A DNA stretch of 64,000 nucleotides from Oleiharenicola lentus. GTDB taxonomy: Bacteria > Verrucomicrobiota > Verrucomicrobiia > Opitutales > Opitutaceae. Position numbers and translations under genes: made by a program. Below, in pieces: positions 1 through 64,000 of the stretch. Position 1 is the first letter of the stretch. Every line of letters begins with the position of its first letter. The notes under the pieces are model-generated. The model made no database searches, was not told where the DNA came from, and saw only the letters and a list, made by a program, of their open reading frames with translations. The DNA is taken from NCBI RefSeq assembly GCF_004118375.1, contig NZ_SDHX01000002.1, positions 1 to 64,000 on the forward strand. The letters are read 5' to 3'.

Positions 1-118
1 CTTCACCAACCAGGGTTCGCTGACCCACAGCGCCAACAACTCCCACGGCCAGATCTACGCCCCCACCTTCACCAACGAGGGCTCCATCACCGCCCTCAAC
101 ACCGCGGGTTACACGCTG
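1..118 (+). repeat. 118-base intragenic direct repeat, copy 1
   Basis: Bases 1-118 are identical to 664-781. The copies are 663 bases apart, which is 221 codons, so both are read in the same frame of the PEP-CTERM gene. Copy 1 touches the window edge, so the repeat may extend further left. After the block the copies differ by a 3-base insertion and then diverge. Confidence 0.93.
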
Positions 119-1456
119 ACCCTGGGCCAGAACACCCAGACCTTCACCAACGCGGTGGGCGGCACCATCACGGCCAACGGCACCAACACCTACGTCGACC
201 TCCAGGGCGTGGACAACAACGGCACCCTGGTCGCCACCAACAACGGCCACCTGCGTTTCGCCGGCACCTTCACCACCGCCGATCTCGGCACCGTCCAGCT
301 CTCCTCCGGCGGCCGCGCCCTGATCTACTCCGGCGGCACCCTCGACAACACCGCCGCCACCTTGAACGCCGTCACCGGCGGCACCTTCGAGCTCTACGGC
401 GGCACCATCACCGGCGGCACCATCAACGCCCTCGGTTTCACCTCCTCCGGCGGCACCGTCAACAACGCCACCTTCAACGGCTCCGTCTCCCTCGCCGCCA
501 GCGCCTCCGCCAATCTGGGTGGCACCATCCTCTTCGACACCACCACCGCCACCTTCGGACTCAACTCCGACCTCACCCTCAACGCCGGGGCCGCCGTCAC
601 CTTCAACGCCGCCTCCACCGGCTCGGGCGACCTTTCGCTCGTCTCCTCCGGCGCCGGCGCCTCCTTCACCAACCAGGGTTCGCTGACCCACAGCGCCAAC
701 AACTCCCACGGCCAGATCTACGCCCCCACCTTCACCAACGAGGGCTCCATCACCGCCCTCAACACCGCGGGTTACACGCTGCTGACCCTGGGCGCGGCCG
801 GGCAGACGTTTACCAACACCGCCTCGGGCTTGGTGCTCGTGAACAACGCCATCATCGCCCTGAACGCCGGCAGTTCCCTCAACTTCGGCACCATTCAGGT
901 TCAGTCCGGCACCCTTAACGCCGGGTCCGGCCTCTCCAACGAAGCCGGAGGCATATTTAAGGGCGCGGGCACAGTTAGTGGTGATCTCACTCTCGACGGT
1001 GGCACGCTGGCGCCCGGTAACTCGATCGGCACGCTCACCTTCACCAACAGCGATTTCAACGTGACCACCGCCTCGACGCTTGAAATAGAACTGAGCGGGG
1101 CTACGGCCGACGCCCTGGTGTTCCAAAATCCCACGAGTGCCGTCAACCTCGGCAGCGGCCTGCTGGCGCTGAGCCTTCAGCTGCTCTCCGCGCCCAGCAT
1201 CGGCAACACCTACGGCATCATCTCCATCGCCTCAGGCGGCAGCGGCATCACGGGCACCTTCGCCGGACTGCCTAGCTCGGGCAGCACCTTCATCAGCAAT
1301 TTCTCGGGCACGGACTACATCTTCTCGGTCACCTACCTGACCAATAACGTCAATCTGCTGGCCGTGGCCGCCGTGCCCGAGCCGAGCACCTACGCGCTGC
1401 TGACCGGTGGTCTCGGTCTCCTGGGCCTGCGCAGGCTGCGCCGCCGGCGCAGCTGA
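2..1456 (+). CDS. PEP-CTERM surface protein, beta-helix repeat type, 5' partial
   Basis: The reading frame is open from base 2 to the stop at 1456, so the window starts inside the gene and its real start lies to the left. About 484 residues are visible. They are rich in Gly, Thr, Asn, Ala and Ser with recurring 'GGT', 'NNAT' and 'FTNxGS' turns, as in right-handed beta-helix adhesins and autotransporter-like passengers. The C-terminus is a PEP-CTERM signal: VPEPSTYALL, a hydrophobic stretch, then an Arg-rich tail. Known PEP-CTERM proteins are exported and processed by an exosortase, so this one should end at the cell surface or in extracellular matrix. Two copies of a 118-base identical block lie in frame. 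Binding target unknown. Confidence 0.85.
   Translation, partial: FTNQGSLTHSANNSHGQIYAPTFTNEGSITALNTAGYTLTLGQNTQTFTNAVGGTITANGTNTYVDLQGVDNNGTLVATNNGHLRFAGTFTTADLGTVQLSSGGRALIYSGGTLDNTAATLNAVTGGTFELYGGTITGGTINALGFTSSGGTVNNATFNGSVSLAASASANLGGTILFDTTTATFGLNSDLTLNAGAAVTFNAASTGSGDLSLVSSGAGASFTNQGSLTHSANNSHGQIYAPTFTNEGSITALNTAGYTLLTLGAAGQTFTNTASGLVLVNNAIIALNAGSSLNFGTIQVQSGTLNAGSGLSNEAGGIFKGAGTVSGDLTLDGGTLAPGNSIGTLTFTNSDFNVTTASTLEIELSGATADALVFQNPTSAVNLGSGLLALSLQLLSAPSIGNTYGIISIASGGSGITGTFAGLPSSGSTFISNFSGTDYIFSVTYLTNNVNLLAVAAVPEPSTYALLTGGLGLLGLRRLRRRRS
664..781 (+). repeat. 118-base intragenic direct repeat, copy 2
   Basis: Second copy of the identical 118-base block at 1-118. Identity extends to synonymous positions, which suggests recent duplication or gene conversion rather than old divergence of beta-helix coils. 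Confidence 0.93.
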
Positions 1457-1539
1457 GCAGGCTGGGACCACCCGGCTCCGGTGCGGGCAAGAATCCGCTG
1501 GCGTCCCGGCCGCCTTCTCCTGCTCAGTGTAGCCGCCGC

Positions 1540-2703
1540 GTGAACGCCGACCTCTTCGATTACTCCCTGCCCGAACGCCTGATTGCCCAGCAACCGGCGC
1601 AGCGTCGCGACGAGTCGCGCCTGCTCGTGGTGGACCGGAAAAACCGCTCGCTGGCCCACCGCCAATTCCGCGACCTGCCGGAATACCTGCGCGCGGGCGA
1701 CACCCTCTTCCGCAACAACGCCGCCGTCATCCCCGCCCGCCTGCATGCCGTGCGCCCCACCGGCGGCGCCGTCGAGTGCCTGCTGTTACGTCCGGCGGTG
1801 GCCCCCGTTCAGGTTTCAGGTTTCTCTGCCTCGGTTTCGCAGAGCGAGAACCGCGGACAGACACCGGGCGGCCAGCAGTCCGCAACGGCGAAGTCTCAGG
1901 TCTCGCAAGAGTGGTGGTGCCTCATTCGCCCCGGCAAAAAACTGCCGGTCGGTGCGAGCTTCGGGCTGGAGCACCAATTCACCGGCACGGTGCTCGAAAA
2001 AACCGAGGACGGTCTCGCGCGCGTCTCCTTCACCACGACAGACGGAGACATTCTCGCCGTGGCCAACCGCATCGGCGAGATGCCCCTGCCGCCCTATATT
2101 ACCGGACACGAGAGCGCCGAGGCACATCGGCTCGACCGCGAGCGCTACCAGACGGTTTACGCCGATCGAGGCCACCAAGTCGCCGCGGCCGCACCGACGG
2201 CGGGTCTGCACTTTACGCCGGAGCTGCTCGCCAAAGTGTCCGCGCTGGGCGTGAGCTGCGCCGACCTCACGCTCCACGTCGGCCTCGGCACTTTTCGTCC
2301 GATCACGGCCGAACGCATTGAGGACCACGCCATCCACCGTGAGGTCTATGAGATGCCCGTCGTGACGCAGCGCGCGCTGTTCGAAACCAAAGGCCGGCGC
2401 ATCGCCGTCGGCACGACCTCGGTGCGCAGTATTGAGGACTACCTTTCGAGAACCAACGCACCCTCCACGGATGCCTGGATGGCGGAAGCTTCCATCTTTA
2501 TCTATCCGCCGCGCTCCTTCCGCGGCGTGGATGCGCTCATCACCAACTTCCATCAGCCGCGTTCCACGCTGCTTTGTCTCGTGTCGTCATTCCTCACCCC
2601 GGGCTCCATGGACGGTATAAATTGGCTCAAGGAAATCTACGCCGAGGCCATTGCCCGCGAGTATCGCTTCTTCAGCTACGGCGACGCGATGCTTATCCTT
2701 TAA
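1540..2703 (+). CDS. queA: S-adenosylmethionine:tRNA ribosyltransferase-isomerase (QueA)
   Basis: QueA transfers and isomerises the ribosyl moiety of SAM onto preQ1 in tRNA to give epoxyqueuosine. Family signatures are clear: IGEMPLPPYI, the AAPTAGLHFT block, LHVGLGTFRP, VGTTSVR, and TNFHQPRSTLLCLVSSF near the C-terminus. It starts at a GTG (1540), giving MNADLFDYSLPERLIAQ, the usual QueA beginning. At 387 residues it is longer than the common 340-360. The excess is a Ser/Gln/Gly-rich insert at about residues 86-123, between LLLRP and WWCLIRPGKKL. The insert's DNA has small inverted repeats and looks like captured repeat DNA. All conserved blocks flanking it are intact, so activity is plausible. 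Confidence 0.95.
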   Translation: MNADLFDYSLPERLIAQQPAQRRDESRLLVVDRKNRSLAHRQFRDLPEYLRAGDTLFRNNAAVIPARLHAVRPTGGAVECLLLRPAVAPVQVSGFSASVSQSENRGQTPGGQQSATAKSQVSQEWWCLIRPGKKLPVGASFGLEHQFTGTVLEKTEDGLARVSFTTTDGDILAVANRIGEMPLPPYITGHESAEAHRLDRERYQTVYADRGHQVAAAAPTAGLHFTPELLAKVSALGVSCADLTLHVGLGTFRPITAERIEDHAIHREVYEMPVVTQRALFETKGRRIAVGTTSVRSIEDYLSRTNAPSTDAWMAEASIFIYPPRSFRGVDALITNFHQPRSTLLCLVSSFLTPGSMDGINWLKEIYAEAIAREYRFFSYGDAMLIL

Positions 2704-2767
2704 TCTACTCATCAGCGTTTTATAAAACTGTTTGCACATTGAAGGATTGTGGCTTTGGTGACACGCC

Positions 2768-3070
2768 ATGAGCCATTCAACGAACGCTTCCAAGCCGGCA
2801 CCCATGCGTCTGGGCCTGCGGGTGGCCGCCACAGTCCTGCTGCTCGGGGTCGTCGGTTTCTGGGCCGCCAAAGGCGCCCATACTGGCTGGAGCATGAACC
2901 AGGTGCCCGTGAAGCAGACCGACGAGATCACCGGTATTGAGTTCGTGACCTACGAAAAACGCTTCGTGCCCGGCATCGAGTTTCTCGGCAGTGGGTCCGG
3001 CTTGGCCGCCGGGCTCTTCGTCGTATCGCTTTTGTTCAAACGCAAATCCACCCAAACCACATCCTCATGA
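2768..3070 (+). CDS. Small two-helix membrane protein of unknown function
   Basis: This 100-residue protein has two hydrophobic segments, about residues 15-33 and 74-91, joined by a polar loop of about 40 residues and ending in a basic, Ser/Thr-rich tail. I do not recognise the family. Its stop overlaps the start of the YceI gene by ATGA, so the two are probably co-translated. A later ATG at 2804 would keep both helices. The context suggests an envelope role with the YceI protein, but nothing in the sequence shows a reaction. Confidence 0.7.
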   Translation: MSHSTNASKPAPMRLGLRVAATVLLLGVVGFWAAKGAHTGWSMNQVPVKQTDEITGIEFVTYEKRFVPGIEFLGSGSGLAAGLFVVSLLFKRKSTQTTSS

Positions 3071-3684
3071 AAAAAACCATCATCGCCACCCTGCTCAGCA
3101 TCGCCGCCGCCGGAATCCTCGCCGCCGCGCCCCAGACCTTCGACTTCAAGGACCCGAAGGGCGTCAACGCGATCCAGTTCCATCTCGACTCCGTGCTCGA
3201 GCCCATCTCCGGCACCGCCAGCGGTGTGACCGGCACGGTGACCTTCGATCCGGCCAACCCGGCCGCCACCACCGGCAAGATCGTCGTAGCCACCAATTCG
3301 CTCACGGTCTCCAACGCCATGATGACCGATCACCTCCGCGGTGACCGTTGGCTGAATGCCGCGGTGAACCCCGAGATCTCCTTCGAGCTCGGCAAGCTGG
3401 AGAACGTGAAGACCACGGGCAACGACACGACCGCCACCGCTGTCGGCAAGCTCTCGATCAAGGGCGTGACCAAGGACATCTCCGTGCCCGTCAAGCTGAC
3501 CTACCTGGCCGACGCACTCGGTAAGCGCACCAAGCCCGAAAACAAGGGCGACCTGCTCGTCGTCCGCGGGGAATTCACCATCAACCGCAGCGACTACGGC
3601 ATCATGCCCGGCCAGATGGAGGACAAGGTGAACCCCGAGATCAAGCTGACCCTCGCCATCGTCGGCGGCGCCCCCAAGGCCTAA
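3067..3684 (+). CDS. YceI family periplasmic lipid-binding-like protein
   Basis: YceI proteins are secreted lipocalin-like beta barrels that bind isoprenoid or other amphipathic ligands. This 205-residue protein has a signal peptide (MKKTIIATLLSIAAAGILAAA). It then shows typical YceI order: FDFKDPKG, a GTASGVTGTVTFDP region, the MMTDHLRGDRWLNA motif, an LSIKGVTKDI strand, and a DYGI segment near the end. The length matches the family. Its start overlaps the upstream membrane-protein gene by 4 bases, and two hairpins with T tracts follow it. The physiological ligand cannot be read from sequence. Confidence 0.92.
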   Translation: MKKTIIATLLSIAAAGILAAAPQTFDFKDPKGVNAIQFHLDSVLEPISGTASGVTGTVTFDPANPAATTGKIVVATNSLTVSNAMMTDHLRGDRWLNAAVNPEISFELGKLENVKTTGNDTTATAVGKLSIKGVTKDISVPVKLTYLADALGKRTKPENKGDLLVVRGEFTINRSDYGIMPGQMEDKVNPEIKLTLAIVGGAPKA

Positions 3685-3690
3685 CGGTAG

Positions 3691-3716
3691 GGGCGGTTGC
3701 CCCCAACCGCCCTTTC
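3691..3716 (+). terminator. Hairpin terminator after the YceI gene
   Basis: A perfect 9-bp stem (3691-3699 with 3704-3712) and a CCCC loop are followed by TTTCT, seven bases past the YceI stop. Confidence 0.7.
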
Positions 3717-3730
3717 TCCTCAATCCCCCC

Positions 3731-3760
3731 AGGACGGTCGCAAGGCCGTCCTTTCTTTTT
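3731..3760 (+). terminator. Second rho-independent-like terminator
   Basis: A 7-bp stem (3731-3737 with 3746-3752) is followed by TTCTTTTT. Together with the hairpin at 3691 it forms a tandem terminator before the TPR gene. Confidence 0.75.
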
Positions 3761-3789
3761 GCCCGCCGCCTGTGCTACGTTGCTGTCCT

Positions 3790-4149
3790 GTGACCGAAGA
3801 CGAAATCCAACACCTGATCGAAGACGCCACCTTCGACTACACGATGGGCGACAACGACGCCGCGCTCGCCAAACTCGCCCGCGCGACCACGGCCGCGCCC
3901 GGTTCCTTTCCCGCGTGGCACGCCCTGGCCGAGGTGAATTTCAACCTGCGCCGCTTTGACGAAGCGCTCGTCGCGGCCGAAGCCGCACACAAGCTCCAGC
4001 CCGGCGACCTCTTCATCAACACCACCCTCTCCCGCATCTGGATGGAGAAGGGCGACAAGCCCAAGGCCGAGCACTTCGGCGCGCAGGCCAAGATTCAGAG
4101 CTGGAAGGACCAGATCAAGAATCCCGACGCGATGAAGGGTGGACTGTAA
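3790..4149 (+). CDS. Small tetratricopeptide-repeat protein
   Basis: About 119 residues from a GTG at 3790 (VTEDEIQHLIEDA). The frame is open further upstream, but that part reads through the terminator at 3731-3760 and looks non-coding. The body is helical with TPR-like pairs: MGDNDAALAKLARATTAAPG, a PAWHALAEVNFNLRRFDEAL repeat, and an LFINTTLSRIWMEKGD repeat. TPR proteins act as protein-binding scaffolds. No catalytic motif, signal peptide or membrane segment is seen. Its partner is unknown. Confidence 0.8.
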   Translation: MTEDEIQHLIEDATFDYTMGDNDAALAKLARATTAAPGSFPAWHALAEVNFNLRRFDEALVAAEAAHKLQPGDLFINTTLSRIWMEKGDKPKAEHFGAQAKIQSWKDQIKNPDAMKGGL

Positions 4150-4277
4150 GCAAAGTCTCAACCTATCTTTCTCCTTTTGTGCTTCTTGTGATTTTTGCGG
4201 CCCATGGATTTGAGCGATTTGCCTGACCTACCCACCCGTTGACAGCCTCCGACCCCGCCCCCTACCCTCGCCGTCCC

Positions 4278-5255
4278 ATGGAAAGACCCGCCTACTTGCT
4301 CGAGTTTGAGAAGCCTCTCCGCGAACTCGAAAAGCAGCTCGAAACCCTCCACCAGCAGTCGCTGGAGAACAACATCGACATGTCCGCCGAGCTCGGCGCG
4401 ATCGAGGACAAGATCGATAAGACCCGGAAGGAGATCTACACCAACCTGACTCCGTGGCAGCGCGTGCAGGTCGCGCGTCACCCCAAGCGCCCCTACGCCC
4501 TCGACTACGTCTCGGCCCTTTGCACCGACTTCCAGGAACTTCATGGCGACCGCCAGTTCAACGACGACCGCGCCCTGATCGGCGGCACCGCCTTCTTCGA
4601 GGGCCGCGCCGTGATGATCGTCGCCCAGCAAAAGGGCCGCGACACCAAGGAGAACATCGTCCGCAACTTCGGCATGCCCCAGCCCGAGGGCTACCGCAAG
4701 GCCCTCCGCCTGATGAAGCTCGCCGAGAAGTTCAACCTGCCCGTCCTCACCTTCATTGACACCCCCGGCGCCTACCCCGGCGTCGAATCCGAGGCCCGCC
4801 ACGTTTCCGAGGCCATCGCTGTCAACCTGCGCGAGATGGCCATGCTCAAGGTGCCGTCCGTCGCCGTCATCGTCGGCGAAGGCGGCTCCGGCGGTGCGCT
4901 CGGCATCGGCGTGACCGACCGCGTGCTCATCTTCGAGAACGCCTACTACTCCGTGATCTCGCCCGAAGGCTGCGCCGCCATCCTTTGGAAGGACCGCGCC
5001 AACGCCCCCAAGGCCGCCGAAGCCCTCAAGCTGAATGCCGGCTCGCTCAAGGAACTCGGCGTGGTGGACGACGTCATCCCCGAGCCGCTCGGCGGCGCCC
5101 ACTACGACCCCGCCCAGGCCGCGGCGGCCTTGAAGACGCTGCTGCAAAAGCACCTCAAGGAACTCGTGGACCTCGACACCGACAAGCTCCTCGACCAGCG
5201 CTACGATCGCTACCGCGCCCTCGGCGAATACCGCGAAGCCGCGGCCGCCAAGTAA
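4278..5255 (+). CDS. accA: Acetyl-CoA carboxylase carboxyltransferase subunit alpha
   Basis: AccA, with AccD, moves the carboxyl group from biotin to acetyl-CoA to make malonyl-CoA for fatty-acid synthesis. From the ATG at 4278 (MERPAYLLEFEKPLREL) the product is 325 residues, the normal AccA length. A TTG 39 bases upstream would add a Pro-rich leader unlike the family. Diagnostic blocks are present: the N-terminal coiled helix, ARHPKRPYALDY, FIDTPGAYPGVESEARH, GEGGSGGALGIGV and YSVISPEGCAAILWKD. accD is not in the window, so the subunits are encoded apart here. The 128 bases upstream hold a degenerate 'cttttgtgcttcttgtg' stretch and no clear promoter. Confidence 0.97.
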   Translation: MERPAYLLEFEKPLRELEKQLETLHQQSLENNIDMSAELGAIEDKIDKTRKEIYTNLTPWQRVQVARHPKRPYALDYVSALCTDFQELHGDRQFNDDRALIGGTAFFEGRAVMIVAQQKGRDTKENIVRNFGMPQPEGYRKALRLMKLAEKFNLPVLTFIDTPGAYPGVESEARHVSEAIAVNLREMAMLKVPSVAVIVGEGGSGGALGIGVTDRVLIFENAYYSVISPEGCAAILWKDRANAPKAAEALKLNAGSLKELGVVDDVIPEPLGGAHYDPAQAAAALKTLLQKHLKELVDLDTDKLLDQRYDRYRALGEYREAAAAK

Positions 5256-5306
5256 GCGTCGGCATCAGGTCCACCGACGTGTTGATCCGCGACGGTTGCG
5301 TCCAAC

Positions 5307-6275
5307 TCAGGCCGTGGCCTCGATCGCCGCGCGCAATTCGGCCAGCATCCGCGGTATCTCCTTGAACGAATCATAGTCCATCCGGCCCATGCGCAGGGTC
5401 TCGATCGGCAGGTATCCGCGGTAGCCCGACTGGCGGATGACATTCAGCAGCCTCGGCAGATCGATCCGGGGCGAGGTCATCGTGCTCTGCAGCGTCTCCT
5501 TAACCTGCCAGTTCACCGCGAGCGGGGCCACCAGGGCAATGTCGGCATAAGGATCAGCCGTCAGGTACTTGCCAGTGTCAACCAGCGGGGCGCACCACGC
5601 GTGGTTGACCCGCCGATGCAGGCTGAGGTGCTCCGGCCCGGTGCTGATGAAGTCGCCATGGTTCTGCACGGCGACAATCACCCCGAACTTCTCGCCGTGC
5701 TCGGCGCATTCCTGCAAAGCCTCCGCCACCCAGCCTTCCACGGTCTCGCGCGTCGCGTTGCCGGAGGCCTGCTGCCAGTTTCGGAAAGGCGGCTGCGAAT
5801 CGGCAAAGGCGCGCACGCAGGGGGCGCCGAGCTTGGCCGCAACCTCGATCCAATTTTTGACCCGCTGCACGCCCGCGGCGCGCACCGCCGCATCCGCGGT
5901 CGTGAAATCGTTGCGCACGCCCGTGCCGCTGAGGCCGAGACCCAGATTGAAGGCATGGCGCTTCAGCCGGTAGATGTAGTCGTCGGTCGGCACGCCGGGA
6001 TAACCGGGGAAGAAGTAACCGGTGACGTCCACACCGTCGAAGCCGTGCTCCGCGCAGAAATCACAGACCTTGAACAGATCGACGCCCTGGCTGGCGTCCT
6101 TGGCGTTGGCATTCAGCAGCTCGAGAAACGAAAAGGCGTTGAGGCTGAGCTTCAGGCGAGGCCCACCCGTGCGGATCGTGGGCGCGGCGGCCCCGAGGCT
6201 GAGGGCCCCAGCCAGCCCCACGGGCAAGGCGACGGAAGTGGCGAGAAAATGACGTCGGGTAAGAGGAGTGCTCAT
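5307..6275 (-). CDS. Tat-exported sugar phosphate isomerase/epimerase-like TIM barrel
   Basis: 322 residues starting MSTPLTRRHFLATSVAL, a twin-arginine signal (TRRHFL) with an Ala/Leu-rich h-region, so export of a folded protein is expected. The rest matches the xylose-isomerase-like TIM barrel family: KLSLNAFSFLELL, HGFDGVDVTGYFFPGYP, the VQNHGDF and LVDTGKYL metal-site regions, and a late PIETLRMG strand. Family members isomerise or epimerise sugars, and secreted relatives are common in Verrucomicrobia and Planctomycetes. It is the last gene of the minus-strand carbohydrate cluster, 114 bases after the glycoside hydrolase gene. The substrate is unknown. Confidence 0.82.
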   Translation of the reverse strand: MSTPLTRRHFLATSVALPVGLAGALSLGAAAPTIRTGGPRLKLSLNAFSFLELLNANAKDASQGVDLFKVCDFCAEHGFDGVDVTGYFFPGYPGVPTDDYIYRLKRHAFNLGLGLSGTGVRNDFTTADAAVRAAGVQRVKNWIEVAAKLGAPCVRAFADSQPPFRNWQQASGNATRETVEGWVAEALQECAEHGEKFGVIVAVQNHGDFISTGPEHLSLHRRVNHAWCAPLVDTGKYLTADPYADIALVAPLAVNWQVKETLQSTMTSPRIDLPRLLNVIRQSGYRGYLPIETLRMGRMDYDSFKEIPRMLAELRAAIEATA

Positions 6276-6389
6276 GGTCGGGGTGGGACAAAGGGCGGTG
6301 CAGGTTGATTGCTCCTGGGAAGAACCGATGACGCGAGTGAAGGCGTTACAGATTGTTCAGTTCAACCGGACAGGCGTCGTGGTGCGGTT

Positions 6390-7700
6390 TCACGGGAACA
6401 GCTCTTCTTGCGGAGGCAAGTTGCGCAGGTTCTGGGCGAGCCCGTAGGTGATGGTCCGGAGCACTCGACCCGAGCCATCGAGCAAGTAGAGCCTTGTGCA
6501 CTGGGCGGGAATTTTCACGGTCACCGCCGCGGGCAAATTCGCATCGGCCTGCCACGGGCCTTCGCCGAGCCGCAGGTTTAGCGTGAGCGTGCGGTCTGCG
6601 GCCTGATCTTGGTTCATGACCAGAACGGCGATCCGGTCATCCGTCCGCGCACCGATGAGCTTCACCATTGCATCGGGCGATACCGTTTTCATGAACCGCC
6701 CCTTCAGGTAGCGGGACATCATCTGGGTGTGGTAGTAGCTCGAACGCGGGGGAAAATCCGGCGGAAGGCCGAGGAAACCGAAATCCGTTTTCACGGCGTC
6801 CGTTTCGTTGAGGCACCACGGCGCCACGGTCAGAGCACCGTATTCCAGACCGATGCCGAACACCTCGGCCAGAAACTGACCGCCGAGAAAAGACGGGTTG
6901 CCGAAGCCTTCCACGTCACGGTCGGGATTGGCGTAGGTGACGTTGACCTCGGTCAGGGCCCAGCTCAACCGGGCCTCGCCGGTTCGACCGTGCTTAAGAT
7001 TCGCCTGCTCTATCAGGGCGACGAGTTGCTTGGCGTCATGGCGGATCTTCTGGCCGCCGGTCACGACCACATCGTGGCGGCTGAATTTCTCCCCGTTGGG
7101 ATAGCTGTGAAAGCTGAAACCGTCGATCAGCCAGCGGCCCGCGGCATCCTTCCCGGTCAGGTCCAGGCTGCCGCCGCAAAGCGCCTCGTAGGCCGGCAGG
7201 CGCAACCAGGCCTCGTCCGAAATCAGGATCTTGATGGAGGGATCCGCGACGCGCAGCGCGGTCGCGATGCGCAACAGGTAGGCCTGCACTTCCGCCAGCG
7301 GGGTCGCGTCGTGCAGCATCGGTTCGTTGCCGATGGACCAGTAGCGGATGGGTCGGCGACCCGGGCCGTTGAAATGGGCCACCAAGTCCGCCGCCTGGGC
7401 CGCCGTGAAGCTGGCGGGAACCTGTAGCAACGGCTCGGCCCCGATGGCCTGGACCGAATCGACCATGGCCGTCCAACGGACGCGCGAAGGTGGATGGACG
7501 TTGTAGGCGTTGCCCCCGATGCGGATCAACTGCACCCCGCTCTCCTTCACCTTAGGCCAGAGAAGGTGCAGGTAACCGGTGCGGTTTTCGTCCCCATCGG
7601 CCAGCCAATGGTTCTGGCCGTAGAAGACCGGGCTGATTTCCTGGGCGCCAATCAGGCCCGCGGTGAATAAGCCGAGAAGAAGGAGGCGGGTTGATTTCAT
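6390..7700 (-). CDS. Secreted clan-A type glycoside hydrolase
   Basis: 436 residues with a signal peptide (MKSTRLLLLGLFTAGLIGAQ). The fold reads as a (beta/alpha)8 hydrolase of clan GH-A with a C-terminal beta domain. The acid/base motif is SIGNEPM (Glu126) and the nucleophile motif ALTEVNVTY (Glu251). The layout resembles GH39/GH51/GH79-type enzymes, whose substrates include arabinofuranosides, xylosides and glucuronides. Family assignment is uncertain by eye. The start ATG overlaps the stop of the DUF1349 gene by ATGA. Its neighbours (GH2, TonB receptor) point to periplasmic breakdown of an imported oligosaccharide. Confidence 0.8.
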   Translation of the reverse strand: MKSTRLLLLGLFTAGLIGAQEISPVFYGQNHWLADGDENRTGYLHLLWPKVKESGVQLIRIGGNAYNVHPPSRVRWTAMVDSVQAIGAEPLLQVPASFTAAQAADLVAHFNGPGRRPIRYWSIGNEPMLHDATPLAEVQAYLLRIATALRVADPSIKILISDEAWLRLPAYEALCGGSLDLTGKDAAGRWLIDGFSFHSYPNGEKFSRHDVVVTGGQKIRHDAKQLVALIEQANLKHGRTGEARLSWALTEVNVTYANPDRDVEGFGNPSFLGGQFLAEVFGIGLEYGALTVAPWCLNETDAVKTDFGFLGLPPDFPPRSSYYHTQMMSRYLKGRFMKTVSPDAMVKLIGARTDDRIAVLVMNQDQAADRTLTLNLRLGEGPWQADANLPAAVTVKIPAQCTRLYLLDGSGRVLRTITYGLAQNLRNLPPQEELFP

Positions 7701-8347
7701 AGAGGGTGGTCTGCTCCCGTAGCGATGAGGTTGGCCCGAAGCTGGACTTGGCTGAATACCGCGCGCACCGCTTGGTCGGCATGATGCGCCGTGACGGCCA
7801 AGCCTAGGTAAACGTCATGGGGAAACTGTTGGATGTGCCAGCTGAACAGCTTCTCTCCGGCCCGGGTATTGCGGTAAAATCCGCTGATCGTGTCGGCTTC
7901 GCGGACCAGCTTGAGCCAGAGATCGGGATACGTGGCAGCAAACTCCGGCTCCAGAGGCAGAGGCTGCGGCGGATAAATTCCGTGACAGGGACTGTCCGCT
8001 TTGAGTCGATACTGGAACTCGATCCCGCCGTTGTTGTTGTTCCGCGGCTGATTGTCCCCAAAGGCGAGCAGGAACGCGTGCTCGGCCCCGGGAGCCAGGG
8101 AAGTGCGCATCATCAGGCCCGCCTTGGTATAAAGGTCGGCCATGCCGAGGGAAACCAGCCGGGCGCTCAGCTCGAAGTCGCCAGCGACCCGGAGACAGGC
8201 GAAATGAAACTCACCCCGGGTGCCCCAGATGTCTACCCCGCCGGCCACGATCTCCACGTCGGCCGGCGTGCGACGGGTTTCGCCCGCCCGCCAGGGACCG
8301 CCAATGTCAACCCCGGCAAAGGGTGGATGGTGCATCAGATTAGGCAT
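7697..8347 (-). CDS. DUF1349-type concanavalin-like beta-sandwich protein
   Basis: 216 residues, beta-rich, without a signal peptide. It carries the DUF1349/laminin-G-like pattern: GEFHFACLRVAGDFELSARL, LYTKAGLMMRTSL, WLKLVREADTISGFYRN, and VYLGLAVTAHHADQAVRAVF near the end. Such domains often occur as the C-terminal part of beta-xylosidases or as separate sugar-binding proteins. Here it is a stand-alone gene between GH2 and the clan-A hydrolase, 13 bases after the former and overlapping the latter by 4 bases. A role as a cytoplasmic accessory or carbohydrate-binding protein is an inference. Confidence 0.82.
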   Translation of the reverse strand: MPNLMHHPPFAGVDIGGPWRAGETRRTPADVEIVAGGVDIWGTRGEFHFACLRVAGDFELSARLVSLGMADLYTKAGLMMRTSLAPGAEHAFLLAFGDNQPRNNNNGGIEFQYRLKADSPCHGIYPPQPLPLEPEFAATYPDLWLKLVREADTISGFYRNTRAGEKLFSWHIQQFPHDVYLGLAVTAHHADQAVRAVFSQVQLRANLIATGADHPL

Positions 8348-8360
8348 ACGCCGTTTTCAC

Positions 8361-10193
8361 TCAGGGCCGGGCGTATTCCGCAGCCTTGCGCGCATAGTAT
8401 TCCTGCAACACCGCAAACGCCAGCTTGCGCGTGCCGTTCTCGCCGATGAGGCCCTTGCGGTTCCAGCCGTCCTGGATGTTCGGGAGATGACGCCGCGGGG
8501 AGCGAAAATCACAGAGAATCCACGGCGTCATCCCGCGCAGCTGCGGGATCTTCTCCAGCATCGCCAGCGTCTGCCGGTAAAGATCGGCCTGGAACTCCTC
8601 GGTGAACCGGGCGCGCCGGTCGCCGTGGAACCCCTGCAGGGCGTCGGCGCCAAATTCGCTGATGATGACCGGCTTGTTGTAATTGATGATCCACTTCGCC
8701 TGTGCGCAGTCGTCGGGCATGCCGACATACCAGCCGATGTATTGGTTGAAGCTGACGAGGTCGGTGACCTCGGCGAGCTCGTCCTCGACGATGCTGGTGC
8801 GCGGATCATCCGGCGGCGAGTGCCGCTCCATCGCCGCGGAAATCAGGCGCGTCGGATCGAGGGCGCGAGTGTGGGCGACGAGCTTCTTGAGAAACACCGT
8901 GCGCGCAGGCGAGATCGGGGTCTCGTTGGCCATGGACCAGATGATGATGCTGGCGCGGTTGCGGTCGCGGGTAACCAGCTCGGTGAGCTGGTTCTCGGCG
9001 TTAGCGTAGGTCTCTGGGTTGTCCCAATGGATCGTCCAATAAACCGGCACCTCGGCCCAGAGGAGGATGCCCATCTCGTCAGCGACGCGGGCCATGTGCT
9101 CGTTGTGCGGATAATGCGCCAGACGCACGTAGTTGCAGCCCAGTTCCTGCGCCCAGCCGAGCAGCTGCCGGGCATCGGCCGGCGTCGTGGCGCGTCCGCC
9201 CCGGAGCGGGTTCTCCTCGTGAAGGCTGATGCCGCGCAGGAAGATCGGTTTGCCGTTCAGCAGGATGTCCGACCCGCGCGTTTCGATGGTGCGAAAGCCA
9301 ACCTTCTCGGTCAGCCGGTCGGCGCCTGACGAAAGCGTGACCGCGTAAAGTCGGGGTTGCTCGGGCGACCAAAGCTGCGCGCCCTTGAGCTCGAACTCGA
9401 AGTTCGCCCGGCCCCTGGCATCCGCCGCGGCCTCGACGCTGATCTTCAGCTCGGGAATCTCCACCTTCACCGGCTGGGCGGAACCGTCCAGCTGCACGAA
9501 GCCCCGCACGCGCCGGCCGGCGCCGGGCTGGAGCCGCAGGACGAAATCGCGGATGCAGGTCGCCGGGGTCTCCAGTAGCATCACGTCGCGCGTGAGGCCG
9601 CCGTAGTTCCACCAGTCGGTGTTGACCGTGGGCACCGCCTCGGGGCGGCGGGCGTTGTTGACGCGCACGACGAGCGAGTTGCCCGCGGACCGCAGCTTGC
9701 CGGTCACCTCAAATTCGAACGGCGTGAATCCGCCGACGTGCCGGCCGAGCTTTGCGCCGTTGAGATAGACGTCGGCCTCGTAGTTGGCCCCGCCGAAGTG
9801 GATGAACTGCCGGGCGTCGGCGCTACGCGGCGTGAAATCGAAGAGCCGTCGATACCAGACGGTGCTCTCGTAGTAGAGCAGCTTGTCGTCCTGCGAATTC
9901 CAGTCGCCCGGCACGTTGAGCGAGGCGCTGGTGTCGAAATCGTATTCGATCAGCTCGGCGGGCGTGGCCGGCTTCCGGTCGAGGAAGTAGCCGCCGTTGG
10001 GCTTGGCCGACGCGTCGAAGCGCTGCAGCCGGTAGTTGACGTAGCCGTTATCGTAGGGATCCACGATGACGTGCCAGCGGCCGTTCAGCGCAAGCGCCTG
10101 GCGCCCGGCGGCGTTGATGAGCGGGGTGGCGTGGGCGACCAAACCCGCGAGGGAGGCCAGACCGAGAAGAACCGTACGCAGCAAACGATGCAT
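8361..10193 (-). CDS. Glycoside hydrolase family 2 (beta-glucuronidase/galactosidase-like)
   Basis: From the ATG at 10193 (MHRLLRTVLLGLASLAGLVAHA, a signal peptide) the enzyme has 610 residues. The frame is open 78 bases further upstream without a better start. Domains in order: sugar-binding jelly roll (about 35-210, with HFGGANYEADVYLNG), immunoglobulin-like domain (about 215-305), and TIM barrel (about 310-605). The acid/base is Glu424 in SMANETP and the nucleophile Glu513 in ISEFGADALQ. The length and the 'NETP/EFGAD' signatures fit the beta-glucuronidase branch of GH2, but galacturonidase or galactosidase activity cannot be excluded. It lies 98 bases after the TonB receptor gene. Confidence 0.92.
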   Translation of the reverse strand: MHRLLRTVLLGLASLAGLVAHATPLINAAGRQALALNGRWHVIVDPYDNGYVNYRLQRFDASAKPNGGYFLDRKPATPAELIEYDFDTSASLNVPGDWNSQDDKLLYYESTVWYRRLFDFTPRSADARQFIHFGGANYEADVYLNGAKLGRHVGGFTPFEFEVTGKLRSAGNSLVVRVNNARRPEAVPTVNTDWWNYGGLTRDVMLLETPATCIRDFVLRLQPGAGRRVRGFVQLDGSAQPVKVEIPELKISVEAAADARGRANFEFELKGAQLWSPEQPRLYAVTLSSGADRLTEKVGFRTIETRGSDILLNGKPIFLRGISLHEENPLRGGRATTPADARQLLGWAQELGCNYVRLAHYPHNEHMARVADEMGILLWAEVPVYWTIHWDNPETYANAENQLTELVTRDRNRASIIIWSMANETPISPARTVFLKKLVAHTRALDPTRLISAAMERHSPPDDPRTSIVEDELAEVTDLVSFNQYIGWYVGMPDDCAQAKWIINYNKPVIISEFGADALQGFHGDRRARFTEEFQADLYRQTLAMLEKIPQLRGMTPWILCDFRSPRRHLPNIQDGWNRKGLIGENGTRKLAFAVLQEYYARKAAEYARP

Positions 10194-10291
10194 GGGAGAG
10201 GAGAGATAAGGACGGAGGAAGCGTTGGGAGCGGGCCGATGGCGCGGCCGCCCCCAACGCTTCGGGGCACACCTGATTGGTTCAGTTTCCGA

Positions 10292-13200
10292 TCAGAAGTT
10301 CAACCGCGCGGAGAGGGTGAAGTTTCGCGGCAGCACGTAGGAATAGAGACCGGGCACGGTGATACGCGCCGGCGAGGAGATGTCGGTCCGCGGACGGAGA
10401 TAGGTGGCAGACTGGCCGCCGAACGCCGTGCTGTAGATGACATCGTTGTCGTCGAGCAGGTTGTCGATGTTCAGGTCCAGCTGCAGGGTGCGGTTGCTCT
10501 GGAGCCTGAACGTGTAGGACAGGCTGCCGACCGTGCGCCACTGCCGGGGCGACATGACGGGGGTCGTCGCGTCCACCGTCGGGTCGTCAATGGCGACCAG
10601 CGGGTTGTTGGGATCGACGATCGTGTCGCTGCCGCGGAAGCCAAGGACCATGGGCCCGCGGTAATTCACGCCCAGGCCGACGCGCAACCCCTTGAGGAAA
10701 CCGCCGCGAAAGCGGTAGTCGCTTGCGATGTTGCCCACCCACTTGCTCAGGCCGGTGATGGACTGGGGCACGCTGACGGTATTGGGGATGACCACGTCCT
10801 GCAGGGTGTTCCAGCCGTTGACGGCGGTGGTGACGCGACCGACGTTGATCAGGAGCGGATCGTTGTAGATCGGGTTGATCGAGGCGTTGTTCTGCGCGTC
10901 GATGATCACGCCAGCGTCCGCAAGGATGGCGCGGCTCGTGGCGTCCTGCGATGCGAAATACGCGATGATGTCGGGCGACTGGTTGGTATACTGGCCTTCG
11001 GACTTGCCGACGTTGAGCATGAGGCGCCAGTTGGGCGTGAGGTTCGCGGTCACGTCGAGCTCAAGGCCGTCCATGTTGCGGGTGCGGGTCGAGTAAACGT
11101 TGTCGGGAAACGGAGCGACATCGCGGTTGTTGCGACCACCGGGACTCAGGTCACCGATCACAGGCGCGGCCGCGATCTGGTTGTAGGAATCCTTGAAGTT
11201 GAAAGGCATGTTGAACGACTCGCGCGCCTGGAAGGAGGTAAAGCCGCCGATGCTGACGGCGAGACGGCCGTTCGGGAGGGTGAAGCGGATGCCGAAATCG
11301 TCGCCTTCCGAGGCGGTCGGCGGGCTCAGCGTGCCGTCCACCTGGGTCTGCGGCGGAGTCAGGCTGAAGGTCCGGCTGCGATTGGCGTAAACCCCGAGCC
11401 AGGGCCGGATGTTCACCACGCCGCCCATCGTGAAGGTGTTCACGATCGGAGAGAGCACCGGCGAGTCGAAGTCATCCTGAAAGCGGTCGTTCGCATACTG
11501 CGGCTGGGCCAGGTTGACCGAGTTGACGCGGGTGCGCGGGCGGGTCGCCGCGATGATCGCCGGACCTGTGACGACTCCGGCCGCGTTTTTCGGCTGATAC
11601 ATCAGGTTGAAGTAGTCGTCGGGCGCGGGCGGGCGGAAGGTGATGCTGTTGCCATCCCAGCCGGCGACCTCGTCACCGGGCTGGATGACACGGCGGTCCT
11701 GCAGCTGGGCGAAGTCGCGGCGGAACGCGCCGATGAGCACGAGCTTGTTCTTGAACAGGTCGAAGTTGCCCGCGGTCTGGAAGAACTTGTATTTGCGCAG
11801 GCCGTCGCGGTTGTTGTCCACGCGGCGGGTGTCATACATCCACTTCGGTGTGATGCTCTCGGTCACGCCGGTCACCGGGTTCACGATGGAGAACGGGGTC
11901 TCGTCGGCGGGCCGGTAATCCTTGTTCTCCTGGTCGAGGTAGAGGCGGGTATAGACGCCGAACTGGCTGTATTCGTCGTTGTCCACCCAGGCGCGGGCGT
12001 CGAGGCCGGTGAAGTTCTGCGCGGCCGTGCCGGCACCGACGCGGGCCGAGGCCAGGGGCAGCAGGAGCGTGCGGGCGCGGGCCTGGTTGCGCTCGATGTT
12101 GATGCCGCCCATGAGGCTGAAGTTCATCTTGCCGGTGAACCAGCCCTTGCTGAAGTCACGGCTGTAAACGGCCTGGACGCGGAAGTTCTTCACGTCGTCG
12201 TCGCGGATGTTCCGGTATTCCATGAACTCGGTGTAAGGGTGCAGGAAGTTCGGATTCGGCTGGCCGTTAGGCAGCGTCTTCTGGATGTCGATATAGAGTT
12301 CCTCGAGACCGCGGCGCACCGCCGTGTTGCCGATCTTGTTGCCCTCGTTCATGTCGCCCGCGATCTCGATGAAGAGGTTGTCGCCGAGCTGGTAGTTGAT
12401 GTAGGCGGCGAGATCCTTGCCTTCCTCCTCATAAGTCGGGACATCGCTGCTCCAGAGCGGGGTCTGCTCGCGGGTCGGCACGGTGAAGAAAGGCGAGCCG
12501 CGCAACGCGGCGGCCCAGCGGTCGGCCGGGATGCCCGTGTAGTCGTCCACCACGGCGGTGTTTTGCAGGCTGAAGCCCGGGGTCCGAATCGGCACGCCGT
12601 TGATCCGGCCCGTGTTGGCGAGCGTGCCGTTCTGGCCGAGGGCGTCCGTCGTGTAGAGATTGCCGAAGTTCAGCAGGGTTCCGCCCGGAAAACCGGCATT
12701 GGTGACCCAGCGCATCGCGGTGGGCCCGCTGACGCCCGCGGCGGCGCGCTGCGCCTGCGTGAGCGCGACGGCCAGCTGGCCGTCGAAGACTGTCACTCCG
12801 TCCCAGCTCGACAAACGGTCGCGCATGGCGGTCAGGGCCTTCGCCTCGCGGCGCTTGCCGATCTCGCCCTCGAGGCGGATGCTGAGCCGGTCGGTGAGGT
12901 TATACTTGGCCGCGAGGGCCACGCCCCACTTCTCACTCCATTCGTTCTCGCGCCAGGTTTCGGCCTGCTCCTTTAGGAAGTTGAAACGCACGGCGCCCTT
13001 GTCCCCGTGGAACGGATGATTCACGTCGCCGGTGACGCGGACCTTGTTCCAGCTGCCGAACTGCAGGCGGAGGCTCTGCAGTTCCTTGCCGGTGAGCGCC
13101 TGCTTGGTGACTGAGTTGAGCGTGCCGCCGATGCCGCCGGCGCCGAAAAGCACGGCGTTGGGCCCGCGGGCGAAGTCCACGCGGTCAAGATTGTAGCTGT

Positions 13201-13669
13201 CCGGCGTGATGACGTAAGGGAAAAAGTTGCGCGTCGGCGTGTTCACGCCGGAGCCACGCAGCTTCAGCGTGCCCGTGGTGGTCGTGCCGAACGCGCTGCC
13301 CGTGCCGTCAGCCACGTCGCTCTGGCTGTTGACGGTCCAGGTCGCCGCTTGCGCGACATCGGTCAGGTTGAAGGCCTCGAGAAACTCAGACGTGATCACG
13401 GAATACGCGACCGGCGTATCCTTGAGGGCGGTGGCGATACGGCCGCCGGCCAGCGAGCTGGCGGCGACGAATCCGACGTCATTGCTGCTCGTCACGGTGA
13501 AGGGGGAGAGCTCGAGCACCTCGGGGTCCTTCCGGGTGGTCGCCTCCGCGCCCGAGGCGGGATCGGTTTGGGCGGTCAGGGAAACAGCCGTCGCGGCGAG
13601 CAGGACCGCCGCGAGGCGGAAGCCGGGCCCTTGGGGCGCCGGCGCAATCGTGGGTATGAGGTGGTTCAT
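10292..13669 (-). CDS. TonB-dependent outer-membrane receptor
   Basis: 1125 residues. An N-terminal signal region (about 1-34) is followed by EVLELSPFTVTSS, a TonB-box-like start frequent in verrucomicrobial receptors. Next come the plug domain (about 65-200, with VDFARGPNAVLFGAGGIGGT) and a long 22-strand-type barrel. It ends in FTLSARLNF with terminal Phe, the outer-membrane insertion signature. These receptors import large ligands using TonB/ExbBD energy. Flanking GH genes and a dedicated two-component system suggest an oligosaccharide ligand. No SusD-like partner is adjacent. A palindromic operator candidate lies 73 bases upstream of the start. Confidence 0.96.
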   Translation of the reverse strand: MNHLIPTIAPAPQGPGFRLAAVLLAATAVSLTAQTDPASGAEATTRKDPEVLELSPFTVTSSNDVGFVAASSLAGGRIATALKDTPVAYSVITSEFLEAFNLTDVAQAATWTVNSQSDVADGTGSAFGTTTTGTLKLRGSGVNTPTRNFFPYVITPDSYNLDRVDFARGPNAVLFGAGGIGGTLNSVTKQALTGKELQSLRLQFGSWNKVRVTGDVNHPFHGDKGAVRFNFLKEQAETWRENEWSEKWGVALAAKYNLTDRLSIRLEGEIGKRREAKALTAMRDRLSSWDGVTVFDGQLAVALTQAQRAAAGVSGPTAMRWVTNAGFPGGTLLNFGNLYTTDALGQNGTLANTGRINGVPIRTPGFSLQNTAVVDDYTGIPADRWAAALRGSPFFTVPTREQTPLWSSDVPTYEEEGKDLAAYINYQLGDNLFIEIAGDMNEGNKIGNTAVRRGLEELYIDIQKTLPNGQPNPNFLHPYTEFMEYRNIRDDDVKNFRVQAVYSRDFSKGWFTGKMNFSLMGGINIERNQARARTLLLPLASARVGAGTAAQNFTGLDARAWVDNDEYSQFGVYTRLYLDQENKDYRPADETPFSIVNPVTGVTESITPKWMYDTRRVDNNRDGLRKYKFFQTAGNFDLFKNKLVLIGAFRRDFAQLQDRRVIQPGDEVAGWDGNSITFRPPAPDDYFNLMYQPKNAAGVVTGPAIIAATRPRTRVNSVNLAQPQYANDRFQDDFDSPVLSPIVNTFTMGGVVNIRPWLGVYANRSRTFSLTPPQTQVDGTLSPPTASEGDDFGIRFTLPNGRLAVSIGGFTSFQARESFNMPFNFKDSYNQIAAAPVIGDLSPGGRNNRDVAPFPDNVYSTRTRNMDGLELDVTANLTPNWRLMLNVGKSEGQYTNQSPDIIAYFASQDATSRAILADAGVIIDAQNNASINPIYNDPLLINVGRVTTAVNGWNTLQDVVIPNTVSVPQSITGLSKWVGNIASDYRFRGGFLKGLRVGLGVNYRGPMVLGFRGSDTIVDPNNPLVAIDDPTVDATTPVMSPRQWRTVGSLSYTFRLQSNRTLQLDLNIDNLLDDNDVIYSTAFGGQSATYLRPRTDISSPARITVPGLYSYVLPRNFTLSARLNF

Positions 13670-13741
13670 GGGGTTAGGGGACGAACGGGGCAGACGGGTC
13701 TAAGAACCGCCGCATCCTATACCTTTCCCCAGCCCGCGCTA

Positions 13742-13757
13742 TTACCCGAACGGATAA
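13742..13757. promoter_or_regulatory. Operator candidate upstream of the TonB receptor
   Basis: TTACCCGAACGGATAA is a near-perfect inverted repeat (7-base arms, 2-base centre, one mismatch). Its core TACCCGAACGG recurs at 14465-14479 upstream of the LuxR-type regulator gene. It sits 73-88 bases upstream of the receptor start. Proposed target of the response regulator at 13778-14416. Confidence 0.55.
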
Positions 13758-13777
13758 CCGCCCGCGAAACCCGGCGC

Positions 13778-14416
13778 TCAGGCCTTGAGCAGCCCGCGCT
13801 CGAAGCCGCGCGCCACCGCCTCGGCTCGATCCGCCGCCTGCAGCTTGGTGAGCAACGCGCGCACGTGGGCCTTGGCGGTGTTCTCCGACACTCCCATCAG
13901 CCGGCCGATCTCGGCGTTGGTGAAGCCCTGCCGCACGAAGCCGAGCGTCTCCAGTTCGCGCCTCGAAATGCTGCCCCCTTGCTGCTCCATCGCCAGATGG
14001 GCGGCGACCGCCTGGCCGATCACGTTCCCGCCCGCATGCACCTGCCGGATCGCGGCCATGAGCTCCGCCGGATGGATCGTCTTGGTCACAAAGCCGCACG
14101 CGCCCGCGGCAAGGGCGTGCCGCACTTCCTCGGGCGCCTCGGAGGAGGTCAGGATCAGCACCCGCGCCGTGGGAAATTCCTGCCGCAGGCGCTGCAGGGT
14201 CTCGACGCCGTCGATGCCGGGCATGCACAGATCCAGCAGCATCACATCCGGCCGGTGCTTGCGCCACAGCTCGACCGCCGCCTCGCCACTGTCACCTTGC
14301 GCGACCACCTGCATGCCGGGCTCAAAGCTCAGCACGTTGGCGAGCCCCGCCCGTAACACGACATGGTCGTCCACCAGGATCAGGCGGATGGGTGTGGGCG
14401 CGATGGAGCGGGACAT
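13778..14416 (-). CDS. NarL/LuxR-family response regulator
   Basis: 212 residues. The N-terminal receiver domain (about 10-125) has the acidic pair in LILVDDH, the phospho-acceptor Asp62 in VMLLDLCMPGIDG, a conserved Thr in LILTSSE and Lys in FVTKTIHP. The C-terminal LuxR-type helix-turn-helix (about 148-205) reads FTNAEIGRLMGVSENTAKAHVR. It is encoded 71 bases after its cognate kinase on the same strand and 108 bases ahead of the TonB receptor. It presumably activates this cluster. Inverted repeats with a shared core occur before both this gene and the receptor gene, consistent with autoregulation. Confidence 0.95.
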   Translation of the reverse strand: MSRSIAPTPIRLILVDDHVVLRAGLANVLSFEPGMQVVAQGDSGEAAVELWRKHRPDVMLLDLCMPGIDGVETLQRLRQEFPTARVLILTSSEAPEEVRHALAAGACGFVTKTIHPAELMAAIRQVHAGGNVIGQAVAAHLAMEQQGGSISRRELETLGFVRQGFTNAEIGRLMGVSENTAKAHVRALLTKLQAADRAEAVARGFERGLLKA

Positions 14417-14464
14417 GGGGGGAGGCGTAAGTCCAGTGTGCGGATGATCAGTGTGGTCGGCAAT

Positions 14465-14479
14465 GACCCGTTCGGGTAG
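14465..14479. promoter_or_regulatory. Operator candidate upstream of the response regulator
   Basis: GACCCGTTCGGGTAG, read on the minus strand as CTACCCGAACGGGTC, shares the 11-base core TACCCGAACGG with the site at 13742-13757. It lies between the kinase stop and the regulator start. Confidence 0.55.
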
Positions 14480-14487
14480 TCAGGGCC

Positions 14488-16674
14488 TCAGGCAACGGTC
14501 TCATCGTAGGAACGAACGGGCACCTCGAGCCGGATGGTGGTGCCGCGGCCGGGAGCGCTGTCCACGCGCAGCGTGCCCTCGAGCCGCTCGATGCGCTCGC
14601 GCATGCCCACCAGCCCGAAATGCCCCTGATTCGCCCCCACCTCTTGCCCGGGGGTGAAGCCCGTGCCGTCATCGCTGATCACAACCGTGATCCAATCGGG
14701 ACGTTCCGTCGTCTTCGCCTCCAGGGTGATTACGCGTGGCGCGGCGTGCTTGAGGGCGTTGCGCAGCGCCTCCTGCGCGGCGAACACCAGGTTGCCCGCG
14801 ACAAAGTCGGAAAGATGGGTGAAATCCCCCTCGGTGCGCACCTCGATACGCGCTGCGTGGCCGGCGCCCTCGCGCTCCACCACGGACTGCAATGCCTCCG
14901 GAAAACTTTTCCCCTGCATCGGCGGACTGCGCAGCGCCCACACCGAGCTGCGCAGCTCCTGCACGGCGTGCTCGAGGATCCGGCGTGCCACGGCCAGATG
15001 GGTGATCGGCTTGCCTGCCCGGTCCGGCAGGGCCGCCTCGGCCTCGCCGGCCCCGATCTGAAAACCGATGCCGCCGAGCGTCTGCAACAGCGTGTCGTGC
15101 AGGTTCGCCGCCAACCGGTTGCGCTCGCGCAACGTGGCATGGAACTCGATCGCCGCATTCCGGCGCGCCTGCATCTCCACGGCCAGTTGCTCGGTCTTGC
15201 GGCGCACCTGCCGGCGCAATTGCGCCGCCCAGACCAGCGCGGCGCCAAAGGCCACGGCCACCGCCGCCATGGCGGCGAGCAGCCGCTGCGCTGTCCACCA
15301 GGACGGTGCCTGCAGCACCCGCACGTCGGCGGCGCTGCGGAGGATCACGTCGAGCCGGTTCGGCCGCAGCGACACCCGGGGCTCGTCCACCGCCGAATAT
15401 TCGAGCTGCACAATCCCGGTCACCTCCAGTTCGCTGCCCGGCAGCAGGACATCCAGTTCCTGTGCGGGACCGGCCAGCAGAATCGCGCTGAAAATTGCGC
15501 CCCCGCGTTGCAACAGCAGCCGGCGCCACGGCTGCCGCGCATCCGCGGCCGCCTGCATGGCCGTCAGGTTGGCGCGAAAGCGCACGAGATGGCCGTCAAA
15601 ATCGTGGGGCTCCGACATATGCCCCGCATCGAGCGCGGCGTTGTTCAGGTCGATGATGGCCTCCGGGGTGATCGCCACCGCGGCCGGCGCGGTGCCGCCA
15701 CTAAGCTTGCGCAACCGGGCGCCCGTCAACGTGCCGATCGCACGCGCCATGTCCACGAAGCCCGCGGCCTCCACCCGGTCGCCAATCCGAAATTCCTCCG
15801 GTGAGTGGGTTTCCACGCGAACCGCGCCTTTGCCCTCCTGCAGATAGAGAAATCTTCCCGGCAGGGCGTAGGTCACGGTGCCGATCACGCGCAGCCGGTG
15901 CGGACCGGTGGGCTCGACCCGGAACGGCAGCAACCGGTCGAGCGGCATGAGCGGAGCGGTGAATGGTTCCGTGGCCGCCCGCTCGACGACAAGTTCCGTG
16001 GCCTGGCTGCTGTAGATGCGCGGCATGGTGATCTCGCCCCGGGTGTTAACACGGGTCACGGCCACGCCGGTCACCCGCACCTCTGCGTCAACCAGCGATT
16101 CCGGATCTGGCAGCGCCGCCGCCGGGAATTCGACGGTAAAGCGGCCGGGATTGCCGTCGAGGTGGAGCGTCCACCCGTTTTCGGCCTGCTGATAACCTTG
16201 CACCACGCCCCGCGCCTCCACCCGCAGTCCGGCCTCGGCTCCGCTGAAAAAGCGGGCGGGATCAATCGGACGGGCCGGCGGCAGGGCCTGCTCGCCGAGG
16301 ATCTGCATCTTCCGCGGCAGGATGCCCGGCGCATAGGCCCCGGGATCGGTGAGGCCCTCAATTTCCAACACGTGGCCGACCCGGATCGATTTGAGCAAGG
16401 CCTCGTCCGCCACCCACAGCCGGCGCTGGCGCGCATCACCCACCAGGATCCAACTGCCTCCGGTCGCATCCTGCACCGTCATCTGGTCGCGGAAGCCACG
16501 CCACGTCACCACCCCGTGCACATGGACCGGGTGACCCTTGGCGGCCTCCTCGCGCGACAGCGCCCGGACTTCACCGATGCGCGTGATGGGCCCCGTGGTC
16601 GGCACCGGAATCTCGGTCGCGGCCGCGATCACCAGACTGGTCGCGAACAGCAGGAAAGGGCGGAAATTTTTCAC
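14488..16674 (-). CDS. Membrane sensor histidine kinase, NarX/UhpB (HisKA_3) type
   Basis: From the GTG at 16674 (VKNFRPFLLFATSLVIAAA, signal/anchor) the protein has 728 residues. A TTG 93 bases further upstream is possible but less likely. A large periplasmic part (about 25-455) contains OB-like beta repeats such as GHPVHVHGVVTWRG. One membrane helix (about 459-482) and a coiled segment precede the HisKA_3 dimerisation helix RNRLAANLHDTLLQTLGG with phospho-His526. The C-terminal ATPase domain has SDDGTGF and GHFGLVGMRERI. It is the likely partner of the adjacent LuxR-type regulator. It may sense a sugar or hydrolysis product in the periplasm, which is inference from position. Confidence 0.92.
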   Translation of the reverse strand: MKNFRPFLLFATSLVIAAATEIPVPTTGPITRIGEVRALSREEAAKGHPVHVHGVVTWRGFRDQMTVQDATGGSWILVGDARQRRLWVADEALLKSIRVGHVLEIEGLTDPGAYAPGILPRKMQILGEQALPPARPIDPARFFSGAEAGLRVEARGVVQGYQQAENGWTLHLDGNPGRFTVEFPAAALPDPESLVDAEVRVTGVAVTRVNTRGEITMPRIYSSQATELVVERAATEPFTAPLMPLDRLLPFRVEPTGPHRLRVIGTVTYALPGRFLYLQEGKGAVRVETHSPEEFRIGDRVEAAGFVDMARAIGTLTGARLRKLSGGTAPAAVAITPEAIIDLNNAALDAGHMSEPHDFDGHLVRFRANLTAMQAAADARQPWRRLLLQRGGAIFSAILLAGPAQELDVLLPGSELEVTGIVQLEYSAVDEPRVSLRPNRLDVILRSAADVRVLQAPSWWTAQRLLAAMAAVAVAFGAALVWAAQLRRQVRRKTEQLAVEMQARRNAAIEFHATLRERNRLAANLHDTLLQTLGGIGFQIGAGEAEAALPDRAGKPITHLAVARRILEHAVQELRSSVWALRSPPMQGKSFPEALQSVVEREGAGHAARIEVRTEGDFTHLSDFVAGNLVFAAQEALRNALKHAAPRVITLEAKTTERPDWITVVISDDGTGFTPGQEVGANQGHFGLVGMRERIERLEGTLRVDSAPGRGTTIRLEVPVRSYDETVA

Positions 16675-16871
16675 CGGCGGGGCGTTGAGCGAGGTGGGGA
16701 TGATCAAACCAAGAAAGCCTGGGCAGTCCTCAGGAGCATTCGTCCGACGCCTTTGTCGAGTAAACAATGGGCTACATCGCCGTCGGCAGCACCGTCGGCC
16801 CTGCCTCTTGCTCAGGCATCGGCTCCGCGTTGTCGCTGGCAGAAATGGCAGCCCCGGCTATATATCCGGCT

Positions 16872-17090
16872 ATGCTCGTCATCCGCCGCCTTGTTGACCG
16901 CCAGCAGGCCTACACCGCCCTTTTTCTCCCCGGGGAGGAACCGCGAATCTTTCCCAGTACCGACTACGAGCACGGCCGCATCCTCCAGATCTACAAACAG
17001 GACCGGCCCTACACCGGGGTGCACAACGATTTCTCCGAATTCGGCCTCGGAACGCCCCCGCCCGTGACACCGGTCAAGTCCGGCGGCTGA
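16872..17090 (+). CDS. Short hypothetical protein
   Basis: A 72-residue product from ATG 16872 (MLVIRRLVDRQQAYTALFLP). The frame is open from 16767, but the upstream part has odd composition and runs against the divergent kinase gene. It reads as a small soluble protein with mixed charge and a Pro-rich end. I do not recognise it. It has no signal peptide or membrane helix. It lies just before tRNA-Leu. It could be a genuine small lineage-specific gene or a chance frame. Confidence 0.45.
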   Translation: MLVIRRLVDRQQAYTALFLPGEEPRIFPSTDYEHGRILQIYKQDRPYTGVHNDFSEFGLGTPPPVTPVKSGG

Positions 17091-17143
17091 CGAAAAACGG
17101 ATTTACATGGCGGGGAAGCTCGGTTTGCTTCGCACCTTCTGTC

Positions 17144-17231
17144 GCCCGGGTGGCGGAATTGGCAGACGCAGTGGACTCAAAATCCACCGACCTCTAAAGT
17201 CTTGTGGGTTCGACCCCCACCCCGGGCACCA
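17144..17231 (+). tRNA. tRNA-Leu (CAA)
   Basis: The acceptor GCCCGGG pairs with CCCGGGC, discriminator A (17228), and CCA is encoded at 17229-17231. The anticodon stem GTGGA/TCCAC encloses the loop CTCAAAA, giving anticodon CAA (reads UUG). The long variable arm (CCTCTAAAGTCTTGTG region) is class II, as expected for leucine. The T-arm has GGTTCGACC. A palindromic repeat begins directly at the CCA end. Confidence 0.96.
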
Positions 17232-17345
17232 GCCTTCGCCGAGCGAAGCGAGCGCGAAGGCTGCCGTCCGTAGCCCTTGGCGAAGGAGGGCGATTCATTT
17301 CCGATGCGCCTGCTGAGTGGCTACGGCTGGCAGGCCGTCTCGGTC
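17229..17345. repeat. tRNA-flanking palindromic repeat (family E), copy 1
   Basis: Starts at the tRNA-Leu 3' end with ACCAGCCTTCGC and continues as GAGCGAAGCGAGCGCGAAGGCT, so AGCCTTCGC is mirrored by GCGAAGGCT. Further on, GGCTACGGCTGGCAGGCC (about 17322-17339) resembles the second half of the copy next to tRNA-Ala at 55066-55119. The rest of the gap up to the methyltransferase start at 17433 holds no recognisable feature. Confidence 0.6.
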
Positions 17346-17432
17346 CGATATGTTATTGGCGCCGATTCACGTGCCCGGGTAACACAATCTTGTCAGAATG
17401 CACCGTGTCTCCAACTGTGCTCTTCAAAGCGC

Positions 17433-17999
17433 ATGAAACTCATTGATCGGTGGCTACAATCCTGGCGTGAACACAAGGTCCGCGCCTGGCTGCGGCCCGG
17501 AGCCCGCGTGCTCGACATCGGCTGCCACCAGGGCGAGTTCCTCGAAAGACTCGGCGGCTCCATCCGCGAAAGTGTCGGCCTCGATCCGCTCGCTCAGCCG
17601 CGGGAAACGGACTCGTTCGTGCTCAAGGCCGTGCCGTTTGCCGAGCCGCTCGACTTTCCCGCCGGCCGCTTCAACGCGATCACCCTGCTGGCGACGCTGG
17701 AACACATCCGCGACAAGGCCCCGCTGGCGCGCGAGGCCCGGCGTCTGCTCTCGCCCGGCGGACGCCTCATCATGACCGTGCCCTCGCCGCGCGTGGACGA
17801 TATCGTGCACACCCTCGTGCGCCTCGGCCTGGCCGACGGCATGAGCCTGGAGGAGCACCACGGCTTCAAACCCGCGGACACCGGCCCGATCTTCACCGCC
17901 GCCGGTCTCGAATTGGAGCACCATTCCAGCTTCCAACTCGGCCTGAATCACCTGTTCGTTTTCCGGCGATCGGATAACGAAGGACCAAGTAGCAAGTAG
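17433..17999 (+). CDS. SAM-dependent methyltransferase (class I)
   Basis: 188 residues from ATG 17433 (MKLIDRWLQSWREHKVRAWL). Upstream in-frame sequence comes from repeat DNA and is not counted. Motif I is RVLDIGCHQGEFLE (about 25-38), the acidic motif II is VGLDPL, motif III is AITLLATLEHI, and the LLSPGGRLIMTVPS post-motif follows, all typical of Methyltransf_11/23 proteins. The substrate is not evident. The last residues (GPSSK) and the stop are encoded by a dispersed repeat that starts at about 17981, so the original C-terminus may have been altered by repeat insertion. Confidence 0.9.
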   Translation: MKLIDRWLQSWREHKVRAWLRPGARVLDIGCHQGEFLERLGGSIRESVGLDPLAQPRETDSFVLKAVPFAEPLDFPAGRFNAITLLATLEHIRDKAPLAREARRLLSPGGRLIMTVPSPRVDDIVHTLVRLGLADGMSLEEHHGFKPADTGPIFTAAGLELEHHSSFQLGLNHLFVFRRSDNEGPSSK

Positions 18000-18075
18000 C
18001 AAGGATCAGGACCGAGCGAATCAGGTCAGCTCCGCCTGCTTTCCTTGGAACTTGTTACTTGGCACTTGTTACTTC
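17981..18075. repeat. Dispersed inverted repeat (family D), copy 1
   Basis: The left arm AGGACCAAGTAGCAAGTAGC and the right arm around CTTGTTACTTGGCACTTG form a broken palindrome. It resembles 21520-21606. Both copies are followed by TAATCGTCGC just before a start codon. The left arm provides the methyltransferase stop codon. Confidence 0.65.
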
Positions 18076-18093
18076 GCGACGTAATCGTCGCGC

Positions 18094-18849
18094 ATGCCCG
18101 ACTTTCGCGCCTACTCCCCCGATGTGCCCGCCGGCGCGGCGGAGATCCGGTTGTCGCCGGAGGAGAGCCATCACCTGGTTGTGGTGAACCGCTGCAGCCG
18201 GGGTGATCTGGTCGTGGCCTTCGATGGTCGCGGCCGCGAATGGCTGACCGAGTGCGCCGATCCCGCCAAGCACGGCGCCGTGCTGCGAGTGAAGTCAATC
18301 CGGCCGGCCGCGACACGCGCGTTCGCGATCAGCCTTGCGCAGGCGCTGCCGAAGGGTGCGACGATGGACGACATCGTCCGCCAGGCCACGGAGGTCGGTG
18401 CCGCGCGCATCGTGCCGCTCCTCAGCGAGCGCACCCAGGTCCACTTCGATGGCGACCGTGCGGACAAAAAAGTCGAGAAATGGCGCACGACCGCCATCGA
18501 GGCCGCGAAGCAGTGCGGCAACCCGTGGTTGCCGGAAATCGTGCCCGTTCAGAAATTCGACGCGTTTCTCGCCACCAGCGGCAGCTACGACTTGCGCCTG
18601 GTCGCCAGCCTGCACGCGGGCACGACGACCCTGAAGCAGACGCTCGCCCGCTTCACCGCCCAGCACGGTCACCCGCCGCGCCACGCCCTCTGGCTGGTCG
18701 GCCCCGAAGGAGATTTCTCGCCCGCCGAGATGACCGCCGCGATCACCGCCGGCTTCCTGCCCGTGACCCTCGGCCCGTTGGTGCTGCGCAGCGACACCGC
18801 CGCGCTCTACGCGTTGAGCATCCTGAGCAACGAACTCCGAGCAGATTGA
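18094..18849 (+). CDS. rsmE: 16S rRNA (uracil-1498-N3)-methyltransferase RsmE
   Basis: RsmE methylates U1498 of 16S rRNA in the 30S subunit. The 251-residue product has the family's PUA-like N-terminus (about 1-75, with LSPEESHHLVVVNRCSRGD) and SPOUT domain. The key segments are the LAQALPKGATMDDIVRQATE helix, VPLLSERTQV, IEAAKQCGNPWLPEI, LWLVGPEGDFSPAEM, and the knot-forming LGPLVLRSDTAALYAL at the end. Length is normal. It starts at an ATG ten bases after TAATCGTCGC. It runs toward kdsA, and the pair is separated by a hairpin region. Confidence 0.95.
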   Translation: MPDFRAYSPDVPAGAAEIRLSPEESHHLVVVNRCSRGDLVVAFDGRGREWLTECADPAKHGAVLRVKSIRPAATRAFAISLAQALPKGATMDDIVRQATEVGAARIVPLLSERTQVHFDGDRADKKVEKWRTTAIEAAKQCGNPWLPEIVPVQKFDAFLATSGSYDLRLVASLHAGTTTLKQTLARFTAQHGHPPRHALWLVGPEGDFSPAEMTAAITAGFLPVTLGPLVLRSDTAALYALSILSNELRAD

Positions 18850-18860
18850 AAACAAGAAGC

Positions 18861-18903
18861 AGCCAAGGAGCAAAGCCATCCCTTTGCAGCTTCGCTCCTT
18901 TGT
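18861..18903. terminator. Hairpin between convergent rsmE and kdsA
   Basis: Nested inverted repeats: AAGGAGC (18865-18871) with GCTCCTT (18894-18900), and CAAAG with CTTTG inside. The position between convergent stops suggests a two-way terminator, though T tracts are short. It may also be a degraded dispersed repeat. Confidence 0.4.
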
Positions 18904-18915
18904 GTTCTCGGCGAA

Positions 18916-19707
18916 TCAACTCCGCACCGCTTTCCACACCGCCACGCAGGTGGCGATGAGCGCGGGGAGCTGGTCGAGCGGCACCATGTTGGGGCCGTCG
19001 GAGATCGCGTTGTCCGGATCGGGATGCGTCTCGATGAAGAGCCCGTCGGCGCCGGCGCCGAGCGCGGCCTTGGCCAGAGGGGGCACGAACTCGCGCTTGC
19101 CGCTGCTCTTGCCGCCGCCCGCGCCGGGCAGCTGCACGCTGTGCGTGGCGTCGAAAACCGTGGGATGACCGTGCGCCTTCATCATCGCGAAGCTGCGCAT
19201 GTCCACGACGAGGTTCTGGTAGCCGAAAGTCGTGCCGCGCTCCGTCTGCCAGATCTCGGCGGCCTTGCCCTGTTTCAACTTGCCGGTGACAAAGGCCATT
19301 TCCTGCGGCGAGAGGAACTGGCCCTTCTTCACGTTGACGACCGCGCCGGTCTTGGCGGCGGCGAGCAGCAGGTCGGTCTGGCGGCACAGAAACGCCGGGA
19401 TCTGCAGAACGTCACACACCTTGGCGACCGGCGCACACTGCTGGCGCTCGTGGATGTCGGTCAGCACGGGAAAGCCGTAATCCTTCTTGATGAGCGCGAG
19501 CAACCGCAGGCCTTCCTTCAGACCCGTGCCCCGTCCGCCGAGGGACGTGCGGTTGGCTTTGTCGAACGAGCCCTTGAAGACGATGTTCAGCTCCTTGTGC
19601 TTCTTCGCGAGCTTCGCCAGCACCACCGCCACACTGCGGCAAACGGTCTCATTCTCGAGCGAACAGGGCCCGGCGATGAGGAGGAGTTTCTTGGGGTCGA
19701 AGAGCAT
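18916..19707 (-). CDS. kdsA: 3-deoxy-8-phosphooctulonate synthase
   Basis: KdsA condenses phosphoenolpyruvate with arabinose 5-phosphate to Kdo-8-phosphate for lipopolysaccharide core. The 263-residue product has the family signatures [80 protein letters not shown] and FIETHPDP. Length is normal. It lies downstream of pyrG on the same strand, a neighbour pair also known in other Gram-negative bacteria, but a repeat of about 80 bases intervenes. Its presence supports an LPS-bearing outer membrane. Confidence 0.97.
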
Positions 19708-19750
19708 AAAACTAACTTAGCGGGTCATGGCGGATTGTCGCCTTACGGCT

Positions 19751-19831
19751 CGGATCTGAGCGAAGCGAAGTATCCAGAATGTGTCACGATGCGATTGCAG
19801 TCCTGGGTCCTTCGCTTCGCTCGGGATGACA
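19751..19831. repeat. Dispersed palindromic repeat (family A), copy 1
   Basis: The left arm CTGAGCGAAGCGAAGTATCC is mirrored by GGGTCCTTCGCTTCGCTCGG. It sits between pyrG and kdsA. Related copies are at 24520-24609 and 26008-26091. Similar 'GGATCCTTCGCTTCGCTCAGGATGACA' intergenic elements are, from memory, common in many bacterial genomes. Confidence 0.75.
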
Positions 19832-19843
19832 GAAATAACTGCT

Positions 19844-22099
<2,256 letters not shown>

Positions 22100-22137
22100 T
22101 CCCTAAGCCTGCCGGTTTATTCTAGATACCTCCTTTC

Positions 22138-23130
22138 ATGTCCTCCTTCGAACTTCTCGGCATCGGCAACCCCATCATGGATTTCATCGCCCGCGTGGAC
22201 GATGCTTTCCTCCGCGCGAACGTGCCCGGCGACATCGGCGGCATGGTGCTGGTGGACGACAGTGACATTGAGCGGTTGCTCGGTCGCCTCGGCGGCGCCG
22301 CAGCCCAGGCGCCCGGCGGCTCGGCCGCCAACGCGGTGCTTGGCGCCACGAAGCTCGGCCTGCGCACGACCTTCGTGGGGATGACCGGCACGGACAAGAC
22401 CGGCGAGGACTACCGCACGAACTTCACCGCCGCCGGCGGCGACGGCACGCGCTTCAAACGCACCAACCTGCCCCACGGACGCTGCCTCTCCATGGTCACG
22501 GCCGACGGCCAGCGCACCATGCGCACCCACCTCGGCGCCGCCATGACGCTCAGCCCCGACCAGATCAGCGTGGACGATTTCCGCGGCGCCATGCACGCGC
22601 ACATTGAGGGCTACCTGCTCTTCAATCCCGCCCTCGCCGAAAAAGTCGCCGCCACCGCCCGCGCCGCCGGCTGTACCATCAGCCTCGAACTTTCCTCCTT
22701 CGAGGTCGTCAACGTCGCCCGCGACTGGATTCTCGCCCAACTCAAGCAGGGCGTGGATGTGGTCTTCGCCAACGAGGACGAGGCCAAGGCGCTGTTCCAA
22801 AAGGATGCCGGCTACGACGACTACGCCCGCCACATCGCGGCCTTCGGTGGTATCGCCGCCGTGAAGATCGGCAAGGACGGCGCCTGGGTGGCCAAGGGCG
22901 CCGAGCTGCACCGCATCGCGCCCGTCAAGGTCAACCACGTCGCCGACACCACCGGCGCGGGCGACGCCTGGGCCGGCGGCTTCCTTTATGCCTGGCTGCG
23001 GGGCAAGTCCCTCGCCTCCGCCGGCGCCCTCGGCTCCGCCCTCGGCGCGGAGTGCGTGCAACACCTCGGCGCCAGCATCCCCGAAGCCCACTGGCCCCGC
23101 CTGCAGGCCTTGGCCGCATCGCTGAAGTAA
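22138..23130 (+). CDS. PfkB-family carbohydrate/nucleoside kinase (adenosine kinase-like)
   Basis: 330 residues. PfkB kinases phosphorylate sugars or nucleosides with ATP. Visible motifs are the N-terminal substrate region LLGIGNPIMDFIARVDD, the glycine block APGGSAANAVLGATKLG, a VVFANEDEAKALF segment, and the C-terminal catalytic signature ADTTGAGDAWAGGFLYAWL with the base Asp near residue 273. The GNPIMD start and a NEDEA motif are features of the adenosine kinase-like branch, so adenosine or a related nucleoside is the first guess, with ribokinase-type sugars as an alternative. A family C repeat begins six bases after the stop. Confidence 0.9.
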   Translation: MSSFELLGIGNPIMDFIARVDDAFLRANVPGDIGGMVLVDDSDIERLLGRLGGAAAQAPGGSAANAVLGATKLGLRTTFVGMTGTDKTGEDYRTNFTAAGGDGTRFKRTNLPHGRCLSMVTADGQRTMRTHLGAAMTLSPDQISVDDFRGAMHAHIEGYLLFNPALAEKVAATARAAGCTISLELSSFEVVNVARDWILAQLKQGVDVVFANEDEAKALFQKDAGYDDYARHIAAFGGIAAVKIGKDGAWVAKGAELHRIAPVKVNHVADTTGAGDAWAGGFLYAWLRGKSLASAGALGSALGAECVQHLGASIPEAHWPRLQALAASLK

Positions 23131-23135
23131 GCGGA

Positions 23136-23229
23136 TGTAGCAACGGCGCTTGAATCCCGCTGCGGGATGAAAGCGTGGTTTGGAACGGCCACGTTGTCTC
23201 CCGCGGACGCGGGATCCAACGCTGCTACA
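23136..23229. repeat. Dispersed palindromic repeat (family C), copy 1
   Basis: TGTAGCAACGG...CCAACGCTGCTACA outer arms enclose GCGCTTGAATCCCGCTGCGGGATGAAAGCGTGGT. Other copies are at 37138-37227, 40867-40951 and 48392-48483. It lies just after the PfkB kinase stop. Confidence 0.8.
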
Positions 23230-23287
23230 AGGTCCCTGACTTTCCCCGGAACCAAACCGCGTCCTGCGGTTCCAACCCAGCGCACAC

Positions 23288-23830
23288 ATGAAACCGGCCG
23301 GGTTGCTTCTTCCCGTGATCGGACTCGCGGCGGCCCTATCCGCCGCCGAGCCGGAGCCGGCGCGCATTTCCCGCGACATCAGCGCCAAGATCCGCGAAGG
23401 CCTGCCCACCTACCAACCGCCGGCCGCCCCGGCCGAGGGCGGCTCCGCCGGTACCGAAGGTTCCCAGACCAGCGACCCCAACGTGCTCATTCTGCCCAAG
23501 CTGACCGTGAAGGAAAAACGCCTGCCGCCCGACGCGGCCGATCAGCTCATGAGCCGCGACGACTTCAAGCGGAAGATGGAAAACCTCTACCTCGACGAAA
23601 TCGCCAAGGACGGTCCGCTGAACTATCTGCTGAACAAATTTACGATCCCCATCCTGAGCCCCTCCAAGGCCGAACGCGGCAAGGCGATCTACCAGCGGCG
23701 GGAACTCGACCGCCTGCGGCATGTCTCGGATGCCGCGCGCTCACTCGATCCGAACGCCACCAAGAAATTGGAGCGCGACCTCGACAACTCCCACACCACC
23801 CGCCCGGCCGGCGGCCTGCCGAAAAAGTAG
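23288..23830 (+). CDS. Secreted protein of unknown function, tandem paralogue 1
   Basis: 180 residues with a signal peptide (MKPAGLLLPVIGLAAALSAA). The mature part has the short conserved pattern GLPTYQPP, a Gly/Ser-rich linker, DPNVLILPKLTVKEKRLP, and later LNYLLNKFTIPILSPS with a highly charged C-terminal helix. The next gene (23947-24495) repeats this order, so the two are tandem paralogues. I recognise no named family. Periplasmic location is inferred from the signal peptide. Only a 116-base gap separates the genes. Confidence 0.85.
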   Translation: MKPAGLLLPVIGLAAALSAAEPEPARISRDISAKIREGLPTYQPPAAPAEGGSAGTEGSQTSDPNVLILPKLTVKEKRLPPDAADQLMSRDDFKRKMENLYLDEIAKDGPLNYLLNKFTIPILSPSKAERGKAIYQRRELDRLRHVSDAARSLDPNATKKLERDLDNSHTTRPAGGLPKK

Positions 23831-23946
23831 GTGAATATCTCCAGTCCGCCGGTCACCGCGAGCCCACGGAGTCCGGCGTGGCAACCCAGCCGGCCCAGTC
23901 ATTTTTTTCACTCGAAACCTCCACCTTTCTGCATTCCTTTCTTTGT

Positions 23947-24495
23947 ATGGAAACGACGGCAAAACTCGGCCTCATTCTGCTGGCTCTGACCGTGATCTCC
24001 CGGGCCGAGGACACGCCTGCGGCGGCCCAGCCATCGTCCGAATCTACGTCCGCGGCGGTGATCGCCGTGCCGGTCCGTCCGGCGGTTCCGGAGCGCGCCA
24101 GCCTCCTGCCCGGCCTGCCGACCTACGCTCCACCGCCCCCGGCCGCGCCCAAGCAGCTCGACCAGCCCAACACGCCCACCGATCCCGACGTGCTCGTGCT
24201 GCCCAAGATGACGGTGAAGCAGAAGCCGCGCCCGCGCCTGAATGCCGACATCGTCTATGCCTCGAAGGACCTCGGCAACGTGCTCGCGAAGCAAAAATAC
24301 ACGCAGCTCGACCAGGCGTTGAACAAGTTCACCCTGCCCCTCTTCGGCCAGTCCCTCGCCGAGCGCGCGATTGAGGACCACAAGCGCGAGAAGAAGCAGG
24401 CCCTGACCGACGACGTGCTGAACATTTCCAACGCCCTCAAAGACGCCGATCCCGCCGAAGCCAAGTCCCTCGAGAAAGCAATCACGATGCCCTGA
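23947..24495 (+). CDS. Secreted protein of unknown function, tandem paralogue 2
   Basis: 182 residues from ATG 23947 (METTAKLGLILLALTVISRA, signal peptide). The open frame upstream is the shadow of paralogue 1. It repeats the elements of its neighbour: GLPTYAPPPP, DPDVLVLPKMTVKQKPRP, then LDQALNKFTLPLFGQS and a charged helical end. The Pro/Ala-rich stretch before the DPDVLVLP motif is longer than in paralogue 1. The repeated 'DPxVLxLPKxTVKxK' is reminiscent of the 'LSPFTV' stretch before TonB receptor plugs, but no plug domain follows. Function unknown. Confidence 0.85.
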   Translation: METTAKLGLILLALTVISRAEDTPAAAQPSSESTSAAVIAVPVRPAVPERASLLPGLPTYAPPPPAAPKQLDQPNTPTDPDVLVLPKMTVKQKPRPRLNADIVYASKDLGNVLAKQKYTQLDQALNKFTLPLFGQSLAERAIEDHKREKKQALTDDVLNISNALKDADPAEAKSLEKAITMP

Positions 24496-24519
24496 ATCAG
24501 GGTGGAACCCGCGAAGATC

Positions 24520-24609
24520 GTCATCCTGATCCCGCGCCTGCGGGAGAAGGATCCAAGTAATGTCTGGTACCGATTATCCTGCTGGATCCTTCGCACGGCT
24601 CAGGATGAC
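24520..24609. repeat. Dispersed palindromic repeat (family A), copy 2
   Basis: GTCATCCTGA (24520-24529) is the exact mirror of TCAGGATGAC (24600-24609), and GAAGGATCCA (24546-24555) of TGGATCCTTC (24583-24592). It lies 24 bases after paralogue 2. Between it and the aminotransferase start the only structure is a GCCCGC/GCGGGC hairpin at 24719-24732. Confidence 0.85.
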
Positions 24610-24718
24610 GGTAGGGACATTCGATAATCACCGCTTCTTGGAAAGCTCCGTTCCAGTCCTCAGCTTCTCGGAACACACCGGAGTTTAGACGTACACCTTA
24701 AGGTCTTTATGCCAAGCG

Positions 24719-24732
24719 GCCCGCTTGCGGGC
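24719..24732. repeat. Small hairpin GCCCGC-TT-GCGGGC
   Basis: Perfect 6-bp stem with a 2-base loop, 30 bases upstream of the aminotransferase start. The same hairpin in the other orientation occurs at 42838-42853. Confidence 0.5.
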
Positions 24733-24761
24733 AAAACGGCAACCGGCATCCTCTGCTTCCC

Positions 24762-25916
24762 ATGCCGCGCACGTCCCGCCGCACCTCTGTTTTCACCGAG
24801 TCGCTCATCCGCGAGATGACGCGCGTGGCCGCCCAGCACGGGGCCATCAATCTCTCGCAAGGCTTCCCCGACTTCAATCCGCCCAAGGTCGTGCTCGACG
24901 CGGCCAAGGCCGAGATGGACGGTCCGAACCACCAATACGCCGTCACCTGGGGCGCGACGCCGCTGCGGCAGGCGCTGGCGCGCAAGCTTACGCGCTTCAC
25001 CGGACTCGAATGCGATCCCGACCGCCACCTCATCGTCACCTGCGGCGCCACCGAGGCGATGATGGTCGCGGTGATGACCGTCGCCGACGTGGGCGACAAG
25101 ATCGGCCTCTTCTCCCCGTTCTACGAAAACTACAGCGCCGACGCCATCCTCTCGGGCGTGACGCCGGTCTTCGCGACGCTCAACCCGCCCGACTACACCT
25201 TCGACCTCGCGGAACTCCGCAAAGTTTTCGCCAGTGGCATCAAGGCCTTCATACTCTGCAACCCGTCGAACCCCTGCGGCAAGGTCTTCACGCGCGCCGA
25301 GCTCGAGCAGATCGCCGCCCTCGCGCAGGAATTCGATGTCTTCATCATCACCGACGAGGTTTACGAGCACATCGTCTTCGGTTCGCATACGCACAGCTAC
25401 ATGTCCGCGTTGCCCGGCATGGCCGAGCGCACGGTGATGTGCAGCTCGCTCTCGAAGACCTTCGCCATCACCGGCTGGCGGCTCGGCTACGTGTTCGCCG
25501 ACCCGGCCTTCGTCGCGCAGGGGCGCAAAGTCCACGATTTCCTCACCGTCGGCGCCGCCGCTCCGCTGCAGCACGCCATCGTCGCCGGCCTGAACCTGCC
25601 CGACAGCTACTACGCCGGCCTCGCCGCCGAATACGCCGAGCGACGCGCCATTTTGCTCGGTTACCTCGACCGCACCGGCCTGAGCTACACGCAGCCGCAG
25701 GGCGCCTACTTCGTCATGGTGGACATATCTCCCTTCGGCTACGCCAACGACGTAGAGTTCGCCCGCTGGATGACGAAGGAGATCGGCGTCGCGGGAGTGC
25801 CCGGCTCGGTGTTCTTCCCCACGCCCGAGCACCGCTACATCCGCCTGAACTTCGCCAAGCGCGCCGAGACACTCCACGCTGCGGGCGAACGCCTGCTGAA
25901 GCTGAAGCGTGGGTGA
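24762..25916 (+). CDS. PLP-dependent aminotransferase, class I/II (methionine/kynurenine type)
   Basis: 384 residues. Fold-type I aminotransferase motifs are in order: INLSQGFPDFNPP, the NHQYAVTWGATPLRQAL region, GATEAM, NPSNPCGKVFT with the Asn for the substrate carboxylate, FIITDEVYEHI with the ring-binding Asp, and SSLSKTFAITGWRLGY with the PLP Lys232. The 'SQGFPDF' start and 'FSPFYENY' resemble methionine aminotransferase YbdL and kynurenine aminotransferases, so it probably transaminates sulfur or aromatic amino acids with a 2-oxo acid. It starts at ATG and appears monocistronic, with two hairpins after the stop. Confidence 0.93.
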   Translation: MPRTSRRTSVFTESLIREMTRVAAQHGAINLSQGFPDFNPPKVVLDAAKAEMDGPNHQYAVTWGATPLRQALARKLTRFTGLECDPDRHLIVTCGATEAMMVAVMTVADVGDKIGLFSPFYENYSADAILSGVTPVFATLNPPDYTFDLAELRKVFASGIKAFILCNPSNPCGKVFTRAELEQIAALAQEFDVFIITDEVYEHIVFGSHTHSYMSALPGMAERTVMCSSLSKTFAITGWRLGYVFADPAFVAQGRKVHDFLTVGAAAPLQHAIVAGLNLPDSYYAGLAAEYAERRAILLGYLDRTGLSYTQPQGAYFVMVDISPFGYANDVEFARWMTKEIGVAGVPGSVFFPTPEHRYIRLNFAKRAETLHAAGERLLKLKRG

Positions 25917-25929
25917 TTCTCCCCTATAG

Positions 25930-25949
25930 GGTCGTCGCTTGCGACGACC
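25930..25949. terminator. Perfect hairpin after the aminotransferase gene
   Basis: GGTCGTCGC-TT-GCGACGACC, a 9-bp stem, lies 13 bases past the stop. No strong T tract follows, so it is either a weak terminator or part of a repeat with the palindrome at 25959. Confidence 0.45.
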
Positions 25950-25958
25950 TCCCGCCCG

Positions 25959-25980
25959 AGGTCGGGCCTAGGCCCGACCT
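25959..25980. repeat. 22-base perfect palindrome
   Basis: AGGTCGGGCCT directly abuts its reverse complement AGGCCCGACCT. With no loop this suits protein binding or cruciform formation more than termination. Confidence 0.75.
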
Positions 25981-26007
25981 TATATGAATACTAGCGAAGC
26001 GCATTCC

Positions 26008-26091
26008 GCTGGATTCTTTTCTCCGCTCAGAATGACACGCCAAGAGAATGATCCCAGCACCTGTCATGCTGAGTGAAACGAAGCATCCAGT
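26008..26091. repeat. Dispersed palindromic repeat (family A), copy 3
   Basis: GCTGGATTCTTTTCTCCGCTC...AATGACA is mirrored by TGTCATGCTGAGTGAAACGAAGCATCCAG, with several mismatches. A diverged relative of 19751-19831 and 24520-24609. Confidence 0.65.
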
Positions 26092-26133
26092 GCTAAACCC
26101 GGCCTCACAGGAGTTCGGCCCTCCACGAATCTG

Positions 26134-26166
26134 AAAACAAAAAGCCGGCACCCTGCGGCGCCGGCT
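26134..26166 (-). terminator. Rho-independent terminator of the sulfur operon
   Basis: On the minus strand AGCCGGC (26166-26160) pairs with GCCGGCT (26149-26143) and is followed by TTTTTGTTTT. It lies about 30 bases downstream of cysK, the last gene of the operon starting at 32053. Confidence 0.85.
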
Positions 26167-26195
26167 TGAAACTAGAATTCTGTCGCAGCCCTCTC

Positions 26196-27176
26196 TCAGG
26201 CGTTCGACGCCAGGAGGTCGTCGATCGAGTCGCTCTCGACGTTCACGTCGGCGAAGAGCCAGGTGGAGAGGTAGCGCTCGCTGCTCGACGGGATGATGGC
26301 GACGATCTGCTTGCCCTTGTTCTCGGGGCGCTTGGCCAGCTGGAGCGCGGACCAGACGATGGCGCCGGAGGAGATACCGATCGGAATGCCGTCGAGCTGG
26401 TTGACCTGCTTCGACACCGGACCGGAATCGGCCTCCTTCACGCGGATGACCTCGTCGTAAACCTTGGTGTTGAGCACGGCGGGCACGAAGCCGGCGCCGA
26501 TGCCTTGCAGCTTGTGCGGGCCGGGGGCGCCGCCGGAGAGGACCGGGGACGCGTCGGGCTCGACCACGACGACCTTCACGCCGGCTTTCTTCTGCTTCAG
26601 CACCTCACCGACGCCGGTGACCGTGCCGCCGGTGCCGACACCGGCGACCACGATGTCCACCTTGCCGTCGGTATCCTTCCAGATCTCCTCGGCGGTGGTC
26701 TTGCGGTGGATGGCGGGATTGGCGGGATTGGCGAACTGCTGGAGAATGACGGAGCCCTTGATCTTGGCCTGCAACTCCTCGGCCTTGGCGATGGCGCCCT
26801 TCATGCCCTTGGGTCCCTCGGTGAGAACGAGACGCGCGCCGAGGATCTTGAGCAGCTTGCGGCGCTCGGTGCTCATGGTCTCGGGCATGGTGAGGATGAG
26901 CTTGAGGCCCTTGGCCGCGGCGACGAAGGCCAGGGCAATGCCGGTGTTGCCGGAGGTCGGCTCGATCAGGACGGTGTCCTGGGTGATCTTGCCTGACTTC
27001 AGGGCGTCATCGATCATCGAGAAACCGATGCGGTCCTTCACGCTGGAGAGCGGGTTGAAGAACTCGAGCTTGAGGAGGACTTCCGCCTGGGCCCCGTGGG
27101 CGGCGGCGGTGCGGTTGAGGCGCACGAGCGGCGTGTTGCCGATGGTTTCGGTGATGTCGTTGTAGATCCTGGCCAT
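26196..27176 (-). CDS. cysK: Cysteine synthase A (O-acetylserine sulfhydrylase)
   Basis: CysK makes L-cysteine from O-acetylserine and sulfide with PLP. The 326-residue product carries [11 protein letters not shown], the PLP lysine Lys47 in [10 protein letters not shown], the PTSGNTGIA substrate loop, the GTGGTVTG phosphate loop, and [10 protein letters not shown] near the C-terminus. Length is normal. It is last in a same-strand series starting with an Rrf2 regulator, 78 bases after the permease gene, and is followed by a strong terminator. This arrangement suggests that imported sulfur compounds feed cysteine synthesis under one regulator. Confidence 0.97.
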
Positions 27177-27254
27177 GGTGGGCGTGGGGGTTGAGGTTCG
27201 TCAGTTCAGTGAAAAGCGACCGAAAGGCAAATGGGAGCCATGTCCTATCACGAG

Positions 27255-28019
27255 TTATTTTTCCGTGCCCCAGCGGCGGTGCAGGAACTTCTCCCAGGGG
27301 GAGAACAGGATTTTGTCCGCCAGCAGACCGATCAGGACGATCAGCAGCATGATGGCGACAACCTGCTCCATGGCGTTCAGCTCGCGGCCGTAATGCAGCA
27401 GGTGGCCGAGGCCGAAGCCGGTGAGGATGGTCACGTAAATCTCCGCCGCCATGAGCGAGCGCCAGGCAAAGGCCCAGCCCTGCTTCATGCCGCTGACGAT
27501 GAACGGCAGCGAGGCCGGCAGCATGACGAAGACCCACATGTGCAGACCGGTCGAGCCCATGGTGCTGGCCGCGCGGACGTAGAGCGGGTTGACGTTCCGC
27601 ACGCCGGTCTCCGTCGCGAGGATGACGGACCACAGCGTGCCCATCACCACGACGAAGAGCATGGCGCCCTCGGTTTGACCGAACCACAACAGTGCCAGCG
27701 GCACCCAGCAGACGCTCGGCAGCCCCTGCAGGCCCAGCGCCAGCACGCCGAGTGTGTCGCGCAGGGTCTGCACGCGGGCCGTGAGGAAACCCAGCGGCAC
27801 GCCCGCGGCCAGGCCGATGAGATAGCCGGCGACCAGGCGTTTCATCGTAACCACCGAGCTGGCCCAGAGCGTGCCGTCGCGCAGCGCCTCCCAGAGGTAG
27901 AGGCCCACGCTTTCCGGCGAGGGCACGAGGACGGGCGACCAGATTTTGGCCACGAAGGCCCAGTGCCAGGCGCCAATCAGCAGCAGGAAAAAGGCGGATG
28001 CGGTAAGAAATCGTTTCAT
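27255..28019 (-). CDS. ABC transporter permease (SsuC/TauC/NrtB type)
   Basis: 254 residues from ATG 28019 (MKRFLTASAFFLLLIGAWHW). The much longer open frame upstream is antisense-like shadow of the ATPase gene. Six or so membrane helices are visible. The cytoplasmic EAA loop reads LMAAEIYVTILTGFGLGHLL. The protein matches BPD_transp_1 permeases of nitrate/sulfonate/taurine importers. Its start overlaps the ATPase stop by one base (TGATG), implying translational coupling. The sulfur context favours a sulfonate or related organosulfur substrate, but nitrate-type anions use similar permeases. Confidence 0.92.
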   Translation of the reverse strand: MKRFLTASAFFLLLIGAWHWAFVAKIWSPVLVPSPESVGLYLWEALRDGTLWASSVVTMKRLVAGYLIGLAAGVPLGFLTARVQTLRDTLGVLALGLQGLPSVCWVPLALLWFGQTEGAMLFVVVMGTLWSVILATETGVRNVNPLYVRAASTMGSTGLHMWVFVMLPASLPFIVSGMKQGWAFAWRSLMAAEIYVTILTGFGLGHLLHYGRELNAMEQVVAIMLLIVLIGLLADKILFSPWEKFLHRRWGTEK

Positions 28020-28816
28020 CAGATGCCGGCTCCGTGTTCCATGTGTTCCTTCAGGGTCCGCGTGATGCGCGTGGCGTAACCCGCCACCTCGACGCTGTTG
28101 ATGTCGCGCGGGCGGGACAGCTCCACCCGGAACTCCTCGCGGATGCGTCCGGGATGCGGTGAAAACAAAACGACGCGATCGCCGAGGCACACCGCCTCGC
28201 GCACGTTGTGCGTGACGAAAACAATGGTCACGTTGCGCTGCTGCCAGATGCGCTGCAGGTCACCGTAGAGCTGCTCGCGGGTCATGGCATCAAGCGCGGC
28301 AAACGGTTCGTCCATCAGGAGCACACGGGGATTCGGGGCGAGCGAGCGCGCGAGGGCCACGCGCTGCTTCATGCCGCCGGACAGCTCGTGGATGTTGGCG
28401 TGGCGGAATTTCTCCAGCCCCACGAGCTTCAGGTAGTAGTCCGCGATCTCGCGCCGCTCGGCATCGGTCAGGCCGGGCTTGCGCTTGAGGCTGAACATGA
28501 CGTTGCCGAAAGCATCGAGCCAGGGAAACAGCGCCGACTCCTGGAACATCATCATGCGCTCGCGGCTCGGCCCCTTGATCGGCTGGCCGGCCGCCGCGAC
28601 AGTGCCCTGCCCCGGCAGCTCCAATCCCGCGATCATGTTCAGCAACGTGGATTTCCCGCAGCCACTGGGTCCGACCAGGCACACGAACTCGCCCTCGGTG
28701 ATCTGCAGGCTGATGTTGTCGAGCGCATGCACGCGACCGCGCGAGGTCTCGAACCACTTGGATACCTTGTCGATGGCGAGCCGCGCGGAGGGCGGGGATT
28801 GGAGTTCCGGGGTCAT
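28019..28816 (-). CDS. ABC transporter ATPase (SsuB/TauB/NrtD type)
   Basis: 265 residues. Walker A GPSGCGKST (about 49-57), Q-loop MMMFQESALFPWLDAFGNV, signature LSGGMKQRVALARSL, Walker B VLLMDEPFAALD and H-loop VTHNVREAVCLGDRV are all intact. This set matches the single-domain ATPases that drive nitrate/sulfonate/taurine importers in the inner membrane. Its start overlaps the stop of the binding-protein gene by 4 bases (ATGA), and its stop overlaps the permease start. All three ABC genes thus form a tightly coupled unit. Confidence 0.95.
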   Translation of the reverse strand: MTPELQSPPSARLAIDKVSKWFETSRGRVHALDNISLQITEGEFVCLVGPSGCGKSTLLNMIAGLELPGQGTVAAAGQPIKGPSRERMMMFQESALFPWLDAFGNVMFSLKRKPGLTDAERREIADYYLKLVGLEKFRHANIHELSGGMKQRVALARSLAPNPRVLLMDEPFAALDAMTREQLYGDLQRIWQQRNVTIVFVTHNVREAVCLGDRVVLFSPHPGRIREEFRVELSRPRDINSVEVAGYATRITRTLKEHMEHGAGI

Positions 28817-29772
28817 GGCTGGGAGGAGAACAGGCGGTCGAGCGGGATGGCGTTGCGCAGGAAGCCGACGCTCTGCGCCTCCTTAACGAGGGCGTCAAAT
28901 CGGGGCTGCGCCACTTCGCCGGTGAAGGTAAGCCGCTTCCACGCGCTGGCGACCAGCACGGCGGAAATCTCGCGCTTGGTCTCCGCGCTCAGGCCGGCAC
29001 GCACACGCTCGCGGGCCTCGTCAGGATGGGCGTTGATCCAGTCCGTGAGGCCAAGGTGGGCGGCCTTGAACTTGGCCACGAGGGCCGGCTGCGTGCGCAG
29101 GAATTTCACGCTGGTGACCAGGATGGTGGTGATCGCGTCAGGCTGCTCGAGCAGCGCCTTGCCGCCGGCCTCCAGCTCCAGGCGCGAGACCCAGGGCTCG
29201 ACGGTCCAGACCGCGTCGAGGCGGCCCTGCTGGAAAAGCCCGAGCTGGTCCGGATTGGCGGTGGGCAACACGAACACATCGCCGCCGGTGAGGGTGATGC
29301 GGAAACCCTGCGCGGCCAGCCAGGCCCGGGCGGCCACGTCCTGAGTGTTGCCCAGCTGCGGGGTGCCGAGGCGCAGGCCCTTAAACTGCGCGGGGGTAGA
29401 AATTTTCCCGCTGCCCGGGACCACGAGGGCCGCGCCGCCCTGAGCAGCGCCGGCCAGCACGCGAATCTCGTCGCCGCGCGAACGGATGTAGGCGTTGAGC
29501 GCGGGGTTGGGGCCGACGTAGGTGAGGTCAATGGACCCGGCGAAGATCGCCTCCATCGCGCTGGGCCCGGCGTTGAAGGGGAACCACTGGACGGTGACAT
29601 CCGGGCCGAGCTGCTGCTCGAACCAGCCGCGGCCATCGCGAGTGCCGTGACTGCCGATGACGCCCTGTGCATGGGTCACGTTCGGGAAGTAACCCACCCG
29701 GATGACGGTTTTCTCCGCCGCCGCCAGCACCGGAACGAGCAGAGTGAGGATCAGAAAATATAACGGTTTCAT
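28813..29772 (-). CDS. ABC transporter substrate-binding protein (SsuA/NrtA/TauA-like)
   Basis: 319 residues with a signal peptide (MKPLYFLILTLLVPVLAAA). It starts KTVIRVGYFPNVTHAQGV and contains FNAGPSAMEAIFAGSIDLTYVGPNPALNAYIRS (split over the usual hinge) and GTPQLGNTQDVAARAWLA, matching the SBP_bac/NMT1-like periplasmic proteins for aliphatic sulfonates, taurine or nitrate. It lies 17 bases downstream of the porin gene and overlaps the ATPase gene. It should capture the substrate that enters through that porin. The exact ligand cannot be read, and the sulfur neighbours favour an organosulfonate. Confidence 0.93.
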   Translation of the reverse strand: MKPLYFLILTLLVPVLAAAEKTVIRVGYFPNVTHAQGVIGSHGTRDGRGWFEQQLGPDVTVQWFPFNAGPSAMEAIFAGSIDLTYVGPNPALNAYIRSRGDEIRVLAGAAQGGAALVVPGSGKISTPAQFKGLRLGTPQLGNTQDVAARAWLAAQGFRITLTGGDVFVLPTANPDQLGLFQQGRLDAVWTVEPWVSRLELEAGGKALLEQPDAITTILVTSVKFLRTQPALVAKFKAAHLGLTDWINAHPDEARERVRAGLSAETKREISAVLVASAWKRLTFTGEVAQPRFDALVKEAQSVGFLRNAIPLDRLFSSQP

Positions 29773-29789
29773 GGAATTAATTCTCCAGT

Positions 29790-31160
29790 TCAGAAAGCGA
29801 GCTGCACTCGGGTGATGAACGTGGTCTCGTCGTCGGCAATGAGCGCGTCAGCTGCGGGCGCCGCTCCGGGAGCGAGTTCAAATTTGTTCTGGAAAAGGTT
29901 GAAATTGGCCCGCACGGAGCGGGACAGGAACCAATTCAGACCGAGACCGTAGGCTGTGACCTGGGTGGCGCTGGTGTTGGGATTGGCCAAACGGGAGCCG
30001 GCCGGTCCGGCGAAGACGGTGTCGTCCACATCAAGGCCGGAGATCCGCCCGACGATTTCGAATGCGCCCCAGGTGCCGGCGGCGGGATTGAACACGGTTT
30101 TGGGCGTCACGCCGCGGTAGGTGGTGTCCTCGCCGGTCAGCACGTAGCCGACCGAGAGGTTGTAGCCGAAGTTCTCGACCTTCCGCACGCCAAAGGTCGG
30201 GCGCTGCACCTCGATGGAGGAGCCGACATACTCGGCGAGGATGCCGAAGGGCCCTTGGTAGAAATAGGCCTGCGGGGACCAGGTAAGGCCCTGGCCAGCG
30301 GCGACAACGGAAGCATCGTAGCTGAAAAAGGTTTGCTGGCCGTCGGTGCGGTAACCGCCGGTGCGCCCTGCCGTAGTGCCGTAGTCGCCGACGCTGACGG
30401 CGAAGCCGACGCCGAGACCGTTGAGCAGTGAATCTTTATCGTTTGCAAACGGTGTGGCGAACACGCGGGCCGCGATGCTCTTATCGCTGTCGCCATCGGG
30501 ACCACTGGAACTGCCGCCATCGGGGACGCCGTTCAGCAACGCGACCGTGTAATTTACGGTCTTGCCCAAGACGTCGCCATGAATGGCGAGACCGACGTCG
30601 CGGTTGGGCGTGAGGTTGGTGGCGACGGAGCGCTCGTTGAAGAACGCGACCGGGTCGGACTGGAGCTGCTCGAGGCCGACGGGGGTCTTGAACTTGCCGA
30701 GGCGCACGTTGAAGGCCGGCGTGATGGCGGCGTTCAGGTTGGCGTCGAGGATCTGGATGGTGCCGGCCAGCTCGGGCTGGATGACATAGCTGAAGAGGTT
30801 GTTGAACTTGCCCTCGAAGATCAGGCGGGCGCGCCGGAGCAGGAAGGTGTCGGCCGGGTCGTTGGCGGCATCGTAGTAACGATAGTCGGCCTGCACCAGG
30901 CCGCGCAGGCGCAGCGAGGTGGCACCGTCGCCGGAGGCGATCTCGACACGGCTGTCGGCGGCGGTGACGGCAGTGGGTTTGGAAGCGGCTTTGGCGGCCT
31001 CGTCCTTGAGCTCATGCTTGCGCTCAAGGATCAGGATTTTCTGCTCAAGCTGGTGCAGCTGGTCGCGAAGCAGGGAGAGTTCATCGGCCGGCAAGGCGGC
31101 GGGGAGCGCCAGTAGCGCGATAAGCGCGGACGCGGTTGGGCGGAGACTGAAGTTCCTCAT
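29790..31160 (-). CDS. OprO/OprP-type outer-membrane porin
   Basis: 456 residues with a signal peptide (about 1-25), a short coiled coil (LLRDQLHQLEQKILILERKH), a linker and a 16-strand-type barrel. Matching features are LRGLVQADYRYY, FLLRRARLIFEGKFNNLFSY, FNVRLGKFKTPVGLEQLQSD, the FFNERSVATNLTPNRDVG motif, and a C-terminal ITRVQLAF ending in Phe. These mark phosphate-selective porin O/P family trimers. In this operon it directly precedes the SBP gene, so an anion route for sulfonate or sulfate rather than phosphate is likely. That specificity is inferred from context. Confidence 0.93.
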   Translation of the reverse strand: MRNFSLRPTASALIALLALPAALPADELSLLRDQLHQLEQKILILERKHELKDEAAKAASKPTAVTAADSRVEIASGDGATSLRLRGLVQADYRYYDAANDPADTFLLRRARLIFEGKFNNLFSYVIQPELAGTIQILDANLNAAITPAFNVRLGKFKTPVGLEQLQSDPVAFFNERSVATNLTPNRDVGLAIHGDVLGKTVNYTVALLNGVPDGGSSSGPDGDSDKSIAARVFATPFANDKDSLLNGLGVGFAVSVGDYGTTAGRTGGYRTDGQQTFFSYDASVVAAGQGLTWSPQAYFYQGPFGILAEYVGSSIEVQRPTFGVRKVENFGYNLSVGYVLTGEDTTYRGVTPKTVFNPAAGTWGAFEIVGRISGLDVDDTVFAGPAGSRLANPNTSATQVTAYGLGLNWFLSRSVRANFNLFQNKFELAPGAAPAADALIADDETTFITRVQLAF

Positions 31161-31274
31161 GGGAATGATGGTTTTGACTTGGGTGAGGAAACTTCCCGTG
31201 GTCGGGTCGGTTTGCTTGGGATGGCAGAGGTTTTGGCGAAATGCCTCCGCGGGAGAGCGGTCGGCGGAAATGGG

Positions 31275-31472
31275 TCACAGGGCGGTGCTGTCCTGGCTGT
31301 TGCTGGGCGGCGCGGTGATGCGGGTCTTCTCGGTCCGCTCGATCTGGGTCACCCGGCCGTCATGGACGACGAGCTGGACGACGCCGAAACGGAGCGTCTC
31401 GACTTTCTGCTGCACGACGCGCAGCCACTCGGGGGAAGCCGCGGGTGCGGCAGGCTGGCTGATTTGGCTCAT
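31275..31472 (-). CDS. YezD-like small protein (DUF2292)
   Basis: 65 residues. The core EWLRVVQQKVETLRFGVVQLVV followed by HDGRVTQIERTEKTR matches the DUF2292/YezD family, small proteins of about 40-65 residues found beside sulfur-assimilation genes in several phyla. Its start overlaps the Rrf2 regulator's stop by 4 bases and it precedes the porin by 114 bases. No catalytic residues are obvious. A regulatory or adaptor role in sulfur metabolism is inferred from repeated family context. Confidence 0.85.
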   Translation of the reverse strand: MSQISQPAAPAASPEWLRVVQQKVETLRFGVVQLVVHDGRVTQIERTEKTRITAPPSNSQDSTAL

Positions 31473-32053
31473 ATGGCATAATCTCCCAAAATCTGGTGGA
31501 TGACTCCCTCGGTAGGACTGGAGACCGGGGCCCGCGACTTGGACGTGCGGCCCTTGGCGCGGGTCGCGGCCGGAAGGATCTGGCCGTCTGCGCTGAACGG
31601 CAGTGGCTTGCCACTCGTGAGCATCTTGCGCGTGGTCACCTCGACGACGTCGGCGAGCGTGTAGCGGTCGAGAATGGCGGCGATGGCATTGCGCACATCC
31701 AGCATGAGCATGCGCAGGCCGCAGTGCGCCTCGTCGGGGCAGTTGCAGGGCTCGTAGGCCGTTTGGCTGACGCAGCCGATGGGGGCGAGCGGTCCGTCAA
31801 TCAGCCGCACGACGGCGCCGATGGGGATTGCCTCCGCCGGCTTCGCGAGACGGTAGCCGCCATGCTTGCCCCGCTCACTCTCCACGTAACCGGCCTCACG
31901 CAATTGCTGCATGACTTGCTCCAGAAACTTGATCGGCAGGTCCTCGGCCTTGGCCAGTTCCGTCACGCGCACGAGCCGGCGCCCGACCTTGGCGGCGATG
32001 CCAAGGTTGATCAGGGAGCGCAGGGCGTATTCGCCGCGTTTGGAGAGTTTCAT
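31469..32053 (-). CDS. Rrf2-family transcriptional regulator
   Basis: 194 residues. The N-terminal winged helix (about 1-85) begins MKLSKRGEYALRSLINLG and contains IKFLEQVMQQLREAGYVES and RGKHGGYRLA, typical of Rrf2/CymR/IscR proteins. Four cysteines (Cys94, 103, 105, 111) in the IGCVSQTAYEPCNCPDEAHC stretch resemble the Fe-S ligand loop of IscR/NsrR. CymR itself lacks these and senses O-acetylserine through CysK. The C-terminal 40 residues are a basic Ser-rich tail, longer than usual. Position at the head of a sulfur operon suggests control by cysteine or Fe-S status. Confidence 0.93.
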   Translation of the reverse strand: MKLSKRGEYALRSLINLGIAAKVGRRLVRVTELAKAEDLPIKFLEQVMQQLREAGYVESERGKHGGYRLAKPAEAIPIGAVVRLIDGPLAPIGCVSQTAYEPCNCPDEAHCGLRMLMLDVRNAIAAILDRYTLADVVEVTTRKMLTSGKPLPFSADGQILPAATRAKGRTSKSRAPVSSPTEGVIHQILGDYAI

Positions 32054-32073
32054 AGGCCAGTGATTTAATCTAC

Positions 32074-32090
32074 ATTCCTTTAGTAGGAAT
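32074..32090. promoter_or_regulatory. Operator candidate for the Rrf2 regulator
   Basis: ATTCCT-TTAGT-AGGAAT is an inverted repeat with exact 6-base arms in the A/T-rich divergent gap between the Rrf2 gene and the SLC13 permease gene, 21 bases upstream of the Rrf2 start. Size and position suit an Rrf2 dimer site controlling both directions. Confidence 0.6.
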
Positions 32091-32194
32091 TATAGCAATC
32101 TCTATTTGAGCAAGTTGTCATAAATCATCTGGTGACCGTTGCAAAACCTAGACTCGCCTTCGAGCCTGAGCCTAGTAAGCCGATTGCTGCCTTC

Positions 32195-33985
32195 ATGACT
32201 TGGGAAATCGCCTTTGTCCTCGGCCTGCTGCTGCTGGCCCTGCTTGCGTTCCTGTGGGAGAAATACCCGCCGGACGTGGTGGCCTTGGCTGTGTTCTGTA
32301 CCCTGCTCCTCACCCAGGTACTGCCGCGCGAGAAGGCAATGGCGGTTTTCGCCAACCCCGCGCCCATCACGGTCGCAGCTCTGTTCGTGCTCAGTGCGGC
32401 GCTAGTGCGCTGCGGGGCGCTGGACTACCTTTCCTCGTGGTTCGAGAAGGCGGCCGTCCTGCCCTACCAGATCGTGCTCTTCCTGCTAATCGCGCTCATC
32501 GCATTCGTGTCGGCGTGGATCAACAACACGCCCGTCGTGGTGGTGTTTGTGCCCGTGATCCTGAACCTCGCGCGCAAGATGAAGCTGCCCGCCTCGAAGT
32601 TCCTGATCCCGCTCTCCTATGCCTCCGTGCTGGGCGGCAGCTGCACCCTCATCGGCACGTCCACCAACCTCGTGGTGAATGGCATCCTCGTGGACCGTGG
32701 CGAACCCGCAATGTCGATGCTGGAACTCGCCTCTATCGGGGTGCCCGCCGCCGTGATCGGCGCCCTCTATCTCTCCCTCGCCGGCAAATACCTGCTGCCC
32801 GCCCGCGAGTCGCTCACCTCCATCCTCAGCGATGAGGAACGCCGTGAGTATCTCACCGAAGCTTTCGTCCCGCCCGCCTCACCCTTGATCGGCAAAAGCC
32901 TCAAATCCGCCGGATTGGTGTCGGCGCGCGGATTCCGCGTGATCGAAGTGGTGCGCGACGGCGTGGCCATCACCGTGGACCCCGAGGTCACGCCGCTCAG
33001 CGAAGGCGACCGGTTGGTGCTGTCCTGCCGTCCCTCGGGCATCGCCCGGGCCCGCGCGATGCCGGGTTTCGACTTCACCGCCGAAGCCGGCCTGGAACAG
33101 ATCGCCGCCCACGAGGGCGTGGTTTTCGAGGGCGCCGTTGCCCCAAACTCGGAGCTCATCGGCCGCTCCATCAGCGAACTGAACTTCCGCCAGCGCTACC
33201 GCGCCATCGTGCTGGCCGTGTTGCGTGACGGAGAAAATGTCCGCGAAAAAATCGAGACCCTGCCCCTTCAGATGGGCGACATCCTGCTGCTGATGGGCAC
33301 GCCGCAGGCCGTCGCCGGGTTGCGCCAAGGCGACGACATCATCCTCTTCGACCGACCGCCCCTGCCCTCGTTCTCGCTGCACACCCGCATCCCGCTCGTG
33401 CTCGCCACCCTCGCCGCCGTCATCCTCGGCGAAACTTTCGGTGTCGTGCCCATCGAGGTCGGCTCGATTGCGGGCGCGGTGCTCATGTGCCTCACCGGGT
33501 GCCTGAAACCCAAGGACGCCTACGACGCGATCGAATGGCGGCTGTTGTTTGTGATCTTCGGCATGCTCGCCCTCGGCGCGACCATGCAGCACACCGGCGC
33601 CGCCGCCTGGGTCGCCAACAACATCGTGAGCGGCGTGAACCTGTTCGTGAGCGGCCCGCATAAGCCGATGGTCATGCTCGCCTGTCTCTACCTCGTCACG
33701 ATGGTGCTGACCGAGATTCTCTCCAACAACGCCGTCGCCGCTCTCATGACGCCCATCGCCATCGGCATGGCCGCCGCCGCCAACGTGGACCCGCGGCCCT
33801 TCGTCATCGCAGTCTGCTTCGCGGCCTCCGCCGCCTTCGCCACGCCGATCGGCTACCAGACCAACACCTACGTCTATGGCATCGGCGGCTACCGCTTCAA
33901 AGACTTCGTCAAGATCGGCGTGCCCCTGAACCTGATCTGCTTCGCCGTGGCCATGTATGTGATTCCGACAGTCTGGCCGTTCTGA
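32195..33985 (+). CDS. SLC13-family permease with two TrkA-C domains
   Basis: About 596 residues from ATG 32195 (MTWEIAFVLGLLLLALLAFL). A GTG at 32132 would add 21 polar residues ahead of helix 1. Membrane helices flank a soluble middle part (about 215-390) with two RCK-C/TrkA-C domains, each with LIGKSLKSAGL- or LIGRSISELNF-like starts and a GDRLVL/GDILLL strand. Transport motifs include SAWINNTPVVVVFVPVI and the later EILSNNAVAALMTPIAIGMA, as in SLC13/DASS carriers for sulfate or dicarboxylates. Divergence from the sulfur operon across a shared operator candidate points to sulfate. Confidence 0.9.
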   Translation: MTWEIAFVLGLLLLALLAFLWEKYPPDVVALAVFCTLLLTQVLPREKAMAVFANPAPITVAALFVLSAALVRCGALDYLSSWFEKAAVLPYQIVLFLLIALIAFVSAWINNTPVVVVFVPVILNLARKMKLPASKFLIPLSYASVLGGSCTLIGTSTNLVVNGILVDRGEPAMSMLELASIGVPAAVIGALYLSLAGKYLLPARESLTSILSDEERREYLTEAFVPPASPLIGKSLKSAGLVSARGFRVIEVVRDGVAITVDPEVTPLSEGDRLVLSCRPSGIARARAMPGFDFTAEAGLEQIAAHEGVVFEGAVAPNSELIGRSISELNFRQRYRAIVLAVLRDGENVREKIETLPLQMGDILLLMGTPQAVAGLRQGDDIILFDRPPLPSFSLHTRIPLVLATLAAVILGETFGVVPIEVGSIAGAVLMCLTGCLKPKDAYDAIEWRLLFVIFGMLALGATMQHTGAAAWVANNIVSGVNLFVSGPHKPMVMLACLYLVTMVLTEILSNNAVAALMTPIAIGMAAAANVDPRPFVIAVCFAASAAFATPIGYQTNTYVYGIGGYRFKDFVKIGVPLNLICFAVAMYVIPTVWPF

Positions 33986-34021
33986 GGCGTTTCTGCCGAC
34001 CCCGACGCTCCCAGAGCGCCG

Positions 34022-34804
34022 CTACAGTCTGACCCGCAAGCCGTCATAAGCCAGCTGCACCCCCTGCGGAGCGAGCTTCTCGCTCCACGTCGCGTGGTCG
34101 ATGCCGTGCGTGAGGTGGGTGATCCATGTCGCCTTGCCCTTTATCTCCGCGGCGGCGGCGCAGGCCTCCTCGATGTTCATGTGGGAGGGGTGCGGCTCGA
34201 CGCGCAGGCCATCCAGAACGACGGCATCGGCTCCTTGGGCGAGCGCGACCGCTTCGCGGGGGATGCGCTTGCAGTCGTTGTAGTAGGCGAAGCGTTTGCC
34301 CGAGGACTTCTCTTCAAAGACTAGGCCGAGCGTGTTGATGCCGCCATGCGGGAGCAGCGTGGAGCGGATCGTTCCTTGGGGCAGTTCGAGCACCTCAGGC
34401 ATCGGCGTGAGCTTGAAGGCGGCGTAGCCTTTTGTGATCGGCCGCTCCGCGATCGCGTAGGGGAAGATCGCCAGCACGCGCGCCATGCCTTCGTCGGTCG
34501 AATACACCGTCAGCGCGTTGCCGCCGATCAGGTCGCAAAAGCGCCGCAGGTCATCCATGCCGACGACGTGGTCGGCATGCCCGTGCGTGAGGATGAAAAA
34601 GTCCATCTGCCGCACGTCCTCGCGCAAACACTGCAACCGGAACTCCGGCGCGGCGTCCACCTGCACGTGCAGGCCGTCCATCACCACGTGGATGCAGGCG
34701 CGGGTCCGGCGGTTGCGGGCGTCCGGCGAAGTGCACACCGGACAATCACACGCGATCATCGGCACGCCCTGCGACGTGCCCGTGCCGAGAAAGATGATTT
34801 CCAT
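34022..34804 (-). CDS. MBL-fold metal-dependent hydrolase (PhnP-like)
   Basis: 260 residues from ATG 34804 (MEIIFLGTGTSQGVPMIACD). The metallo-beta-lactamase motif is THGHADHV (His74, His76, Asp78, His79). Cys19, Cys21 and Cys24 in ACDCPVC match the structural zinc site of PhnP-type cyclic phosphodiesterases. The later YNDCKRIP, VLDGLRVEPHPSHMN and ITHLTHGIDH segments supply further metal ligands. The family hydrolyses cyclic phosphates or related phosphodiesters. The gene follows the DNA ligase gene by 40 bases on the same strand, so they may be co-transcribed. Substrate not known. Confidence 0.92.
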   Translation of the reverse strand: MEIIFLGTGTSQGVPMIACDCPVCTSPDARNRRTRACIHVVMDGLHVQVDAAPEFRLQCLREDVRQMDFFILTHGHADHVVGMDDLRRFCDLIGGNALTVYSTDEGMARVLAIFPYAIAERPITKGYAAFKLTPMPEVLELPQGTIRSTLLPHGGINTLGLVFEEKSSGKRFAYYNDCKRIPREAVALAQGADAVVLDGLRVEPHPSHMNIEEACAAAAEIKGKATWITHLTHGIDHATWSEKLAPQGVQLAYDGLRVRL

Positions 34805-34844
34805 GACCCGGCACGGAACACGGTCGGGCCGCCGCTGGCAAGAG

Positions 34845-36935
34845 TTACGGCAGCGCCAACATGGCCGTAAACTCCCTCGGCGATAGCACCCGCACACCGA
34901 GCCGCGTCGCCTCAGCCAAATTCTCCCCGGCCCCTTCGCCCGCCACGACATAATCCGTCTGCCGGCTGACGCTGTCGCGCACCACGCCGCCCGCCGCCTG
35001 CACCAGTTGCGCGGCCTGCGCGCGCGGGAGGCCGGGCAGCGTGCCGGTGAAGACAAACACCTTGCCCTGCAGATTCGCGCGGGCGAGCGGGTCGGCTTTG
35101 GCTCTGACTCCGGCTGCGATCAAGGCCCTGAGGTCGCTTTGGTTTTCCGCGCGGGACAGGAAATCCGCCACCGACTCGGCCACGGCCTGGTCCACGGCAG
35201 TCTTCAACCGGTCGCCGCCCAGTCGGGCAAAGCCGGCCAGATCACCCGCGAGGGCCGCCAACTCCCGCGAGGTGACCGCGCCAACCTGGGGGATGCTGAA
35301 GCCGGCAACAAAACGCCACAGCTCGGCCGACTTGCTCCGCTCGATCGCCGCCAACAGGCGGTCGGCGGTTTTCTCGCCGATGCCTTCCACTGCCAACAGA
35401 TCGGTCGGACGCAGGCGGTAAAAATCGACCGGGGTTTTCAAATGGCCGGCCTTGACCAGCGCCGCGATGGTCGCCGCGCCAAAGCCGTCCAGATCCACGG
35501 CCTGCGCCGAGGCGAAATGCTCCAGACGGCGCTGCCGTTGCGCCGGGCACCGGGCATTCACACAGCGCACCGCGGCCTCGTCGGATTTGGCCACCAGCGG
35601 TGTGTCGCAAGCCGGACAGCGCGCGGGAAAAAGATATGGCCGCGCCTCCGCCGGTCGCCGGTCGAGGCGCACGCCCACGACGGCCGGTATAACCTCACCC
35701 GCGCGCTCGATCTCCACGGTGTCACCGAGGCGAAGGTCGCGTCGGGCAATCTCGTCGCGGTTGTGCAGCGTGGCCCGGCTGATCGTGGCTCCGCCCACGG
35801 CAACCGGATCAAACTCCGCCACCGGGGTCAGCACCCCGGTGCGGCCCACCTGCAGCGTGATGCCGCGCAAGATCGTGGCCGCCCGCTCGGGCGCATACTT
35901 GCAGGCGATGGCCCAGCGCGGCGCCGTGTCGGACTCGCCCAGGCGGGCGCGCAAGGCGACATCGTCGAGTTTTACCACGGCACCATCGATGGGAAATCCC
36001 AGCTTGGCGCGGTCACGGCTGAGCGTATTGACCGCCGCCCAAGCTTCGTCGGCCGTGCGCGCGATGCGGATGTCTTTGACCACCGGCAGGCCCCACGCGC
36101 CCAACTGGCCGAGGAATTCGAGCTGCGACTTCGGCGCCGCGCCGCCCTGCCACGCGCCCCAGCCGAACAAGACGAGGGAAAGCCGGCGGTCCGCCACTTC
36201 GCTGTCGTCTGCTGACTTGAGCGTGCCGACGGCAAGATTGCGCGGGTGCGCGAAGGGTTCCTCCCCCGCCGCCTCGCGCTCGCGGTTGATCCGGACGAAC
36301 TCCGCAATCTCCACGTGGATTTCTCCGCGCAATTCAACGAGCGCGGGTGCCGGCTGCGCTCCGGGTCTGAGGGTGTGAGGCAGGGATTCGATGGCCCGCA
36401 CCTGGGCGGTAACGTCGTCGCCCTCCTTGCCATCGCCCCGGGTCACGGCTCGCACCAGTTCACCGCGCTCGTAGGTCAGGCTGATGGCGAGGCCGTCGTA
36501 TTTCGGCTCCACCACGAAGACGAGGTCGGTGCGGCCCAGCGCCTTGGTGAGCCGGGCATGAAACGCACGCCACTCCGCCTCGGTGTAGGCCTTGTCGAGG
36601 CTGCCCATGCGCTCCCGGTGGGGCACGTCGGGGAGCGACCCGGTGCGGTCGTCGCCCACGGCCGGCGCGGGAGCGGCGAGCTGCGGATTGGCCGTTTCCA
36701 GGAAAGCCAGCTCCTGCTTCAACCGGTCGTATTCGGCATCGGTGATCTCGGGCTTGGCTTGCTTGAAATAGAGGGCGTCATGCCGCGCGATCTCCGCCCG
36801 GAGTTCCTCGATTCGCCGGCGGGCGGACTCGTCGCCGGTGGTAACACCGATGCGCGCGGCCTGGCAGATGAGCGCGCAGACCAGAATAAACAGCAGTGCA
36901 ACGCAACGCCGGGCAAGGGGTGCATGGCCAATCAT
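34845..36935 (-). CDS. ligA: NAD-dependent DNA ligase with N-terminal signal-like leader
   Basis: The ligase joins DNA nicks using NAD+. From ATG 36935 it has 696 residues. Domains are: Ia helices (about 40-75), adenylation domain with Lys135 in EPKYDGLAIS, OB fold (VGRTGVLTPVAEFDPV), zinc finger CPACDTPL...CVNARCPAQ, helix-hairpin-helix repeats (TDLLAVEGIGEKTADRLL), and a C-terminal BRCT domain (KVFVFTGTLPGLPRAQAA). Unusually, residues 1-28 (MIGHAPLARRCVALLFILVC onward) look like a signal peptide. No in-frame ATG, GTG or TTG follows before the ligase domain. E. coli LigB also has such a leader but lacks BRCT. A TTG 30 bases upstream is also in frame. Confidence 0.94.
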   Translation of the reverse strand: MIGHAPLARRCVALLFILVCALICQAARIGVTTGDESARRRIEELRAEIARHDALYFKQAKPEITDAEYDRLKQELAFLETANPQLAAPAPAVGDDRTGSLPDVPHRERMGSLDKAYTEAEWRAFHARLTKALGRTDLVFVVEPKYDGLAISLTYERGELVRAVTRGDGKEGDDVTAQVRAIESLPHTLRPGAQPAPALVELRGEIHVEIAEFVRINREREAAGEEPFAHPRNLAVGTLKSADDSEVADRRLSLVLFGWGAWQGGAAPKSQLEFLGQLGAWGLPVVKDIRIARTADEAWAAVNTLSRDRAKLGFPIDGAVVKLDDVALRARLGESDTAPRWAIACKYAPERAATILRGITLQVGRTGVLTPVAEFDPVAVGGATISRATLHNRDEIARRDLRLGDTVEIERAGEVIPAVVGVRLDRRPAEARPYLFPARCPACDTPLVAKSDEAAVRCVNARCPAQRQRRLEHFASAQAVDLDGFGAATIAALVKAGHLKTPVDFYRLRPTDLLAVEGIGEKTADRLLAAIERSKSAELWRFVAGFSIPQVGAVTSRELAALAGDLAGFARLGGDRLKTAVDQAVAESVADFLSRAENQSDLRALIAAGVRAKADPLARANLQGKVFVFTGTLPGLPRAQAAQLVQAAGGVVRDSVSRQTDYVVAGEGAGENLAEATRLGVRVLSPREFTAMLALP

Positions 36936-37137
36936 GGGATTTGGGGTAATGCCGTCCTGGCCCAAGGCGGCGGGTTACCTCACAGCACAGCTCAATGCCC
37001 GGCGGGCGTCAAGGTGGGTGCGATGAGCGCAGGCCTATCCGCGGAAGGCCCAGATGCAGCTGGGCCGTGAATACCCAACAGGCTGTTGAACGGCTCAGCG
37101 GAAGCCGAGCCCTCCCCGAAGCAACACGCGCGAGTTT

Positions 37138-37227
37138 TGTAGCCCCGCTGGAGCCCAGCGACAGCGTGGTGACACGAAGCCGAAGACCACCCTCTCATCC
37201 CGCAGGCGCGGGATTCAAGCGCGGCTA
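37138..37227. repeat. Dispersed palindromic repeat (family C), copy 2
   Basis: On the minus strand it reads TATAGCCGCGCTTGAATCCCGC...GCGGGATGAGAGGGTGGT...GCTACA. It overlaps the 3' end of the glycosidase gene and supplies its last codons and TGA stop. The rest of the ligA/glycosidase gap (36936-37137) shows no recognisable feature. Confidence 0.78.
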
Positions 37228-39041
37228 TATTTCCGGAACGTGCGGACCCACGCGAGCGCAGCGAGCACGCCGACAAACCAAAGCGAGGGCGCACCACCGC
37301 CGCCACCACCACCGCCGCCGCCCGTGCTGGGTGCGGTGGGAGTGGTCGGCGTCGTGGGCGTGGTTGGGGTCGTAGGCGTCGTGCTGGCGGGCGACAGCGC
37401 GATCACGGTCATCGAATACGGGGCAAACGAGGCGCTGAAGCTCGCGCCGGAAACCGTCATCGTCGAACTGGCGAGATCGGTGGCGCCGCTGCCGCCCGGC
37501 TTGGCGGCGTCGTCCTGCGGTTTGCCGTAACTGAAGACGCTCGCGGAGGAGGCCGGAGTGAAACCGTTCACGGTGAAATTCGCGGTGGTCGTGGCTGACG
37601 GGTCCTTGTTGATCACGAGGAGATTCGTGTCGCCGGCGAGCGTCTTGACGGCAAAGACCGAGAGGAGGCTGCTGCCGCTGGTGGCCTGCACGACCGAGTC
37701 GCCGTGGCGCGCAAACTTCGAGAGCAGCTTGAACGCATAGTAGGTCGGATAGCCTTCGTAGGAAGTGGCGGGACCGCCGGAAGCGGCCGAGGAAATGATG
37801 CCGTAGTCGCCCCACCCGCGCCAGCCGTAGAGGTCGGTGCCGTTGTTGTTGGTGAAATCGGTGCCGTTGCGCAGATCCCACCAAAGCAGCGCGTTGATCT
37901 CGGTCTGCATGACGTTGGCAATGCTGTCGGCGAGGAACAGGCCGTTGACCAGATTGGTGGTCTGCTTGCCGGGCTTGGCATAGACGGAGTTGTTTTCCGT
38001 GACGACGATCTCGACCTTCGCGCCCTCGGTCGCGCCGAGATAGTCGGTGACCATCTGCCGAATGGCGGCGGCATCGGTCGGCCAGGTCTTCGCCTTTTGG
38101 AGCAAGGTGGCGTCGTTTTCGTAGGCGCCGCCCCAGGTGATGGCGTCGGCCTTGGGCGCCTGCTCGTAGCGGTGGTAGATGACGGTATCGGGCGTCACGC
38201 CGAGTTCCTTGAGCCGGGCGAGCACGCGCGGCGTCCAGCCCTTCTTCGCCGCGCCGGTGCGCGGATTGGTGACGAGCGGGGTCTGCGGGGACTTGGCGTC
38301 GAGTTCGTCCTCGTTGGCCTGCACGACCACGCCGATCTTGATCGTGGGGTCCACGGCCTTCATGCGCGTGATGTAGTCCTTCGCGCGGGTGGCGTAGGTG
38401 AACGGGTCCCACTGCACCGCCTGCTGATCGGTTTCCCAGGAGCCGTAGCACTCGTTGCCGATTTCCCAGTATTTCAACGCGTAGGGCGTGGCGCGGCTGC
38501 GACGCAGGAAGTTCATGCCGTCGTCGGTGCCGAGCGGGGCGGCGGCGCGCAACGCGGCCCAGGTGCCGGCGTTCTGCCAGTTATAACCCTTGCTGTCGGT
38601 GCCGATGGCGGCGTCGGACGTGGTGGCGGCGTTGGCGTAGGCGACCCACGCGGCGGCTTCCTCGGGCGTGCCGCTGCCGTAATTGACCGTGACGAAGGCC
38701 TGCGCGTTCACACCCGTGATGAGGTCGGCGAACTTGTTCATGCCGCTCGACCAGGTCCAGGTGTTGTTCAGGGTCTTGTTGACGCGCCAGTGATACTCGT
38801 CGGACAGCGAGCCGCCGGGGATGCGGATCGTGCGCACGCCGGCCTGCTGGATCAGGTTGACCGTCTGCGCGCTGCCCGCCTCCCCGTCCCACATGGTGGC
38901 GTTCAGGCCGAACACGCGCTCGTCCACGGTGCGGACGGCGGTGCCGGTGTTGACGGTGACCGCGACGCTCTGCGCGAGCGCCAAGACCGGGCTGAAGAGG
39001 ACGCAGGCCAGGCTGCGCCAGGTAACGGACAGGGAGTTCAT
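37215..39041 (-). CDS. Secreted GH51/GH39-like glycosidase with Gly-rich C-terminal anchor
   Basis: 608 residues from ATG 39041 (MNSLSVTWRSLACVLFSPVL, signal peptide). The catalytic part (about 25-520) has the clan GH-A acid/base Glu197 in YWEIGNECYG and nucleophile Glu349 in IVVTENNSVYA, with AGVRTIRIPGGSLSDEYHW near the start, as in alpha-L-arabinofuranosidase-like enzymes. A beta domain follows. The end is modular: a TPT-rich linker, ten glycines, APSLWF, a hydrophobic helix and a basic tail, resembling a protein-sorting signal. The final codons and stop come from a family C repeat. Substrate probably plant arabinan or similar, inferred only from family. Confidence 0.88.
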   Translation of the reverse strand: MNSLSVTWRSLACVLFSPVLALAQSVAVTVNTGTAVRTVDERVFGLNATMWDGEAGSAQTVNLIQQAGVRTIRIPGGSLSDEYHWRVNKTLNNTWTWSSGMNKFADLITGVNAQAFVTVNYGSGTPEEAAAWVAYANAATTSDAAIGTDSKGYNWQNAGTWAALRAAAPLGTDDGMNFLRRSRATPYALKYWEIGNECYGSWETDQQAVQWDPFTYATRAKDYITRMKAVDPTIKIGVVVQANEDELDAKSPQTPLVTNPRTGAAKKGWTPRVLARLKELGVTPDTVIYHRYEQAPKADAITWGGAYENDATLLQKAKTWPTDAAAIRQMVTDYLGATEGAKVEIVVTENNSVYAKPGKQTTNLVNGLFLADSIANVMQTEINALLWWDLRNGTDFTNNNGTDLYGWRGWGDYGIISSAASGGPATSYEGYPTYYAFKLLSKFARHGDSVVQATSGSSLLSVFAVKTLAGDTNLLVINKDPSATTTANFTVNGFTPASSASVFSYGKPQDDAAKPGGSGATDLASSTMTVSGASFSASFAPYSMTVIALSPASTTPTTPTTPTTPTTPTAPSTGGGGGGGGGGAPSLWFVGVLAALAWVRTFRKYSRA

Positions 39042-39208
39042 GGGGTAAAGGAGCCTAAACTGGAACTGGAGACAAAATACCCTATTCGCCGCTATTTCGC
39101 CATGAGTTGCTTGTCCCGACCATTGAGAGACTTTGCCTGAAGCCATGGGCCATCCGGCCGGGCCACTATGCGTTTGCCGCGAGACGACCGGGAGCGTATC
39201 AACGCCCC

Positions 39209-40816
39209 ATGAGCATGCTCACCGGTTGCAGGATCTTCAACGTCCTCGGCGGCTTGGCCGTCCTGGGACTTCTCGCAGGGTGTTTCGAAACGAAGCAGGA
39301 ATTCACGCTCAACCCCGACGGCTCGGGCAAGGTGGTCCACTCGTCCACGTTCCAGACGATGGACATCACCGGCGGCGGCCAAGGCGGCACGGAGAAGCAG
39401 GCCAAGGCCGCCGTCGCCGAACTCCTGACCAAAGCGAAGGGCGTGGACGCCTGGCGCGACGTGAGCCACGAGATCCTCGAAGACGGTCGCATCTCCTTCA
39501 AGGGCACGGCCTATTTCCGCAACCTGTCGGACCTCGACATCCCCAACCAGACGATGCTCGAGTTTGACTGGGTGCGCGACGGCGGCACCGGCACCCTCAG
39601 CCTGCGCGCCAAGGACAAGCGCGAGGGCAAGAAGGCCGCCAAGACCGCCGACGAAAATCTCACGCCGCAGCAGGCCGCCGCCAAGATCAAGGAGGGCCGC
39701 GCCAAATATCAGCAGATGAAGCCGATGATGGCCATGATCATGGGCGCCATGAAGCACGAGGTCGTGTTCCACCTGCCCGGCCGCGCGGGGAAATCCACCG
39801 CCTTCCAGAAAGACGGCGCCGGTGGCCTGAGCCTGAGCTTCGACGGCGCCAAGATGCTCGGCGCCATGGACGCGCTGATCAACGACGACACCTGGATGGC
39901 CCGCAACTCCGGCGTCATGGACCCCGAAGCTGGTCCGCCCATGGACGAGGAAATGAGCAAACTGCTCTTCGGTGAGAAGGGCCCCGTGCAGGCCACCGTC
40001 ACCGGGCTCGGCAACAGCGCGGTGTTTGACTACGAGGCGGAGGTCGCCGCCGCCCAGGAGGAATTTGCCGCCCTCCGCGCCGAGCTTGGCGCCGGTCCCG
40101 TCGCGGCGGCCGCGCCGGCGCAGAGCGGCGAGCTGAAAAGCGTGCGTGTCCTCGGCGTGCGTCTCGTGCGCGAAGTTCCCGAGGGAATCAGCGTCCGCCC
40201 GTTCAACGAGGAGCCGGGCTATTCCGTGGCGCTGCTGGCCGAACTGCCCGGCAGCGTGCTCGCGCTGACCGAGGAGTGCGCGCTCGAAACCGCCGTGGCC
40301 GACGACGGCACCGACCTCCTGCCCGAGTCGGAGTGGAGCCGCCGCATCTCCTTCCCCAGCCTGTCCGAGGACAAAACGCACGTGATGTTCGACGCCAAGC
40401 TCGCGTTGCCCGGTCGCGGCGTGAAGGGCATCCGCGAAGTCTCCGGCCACCTGCAGTTCACCGTGGCCGCCGGCACCAAGGAAGTGGACCTCGGCTTCGC
40501 CAAGTTCGCGGCGGGCACGGCCGGCAAGGCGCTGGAAGCTCAGATCGAATCCCTCGACGGCCAGAACCTGGAGCTGAAGATCGCGCTGCGTCCCGACGAC
40601 ATCAAGGCGCTGTTCCTCGTCGTGGGCGGCAACAAGACCGAGCTGAATCGCCGCGGCTACAGCGGCTTCAACGACAGCTACACTTACACCTACGAGTCGG
40701 AGCAGGGCTTCCCCGCCAAGGCTAAGCTCGTCGTGGAAACCTACGCCGACCTGCAGACCTTCACCGCACCCTTCAAGGTTGAGAACCTCACGCTGCTGGG
40801 CGAACCGGCGGAGTGA
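39209..40816 (+). CDS. Large lipoprotein of unknown function
   Basis: 535 residues from ATG 39209. A lipoprotein signal (MSMLTGCRIFNVLGGLAVLG) ends in the lipobox LLAGC, so Cys25 should be lipidated. The mature protein starts FETKQEFTLNPDGSGKVVHS, a pattern of DUF-type lipoproteins that handle quadratic 'LNPDGSGK' strands. The rest is beta-rich with two similar halves (EFDWVRDG..., later LNRRGYSGFNDSYTYTYE). No enzyme motif was recognised. It is divergent from the glycosidase gene and followed by a family C repeat 50 bases after its stop. Confidence 0.82.
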   Translation: MSMLTGCRIFNVLGGLAVLGLLAGCFETKQEFTLNPDGSGKVVHSSTFQTMDITGGGQGGTEKQAKAAVAELLTKAKGVDAWRDVSHEILEDGRISFKGTAYFRNLSDLDIPNQTMLEFDWVRDGGTGTLSLRAKDKREGKKAAKTADENLTPQQAAAKIKEGRAKYQQMKPMMAMIMGAMKHEVVFHLPGRAGKSTAFQKDGAGGLSLSFDGAKMLGAMDALINDDTWMARNSGVMDPEAGPPMDEEMSKLLFGEKGPVQATVTGLGNSAVFDYEAEVAAAQEEFAALRAELGAGPVAAAAPAQSGELKSVRVLGVRLVREVPEGISVRPFNEEPGYSVALLAELPGSVLALTEECALETAVADDGTDLLPESEWSRRISFPSLSEDKTHVMFDAKLALPGRGVKGIREVSGHLQFTVAAGTKEVDLGFAKFAAGTAGKALEAQIESLDGQNLELKIALRPDDIKALFLVVGGNKTELNRRGYSGFNDSYTYTYESEQGFPAKAKLVVETYADLQTFTAPFKVENLTLLGEPAE

Positions 40817-40866
40817 CGGGCGGTCAAGCTGGGGTTGGAGCCCCGGCTGTGGCCTTTCCAAAAATG

Positions 40867-40951
40867 TGTAGCAGCGCTTGAGTCCCGCTGTTGCGGGATG
40901 AAAGCGTGGCGGTGCAACACCACGTTGTCGCTACGCTCCAACGCAGCCACA
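40867..40951. repeat. Dispersed palindromic repeat (family C), copy 3
   Basis: TGTAGCAGCGCTTGAGTCCCGC-TGTT-GCGGGATGAAAGCGTGGC...CCACGTTGTCGC...AACGCAGCCACA. Closest in sequence to copy 1 at 23136-23229. Confidence 0.8.
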
Positions 40952-41007
40952 GTTCAGTCACCCCTTCCAGCAGGACCGGCCGAGTTGATCTGGCGGATAT
41001 CACCCGC

Positions 41008-41592
41008 TTACTGCTTTTCCTTCAGCACCGTGTCGATGGCGATGGCGGCGGCGATGAGGAGCGCGTTGTTGGCCGTGCCTTCCTTGATCTCGACGATATA
41101 GTTGTCGGCCGAGGTGAAGAGCTCCTTGCCGAGGCCGGCCCACTTCTTGGTGACGAGCCCCATCTCCTGGCCGGTCGCGTCGAGGAACTTGAAGTTCCAG
41201 CCCTTCCAGTCGCCTTTCACGTCGGCGAACTGCTGGCCGTCGGGGCTGTAAACGAGGAAGCCGCCGCCGAGGCTGAGGATCTTGGATTTGAAATAGCCGA
41301 GCTGCCCGCCCTGAGCGTCGAAGACCGTCACCTTCTTGCGGAGAAAGCCGACGTTGCGCTTGATGATCAGCACCGGCGGCTGGTTTTCGCCGGGGGCAAT
41401 TTCGACGGTCGTCGGCATCAGCGACTTGTCGATCAACAGGCGGAAGAACTTCACCAGCCCACTGACATTTTCGCGGGCGACGCCAACAACGGCCTGGGTG
41501 TCGGGGTCCAGAAGGTCATAGGTGTCGGTCAGCTTGATGACCGCCACGCGCTCACGCACAAACAGACGACGGTAGTCGAGGAGGTGGGGCAT
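41008..41592 (-). CDS. LURP-one/scramblase-like beta-barrel protein
   Basis: 194 residues from ATG 41592 (MPHLLDYRRLFVRERVAVIK). The pattern of strands LIIKRNVGFLRKKVTVFDAQG, LGYFKSKILSLGGGFLVYSP, WKGWNFKFLDATGQEMGLVTKKW, and a hydrophobic C-terminal helix (NNALLIAAAIAIDTVL) matches the Tubby/LURP-one-related or phospholipid-scramblase-like family. In that family a 12-strand barrel surrounds a central hydrophobic helix. Bacterial members have no firm function. No signal peptide is seen. It is on the minus strand, with a repeat beyond its stop. Confidence 0.8.
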   Translation of the reverse strand: MPHLLDYRRLFVRERVAVIKLTDTYDLLDPDTQAVVGVARENVSGLVKFFRLLIDKSLMPTTVEIAPGENQPPVLIIKRNVGFLRKKVTVFDAQGGQLGYFKSKILSLGGGFLVYSPDGQQFADVKGDWKGWNFKFLDATGQEMGLVTKKWAGLGKELFTSADNYIVEIKEGTANNALLIAAAIAIDTVLKEKQ

Positions 41593-41737
41593 GCGGACAG
41601 ACAACCAGCCGCGTGAAATCGTGGCAAACGTGCAACGGCGGTGGAAGTGTCATAGGCCCGCGCCAGCCAGACTGCGCTTGTCGGGCAGGAGTATCAATGG
41701 CCATAACCTGACTATTCCGGCGCCCTCTTGCGCCCCT

Positions 41738-42775
41738 TCATCTCCGCACTGTAGCGGGCTCGATCACGCCAAGTGGCCACAGCGGCGAGGTCTTGCCCAC
41801 TTGGTTGAGCCAGAAATCCATCTCGGCGTGAAAGCCGGCCGTCGCCGCATCTATCGGCAGTTCAGTCTCCTGGCCGAGCTTCACGGCTTTCTCCAAGCGG
41901 CCGGACGGCGATGTCAGGTAGGCCACGCCGCTCGTTGCCAGGGTCGTGACGACCGACGCAAGCGTTTGATCCGGTGTGCGGCTGGGCGTGGTGCCGCCGA
42001 ATACGCTTTGGTTGTTAGACCGCACGATGGCCTCGATAATGATGTCGGTCCGGCCGCGCTGGCGGCTCACCCACATCCGGTGACCGCCGCGCTCGTCCCA
42101 CAGCGTCCACTGAAAACAAAGAAACGAGGGATTGGCCGCATCCGTGGGCAGATCGAACCCTTTCTGGTAGGTCTCGCGCAGGATCATCCAGATGCCGTTG
42201 TTCAGGATCTCCTCCGCCCTCGTCGCCAATGGTCCGGGTTCCGGGACTCTCACGGGCTTCCGGTCCGGCGGCGTTTGCCAGATGGTAGCTCCCCAATGGG
42301 GCGCGGCCGTGGGCAGTTCCAGCCGCACGAAGCGTGTATCCCCTTTCGCCCACACCGACTCGACCACGAGCGTCCAAAGGATGCCCGTCGCACCGGACTC
42401 GATCTCGGCCCACTTCTTTTTCTGCAGCCGTTGCCACTCCCGCAAGGCCCGGCTGTGGCTGCCGGTCGGCATATTGTCCGCCAGCACAATTCGATCTCCC
42501 GGCCGCAGGCCGGCCTTGGACGCCGCCGTGTTGGGCAGCACCATGTCCACCACCGGCGTGAAAGTGCGCAGCAGGCCGGAGGACCGGCTGGAATCAAACA
42601 CCGGCGACACCCGAAATCCGAAATCTTCCACCGGATCACCGACCACTCTCAGCGCGGGCAGCTCAACCGTCTTCTCCTTGGCCACCGGTTTGTTCGCCGT
42701 GTCACCCAACACATGCGGGGCTGCACTCAACAGGAGGACCGCCCAAATCACGAAGGAAAGGCGCTGAATCCGCAT
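41738..42775 (-). CDS. Exported PDZ-domain protein
   Basis: 345 residues with a signal peptide (MRIQRLSFVIWAVLLLSAAP). A PDZ-like module (about 50-125) has FGFRVSPVFDSSRSS and VVDMVLPNTAASKAGLRPGDRIVLADN, the classic carboxylate-binding-loop to GLRPGD arrangement. The remainder, with WFHAEMDFWLNQVG-like aromatic stretches at the end, is not recognised. PDZ domains bind protein C-termini, and here no protease motif follows. It is likely a periplasmic adaptor or regulator. The downstream gap of about 145 bases before the LURP-one-like gene holds nothing obvious. Confidence 0.82.
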   Translation of the reverse strand: MRIQRLSFVIWAVLLLSAAPHVLGDTANKPVAKEKTVELPALRVVGDPVEDFGFRVSPVFDSSRSSGLLRTFTPVVDMVLPNTAASKAGLRPGDRIVLADNMPTGSHSRALREWQRLQKKKWAEIESGATGILWTLVVESVWAKGDTRFVRLELPTAAPHWGATIWQTPPDRKPVRVPEPGPLATRAEEILNNGIWMILRETYQKGFDLPTDAANPSFLCFQWTLWDERGGHRMWVSRQRGRTDIIIEAIVRSNNQSVFGGTTPSRTPDQTLASVVTTLATSGVAYLTSPSGRLEKAVKLGQETELPIDAATAGFHAEMDFWLNQVGKTSPLWPLGVIEPATVRR

Positions 42776-42837
42776 CGCGGATACCTACCCGGCCACCCTG
42801 CTCTCGCAAGAGCTGATTCAGGACTCGGGGGAGGAGC

Positions 42838-42853
42838 AGCCCGCAAGCGGGCT
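42838..42853. repeat. Small hairpin AGCCCGC-AA-GCGGGCT
   Basis: Perfect 7-bp stem, 2-base loop. Same element as 24719-24732 in the other orientation. The following stretch to 43049 has an 'ACCAAGACACGAAG'-like segment typical of dispersed repeats, and no clear gene. Confidence 0.5.
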
Positions 42854-43049
42854 AAACAGAGTAATGTTCACCACCAAGACACGAAGCCGCACAAAGGTCG
42901 GACCGAACCGTTTTAAGCGCGGAGAAAGGCAGGAGGGCCGCAGAGAGATTGGGGCACCCCAGCCACAAACTACAAAGCTAGACCCCTACTCGGCCCGCTC
43001 GGCACTGGTTCAATTTGACCAAGTCGACAAACCACGCGACCTTAGAGCC

Positions 43050-43415
43050 ATGGTCCTTGAAGTGCTATTGGCGCTCCTGATTTTTTTTATCGGCCTTCCG
43101 CTGCTATTCATTCTACTTCACAGCGCGTGGTCATTCATGCTCGAATTTTTCGAAGGGCTTCGTGAAGCACTCCTTTATGCTGTCCGCGCCCTATTCCGGC
43201 CAAGATTCTGGAAATTACTCGGCGCTTTTCTCGCATATGGGACGGTAAACACTGGGGCTCTCTGGTTGACTATTTATCTGAAGGAAACTGGCATTGCTCT
43301 CTACCTTTGTGTGACGGCTGTCTCTAGCTTATGGCTTTTCAGAATCGTCCGACAATCTGCACGATCAGGCGAAGAAGCTGAATCAGCTAGTCCCCATAAA
43401 CCCGACGCCATATAG
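43050..43415 (+). CDS. Small membrane protein of unknown function in an A/T-richer pocket
   Basis: 121 residues from ATG 43050. Hydrophobic segments are about 2-30 (VLEVLLALLIFFIGLPLLFI), 55-75 (LLGAFLAYGTVNTGALWL) and 82-97, with a charged C-terminal tail. The upstream in-frame stretch to 42864 is repeat-like and probably not translated. Base composition is visibly richer in A/T than surrounding genes, as for its convergent neighbour, suggesting acquisition from outside. The family is not recognised. It ends 35 bases from the convergent gene at 43451-44080. Confidence 0.65.
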   Translation: MVLEVLLALLIFFIGLPLLFILLHSAWSFMLEFFEGLREALLYAVRALFRPRFWKLLGAFLAYGTVNTGALWLTIYLKETGIALYLCVTAVSSLWLFRIVRQSARSGEEAESASPHKPDAI

Positions 43416-43450
43416 GAGCTATGGGAGGAGGGATTAGAATGTCTCCCATG

Positions 43451-44080
43451 CTAATCTTGGGGGCTCGCGTGATAATCTCTACTCGATTTGCTACTCGCAC
43501 CTATTTCTGGGTTCACTTGAAAGGAGTCCAGTTGCTCCTCAGAAAATGCTATGAATTTTTGTGTCCACTCAGGATCACTTTGAATTGCTGTGAGGGAATT
43601 CTTGGTCGCACTGGACATAACCTCCATGAACTCGATGATACTCACGATCGCGTGCGGCTCATGCTCAAACTTGGCAGTTTTCATCCTGTCCAGCAGTGCA
43701 GCCACATTCACCGCGTGCTCTGGAAGGTCAGTAAACGCAATTCTCCTACAAGTGCCATTTTTGACCTCGCTCGACTCTACCGTGAAACCGTGGAGAACAC
43801 CGCATCTCGCAGCATAAATTTCGGTGCCTGTTACAGGCACGCTTAGCTTTGGCACGACATTACGGTCGATCCACTCAATAGTCTTCGATTTCGTCGACCA
43901 ATAGCGCTGTGCGTCTTTATCGGTCATGGCCGCTATTACGTCGCACCAACAAAACAGTAGAATCTGCGCTGGCATGCGCAACTTGTTCAAAAGACAAACC
44001 TGAACGCCTTCCTCAAGTATGCGAAGATTACGAGCAGCAGACAGAAACTCAGGACAATTCTTTTGTGAGGATTCGCTCAT
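43451..44080 (-). CDS. Unknown protein with R-x4-H motif (possible HEPN-like)
   Basis: 209 residues, largely helical, rich in Cys, Glu and Lys, and coded with clearly more A/T than neighbours. The segment TEIYAARCGVLHGFTVES contains Arg92-x4-His97, the spacing of the HEPN ribonuclease motif. 'YAxRCxLLHG'-type segments recur in helical proteins of unknown function. There is no signal peptide or membrane helix. It starts 19 bases downstream of the groEL terminator. A defence-type nuclease role is only one possibility. No antitoxin partner is evident, and the small membrane-protein gene converges on it. Confidence 0.75.
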   Translation of the reverse strand: MSESSQKNCPEFLSAARNLRILEEGVQVCLLNKLRMPAQILLFCWCDVIAAMTDKDAQRYWSTKSKTIEWIDRNVVPKLSVPVTGTEIYAARCGVLHGFTVESSEVKNGTCRRIAFTDLPEHAVNVAALLDRMKTAKFEHEPHAIVSIIEFMEVMSSATKNSLTAIQSDPEWTQKFIAFSEEQLDSFQVNPEIGASSKSSRDYHASPQD

Positions 44081-44098
44081 TAAAATACACTCGTAGAT

Positions 44099-44132
44099 AA
44101 TAAAAGGCGCTTTCCCGTCGGGGAAAGCGCCT
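44099..44132 (-). terminator. Rho-independent terminator of groEL
   Basis: 12-bp perfect stem (44105-44116 with 44121-44132), 4-base loop, followed on the minus strand by TTTTATTAT. It separates the groES-groEL unit from the gene at 43451-44080. Confidence 0.88.
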
Positions 44133-44246
44133 CGAAGTTTTAGCTGAGACTGGAGAGTCTCGGGCTCATCGGACTTAGCCTGGCCAAATCATCGATTTGT
44201 CCACCCCGGCTCCGGGTTGACCGGAGCCGAGGCCGACGAGTCGGGG

Positions 44247-45878
<1,632 letters not shown>

Positions 45879-45885
45879 AATTTTT

Positions 45886-45914
45886 TCTAAGTTTAAGTTT
45901 TAAGTTTAAGTTTG
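45886..45914. repeat. Short A/T repeat between groES and groEL
   Basis: Three near copies of TAAGTTTAAG in the groES-groEL spacer (TCTAAGTTTAAGTTTTAAGT and on). It could tune translation or mRNA processing between the two genes. Confidence 0.5.
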
Positions 45915-45925
45915 GGTCGTGGGCC

Positions 45926-46222
45926 TCAGGCGATGACGCCGAGGATGTCGTCTTCGCGGACGAGGGTGAACTTTTGGTCGTCGATCTTCACCTCGGTGCC
46001 GCCGTATTTGGAGATGAGGACCTTGTCGCCGACCTTCACCTCGAAGGGCGTGACCTTGCCGTTCTCATCTTTCTTGCCGGTGCCGAGGGCGATGACCTTG
46101 GCCTCCTGGGGCTTTTCCTTGGCGCTGTCCGGGATGATGATCCCGCCGCGGACCTGTTCCTTCTCCTCGATGTGCTGCACGAGCACGCGATCACCGATGG
46201 GTTTGATATTCACTTTAGCCAT
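45926..46222 (-). CDS. groES: Co-chaperonin GroES
   Basis: 98 residues, normal GroES length. It begins [20 protein letters not shown], contains the mobile loop with [17 protein letters not shown], then [28 protein letters not shown], and ends DDILGVIA. GroES caps the GroEL ring. It is first of the groES-groEL pair and lies 86 bases after dnaK on the same strand, so all three chaperone genes could be transcribed together, although a hairpin lies between dnaK and groES. Confidence 0.98.
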
Positions 46223-46260
46223 GTTGGTTATGTGGGTTTGGGTTGAAGTATGTGGTGGAT

Positions 46261-46298
46261 AAAATGCGAACCCGCTCCCGGAAAGGAGAGGCGGGCTC
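46261..46298 (-). terminator. Probable terminator after dnaK
   Basis: On the minus strand GAGCCCGC (46298-46291) pairs with GCGGGTTC (46275-46268, one G-U pair) and is followed by GCATTTTA. It may separate dnaK from groESL or only attenuate. Confidence 0.6.
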
Positions 46299-46308
46299 GC
46301 GGGAAAGC

Positions 46309-48255
<1,947 letters not shown>

Positions 48256-48391
48256 ACCCGCGCTCTAGCTGGCAACGTGCCCCGGCAACGGGACATCATC
48301 GCTACTTGCTGAGAGACATCATTTTAAATTGTTAAAGGCTCAATTCCAGACTCCTGAAGTTGAGCCAAAACGGGCCGCAATGTCCCACTTC

Positions 48392-48483
48392 ACCCGAGAC
48401 GTGTCACACCGCTGGGACAGCGGGGTGGCACAGTGAAGACCACGCTTTTATCCCCCCGATGGCGGGACTCAAGCGCGGCCACA
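48392..48483. repeat. Dispersed palindromic repeat (family C), copy 4
   Basis: On the minus strand: TTGTGGCCGCGCTTGAGTCCCGCC...GGATAAAAGCGTGGTCTTCACTGTGCCACC. It lies between the dnaK promoter region and the fdhD stop. Outer arms CCACTTCACC/GGTGGCACAGTG are less regular than in copies 1 and 3. Confidence 0.75.
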
Positions 48484-48488
48484 AGAGG

Positions 48489-49328
48489 TTACTCCCCCAC
48501 CCGGTCGGCGCCGGCGTAAATGTTCATGCGGCCGTCGCGCAGGAAGCCAACCAGCGTCTGGCCGCTGCTGCGGGCAAAATCCACCGCCAGGCTCGTCGGC
48601 GCGGAGATAGCGGCGATGAAAGCAATGTGCGCCACGAGCGCCTTCTGCACAATCTCGAAGGCCACGCGTCCGCTGACCAGCAGCACAACCTGTGCGGGAT
48701 CGATGCTCCCGCTTAGCAGCAGATGGCCGAGGACCTTGTCCACGGCGTTGTGGCGGCCGACGTCCTCGCGCGTGACGAGCAGCTTGCCGTCGGGGCTGAA
48801 AAGGCCTGCGGCGTGGAGTCCGCCGGTGCGCTGGAAGGTTTCCTGGGCGAGAGCCAGAGTCGGCGGCATTTTCGCGAGCACATCGGCGGCAACGCGCGGT
48901 CCGGCGTTGGGCGCCAGCGCGGGACTCCTCGCCTGCACGGCGGCGATGGTGGCTTTGCCGCAGAGGCCGCAGCTGCTGGCGGTGAAAACGTGTCGCGTGA
49001 GCCGGGCAAAATCCACGGCCTCGGGGCGTGCGAGCTTCACATTCACGATGTTGGGCTCCACTCCCCCGCCCCGCTTCGCCCTGGCGGGCGCGATCGCGAC
49101 GATGTCTTCGCGGCGCGCGACCACACCCTCGGTGAGGAGGAAACCGGCGGCGAGTTCCTCATCATGGCCCGGCGTGCGCATCGCCACGGCCACGGGACGG
49201 TCCTCGACACGGATTTCCAAAGGCTCCTCGACGGCGAGATCGTCGCGCTCCTCGGTGATCGCGGTCGCCTTGCGCCGCTGCACGGTGCGGGTGGCGTGGA
49301 GGGAGATGGGTTTGGTGACGGACTTCAT
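48489..49328 (-). CDS. fdhD: Formate dehydrogenase accessory sulfurtransferase FdhD
   Basis: 279 residues from ATG 49328 (MKSVTKPISLHATRTVQRRK). FdhD passes sulfur from IscS to the molybdenum cofactor of formate dehydrogenases. Matching features are MRTPGHDEELAAGFLLTEGV, NIVNVKL, the FTASSCGLCGKA cysteine loop with the two functional cysteines, the TGGLHAAGLF and REDVGRHNAVDKVLGHLL motifs, and LLVSGRVAFEIVQKAL. Length is normal. It follows the molybdoenzyme gene by 61 bases on the same strand, as expected for an enzyme and its dedicated sulfurase. Confidence 0.96.
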   Translation of the reverse strand: MKSVTKPISLHATRTVQRRKATAITEERDDLAVEEPLEIRVEDRPVAVAMRTPGHDEELAAGFLLTEGVVARREDIVAIAPARAKRGGGVEPNIVNVKLARPEAVDFARLTRHVFTASSCGLCGKATIAAVQARSPALAPNAGPRVAADVLAKMPPTLALAQETFQRTGGLHAAGLFSPDGKLLVTREDVGRHNAVDKVLGHLLLSGSIDPAQVVLLVSGRVAFEIVQKALVAHIAFIAAISAPTSLAVDFARSSGQTLVGFLRDGRMNIYAGADRVGE

Positions 49329-49389
49329 CGGGCTTCTTGGAGGGCTGGTCTCAGCACCAGCTACGGCCGACACGGAGGCCGGACCTGCA

Positions 49390-51618
49390 TCAAGGCATTT
49401 TTTCTATCCGTACGTGCGCGTTGTAATCCGGCACGCCGCCGCCGCGGTCGGCGATGCCACGGCGGATGAGGTGATTGCCCTCGGGCCAGTGAATCTGAAG
49501 GTTGCCCGGCGCGAGCGGGGCGAGAAAGACCCGGCCCTCGTAGCGGCCCCGGTCGTTAACGAGCGCGATGCGATCACCGTGCATCAGGTGCAAACCCGCG
49601 GCATCCTCCTCGTTCATGAGGATGGCGTCGCGCGCGGCGCCGTTGAGCGGGTCCACCTCGGCGTAGATGAGCGTGTTGAACTGCTTGCCGCGGCGTGTGC
49701 TGACATGGAACACGCCCTCCGGCCGCGGTGCGCGGTCCGGCAAGTCAACGACGGCGAAACGCGCCCGTCCGTCCTCGGTTGGGCACACGCCGCCGGCGCA
49801 GAGGTGCGGGCCGCCGTATTGAAAGGCGTCGCCGGTCTGCTTGAGATGCTGGATGCCGTCGTAGAACGGCACGACGCGGGCGATTTCCTCGCGCATTTCC
49901 TGGCCGGTGTGGCAGCCGAGCAATTCGGCGCGCTCGGGGCGGGCCGAAGCGGCGACTTGCAACAAAATCCTCCACTCGGCGCGGGCCTCGCCGACCTCGC
50001 GCGGAATCTCGGGCGTAAACATCACGCGGCGTTCCGTGCTCGTCTCGGTGCCGCCGTCATCCTGTTCGTAGCGCGTCTTGGCCGGCAGCAGAATCACCTC
50101 GTCGGCCGGATCGAGCAGCATCTGGTCGGTGAGCATGATGTCCTGATGAACACGGAACGGCACGCGCGCGAGCGCCTCGGCGACGTGGTCGGGATCCGGC
50201 AGCGTGCGCAGAAAGTTGCCGCCGATCATGTAAAAGGCGTCGAGCTCGCCGCGATACGAGGCCTCGACCATTTCCGTCGCGGTGAGACCCGGCCAGTCGG
50301 GCACGGGGAAGCCGTAGTGCGCGCTCAGCGCGGCGGCGTTCTCGGGATTGACGGTCTTGCCGCCCGGGAAGGCCGTGGAATACGCACCCATCTCCGCGCC
50401 GCCCTGCACGGACGAGTGGCCGCGGATCGGCATGACGCCGCACTTGTCGCGCCCGAGAAACCCGCGGGCGAGCGCGAGGTTGAGAATCATGCGGACGTTG
50501 TCGGCGCCCCACTCGTGCTGGGTGATGCCCATGCTCCAGACGAACACGCCGGTGCGCGCGTTGCCGATGAGCTCCGCGAACTCGATGAGGCTCGCACGCG
50601 GGAGGCCGGCGCCTTTCTCCAACTCGGTCCAGTCAAGCGACCGCACGCGCGCCTCGAGTTCGGGCCAGTCGTTGGTGTGCGCATCCACGAAGGCGCGATC
50701 GATGCGGCCGGTCTCGATGAGGTGCTTGAGCGCACCGTAGACGAAGGGGATGTCGCCGCCCTGCCCGACCGGGAACCAATAGTCGGCGAGATCCGAGCCA
50801 AAGAGCGCGCTGCTCGCGGTCGAGGGCACCCAGTAGCGCTGCATGCCGGGCTCTAGGTAGGGGTTGACGAGGATGATCTTCGTGCCGCGCTTCTTGGCGA
50901 TGTGCAGGTATTTGGTGGAGACGGGCTGGTCGTTGGCGGGATTGGAGCCGAAGAACACGACGACGTCCGTGCCCCACCAGTCGGTGTAGCTGCACGTCGT
51001 GGCCGCGAGCCCGAGCATGTGCTTCATCGCGGCGGTCGAGGGCGAGTGGCAGAGGCGCGCGGCGTTGTCGACGTTGTTGGTGCCGAGGAAACGCGCGACC
51101 TTTTGCGCGGCGTAGTAGATCTCGTTGGTCACGCCGCGCGCGGTAACGAAAAACGCCATGCGGTGTGCGTCGGTGGAGCCGAGGCGGGCGCCGATCGTGG
51201 CGAGCGCCTGGCACCAGGTGATGCGGGTGAAACCTTTTTCGCCGCGCCGACGCCGCATCGGGTAGGCCAGACGCCCGAGCTGCCGGAGCGCGCGGTTATC
51301 CATCCTCCGAAGCGGCTCGACATCGGCCAGCACCGCGGAATCCATCGCCGGCATGGTGTTCAGGCGGAGGAGATTCAAGCGCGTCATGCACAGATGAACG
51401 CCGTCGATGGTCCAGTCGTGCAGGCCGGCCACACCCAGCGCGCAGCCGTCGCACACGCCGCGACTGAGCACCTTCCACGCGTAGCCGAGATTGTCGCGGT
51501 TGTCCCACGCGACCTTCATCATGTCGCGAAAATGCTTCGGCTTGGTGTGGCCGAGGCCGAAGGGCGAGAGGCGGCGGAGACGGTCACCCGGGGGCGTGAC
51601 GAGGCGGTGCGTGGACAT
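49390..51618 (-). CDS. FdhF/YdeP-family molybdopterin oxidoreductase (formate dehydrogenase-like)
   Basis: 742 residues from ATG 51618 (MSTHRLVTPPGDRLRRLSPF). An ATG at 51690 lies inside a palindrome and adds 24 Gly/Pro-rich residues. An early cysteine cluster (GVCDGCALG and later HLCMTRL) could hold an Fe-S centre. The MGD-binding core has WWGTDVVVFFGSNPANDQP and MIGGNFLRTLPDPD. Cys in ARLCHSPSTA occupies the selenocysteine position of E. coli FdhH, so it is probably the Mo ligand. YdeP-type enzymes are formate dehydrogenase-like proteins linked to acid resistance. Substrate unproven. fdhD follows directly. Confidence 0.92.
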   Translation of the reverse strand: MSTHRLVTPPGDRLRRLSPFGLGHTKPKHFRDMMKVAWDNRDNLGYAWKVLSRGVCDGCALGVAGLHDWTIDGVHLCMTRLNLLRLNTMPAMDSAVLADVEPLRRMDNRALRQLGRLAYPMRRRRGEKGFTRITWCQALATIGARLGSTDAHRMAFFVTARGVTNEIYYAAQKVARFLGTNNVDNAARLCHSPSTAAMKHMLGLAATTCSYTDWWGTDVVVFFGSNPANDQPVSTKYLHIAKKRGTKIILVNPYLEPGMQRYWVPSTASSALFGSDLADYWFPVGQGGDIPFVYGALKHLIETGRIDRAFVDAHTNDWPELEARVRSLDWTELEKGAGLPRASLIEFAELIGNARTGVFVWSMGITQHEWGADNVRMILNLALARGFLGRDKCGVMPIRGHSSVQGGAEMGAYSTAFPGGKTVNPENAAALSAHYGFPVPDWPGLTATEMVEASYRGELDAFYMIGGNFLRTLPDPDHVAEALARVPFRVHQDIMLTDQMLLDPADEVILLPAKTRYEQDDGGTETSTERRVMFTPEIPREVGEARAEWRILLQVAASARPERAELLGCHTGQEMREEIARVVPFYDGIQHLKQTGDAFQYGGPHLCAGGVCPTEDGRARFAVVDLPDRAPRPEGVFHVSTRRGKQFNTLIYAEVDPLNGAARDAILMNEEDAAGLHLMHGDRIALVNDRGRYEGRVFLAPLAPGNLQIHWPEGNHLIRRGIADRGGGVPDYNAHVRIEKMP

Positions 51619-51682
51619 GGGGCGGAGCGGCGAGAGGCTTCCGTCGGGGCCCCGGGGAAGCAACCCTGAACCATGACGCATG

Positions 51683-51699
51683 CCGGTCATTATGACCGG
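51683..51699. promoter_or_regulatory. Perfect palindrome upstream of the molybdoenzyme gene
   Basis: CCGGTCAT-T-ATGACCGG, 8-base arms with one central base, 65-81 bases upstream of the chosen start and overlapping the alternative ATG at 51690. Operator-like and not followed by T tracts. Confidence 0.6.
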
Positions 51700-51801
51700 G
51701 TTGATGGACTAAACCTTTCCCGTTTTCGACCGATGAACAAAGTCAACGGTTGCGCAGACTCCCCATAAAACGGAGAATGACGCACCGGCCCAAACGCAAC
51801 C

Positions 51802-52392
51802 TTGTCCAAGGAGCTGCATACCTTCTTCCGGCCCGCGCGGGGCCTGCTCTGGCTTTGCCTGATCGCGGGCGGCTTCAGCCTGCCGGTGAAGCTCGGGGCG
51901 GTCACGCTGGAGGAGTTGCTCACGCAGCCCAAGCTGACGCCCAAGAAATTCGCGGCCTACTTCGGCGGATTCGGCTACGAGTTCAACGCGCCGATCCAAT
52001 CCGCCGACACATTTCTGGCGCGGAAACGGGGGGATTGTGACGATTACTCCGTGTTGGCCGCCCATGTCCTCGCCCAGCACGGTTATACCACCCGCCTCAT
52101 CCACGTCCGGCTCGCCGGCCGCGTCGCCCATGCCGTGTGCTACGTGAACGAGGTCAAGGCCTACCTGGACTACAACAACCGCAATGTGTTTTTCACCCTC
52201 ACCCGCTCCGGTCCGGATCTCCGGGACATCGCATCCAAGGTTGCGCAATCGCTCGAAGCCAGTTGGACTACGGCATCGGAATTCACCTACTCCTACTCGA
52301 CCCGGCGCAAGACGATGATCGCCACGGTTTCGCAGACCGGCGGTGCTGAAACGGCCTCCCCACCCCAATCCTCACCCTTCAATGTCGACTGA
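51802..52392 (+). CDS. Exported transglutaminase-like cysteine peptidase
   Basis: 196 residues from TTG 51802 (MSKELHTFFRPARGLLWLCL). There is no in-frame ATG or GTG between the upstream stop and the signal-peptide region, so TTG is the best start. A signal peptide covers about 1-34. The transglutaminase fold (about 65-165) has the nucleophile Cys in KRGDCDDYSVLAAHV, His in RVAHAVCYVN, and Asp/Asn in AYLDYNN. The motif resembles both general transglutaminase-like peptidases and LapG-type periplasmic proteases. Its stop region overlaps the next gene by 11 bases, tying it to the membrane sensor and the receiver that follow. Confidence 0.85.
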   Translation: MSKELHTFFRPARGLLWLCLIAGGFSLPVKLGAVTLEELLTQPKLTPKKFAAYFGGFGYEFNAPIQSADTFLARKRGDCDDYSVLAAHVLAQHGYTTRLIHVRLAGRVAHAVCYVNEVKAYLDYNNRNVFFTLTRSGPDLRDIASKVAQSLEASWTTASEFTYSYSTRRKTMIATVSQTGGAETASPPQSSPFNVD

Positions 52393-53557
52393 TCCCGGTC
52401 CCATTCCCCTGCAGGACGACCGCACCTACCGCCGGGTGCTGGTGTTCTTCACGCTGATCCTCGCCGTGCTGGTCTTCGTCGTGGTCGCGTCGCTGCGCAA
52501 CCTCAGCCGCTCGGTGGCCACCAGCGACTGGGTCAACCACACCCACGCGCTGATCAACGAGCTCGATGCCCTTCAGCCCACGTTGCTCGCCGCCGAAGGC
52601 GACCTGAACAAATACCTGCTGACCGCCGACACCCGCGACCAGTCCGCCTACCAGGAAAAATTCGCGGAACTCGGCGAGAAGGTGGATGTGATCCGCGCGC
52701 TGACCGCCCGGGCACCCGAGGAACAAAAGCTTTTCGCCCCCGTGGCCGATCTGCTCGAACGCCGCGCCTCCCACGCCAGCCGCCTAGCCACCTTGAGAAA
52801 CACCGGCGACCAGGCCGCCCTGAAGAGCGCCCTCGCCGAAGACGCCGCGCGCGGTGAGCAACACGAGCTCGGCCGGCTCATCGAGCGGGTCCGTGAGCAC
52901 CAGACCAACCTGCTCTCGGAGCGCGACCGCGCCTCCTTCCAGCAGGCCCAGACCACCCGCTGGACCGTGATCGGCGGCCTCGTCTTCAACATTCTGCTGC
53001 TCATCGGCGCTGCCTGGCTGATCCGCGACGACCTCGCCGCCCGCCGCCGCGCCGCCCGCCTGCTGCAGCAGTCCAACGAGGAACTCGAGGAAAAGGTCCG
53101 ACAACGCACCGCCGAGCTCACCGTGGCGAACCAGAAGCTCCTTTCCCAAAACATCGAGGACCGCTGGGCCAAGCAGGCTCTGGAGCACCAAAACCGCTAT
53201 AACCTGCTCATCATCGATTCGATCTCCGACTCGGTTTTCGTCATCACCCGCCTGATGAACGTCTCGCGCATGAACCCCGCATCCGTGCATCTGACCGGCC
53301 ACGAACCGTCCAGCCTGATCGACAAGCCGCTCTCCACCGTGTTGCGACCCGCCGACGGCAACGGCGCACCCGCGACCTTCGACCCGCTGGCCCGCGCGCT
53401 GGCCGACGGCCACGAATTGCGTGACAAACCGGGTATTGTCTCCACCAAGGGTGGACAAACCGTGCCGGTGCGCATCAACATCTATCCGCTCCGTGACCGC
53501 GACAAGGTCGTCGGCGGCGTCGTCGTCCTTCAAACTCAGGCTCCTTCCTCCTCATGA
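52382..53557 (+). CDS. CHASE3-PAS membrane sensor lacking a kinase domain
   Basis: 391 residues from ATG 52382 (MSTDPGPIPLQDDRTYRRVL). Membrane helices at about 19-40 and 200-220 flank a helical periplasmic CHASE3-like domain with NELDALQPTLLAAEGDLNKYLLT and an RDRASFQQAQTTRWT stretch. After helix 2 a coiled coil (LLQQSNEELEEKVRQRTAEL) leads to a PAS domain (about 270-385, with RYNLLIIDSISDSVFVITRL). The protein ends there. No HisKA, HATPase, GGDEF, EAL or HTH domain follows. It overlaps the receiver gene by 4 bases. It may recruit an effector encoded elsewhere. Confidence 0.9.
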   Translation: MSTDPGPIPLQDDRTYRRVLVFFTLILAVLVFVVVASLRNLSRSVATSDWVNHTHALINELDALQPTLLAAEGDLNKYLLTADTRDQSAYQEKFAELGEKVDVIRALTARAPEEQKLFAPVADLLERRASHASRLATLRNTGDQAALKSALAEDAARGEQHELGRLIERVREHQTNLLSERDRASFQQAQTTRWTVIGGLVFNILLLIGAAWLIRDDLAARRRAARLLQQSNEELEEKVRQRTAELTVANQKLLSQNIEDRWAKQALEHQNRYNLLIIDSISDSVFVITRLMNVSRMNPASVHLTGHEPSSLIDKPLSTVLRPADGNGAPATFDPLARALADGHELRDKPGIVSTKGGQTVPVRINIYPLRDRDKVVGGVVVLQTQAPSSS

Positions 53558-53976
53558 GCGCCACCCGTCCCCCGTTCGACACCTCCGGCCTGACGCCCCC
53601 TGCGCCACGCTCCGGGCGGCACATCCTCGTCATCGACGACGAGCAGCCGATCCTCGACCTGCTCCAGGAATACCTTTCCGCCCACGGCTACCGCGTGAGC
53701 ACCGCCAGCAACGCCCACCAGGCCAAGAGCCTTGTTGAGAAGGAGGCACCGCACCTCATCATCTCCGACCTGCAGCTGGAGGACACCGACGGTCTCCAGC
53801 TGATCGAGCAGCTGCGGGTGGTGCTGCCTCGCACCCCGGTCATCTTGCTCACCGGCGTGCTCTTCGATTCGAACGTCATCGAGGACAACCTCAAGTGGAA
53901 GATCTCGTGCTACGTCAGCAAGACCGCGCCGTTGCAGGATCTGATGAAGGAGATCCAGCGCCTCATCAACGGTTGA
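53554..53976 (+). CDS. Stand-alone response-regulator receiver
   Basis: 140 residues: a Pro-rich leader (about 1-20) then one receiver domain. HILVIDDEQPILDLLQEYL supplies the acidic pair (Asp28, Asp29). The phospho-acceptor is Asp72 in LIISDLQLEDTDG. A conserved Thr in VILLTGVL and Lys in CYVSKTAPLQDL complete the site. There is no output domain, so it signals by protein contact or serves as a phosphate relay. It is co-translated (ATGA overlap) with the CHASE3-PAS sensor. Partner kinase not in the window region. Confidence 0.93.
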   Translation: MSATRPPFDTSGLTPPAPRSGRHILVIDDEQPILDLLQEYLSAHGYRVSTASNAHQAKSLVEKEAPHLIISDLQLEDTDGLQLIEQLRVVLPRTPVILLTGVLFDSNVIEDNLKWKISCYVSKTAPLQDLMKEIQRLING

Positions 53977-54007
53977 TAAACCGGGTCGGACCGTTTCACT
54001 GATCGCC

Positions 54008-54682
54008 ATGGAATCGCTCCATGTGCCCGAGACCGTGCCCGTGATGACACTGCCGAACACGGTGTTCTTCCCGCAGGCGCTGCTGCCGCTGCACATCTTC
54101 GAGCCCCGCTATCGGCAGATGCTCCGCGATGTGCTCGCCCGCGACCGGCTGTTCGCCGTGGCGCGCCTCGATCCCGCGGCCACGGCCGACGCCATCGAAC
54201 CCGCACACACCATCGCCACCATCGGCATCATCCGCGCCTGCCAGAAGGCTGACAACGACACCTCCAACCTGCTCCTGCAAGGTATGTGCCGCGTCGAGAT
54301 CCAATCCATTTTACGTGAACACCCATACCGGCTGATCTCGGTGCGGCCGCTGGCGACCGTGAGCGGCGGCAACCACGCGCAGCTGGAGAACGAACGCCTC
54401 GAGGTCATGCGCCTGCTCAACCTGCGCCGCCGCCTCGGCACGCCTGCGCCGAAGGGCATGACCCAGTTCCTGGAAAGCATCGAAGATGTCGACACCTTCG
54501 CCGACGTCGCGGCCTTCAACCTGTGCGAGGACGGGGATTTCAAGCAGACCCTCCTGGAGGAGCTCGACACCCGCCGACGGCTGCAGCTCTTCGCCGCCCG
54601 ACTGAAATCCGAGATCGAGGAGCAAAAGCTGCGCCGTAAACTACAGGGCCGGCTCACGGACGATCAGATTGCGGACAATTGA
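54008..54682 (+). CDS. LON substrate-binding domain protein
   Basis: 224 residues from ATG 54008 (MESLHVPETVPVMTLPNTVF). It matches the N-terminal domain of Lon protease as a stand-alone protein: PVMTLPNTVFFPQALLPLHIFEPRYRQMLRDVL, ATIGIIRACQKADNDTSNLLLQGMCRVEI, then a helical region (about 125-215) ending in charged residues. No AAA or Ser-Lys protease domain follows. Such proteins are thought to bind unfolded or specific proteins. It starts 31 bases after the receiver gene on the same strand and converges with the GIY-YIG gene, overlapping it by 42 bases. Confidence 0.92.
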   Translation: MESLHVPETVPVMTLPNTVFFPQALLPLHIFEPRYRQMLRDVLARDRLFAVARLDPAATADAIEPAHTIATIGIIRACQKADNDTSNLLLQGMCRVEIQSILREHPYRLISVRPLATVSGGNHAQLENERLEVMRLLNLRRRLGTPAPKGMTQFLESIEDVDTFADVAAFNLCEDGDFKQTLLEELDTRRRLQLFAARLKSEIEEQKLRRKLQGRLTDDQIADN

Positions 54683-55042
54683 GGCGAAGACGTCGCAGCT
54701 CGAGTCGCTTTCGGCTGAATGCCCGCCCGAAGCTGATTTGAGGTACTTATCGAAGGCCGCGGCCTTGTTTCGGTCGCGGAACGCAACGGCCGTTTTGATG
54801 CACCAAGCGCGGTGCTTGGCCATATGGGGAACGCCTCCGGAAATGTGCTTGGCCAGCCGGGTGGTCAGATCGTCGGTCAAACCGACATAAAAGCCTCCGA
54901 TTGAGGCCAAGGATTCCAGAATATGGACGTCGGCGAATCCGCCCTTGGTGATTCGACCCGTCGTTATCTTTGAGTCATTCTTGAGCCCAGTGACCGAGGC
55001 CCGCGTGCACCCGTTGGGCTTCGGCGCGGCAGCCTTCACCAA
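54641..55042 (-). CDS. GIY-YIG-like nuclease domain protein, diverged
   Basis: 133 residues. The middle part (about 38-105) follows the small GIY-YIG family: VHILESLASIGGFYVGLTDDL, TRLAKHISGG, PHMAKHRAWCI, AVAFRDRNKAAAFDKYLKSA. The first motif reads VHI instead of GIY/VYI, and the usual Glu near the end is Asp in FDKYLK, so activity is uncertain. An extra basic leader of about 37 residues precedes the domain. The 3' end overlaps the convergent LON-domain gene by 42 bases. It lies next to tRNA-Ala and its flanking repeat. Codon use is less GC-biased than in neighbours. Confidence 0.72.
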   Translation of the reverse strand: MVKAAAPKPNGCTRASVTGLKNDSKITTGRITKGGFADVHILESLASIGGFYVGLTDDLTTRLAKHISGGVPHMAKHRAWCIKTAVAFRDRNKAAAFDKYLKSASGGHSAESDSSCDVFASIVRNLIVREPAL

Positions 55043-55065
55043 GCCCCGCGTGAGATTTAGCTGGC

Positions 55066-55119
55066 TCGGTGTCTTGGAAGGCTGGCTTGCCTAGCCGTAG
55101 CTCGGCGAGCGAAGGCTGG
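55066..55119. repeat. tRNA-flanking palindromic repeat (family E), copy 2
   Basis: Read from the tRNA-Ala 3' end it is ACCAGCCTTCGCTCGCCGAGCTACGGCTAGGCAAGCCAGCC. The first 12 bases equal those at the tRNA-Leu 3' end (17228 onward), and GCTACGGCT recurs at 17323. Confidence 0.6.
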
Positions 55120-55192
55120 TGGACCGGATCGGGATCAAACCGACGACCTCGTCGTTGCGAACGACGCGCTCTATCAACTGAGCTACCGGCCC
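55117..55192 (-). tRNA. tRNA-Ala (CGC)
   Basis: On the minus strand: acceptor GGGCCGG with CCGGTCC (one G-U pair), D-arm GCTC/GAGC, anticodon stem CGTCG/CGACG around loop TTCGCAA giving CGC, T-arm GTCGG/CCGAT with TTTGATC, discriminator A and encoded CCA (55119-55117). It reads GCG codons, frequent in this GC-rich genome. Confidence 0.93.
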
Positions 55193-55378
55193 CCAAGCGA
55201 GCGGTCTTTGTGAGGGACGCTCCGGTCGGAGTAAAACACAATTTTCCTCCCGCGTTTCCCGCTCTCACAGCGTGATTTAACCCAATCGCAATATTGGCCC
55301 CTAATTTGCTGTTGCGACTTACCGGACGGAGGGGGGATACAGCCTCTCCTTCCCTTAACCTGTAACAGAAATCAAAAC

Positions 55379-55756
55379 ATGAAAAAGTCCGCTCCGAAGT
55401 CCGCCGCCGCCAAGCCCGCCAAGAAAGCCGCCCCTGTGGCCAAAGCTCCCGCCAAGAAACCGGCCGCCCCCGCCAAGAAGAAATCCGCCGCCGCCGAGCC
55501 GCCGGCCACGTTCATTTCCGCTCAGATCGACATTGGTTTCGGCAACCACCTCACCCTCCGCGGTGAAGGCCCGGGCCTCAGCTGGGACAAGGGTCTCGTC
55601 ATGGACAATGTCGGCCACAGCCTCTGGACCGCTTCGATCAACAAGGCCACCAAGCCGGTCACCTTCAAGGTGCTGGTCAACGACCTCACCTGGAGCACCG
55701 GTCCCGATTTCGTGATCGAGCCCGGCCAGAGCATCACGGTTTATCCAAACTTCTGA
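55379..55756 (+). CDS. Lys/Ala/Pro-rich tail fused to a CBM-like domain
   Basis: 125 residues. The first about 42 residues are Lys, Ala and Pro only in effect (KKSAPKSAAAKPAKKAAPVA and on), like histone H1-type or AlgP/HU-extension tails that bind nucleic acid or polyanions. The rest (about 45-125) is a beta domain, HLTLRGEGPGLSWDKG, HSLWTASINKATKPVTFKVLVN, ending SITVYPNF. It resembles starch/glycogen-binding CBM20/48-like folds. There is no signal peptide. It is single and preceded by a 186-base A/T-richer gap. Function unknown; a link between glycogen or sugar and nucleoid is only speculation. Confidence 0.8.
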   Translation: MKKSAPKSAAAKPAKKAAPVAKAPAKKPAAPAKKKSAAAEPPATFISAQIDIGFGNHLTLRGEGPGLSWDKGLVMDNVGHSLWTASINKATKPVTFKVLVNDLTWSTGPDFVIEPGQSITVYPNF

Positions 55757-55842
55757 TCCGACACCGGGCCTGCATGGCGGCGACGCCCGCGTGCCCGCCA
55801 AGTTAAACTTGAGCCACCGGCAGCTGGCGGGGACCTTTGCGC

Positions 55843-56388
55843 ATGACCCGCCCGCTGCCGCCCTGCCCCTATCTGCCGGTCCCGCCGGAGCGGATGGATG
55901 CCAGTGCACTCACGGCGCATGGCGAGGCGCGCGACGCCGGCTTTTACCTGACGGCGCTCATCTACGCCCATCATCTCTGGCAGCGCGGCTTGGCCGCCAG
56001 GGCGGTGCTTGCAATCGACCGCGCCCTCGGCGCCGACCTGCGGGGCGATGAAGTGGTCCTGCAACAGTGGCCGTTGCCGTACGCCGCACAGGCCTGGTTC
56101 CTGCGACACACACCCGCGGATGTCTTCATTGGCAACCCGCGCGTGCATTTCCAGCATCTCGCCGACCGCATGAACGAGCCGCGCCGCGAACAGCGTCGCT
56201 GGCGCATCTGGGCCTGCTGGGCGATTTGCCGCGCCGTGCGCCCGGAGTTTCCCGCCGATGCGAAACACATCGTGGCCGAGCCGACCGAGCCCGAAATATT
56301 CGACCGGCTCAGCCGATACGGTGTGACCGATGAAGCGCGGATGTGGCAGCAGGTGCTGAACGGTTCGAAGAAACAGCGGCCGCAATGA
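55843..56388 (+). CDS. Conserved hypothetical protein
   Basis: 181 residues from ATG 55843 (MTRPLPPCPYLPVPPERMDA). Mostly helical, with YLTALIYAHHLWQRGLAARAVLAIDRAL reading as a helical pair, LPYAAQAWFLRH, and a Trp/Arg-rich RRWRIWACWAICRAVRPEFP segment. Codon use is typical of the genome, supporting a real gene. I recognise no catalytic motif or family. No signal peptide or convincing membrane helix. It precedes the DUF418 gene by 94 bases on the same strand. Confidence 0.75.
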   Translation: MTRPLPPCPYLPVPPERMDASALTAHGEARDAGFYLTALIYAHHLWQRGLAARAVLAIDRALGADLRGDEVVLQQWPLPYAAQAWFLRHTPADVFIGNPRVHFQHLADRMNEPRREQRRWRIWACWAICRAVRPEFPADAKHIVAEPTEPEIFDRLSRYGVTDEARMWQQVLNGSKKQRPQ

Positions 56389-56482
56389 TGCGGCACTGAC
56401 CGACTCCGGCGGGACAATCGGCTGGCGAAGCTCTTACCGGGCAGGCAACCTGCCACGGTTGAGCCAAGATCCGGACAATCCC

Positions 56483-57679
56483 ATGCAAGGCGCCAACGGC
56501 ACACCCGCCGTTCCGGAGGAGCGACTGGTCATCCTGGACATTCTGCGCGGCCTGGCGGTGCTGGGCATGATCCTCGCCCACGGCCAGAAGATGATGGCGG
56601 CCCTGGCTCCCCATTGGCCGGAAAATCCCGCGGGCTGGGCGATCATCCATTTGGTGGCAGAGAAGGATCGCGCCATCTTCGCGCTGCTCTTTGGGGTGAG
56701 TTTCGCGGTGATGATGGGCCGAATCGAGGCGCGCCACCAGCCGGTGTTCCCGGTGTTTCTGCGCCGACTGGCGGTGCTTTACCTGATCGGATTCTTTGTG
56801 GAAGCCTTCACGCGATTCCACATTCTGCGCGAATACGCCTTTTGGGGCGTGGCTCTGCTTTTTCTGAGAACCTATCCCACCCGCACCCTGCTTGTCGTAG
56901 CAGCAATCTGCGCAGCTTCGTTCTCCATCCGGGATTTGGCCGACAGCAGTTATGCGGTTCTTACCCAAGGATGGGAGACGGCCAGGAACCAGGAGATTTC
57001 CAGCCAGCAGACCTGGTGGCTCTCCCTTCAGCAAAAGGAGCAGGCACTCGCCAGTCCCGAATATGTCGCGGTCGTGAAAAGCCGCGTGCAACACATGCTC
57101 GGCAGTCTGATCAGCGCGGAACGACTGACACCCGGCATTTATCTTACGTTCTTCATCCTCGGTCTGCTTGCGATCCGGCACCGTATTTTCACCGAAGCAG
57201 TTAAACACCGCCGTCTCATCCTAGGCTTCATGTTGGCAGGAGCGACCGCTTGGGCGGCTGCATGGTGGCTGCTTCCCCTCCTGCCCGAGCAGGTGATCAC
57301 GCCGCGGATCGGTTACCGGTTGCACACGGGTCTGGGTTTTATCGACGAGCAGTTCCTGGCCTTTACGTGGATCGGGGGCATTACCTTGCTGCTCGCCACG
57401 AGACCGGCCGGAGCCGCGATTTTGGCGCCTCTCGGCTGGGTCGGGCGCATGGCACTGACCAATTACATCCTGCACGCCGTGGTGATCGACTTTGCCTGCG
57501 CAACCTACGGGTTGAACCTGCGCCTGAATCCGCCTCTGCTGCTGCTGTTCTCCGCGGCGCTGTTCCTGACTCTGGCAATCGGAAGCAAGGCTTGGTTGAC
57601 TCATTTCCGCTACGGCCCGGTTGAGTGGATCTGGCGATGCCTGACCTATTGGCATTGGCAGCCGATCAAAAAAGGCTGA
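56483..57679 (+). CDS. DUF418-domain multi-pass membrane protein
   Basis: 398 residues from ATG 56483. A TTG at 56459 is an alternative. It starts with RLVILDILRGLAVLGMILAH, the typical beginning of DUF418/acyltransferase-3-like proteins. About ten membrane helices follow, with AIFALLFGVSFAVMMGRIEA and a C-terminal DUF418 part having LGWVGRMALTNYILHAVVID and WLTHFRYGPVEWIWRCLTYW, the GPxEWxWR signature. These proteins are predicted transporters or envelope acyl-transfer factors of unproven function. It is probably monocistronic. Confidence 0.92.
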   Translation: MQGANGTPAVPEERLVILDILRGLAVLGMILAHGQKMMAALAPHWPENPAGWAIIHLVAEKDRAIFALLFGVSFAVMMGRIEARHQPVFPVFLRRLAVLYLIGFFVEAFTRFHILREYAFWGVALLFLRTYPTRTLLVVAAICAASFSIRDLADSSYAVLTQGWETARNQEISSQQTWWLSLQQKEQALASPEYVAVVKSRVQHMLGSLISAERLTPGIYLTFFILGLLAIRHRIFTEAVKHRRLILGFMLAGATAWAAAWWLLPLLPEQVITPRIGYRLHTGLGFIDEQFLAFTWIGGITLLLATRPAGAAILAPLGWVGRMALTNYILHAVVIDFACATYGLNLRLNPPLLLLFSAALFLTLAIGSKAWLTHFRYGPVEWIWRCLTYWHWQPIKKG

Positions 57680-57732
57680 CGCCACAGTTTCCCGGTGCTG
57701 CGTGCCGCGAACCTGGCGCGCAGTTCACGAAC

Positions 57733-57761
57733 ATAAAAATGGCACTCCGAGCGGGAGTGCC
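57733..57761 (-). terminator. Terminator of the VPDSG-CTERM peptide gene
   Basis: On the minus strand GGCACTCC pairs with GGAGTGCC over a 5-base loop and is followed by ATTTTTAT. A second hairpin, GTCTCC(CGCAC)GGAGAC, precedes it at about 57776-57792. Confidence 0.8.
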
Positions 57762-57805
57762 GATACGATCAAACCGTCTCCGTGCGGGAGACAGACGATG
57801 AAAAA

Positions 57806-57970
57806 TTATTTGGTGAGCTTGCGGCGCAGAGCGATGACGGCGAGAAGACCGAGAGCAAGAAACCCGATGGTGCCGCCGGAATCAGGCACCGAAGGCGGCC
57901 ATTGCACCGCATGGAGCTGATTAACTGCGAGGGATGCCAAGACGAGGACGGCGATAAGACGGTGTTTCAT
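57806..57970 (-). CDS. 54-residue VPDSG-CTERM sorting-signal peptide
   Basis: From ATG 57970 the product is MKHRLIAVLVLASLAVNQLH (signal peptide), then AVQWPPS, then VPDSGGTIGFLALG, a hydrophobic helix and a RRK basic end. This is a VPDSG-CTERM signal, the verrucomicrobial relative of PEP-CTERM, processed by an exosortase. Almost nothing remains between the two sorting signals, about 10 residues. An upstream ATG would add seven residues. The gene has its own terminator and a structured upstream region with two spaced direct repeats. It could be a true secreted peptide or the remnant of a longer gene, though no decay is visible. Confidence 0.75.
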   Translation of the reverse strand: MKHRLIAVLVLASLAVNQLHAVQWPPSVPDSGGTIGFLALGLLAVIALRRKLTK

Positions 57971-57977
57971 GCACCAC

Positions 57978-58008
57978 GCGTTAGCATACAAAATGCCAGC
58001 GTTAGCAT
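57978..58008. promoter_or_regulatory. Spaced direct repeats upstream of the VPDSG peptide gene
   Basis: Two exact copies of ATGCTAACGC on the minus strand (57987-57978 and 58008-57999), 21 bases start to start, about two helical turns, 8-38 bases upstream of the start codon in an A/T-rich stretch. Consistent with a regulator binding as tandem subunits. Confidence 0.6.
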
Positions 58009-58081
58009 TTGTTTTATATTACTGCTGTGCAGGGCAATATACATTTAGCGCGCAAACACCTAACTGACGACTACGCGCATA

Positions 58082-58100
58082 TTGTCAGAATATCCGACAA
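58082..58100. promoter_or_regulatory. Inverted repeat TTGTC-N9-GACAA
   Basis: TTGTC (58082-58086) is mirrored by GACAA (58096-58100) in the same intergenic region, between the sugar-permease stop and the peptide gene. Could be an operator or chance. Confidence 0.35.
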
Positions 58101-58152
58101 CCATGGCAATGTGCTACAGGAAGCGCAAAAGAATCAAATGCGCCGAAAGCAA

Positions 58153-59136
58153 TCAGGCCACCGTCTTCCTGGCTACCAACTGCTGGGCCAGGGTCCGTTG
58201 CACCAAAATGAAAACAAGGAGCAGCACCCCCACCGAAATCCGCACCCACCAGGAACTCAACCGGCCGTCGAACAGGATGGCGGCCTGGATGGTGCCGAAG
58301 ATAAGGATGCCCAGCAACGTGCCGGCGATGTGCCCGCGACCGCCGGTGAGGAGCGTGCCGCCGATGACCACAATGGCGATCGCATCAAGTTCCAGGCCAA
58401 TGCCCAGACTGGGGTTACCCGAGCCGGTGTAGAGCGTCGCCACGATGCCGGCCAGCGAGGCACAGAAGCCGTTGAAGGCATACACGGAAATTTTGGTCGC
58501 ACCGACCGGCAGGCCCATGAGCAGAGCCGACTGCTCGTTGCCGCCGACGGCGAGTAGGTTGCGCCCGAACCGTGTGTGATGGCCGATAAAGTAGCCCAAC
58601 AACAGCATGCCGAGCAACATCAGGGCACTGGCGCTCAGTCCGGTTTCACTCAAAGGCAGTTCATAGGCGGTGATCCGGTTGTAGAGCTCGTGGTTGATGC
58701 CAACGGACTCGGTAGTGATCCAGAACGCCGCGCCGCGCGCGAGAAACATGCCCGCCAGCGTGATGAGAAACGGTGGCAGCCGGAAAAAATGAATCAGGCT
58801 ACCCATGAACGCGCCAAGTCCGGAACCGGCGAAAAGGCCGAGCGCCCACGCCAGAGGCGGTGCCATGTGTTTCTGCTCGATCAGCGTGGCCGTGAAGATG
58901 GCCGTGAAACCGATGACCGCACCCACCGACAGGTCAATGCCGCCGGCGAAGATGACCAGCGTCATGCCGACCGCGGCGATGCCCACAAAGGCGTTGTCGG
59001 TCAGCAGACTCGTGATGGTGCGGGCACTGAAAAAGCCCTCATAGGAAAAGGCGGCGACACCAAACAAGGCGGCGAAGATGAAAGCCGTGGTGAGCAGCGG
59101 CAACTGACGCTGGAATCGGGTGGCGAGCGAACTCAT
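58153..59136 (-). CDS. yjfF: Sugar ABC transporter permease, YjfF type
   Basis: 327 residues from ATG 59136 (MSSLATRFQRQLPLLTTAFI). Eight or more membrane helices of the BPD_transp_2 family, with DNAFVGIAAVGMTLVIFAGGIDLSVGAVIG as the conserved first block and GNEQSALLMGLPVGATKISVYAFNGFCASLAG as the second. It matches YjfF, the second permease of the E. coli galactofuranose importer YtfQRT-YjfF. Its start overlaps the YtfT gene by 4 bases. It is last in the four-gene unit. The symbol rests on gene order and resemblance. Another aldose substrate is possible. Confidence 0.87.
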   Translation of the reverse strand: MSSLATRFQRQLPLLTTAFIFAALFGVAAFSYEGFFSARTITSLLTDNAFVGIAAVGMTLVIFAGGIDLSVGAVIGFTAIFTATLIEQKHMAPPLAWALGLFAGSGLGAFMGSLIHFFRLPPFLITLAGMFLARGAAFWITTESVGINHELYNRITAYELPLSETGLSASALMLLGMLLLGYFIGHHTRFGRNLLAVGGNEQSALLMGLPVGATKISVYAFNGFCASLAGIVATLYTGSGNPSLGIGLELDAIAIVVIGGTLLTGGRGHIAGTLLGILIFGTIQAAILFDGRLSSWWVRISVGVLLLVFILVQRTLAQQLVARKTVA

Positions 59137-60140
59137 GCCGCCTCCTTCTTCGGCCAGAGGCCGCGCAACCACCGGCCAACCCGATCCGACTGCAGCAAGG
59201 ACACCCCGATGATGAGCAGGGCCTTGGGCACCGGAGCCACCGCGGGAGGCACGCCAAGGTTATACATGGTGGTCGTCAGGGTTTGGATCAACAGCGCACC
59301 GATCGCCGTGCCGAGGATCAGGAAACGTCCGCCGCTCAGGGCCGTGCCGCCCACCACCACGGCGAAAATGGCGTCCAGCTCCATGTTTTCACCAGCGCGA
59401 TAGGCATCGGCCGCCCGTATGTTCGACGCGGTCAGGATACCGGCGAGGCCCGCGCAACCGCCGCAGAAAACGTAGGCCAGTGCCTTGATCCGCGCGGCGG
59501 CCAGACCGGCGAAGCGGCTGGCCTTCTCATTGTCGCCCACGGCCTCGATGAACAGGCCGACCGCGGTCTGGCGCAAAGCCAGATGTGTCAGGACAAACAT
59601 TGCACCCACCAGCAGCGGGGAAACCGGCAGCGAGAGGAAAAATCCGTTGGAGAAGTATTCGAAGGTCGGGTTGGCAATAATCACCACTTGGCCGTCCACG
59701 ATCAGCTGGGCCACACCGCGACCCGCGACCATAAGGATCAGAGTCGCCACGATGGGCTGCAGGCCGAGCCGGGCGATGAGCAATCCGTTGATGCCACCCG
59801 CCAGCAATCCCGCGGCCAGCGCCGCGGCCAGCGTGACCGCGAGTCCGTGCCCCCCCACCAGCAGAGTGCCACAAACCGCTCCCGAAATCGCCACCACCGA
59901 GCCGACCGACAGATCAATGCCGCCCGTGGCGATGACGAGCGTCATGCCGAGCGCGACCAGCATCGTGCGCGAACCTTGCACCAGGATGTCGATGGGTGTG
60001 CCATAAAGATTCCCGTCCAGTACCGTGATCTTTAGGAAAGCCGGATTGAACACGGCGTTGAGCAGCACGAGCGCAGCCAGACCGATGAGGGGCCAACGCA
60101 CGGGATTGGCGGTGCGGATTGAGTCAGGTTTGCTGCTCAT
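59133..60140 (-). CDS. ytfT: Sugar ABC transporter permease, YtfT type
   Basis: 335 residues. BPD_transp_2 permease with GSRTMLVALGMTLVIATGGIDLSVGSVVAIS, AGGINGLLIARLGLQPIVATLILM, and GDNEKASRFAGLAAARIKALAYVFCGGCAGLAG. The paired permease downstream shares these blocks, as in YtfT/YjfF of the galactofuranose importer, which uses two different permeases. Its start lies inside the ATPase gene's end (17-base overlap), implying coupled translation. Confidence 0.87.
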   Translation of the reverse strand: MSSKPDSIRTANPVRWPLIGLAALVLLNAVFNPAFLKITVLDGNLYGTPIDILVQGSRTMLVALGMTLVIATGGIDLSVGSVVAISGAVCGTLLVGGHGLAVTLAAALAAGLLAGGINGLLIARLGLQPIVATLILMVAGRGVAQLIVDGQVVIIANPTFEYFSNGFFLSLPVSPLLVGAMFVLTHLALRQTAVGLFIEAVGDNEKASRFAGLAAARIKALAYVFCGGCAGLAGILTASNIRAADAYRAGENMELDAIFAVVVGGTALSGGRFLILGTAIGALLIQTLTTTMYNLGVPPAVAPVPKALLIIGVSLLQSDRVGRWLRGLWPKKEAA

Positions 60141-61635
60141 GGGTGCCGGCCATCATGGCCATTAAGTGCCCGGTCGTGATGCCGTCGCCGGTGACTTCGC
60201 CGGTGAACCGTCGCTCGCGCATGACCATGACGCGCGAGCAGGTGCGCACCACCTCCTCGATCTCTGAGGATATGAACAGGACGGCCAAGCCGTCAGCCCG
60301 CAACTTGGCGATGAGATTTTCAATCTCCTCCTTGGCCCCGATATCGATGCCGCGCGTGGGCTCGTCGAGGATGATCACGGCGGGCTGGGTGGCGAGCCAG
60401 CGCGCCAACAGGACCTTCTGCTGGTTGCCCCCCGAGAGATTCTTGATCGGCACCTCGGCATCGGCGGTCTTGATCCGCAGCGCCTTGATGTAGTGTTCGC
60501 ACAATTTTTCCTGTTCCTCACGCGAGAGGCGGCGGAGCGCGCCGCGTTTGCCCTGCAGCGCCACGATGAGATTCTCGCGCACCGAGAGATTCGGCAGAAT
60601 GCCTTCGGCCTTTCGGTCCTCCGAACAGAAGGCCAGCCCCAGCCGCACGGCGTCCCGCGGGGAGTCGATCCGGCAAGCGGCCCCCTTGATCGCGATTTCG
60701 CCGGAGTCAGCCGCGTCGATGCCAAAGACGAGCCGGACCGTCTCCGTGCGACCGGAGCCGAGCAGACCCGCCAAGCCGATGACTTCGCCGGGATGCAGGG
60801 TCAGGTCCAGAGGCGCAACGGAACCTCGCCGGCCCAAATTGCGGGCCGCCAGAACCGGCGCCTGCGCCTGGGTTGCCGCGACCGATGCCATTGCCGGAGC
60901 GGTCGCACTGATTTCACGTCCGAGCATCTTGCCCACCAGGGCGAGCCGAGGCAGTTCCGCCGTCGCATATTCGCCCACCAGGGCGCCGTTGCGCAGGACG
61001 GTGATGCGGTCGGTCACCGCATAGACCTGATCGAGAAAATGGGTAACGAAGATGATGCCCATGCCCTCATCGCGAAGTTTGCGCATCACCTTGAACAGCT
61101 CGGCCACCTCACGCTCGTCGAGACTGGCGGTTGGTTCGTCGAGGATCAGCAGCTTCGCCTGGGTGTCGAGGGCGCGCGCAATGGCGACCATCTGCTGGTG
61201 TGCCACCGACAGGGAGCCTAGTTCGGCATCGACGTCACAGGTCATCTCCAGCCGCGCCAGCGCCGTTTCGGCCCGGCGGCGGATGGCCCGCCAGTTCAGT
61301 AAACCGGCGCGGCCCGGCTGGCGACCGAGTGTGATGTTCTCAGCCACGGAAAGCGACGAGACCAGGTTGACCTCCTGGTAAACGGTGCTGATGCCAACCT
61401 CCTCGGCTTCGCGCGGGGTGTGCGGGGCAATGGACCGGCCTTCGAGGCGGAACTCGCCTGCGTCGGCCGGATGCACCCCGGTGAGAACCTTGATCAGCGT
61501 GGATTTGCCGGCGCCGTTCTCGCCGAGCAGGGCGTGGATTTCGCCCCGGCGCACGGTGAAGTCCACCCCGGAGAGGGCCACCACGCCGGGAAAGCGCTTG
61601 CCCACGCCACGAAGCTCAAGAAGGGCCGACACCAT
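60124..61635 (-). CDS. ytfR: Sugar ABC transporter ATPase, YtfR type (double NBD)
   Basis: 503 residues with two fused nucleotide-binding domains, as in RbsA/XylG/YtfR. The first has Walker A GENGAGKST and Walker B LLILDEPTASLD, with the weak signature LSVAHQQ. The second has a degenerate Walker A (GLLGSGRTE), a good signature LSGGNQQKVLLARWL and IILDEPTRGIDIGAKEEI. This asymmetry is normal for the family. It energises import through the two permeases downstream. It starts ten bases after the binding-protein stop. Confidence 0.93.
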   Translation of the reverse strand: MVSALLELRGVGKRFPGVVALSGVDFTVRRGEIHALLGENGAGKSTLIKVLTGVHPADAGEFRLEGRSIAPHTPREAEEVGISTVYQEVNLVSSLSVAENITLGRQPGRAGLLNWRAIRRRAETALARLEMTCDVDAELGSLSVAHQQMVAIARALDTQAKLLILDEPTASLDEREVAELFKVMRKLRDEGMGIIFVTHFLDQVYAVTDRITVLRNGALVGEYATAELPRLALVGKMLGREISATAPAMASVAATQAQAPVLAARNLGRRGSVAPLDLTLHPGEVIGLAGLLGSGRTETVRLVFGIDAADSGEIAIKGAACRIDSPRDAVRLGLAFCSEDRKAEGILPNLSVRENLIVALQGKRGALRRLSREEQEKLCEHYIKALRIKTADAEVPIKNLSGGNQQKVLLARWLATQPAVIILDEPTRGIDIGAKEEIENLIAKLRADGLAVLFISSEIEEVVRTCSRVMVMRERRFTGEVTGDGITTGHLMAMMAGTHEQQT

Positions 61636-61644
61636 GAACCGGGC

Positions 61645-62598
61645 TCAATACTCGCGGGAGGCGATCACCGCCGAGGCGTTGGTGGAGTCGAACAGCTCGT
61701 CTTTGTTGAAGGACTTGCGCTCAACCTTTTCGCCGGCGCGCATGCGCGCAATGGTGTCGAAAACCTTGGGACCGAAGAGCGGGTTGCACTCGACGGTGCA
61801 GTTGATTTTGCCGTCGATGACGGCCTGGATGGCCTCCTTGATCGCGTCGATAGAGACGATGATGATGTCCTGGCCGGGCTTGAGACCGGCCTGCTCGATC
61901 GCCTGGATCGCACCCAGCGCCATGTCGTCGTTGTGGGCATAGACGATGTTGATCGCCTTGCCGTGCTTTTTGAGGAAGGCCTCCATGACCTCCTTGCCGC
62001 CGGCGCGACGGAAGTCTCCGCTCTGCGAGTCGATGATCTTCAGGCCGGGGTATTTCGCAATGGCATCGCCGAAGGCACGGCGACGTTCGTTGGCCGGCGC
62101 GGAGCCCGGAGTGCCTTGCAGTTCGACTATGCTGCCGGTCCCGTTGACTTTCTTGGCCAGCCAGTCGGCGGCCATGCGGCCTTCTTCGTAGAAGTCCGAT
62201 CCGATGAAGCAGGCGTAAAGCGACTCATCGGCCGTCTGGATGGTGCGGTCGATCAGCACGACCGGTATGCCCGCACGCTTGGCCTCGCGGAGCACCGGGT
62301 CCCAGCCCGTCTCGACGATCGGCGCGAGCACGATGGCGTCAACGCGCTGCGCAATGAAGGAGCGGATGGCGCGGATCTGGTTCTCCTGTTTGCCTTGGCC
62401 GTCGGCAAACTTGAAGTCGATGCCTCGTTTGGCCGCCTCGTTCTTCATCGAGTTGGAGTTGGCCGTGCGCCAGGCGCTTTCGGCACCCGTCTGGGCAAAG
62501 CCCACTTTCAGGGGCTTGTCGGCGGCGGACAGAACCGAGGCCGTGAGCAGGGCGAACGCGCAGCTGACTGCGCGAAGGAACAAGGAGTGTAGTTTCAT
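61645..62598 (-). CDS. ytfQ: Sugar-binding periplasmic protein, YtfQ type
   Basis: 317 residues with a signal peptide (MKLHSLFLRAVSCAFALLTA). Periplasmic binding protein type 1 features: LKVGFAQTGAESAWRTANSNSM, IRSFIAQRVDAIVLAPIVETGWDPVLREAK, IPVVLIDRTIQT, VYAHNDDMALGAIQAIEQAGLKPGQDI. The GAESxWRxAN start and the overall order are those of YtfQ, which binds galactofuranose. It is the first gene of the ytfQRT-yjfF unit. No LacI-type regulator gene is adjacent. Upstream, the 341 bases to ribF hold tRNA-Asp and its terminator. A weak TTGACC-like -35 on the minus strand is the only promoter hint. Confidence 0.9.
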   Translation of the reverse strand: MKLHSLFLRAVSCAFALLTASVLSAADKPLKVGFAQTGAESAWRTANSNSMKNEAAKRGIDFKFADGQGKQENQIRAIRSFIAQRVDAIVLAPIVETGWDPVLREAKRAGIPVVLIDRTIQTADESLYACFIGSDFYEEGRMAADWLAKKVNGTGSIVELQGTPGSAPANERRRAFGDAIAKYPGLKIIDSQSGDFRRAGGKEVMEAFLKKHGKAINIVYAHNDDMALGAIQAIEQAGLKPGQDIIIVSIDAIKEAIQAVIDGKINCTVECNPLFGPKVFDTIARMRAGEKVERKSFNKDELFDSTNASAVIASREY

Positions 62599-62763
62599 GG
62601 GGTAAAAGGGCGGTTGAGCTAAGTCTCCGGGACCGAGCCTCGACTGTCAGGCCACAAAACACCCCGAATTTTCGAGGTCAATGCTCCCAGCCGGCTGGTT
62701 TCCATGACGGTCAAGGACGCCCACGCGCACCCGGATGTTCCGTCCATCGCGCCGTCCCCAAAG

Positions 62764-62795
62764 AAAAACCCGAACGGGATGCCGTTCGGGTTTTT
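62764..62795. terminator. Perfect 14-bp hairpin after tRNA-Asp
   Basis: AAAAACCCGAACGG (62764-62777) is mirrored by CCGTTCGGGTTTTT (62782-62795) with a 4-base loop. A/T flanks on both sides allow it to work in either direction. It lies five bases beyond the tRNA CCA. Confidence 0.9.
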
Positions 62796-62799
62796 AAAC

Positions 62800-62876
62800 T
62801 GGCGGGATGGACGGGACTCGAACCCGCGGCCTTCTGCGTGACAGGCAGACGCTCTAACCAACTGAGCTACCACCCC
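62800..62876 (-). tRNA. tRNA-Asp (GTC)
   Basis: On the minus strand: acceptor GGGGTGG with CCATCCC, D-arm GCTC/GAGC, anticodon stem TCTGC/GCAGA around loop CTGTCAC giving GTC, T-arm with GGTTCGAGTCC, discriminator G (62803) and encoded CCA (62802-62800). Confidence 0.97.
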
Positions 62877-62939
62877 AAAACTTGGGAAAGAGGCCGAACC
62901 GTAGGTTTGCGGTATACCCTGTCAAGCGTCGTTTGGAAA

Positions 62940-63890
62940 TTAACTCCCCGCTGATTTGGCGAAGAAGTCCAAGGCCGACCGACGGTCCTTTTCAATCTGC
63001 TTGCGAAGCTCGTCCAAGCTGCCGAACTTGCTCTCGGGCCGGAGGAAATGCAGCCAGTTGACGGTCACTTTGTCGCCATAAGCAAGCGGCGAGGCCTCCA
63101 ACAAATGCACTTCCAGCAACGGCCTGGATGTCTGCGCCACGGTCGGCCTGAGCCCGTAGTTGGCGACCGCCTTAACCGGGCGATTTTGACCGGCCAAAAC
63201 CTCGACCGCATAGACCCCGAAGCGCGGCGGCAATTCGGGCTCCCACGCCACATTCAGGGTCGGGAAGCCGATCGTCCGTCCGAGCTGGCGGCCGCGCTCC
63301 ACCACCCCGTCGGTGAAATAGGTATAGCCGAGCATGGCATTCACGGCGGTAATTTCACCCTTGGTGAGCAGTTCGCGGATGCGCGAGCTGCTGATGGCGG
63401 CACCATTGTGATTGAGCCTCGGGGCGCTGAAAACCGACAGACCAACTTTTTGCGCCTCCGCCACGAGCAGGGCGACATCACCCGTGCGACCGCGTCCGAA
63501 GCGCCAATTTTCGCCGACGTAGATGGCCGCCAAATTCGGCAAATGATTCCGCAGATGCGGCACAAACTCATCCGCGGATACGGCTGAGTAGGCCGGGGTG
63601 AAGGGGTGCTCAATGAGCACATCCACGCCCAGCCGAGCCAGCACGGTCCGCTTCATCGCCGGCGGCATGAGCAGGCGCGTGGGGCTTTCGGGCCGCAGCA
63701 ACACACTGGGATGCGGCGAGAACGTCAGCACGCCGGCCAGTCCGCCGCACCGCCGCGCCGAATGGATCGCCGCTTCAATCACAGATTGATGGCCGAGGTG
63801 GAGCCCGTCAAAAATACCGATGGCCAGATGCAGGGGCTTGGCCGGCAGGTGCGCCGCCTCCAAGCCGTCACACTGGAGCAAGCCGCTCAC
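62940..63890 (-). CDS. ribF: Bifunctional riboflavin kinase/FAD synthetase
   Basis: RibF phosphorylates riboflavin to FMN and adenylates it to FAD. From GTG 63890 the product has 316 residues. The FAD synthetase part (about 1-180) has AIGIFDGLHLGHQSVIEAA, TFSPHPS, YVGENWRFGRGRTGDV and SSSRIRELLTKGEI. The riboflavin kinase part has GRQLGRTIGFPTLNV, PRFGVYAVEVL, VANYGLRPTV and a FLRPESKFGSLDELRKQIEKD end. The GTG overlaps the upstream truB stop (GTGA), the usual truB-ribF order. The frame is open further upstream only through truB's antisense-free shadow. Confidence 0.95.
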   Translation of the reverse strand: MSGLLQCDGLEAAHLPAKPLHLAIGIFDGLHLGHQSVIEAAIHSARRCGGLAGVLTFSPHPSVLLRPESPTRLLMPPAMKRTVLARLGVDVLIEHPFTPAYSAVSADEFVPHLRNHLPNLAAIYVGENWRFGRGRTGDVALLVAEAQKVGLSVFSAPRLNHNGAAISSSRIRELLTKGEITAVNAMLGYTYFTDGVVERGRQLGRTIGFPTLNVAWEPELPPRFGVYAVEVLAGQNRPVKAVANYGLRPTVAQTSRPLLEVHLLEASPLAYGDKVTVNWLHFLRPESKFGSLDELRKQIEKDRRSALDFFAKSAGS

Positions 63891-64000
63891 TGGGCCACGC
63901 GCGGCGCCGCTTCGTAAACGGGAATCAGCCGCTTTTCTATCTCCGGCAAAGGCAAAGCCTCGATCTCGTCGAGCGTCAGGCACTGGGCGATGCCGAACTT
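63887..64000 (-). CDS. truB: tRNA pseudouridine synthase B, 3' end (partial)
   Basis: Only the last 37 residues are in the window. They read KFGIAQCLTLDEIEALPLPE and end in RVAQ before the TGA at 63889-63887. The FGIAQCLTLDEI segment matches the C-terminal 'F-I-A-LTLDEL' piece of TruB, which makes pseudouridine 55 in the T loop of tRNAs. Position directly upstream of and overlapping ribF supports the call. The catalytic domain lies beyond the right edge. Confidence 0.75.
   Translation of the reverse strand, partial: KFGIAQCLTLDEIEALPLPEIEKRLIPVYEAAPRVAQ

Follow-up and report, generated by a model that had tools for sequence, protein, structure and literature searches.

A gene of only 54 codons in Oleiharenicola lentus, here called the mini gene, is probably a working, co-regulated member of a VPDSG-CTERM/exosortase regulon, and its product a minimal exosortase substrate. 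The gene was found in a stretch of 64,000 nucleotides (the window; contig NZ_SDHX01000002.1), where an initial annotation had linked it to the exosortase pathway. That tie is borne out, both by the VPDSG tail of the product and by an enhancer motif that the gene shares with others; placement in the regulon is well supported at the level of sequence. The annotation had also suggested a signalling peptide or a regulator of the pathway. This part found no support; the gene looks regulated together with the pathway. The features of the locus are as follows.

58082-58100: TTGTC (58082-58086) and GACAA (58096-58100) forming a mirror that overlaps the enhancer motif
58098-58083, minus strand: putative PrsR-type enhancer motif GTCGGATATTCTGACA, held-out score 17.1 bits
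58008-57999, minus strand: first copy of the direct repeat ATGCTAACGC
57998-57983, minus strand: predicted sigma-54 type -24/-12 site TGGCATTTTGTATGCT, starting 100 nt downstream of the enhancer start
57987-57978, minus strand: second copy of ATGCTAACGC, whose ATGCT is the -12 element of the predicted sigma-54 site
57970-57806, minus strand: mini VPDSG-CTERM gene, with ATG at 57970 and stop codon at 57808-57806 (54 codons plus stop)
Residues 1-21 of the product: apparent signal peptide, consisting of MKHR, a hydrophobic stretch and LHA, with the cut after LHA read by eye
Linker of the product: VQWPPS, about six residues
Residues 28-51 of the product: VPDSG-CTERM tail (TIGR03778, PF18205)
57794-57774, minus strand: second hairpin, between the stop codon of the mini gene and its terminator
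57761-57741, minus strand: intrinsic terminator hairpin, followed by ATTTTTAT

Translation of 57970-57806 gives a protein of 54 residues with the layout MKHRLIAVLVLASLAVNQLHA-VQWPPS-VPDSGGTIGFLALGLLAVIALRRKLTK. Its tail scores 33.5 bits against TIGR03778 (cut-off 22; E 3.2e-8) and 32.8 bits against PF18205 (cut-off 25), and ranks third among the nine VPDSG tails over the cut-off in the genome. The other eight over-cut-off frames encode 203-383 aa. The description as a stand-alone gene for an apparent signal peptide joined to a VPDSG-CTERM tail is confirmed; both profiles recognise the tail, and the gene has its own predicted promoter and terminator. The cargo between the two is indeed near-empty; the linker comprises about six residues, not the roughly ten given at first. 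The two-hairpin terminator has a fold z score of -4.35, and none of 200 shuffles was equally stable, which agrees with the original reading of an own terminator with a second hairpin. Downstream lies a convergent gene on the opposite strand, presumably for a membrane protein. Upstream is the end of a same-strand gene, which we take to be a sugar-type ABC permease gene within an ABC operon; relatives of this permease, 66-75% identical to it, bear record names such as Opitutae, Lacunisphaera and Opitutus.

The control region of the mini gene recurs before other VPDSG genes. Upstream regions of 300 bases before the start codon were studied for 11 of the 13 VPDSG matches in the genome; the remaining two, L015 (15.4 bits) and L017 (13.4 bits), are partial profile matches. 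A Gibbs search of the last 240 bases upstream of nine paralogues (the eight over the VPDSG cut-off plus L014, which is below it), with the mini gene held out and L016 omitted, yielded a 16-base motif resembling GTCGGATAnnnTTACA, located 104-184 nt upstream of the start codons. In the held-out mini gene the motif lies at -128 with a score of 17.1 bits, the next best site reaching 2.9 bits. On neither strand of the 64-kb window does any other site score within 2 bits of this value, which was matched by none of 3000 shuffles. Leave-one-out scoring left the top enhancer site unchanged in all ten forward genes. Such a top site is present in all 11 VPDSG genes examined; it is weak in L008 (6.6 bits) and L013 (7.5 bits, runner-up 6.9) and reversed in L016 (14.6 bits), a gene with a VPDGG tail below the VPDSG cut-off and no sigma-54 site. 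The TTGTC/GACAA mirror that had been pointed out upstream of the gene is real, and belongs to a motif that clearly exceeds chance expectation. The accompanying idea that the upstream elements form a private module of the mini gene, and hence an unusual investment in so small a product, is not borne out; the mirror belongs to an enhancer-like motif common to other VPDSG genes and one of the repeats supplies the -12 element, so that the control region is the standard one of the set and nothing special to this gene.

Taken alone, the sigma-54 match of the mini gene is not significant; it is equalled in 112 of 3000 shuffles and at 11 places in the window, and it scores second to a match inside the upstream permease gene. 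What lends it weight as a candidate promoter is its distance from the enhancer, together with the evidence of the paralogues. With an untrained sigma-54 consensus, the best site in the 300-nt regions of eight paralogues carries GG/GC, 30-61 nt ahead of the start codon; for the mini gene, a site at -28 is equalled by one at -220 in which the GC is missing. In nine of the 11 VPDSG genes examined, the mini gene included, the promoter start follows the enhancer start by 100-126 nt (123, 115, 103, 123, 123, 126, 104 and 103 nt, and 100 nt for the mini gene). These distances, in L005, L006, L009-L014 and the mini gene, cluster near 100-104, 115 and 123-126 nt, as if the sites lay on one helix face. 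The two remaining genes, L008 and L016, have no recognisable sigma-54 site, and their start codons may be misassigned. At 7 bits per element, the mini gene has the sole enhancer/promoter pair 98-128 nt apart in the 64-kb window.

A strict pattern that combines enhancer, gap and promoter matches five places in the whole genome (one for the reversed control), four of which precede VPDSG genes (L006, L010, L011 and the mini gene); the fifth is at C1:1958120. Across the family, matches to the pattern occur in at least 121 of 252 genomes; many of those listed are G+C-rich and look like coding sequence, and no count is drawn from them. Among the matches listed, genomes G083 and G090 have nine each, with none for the control, and in these the right half of the enhancer is TTAC rather than TGAC (eight of nine in G083 and seven of nine in G090). 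The predicted transcription start of the mini gene lies about 2 nt before its ATG, and no ribosome-binding site is seen. Predicted sigma-54 starts 2-8 nt before the start codon are found for L009, L010 and L012 as well as for the mini gene; such positions may leave several transcripts of the regulon with almost no leader. A sigma-70 promoter for the mini gene was considered and rejected in favour of the sigma-54 reading; 3 kb contain two weak sigma-70 matches where 0.7 would be expected.

The two exact copies of ATGCTAACGC, 21 nt apart, are present as first described (58008-57999 and 57987-57978). The repeat is only mildly unusual: when the 182-nt intergenic stretch was modelled by 20000 Markov sequences, 223 of them contained one or more exact 10-mer repeats spaced 10-31 nt apart, and the window itself holds 39 such pairs (overlapping 10-mers counted separately), whereas 30 Markov sequences averaged 3.1. 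In the 4.7-Mb genome the 10-mer has four copies (reversed control, one) and the pair occurs once. An open frame on one strand or the other runs across each of the two single copies; the copy at L001 may be intergenic all the same. A scan for further pairs thus recovered the one at the mini gene, and no second one in the genome or the genus. The exact pair is unique among 21 genomes of the genus, and allowing up to three mismatches adds three matches in other genomes of the genus, the reversed control giving four. A separate regulon motif was rejected on these numbers (four copies in 4.7 Mb, one pair). The -12 region of L012, 34 nt before its start codon, reads ATGCTAAC, just as in the repeat of the mini gene. 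There is likewise a resemblance between that repeat and the 3' half of the enhancer consensus.

The genome encodes the machinery that such a regulon would need. About 153 kb from the mini gene, on the same contig, genes for an exosortase, PrsT, a VPDSG protein, PrsK and PrsR stand in a row. PrsT (362 bits, cut-off 312), PrsK (366 bits, cut-off 300) and PrsR (601 bits, cut-off 502.6) are all over their cut-offs, as is the RpoN of the genome (407 bits, cut-off 277). The exosortase scores 113 bits against TIGR02602 (cut-off 105.55) and 272 bits against TIGR04151 (XrtC), whose cut-off is 300. Divergent to the exosortase gene lies a gene for a LysR-type regulator (4923-5834 of L150, minus strand), with weak NCBIfam matches, none over the cut-off. 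Among the 21 genomes of the genus, several of them drafts, PrsR is over the cut-off in five (G000, G011, G012, G013 and G016), and weaker, sub-cut-off PrsR-like matches occur in all 21. VPDSG tails (E <=0.01) are found in at least six, namely the five PrsR genomes and G007. Three (G000, G011 and G012) have a strong XrtC-like match of 246-297 bits; the XrtC cut-off (TIGR04151) is passed in none of the 21.

Relatives of the mini gene are scarce. A protein search of 20 congeners (several of them drafts, the least complete at 69%) found no ortholog of any length, and so no long version of the kind named at the outset as the mark of a remnant, only tail matches, and a contig scan confirmed none in 593 stretches. 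Loci with a related permease number 34; in the 19 of these examined by a six-frame motif scan, no VPDSG-like tail lies within 2.5 kb downstream of the permease, two loci offering less than 2.5 kb of sequence and the permease end being set roughly in some. An order-level search with five minis, covering 372 sampled genomes at E <=1e-7, turned up no additional mini; minis with unlike signal peptides would escape this cut-off.

Short genes that combine a signal peptide with a VPDSG-type tail were nevertheless seen in as many as six genera of the family, that of the window included; the scan for other mini VPDSG genes proposed at the outset was in this respect productive, with minis in up to five other genera. 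Among the matches listed, 14 other VPDSG frames are of at most 104 aa; three are cut by contig ends, nine are tails that lack a signal peptide in their frame, and two, in G190 and G089, are minis with a signal peptide (59 aa each). Four further frames of 71-110 aa were examined among the matches listed. The G162 frame contains a near-empty 58-aa protein with a VPESS tail; the G158 protein has 83 aa with about 29 residues of cargo; that of G245 has about 70 aa, with an uncertain start and short cargo; and the frame G204:C200 is interrupted by a contig end. The survey leaves out G198:C81 (121 aa), and its family-wide counts are lower bounds. G190 has an enhancer, weak at 8.5 bits, 103 nt from a good sigma-54 site; G158 has an enhancer and a good sigma-54 site 125 nt apart; the sites of G089, 84 nt apart, are weaker; G245 has the enhancer only and G162 neither element. 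Of the five minis examined outside the window, G190 is thus the sole near-empty one with an enhancer/sigma-54 pair, and confidence in the preferred reading is lowered, since the cargo of about 29 residues in G158 leaves only this one near-empty, paired mini elsewhere. Minis of different genera need not be orthologous, as judged from their linkers, which have no evident common sequence beyond some prolines. In three other loci (L057, L059 and L061, in G198, G199 and G204), a conserved small gene stops just before an overlapping, out-of-frame VPDTG-like tail; this is either shared decay or a frameshift product.

In a regulon of this kind, a PrsR-like activator would bind the GTCGG-N6-TKACA enhancer, which starts 100 nt before the -24 element, and would turn on the sigma-54 promoter directly before the start codon of the mini gene, together with those of other VPDSG genes. 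The signal peptide would export the product, and the helix and basic end of the VPDSG tail would hold it in the inner membrane. Cutting by the XrtC-like exosortase would then leave a peptide of about ten residues (VQWPPSVPD...), which may be released, or attached in the envelope or to exopolysaccharide. The best guess for the product is a short processed surface peptide.

Other explanations have to be weighed against this. The mini gene could be a remnant, in which an in-frame internal deletion took the cargo of an ordinary VPDSG protein and left a gene transcribed under regulon control and devoid of function. The lengths of the other eight over-cut-off VPDSG frames of the genome fit such an origin, as do the missing ortholog in the 20 congeners searched and the frequency of tail-only frames in the family (nine of the 14 other short frames among the matches listed). 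Against this, the signal peptide and the VPDSG tail are intact, as are enhancer, promoter match and terminator, and minis that combine signal and tail are seen again in other genera, though among the near-empty ones only that of G190 has an enhancer/sigma-54 pair, with a weak enhancer. Decay is for these reasons possible but on the whole unlikely. At the other extreme, a chance open frame with a motif-like tail might be suspected from the very short length and, again, the lack of an ortholog among the 20 congeners. The domain match (E 3.2e-8), the terminator and an enhancer that was predicted from the paralogues and is unmatched elsewhere in the 64 kb make this highly improbable.

A special case of the preferred reading, a minimal substrate regulated with the pathway, is that the peptide, about ten residues long, acts as a signal after its release, or that the mini product occupies the exosortase and so provides feedback on the pathway. 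A near-empty cargo combined with the regulon's control region, and the minis in up to five other genera, would suit such a role. Against it stand the linkers of the minis, with no evident likeness beyond some prolines, and the nearest neighbours, which resemble an ABC operon of the sugar type and a gene for a membrane protein rather than a receptor or an exporter; this version is quite unlikely. A wider proposal, that the exosortase systems of this verrucomicrobial family use, besides large surface proteins, tiny substrates under sigma-54/PrsR control, whose products of about ten residues act outside the cell as signals or as decorations of exopolysaccharide, is rather unlikely; if true, it would make the exosortase an export route for short peptides.

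To our knowledge, the fate and use of exosortase substrates are still poorly known. A substrate almost without cargo is the simplest natural probe of this question, as whatever is made from it is a product of sorting itself. The control region of VPDSG genes also offers a handle for finding short members of the set that gene callers may miss.

The closest known counterpart is the PEP-CTERM system of Proteobacteria. According to Haft et al. (2006, PMC1569441), 99 of 167 proteobacterial PEP-CTERM genes have upstream a 17-base motif with TTTACA at its end, separated by 32-92 bases from a sigma-54 motif, and PrsR was put forward as a fitting activator. In that paper, the motifs are common to Proteobacteria only among the species studied, and PrsK, PrsR and PrsT are not listed in the table for Verrucomicrobium spinosum. 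The system described here is similar in having an enhancer ending in TTACA and -24(GG)/-12(GC) elements before CTERM genes, and in the presence of PrsK, PrsR and PrsT; it differs in its host (Verrucomicrobiota), its VPDSG tail and its XrtC-like enzyme. The gap between the two motifs is 84-110 nt here against 32-92 there, and the promoters are nearer to the start codon, motif 2 of the mini gene lying inside the 23-nt minimum reported (PMC1569441). Apart from the absence stated in 2006, the literature searched, with subscription papers mostly beyond its reach, yielded no account of control by PrsR in Verrucomicrobiota; the sequence comparisons suggest that the layout of PrsR enhancer and sigma-54 promoter probably extends to the VPDSG genes of this phylum.

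A further parallel is pepA of Aquincola tertiaricarbonis, whose RpoN dependence was measured and whose transcription start was mapped (PMC9850573); TGGCAC/CTGCTT is its putative RpoN promoter, and an enhancer is predicted upstream. The two genes, pepA and the mini gene, are alike as CTERM genes with a putative RpoN promoter and an upstream enhancer, whereas pepA is proteobacterial, has a different CTERM type, and is the one whose RpoN dependence was measured. Finally, the mini protein matches known VPDSG-CTERM proteins (TIGR03778, PF18205) in a tail over both curated cut-offs and an apparent N-terminal signal, and is set apart from the other over-cut-off VPDSG frames of its genome (203-383 aa) by its length of 54 aa and a cargo of about six residues.
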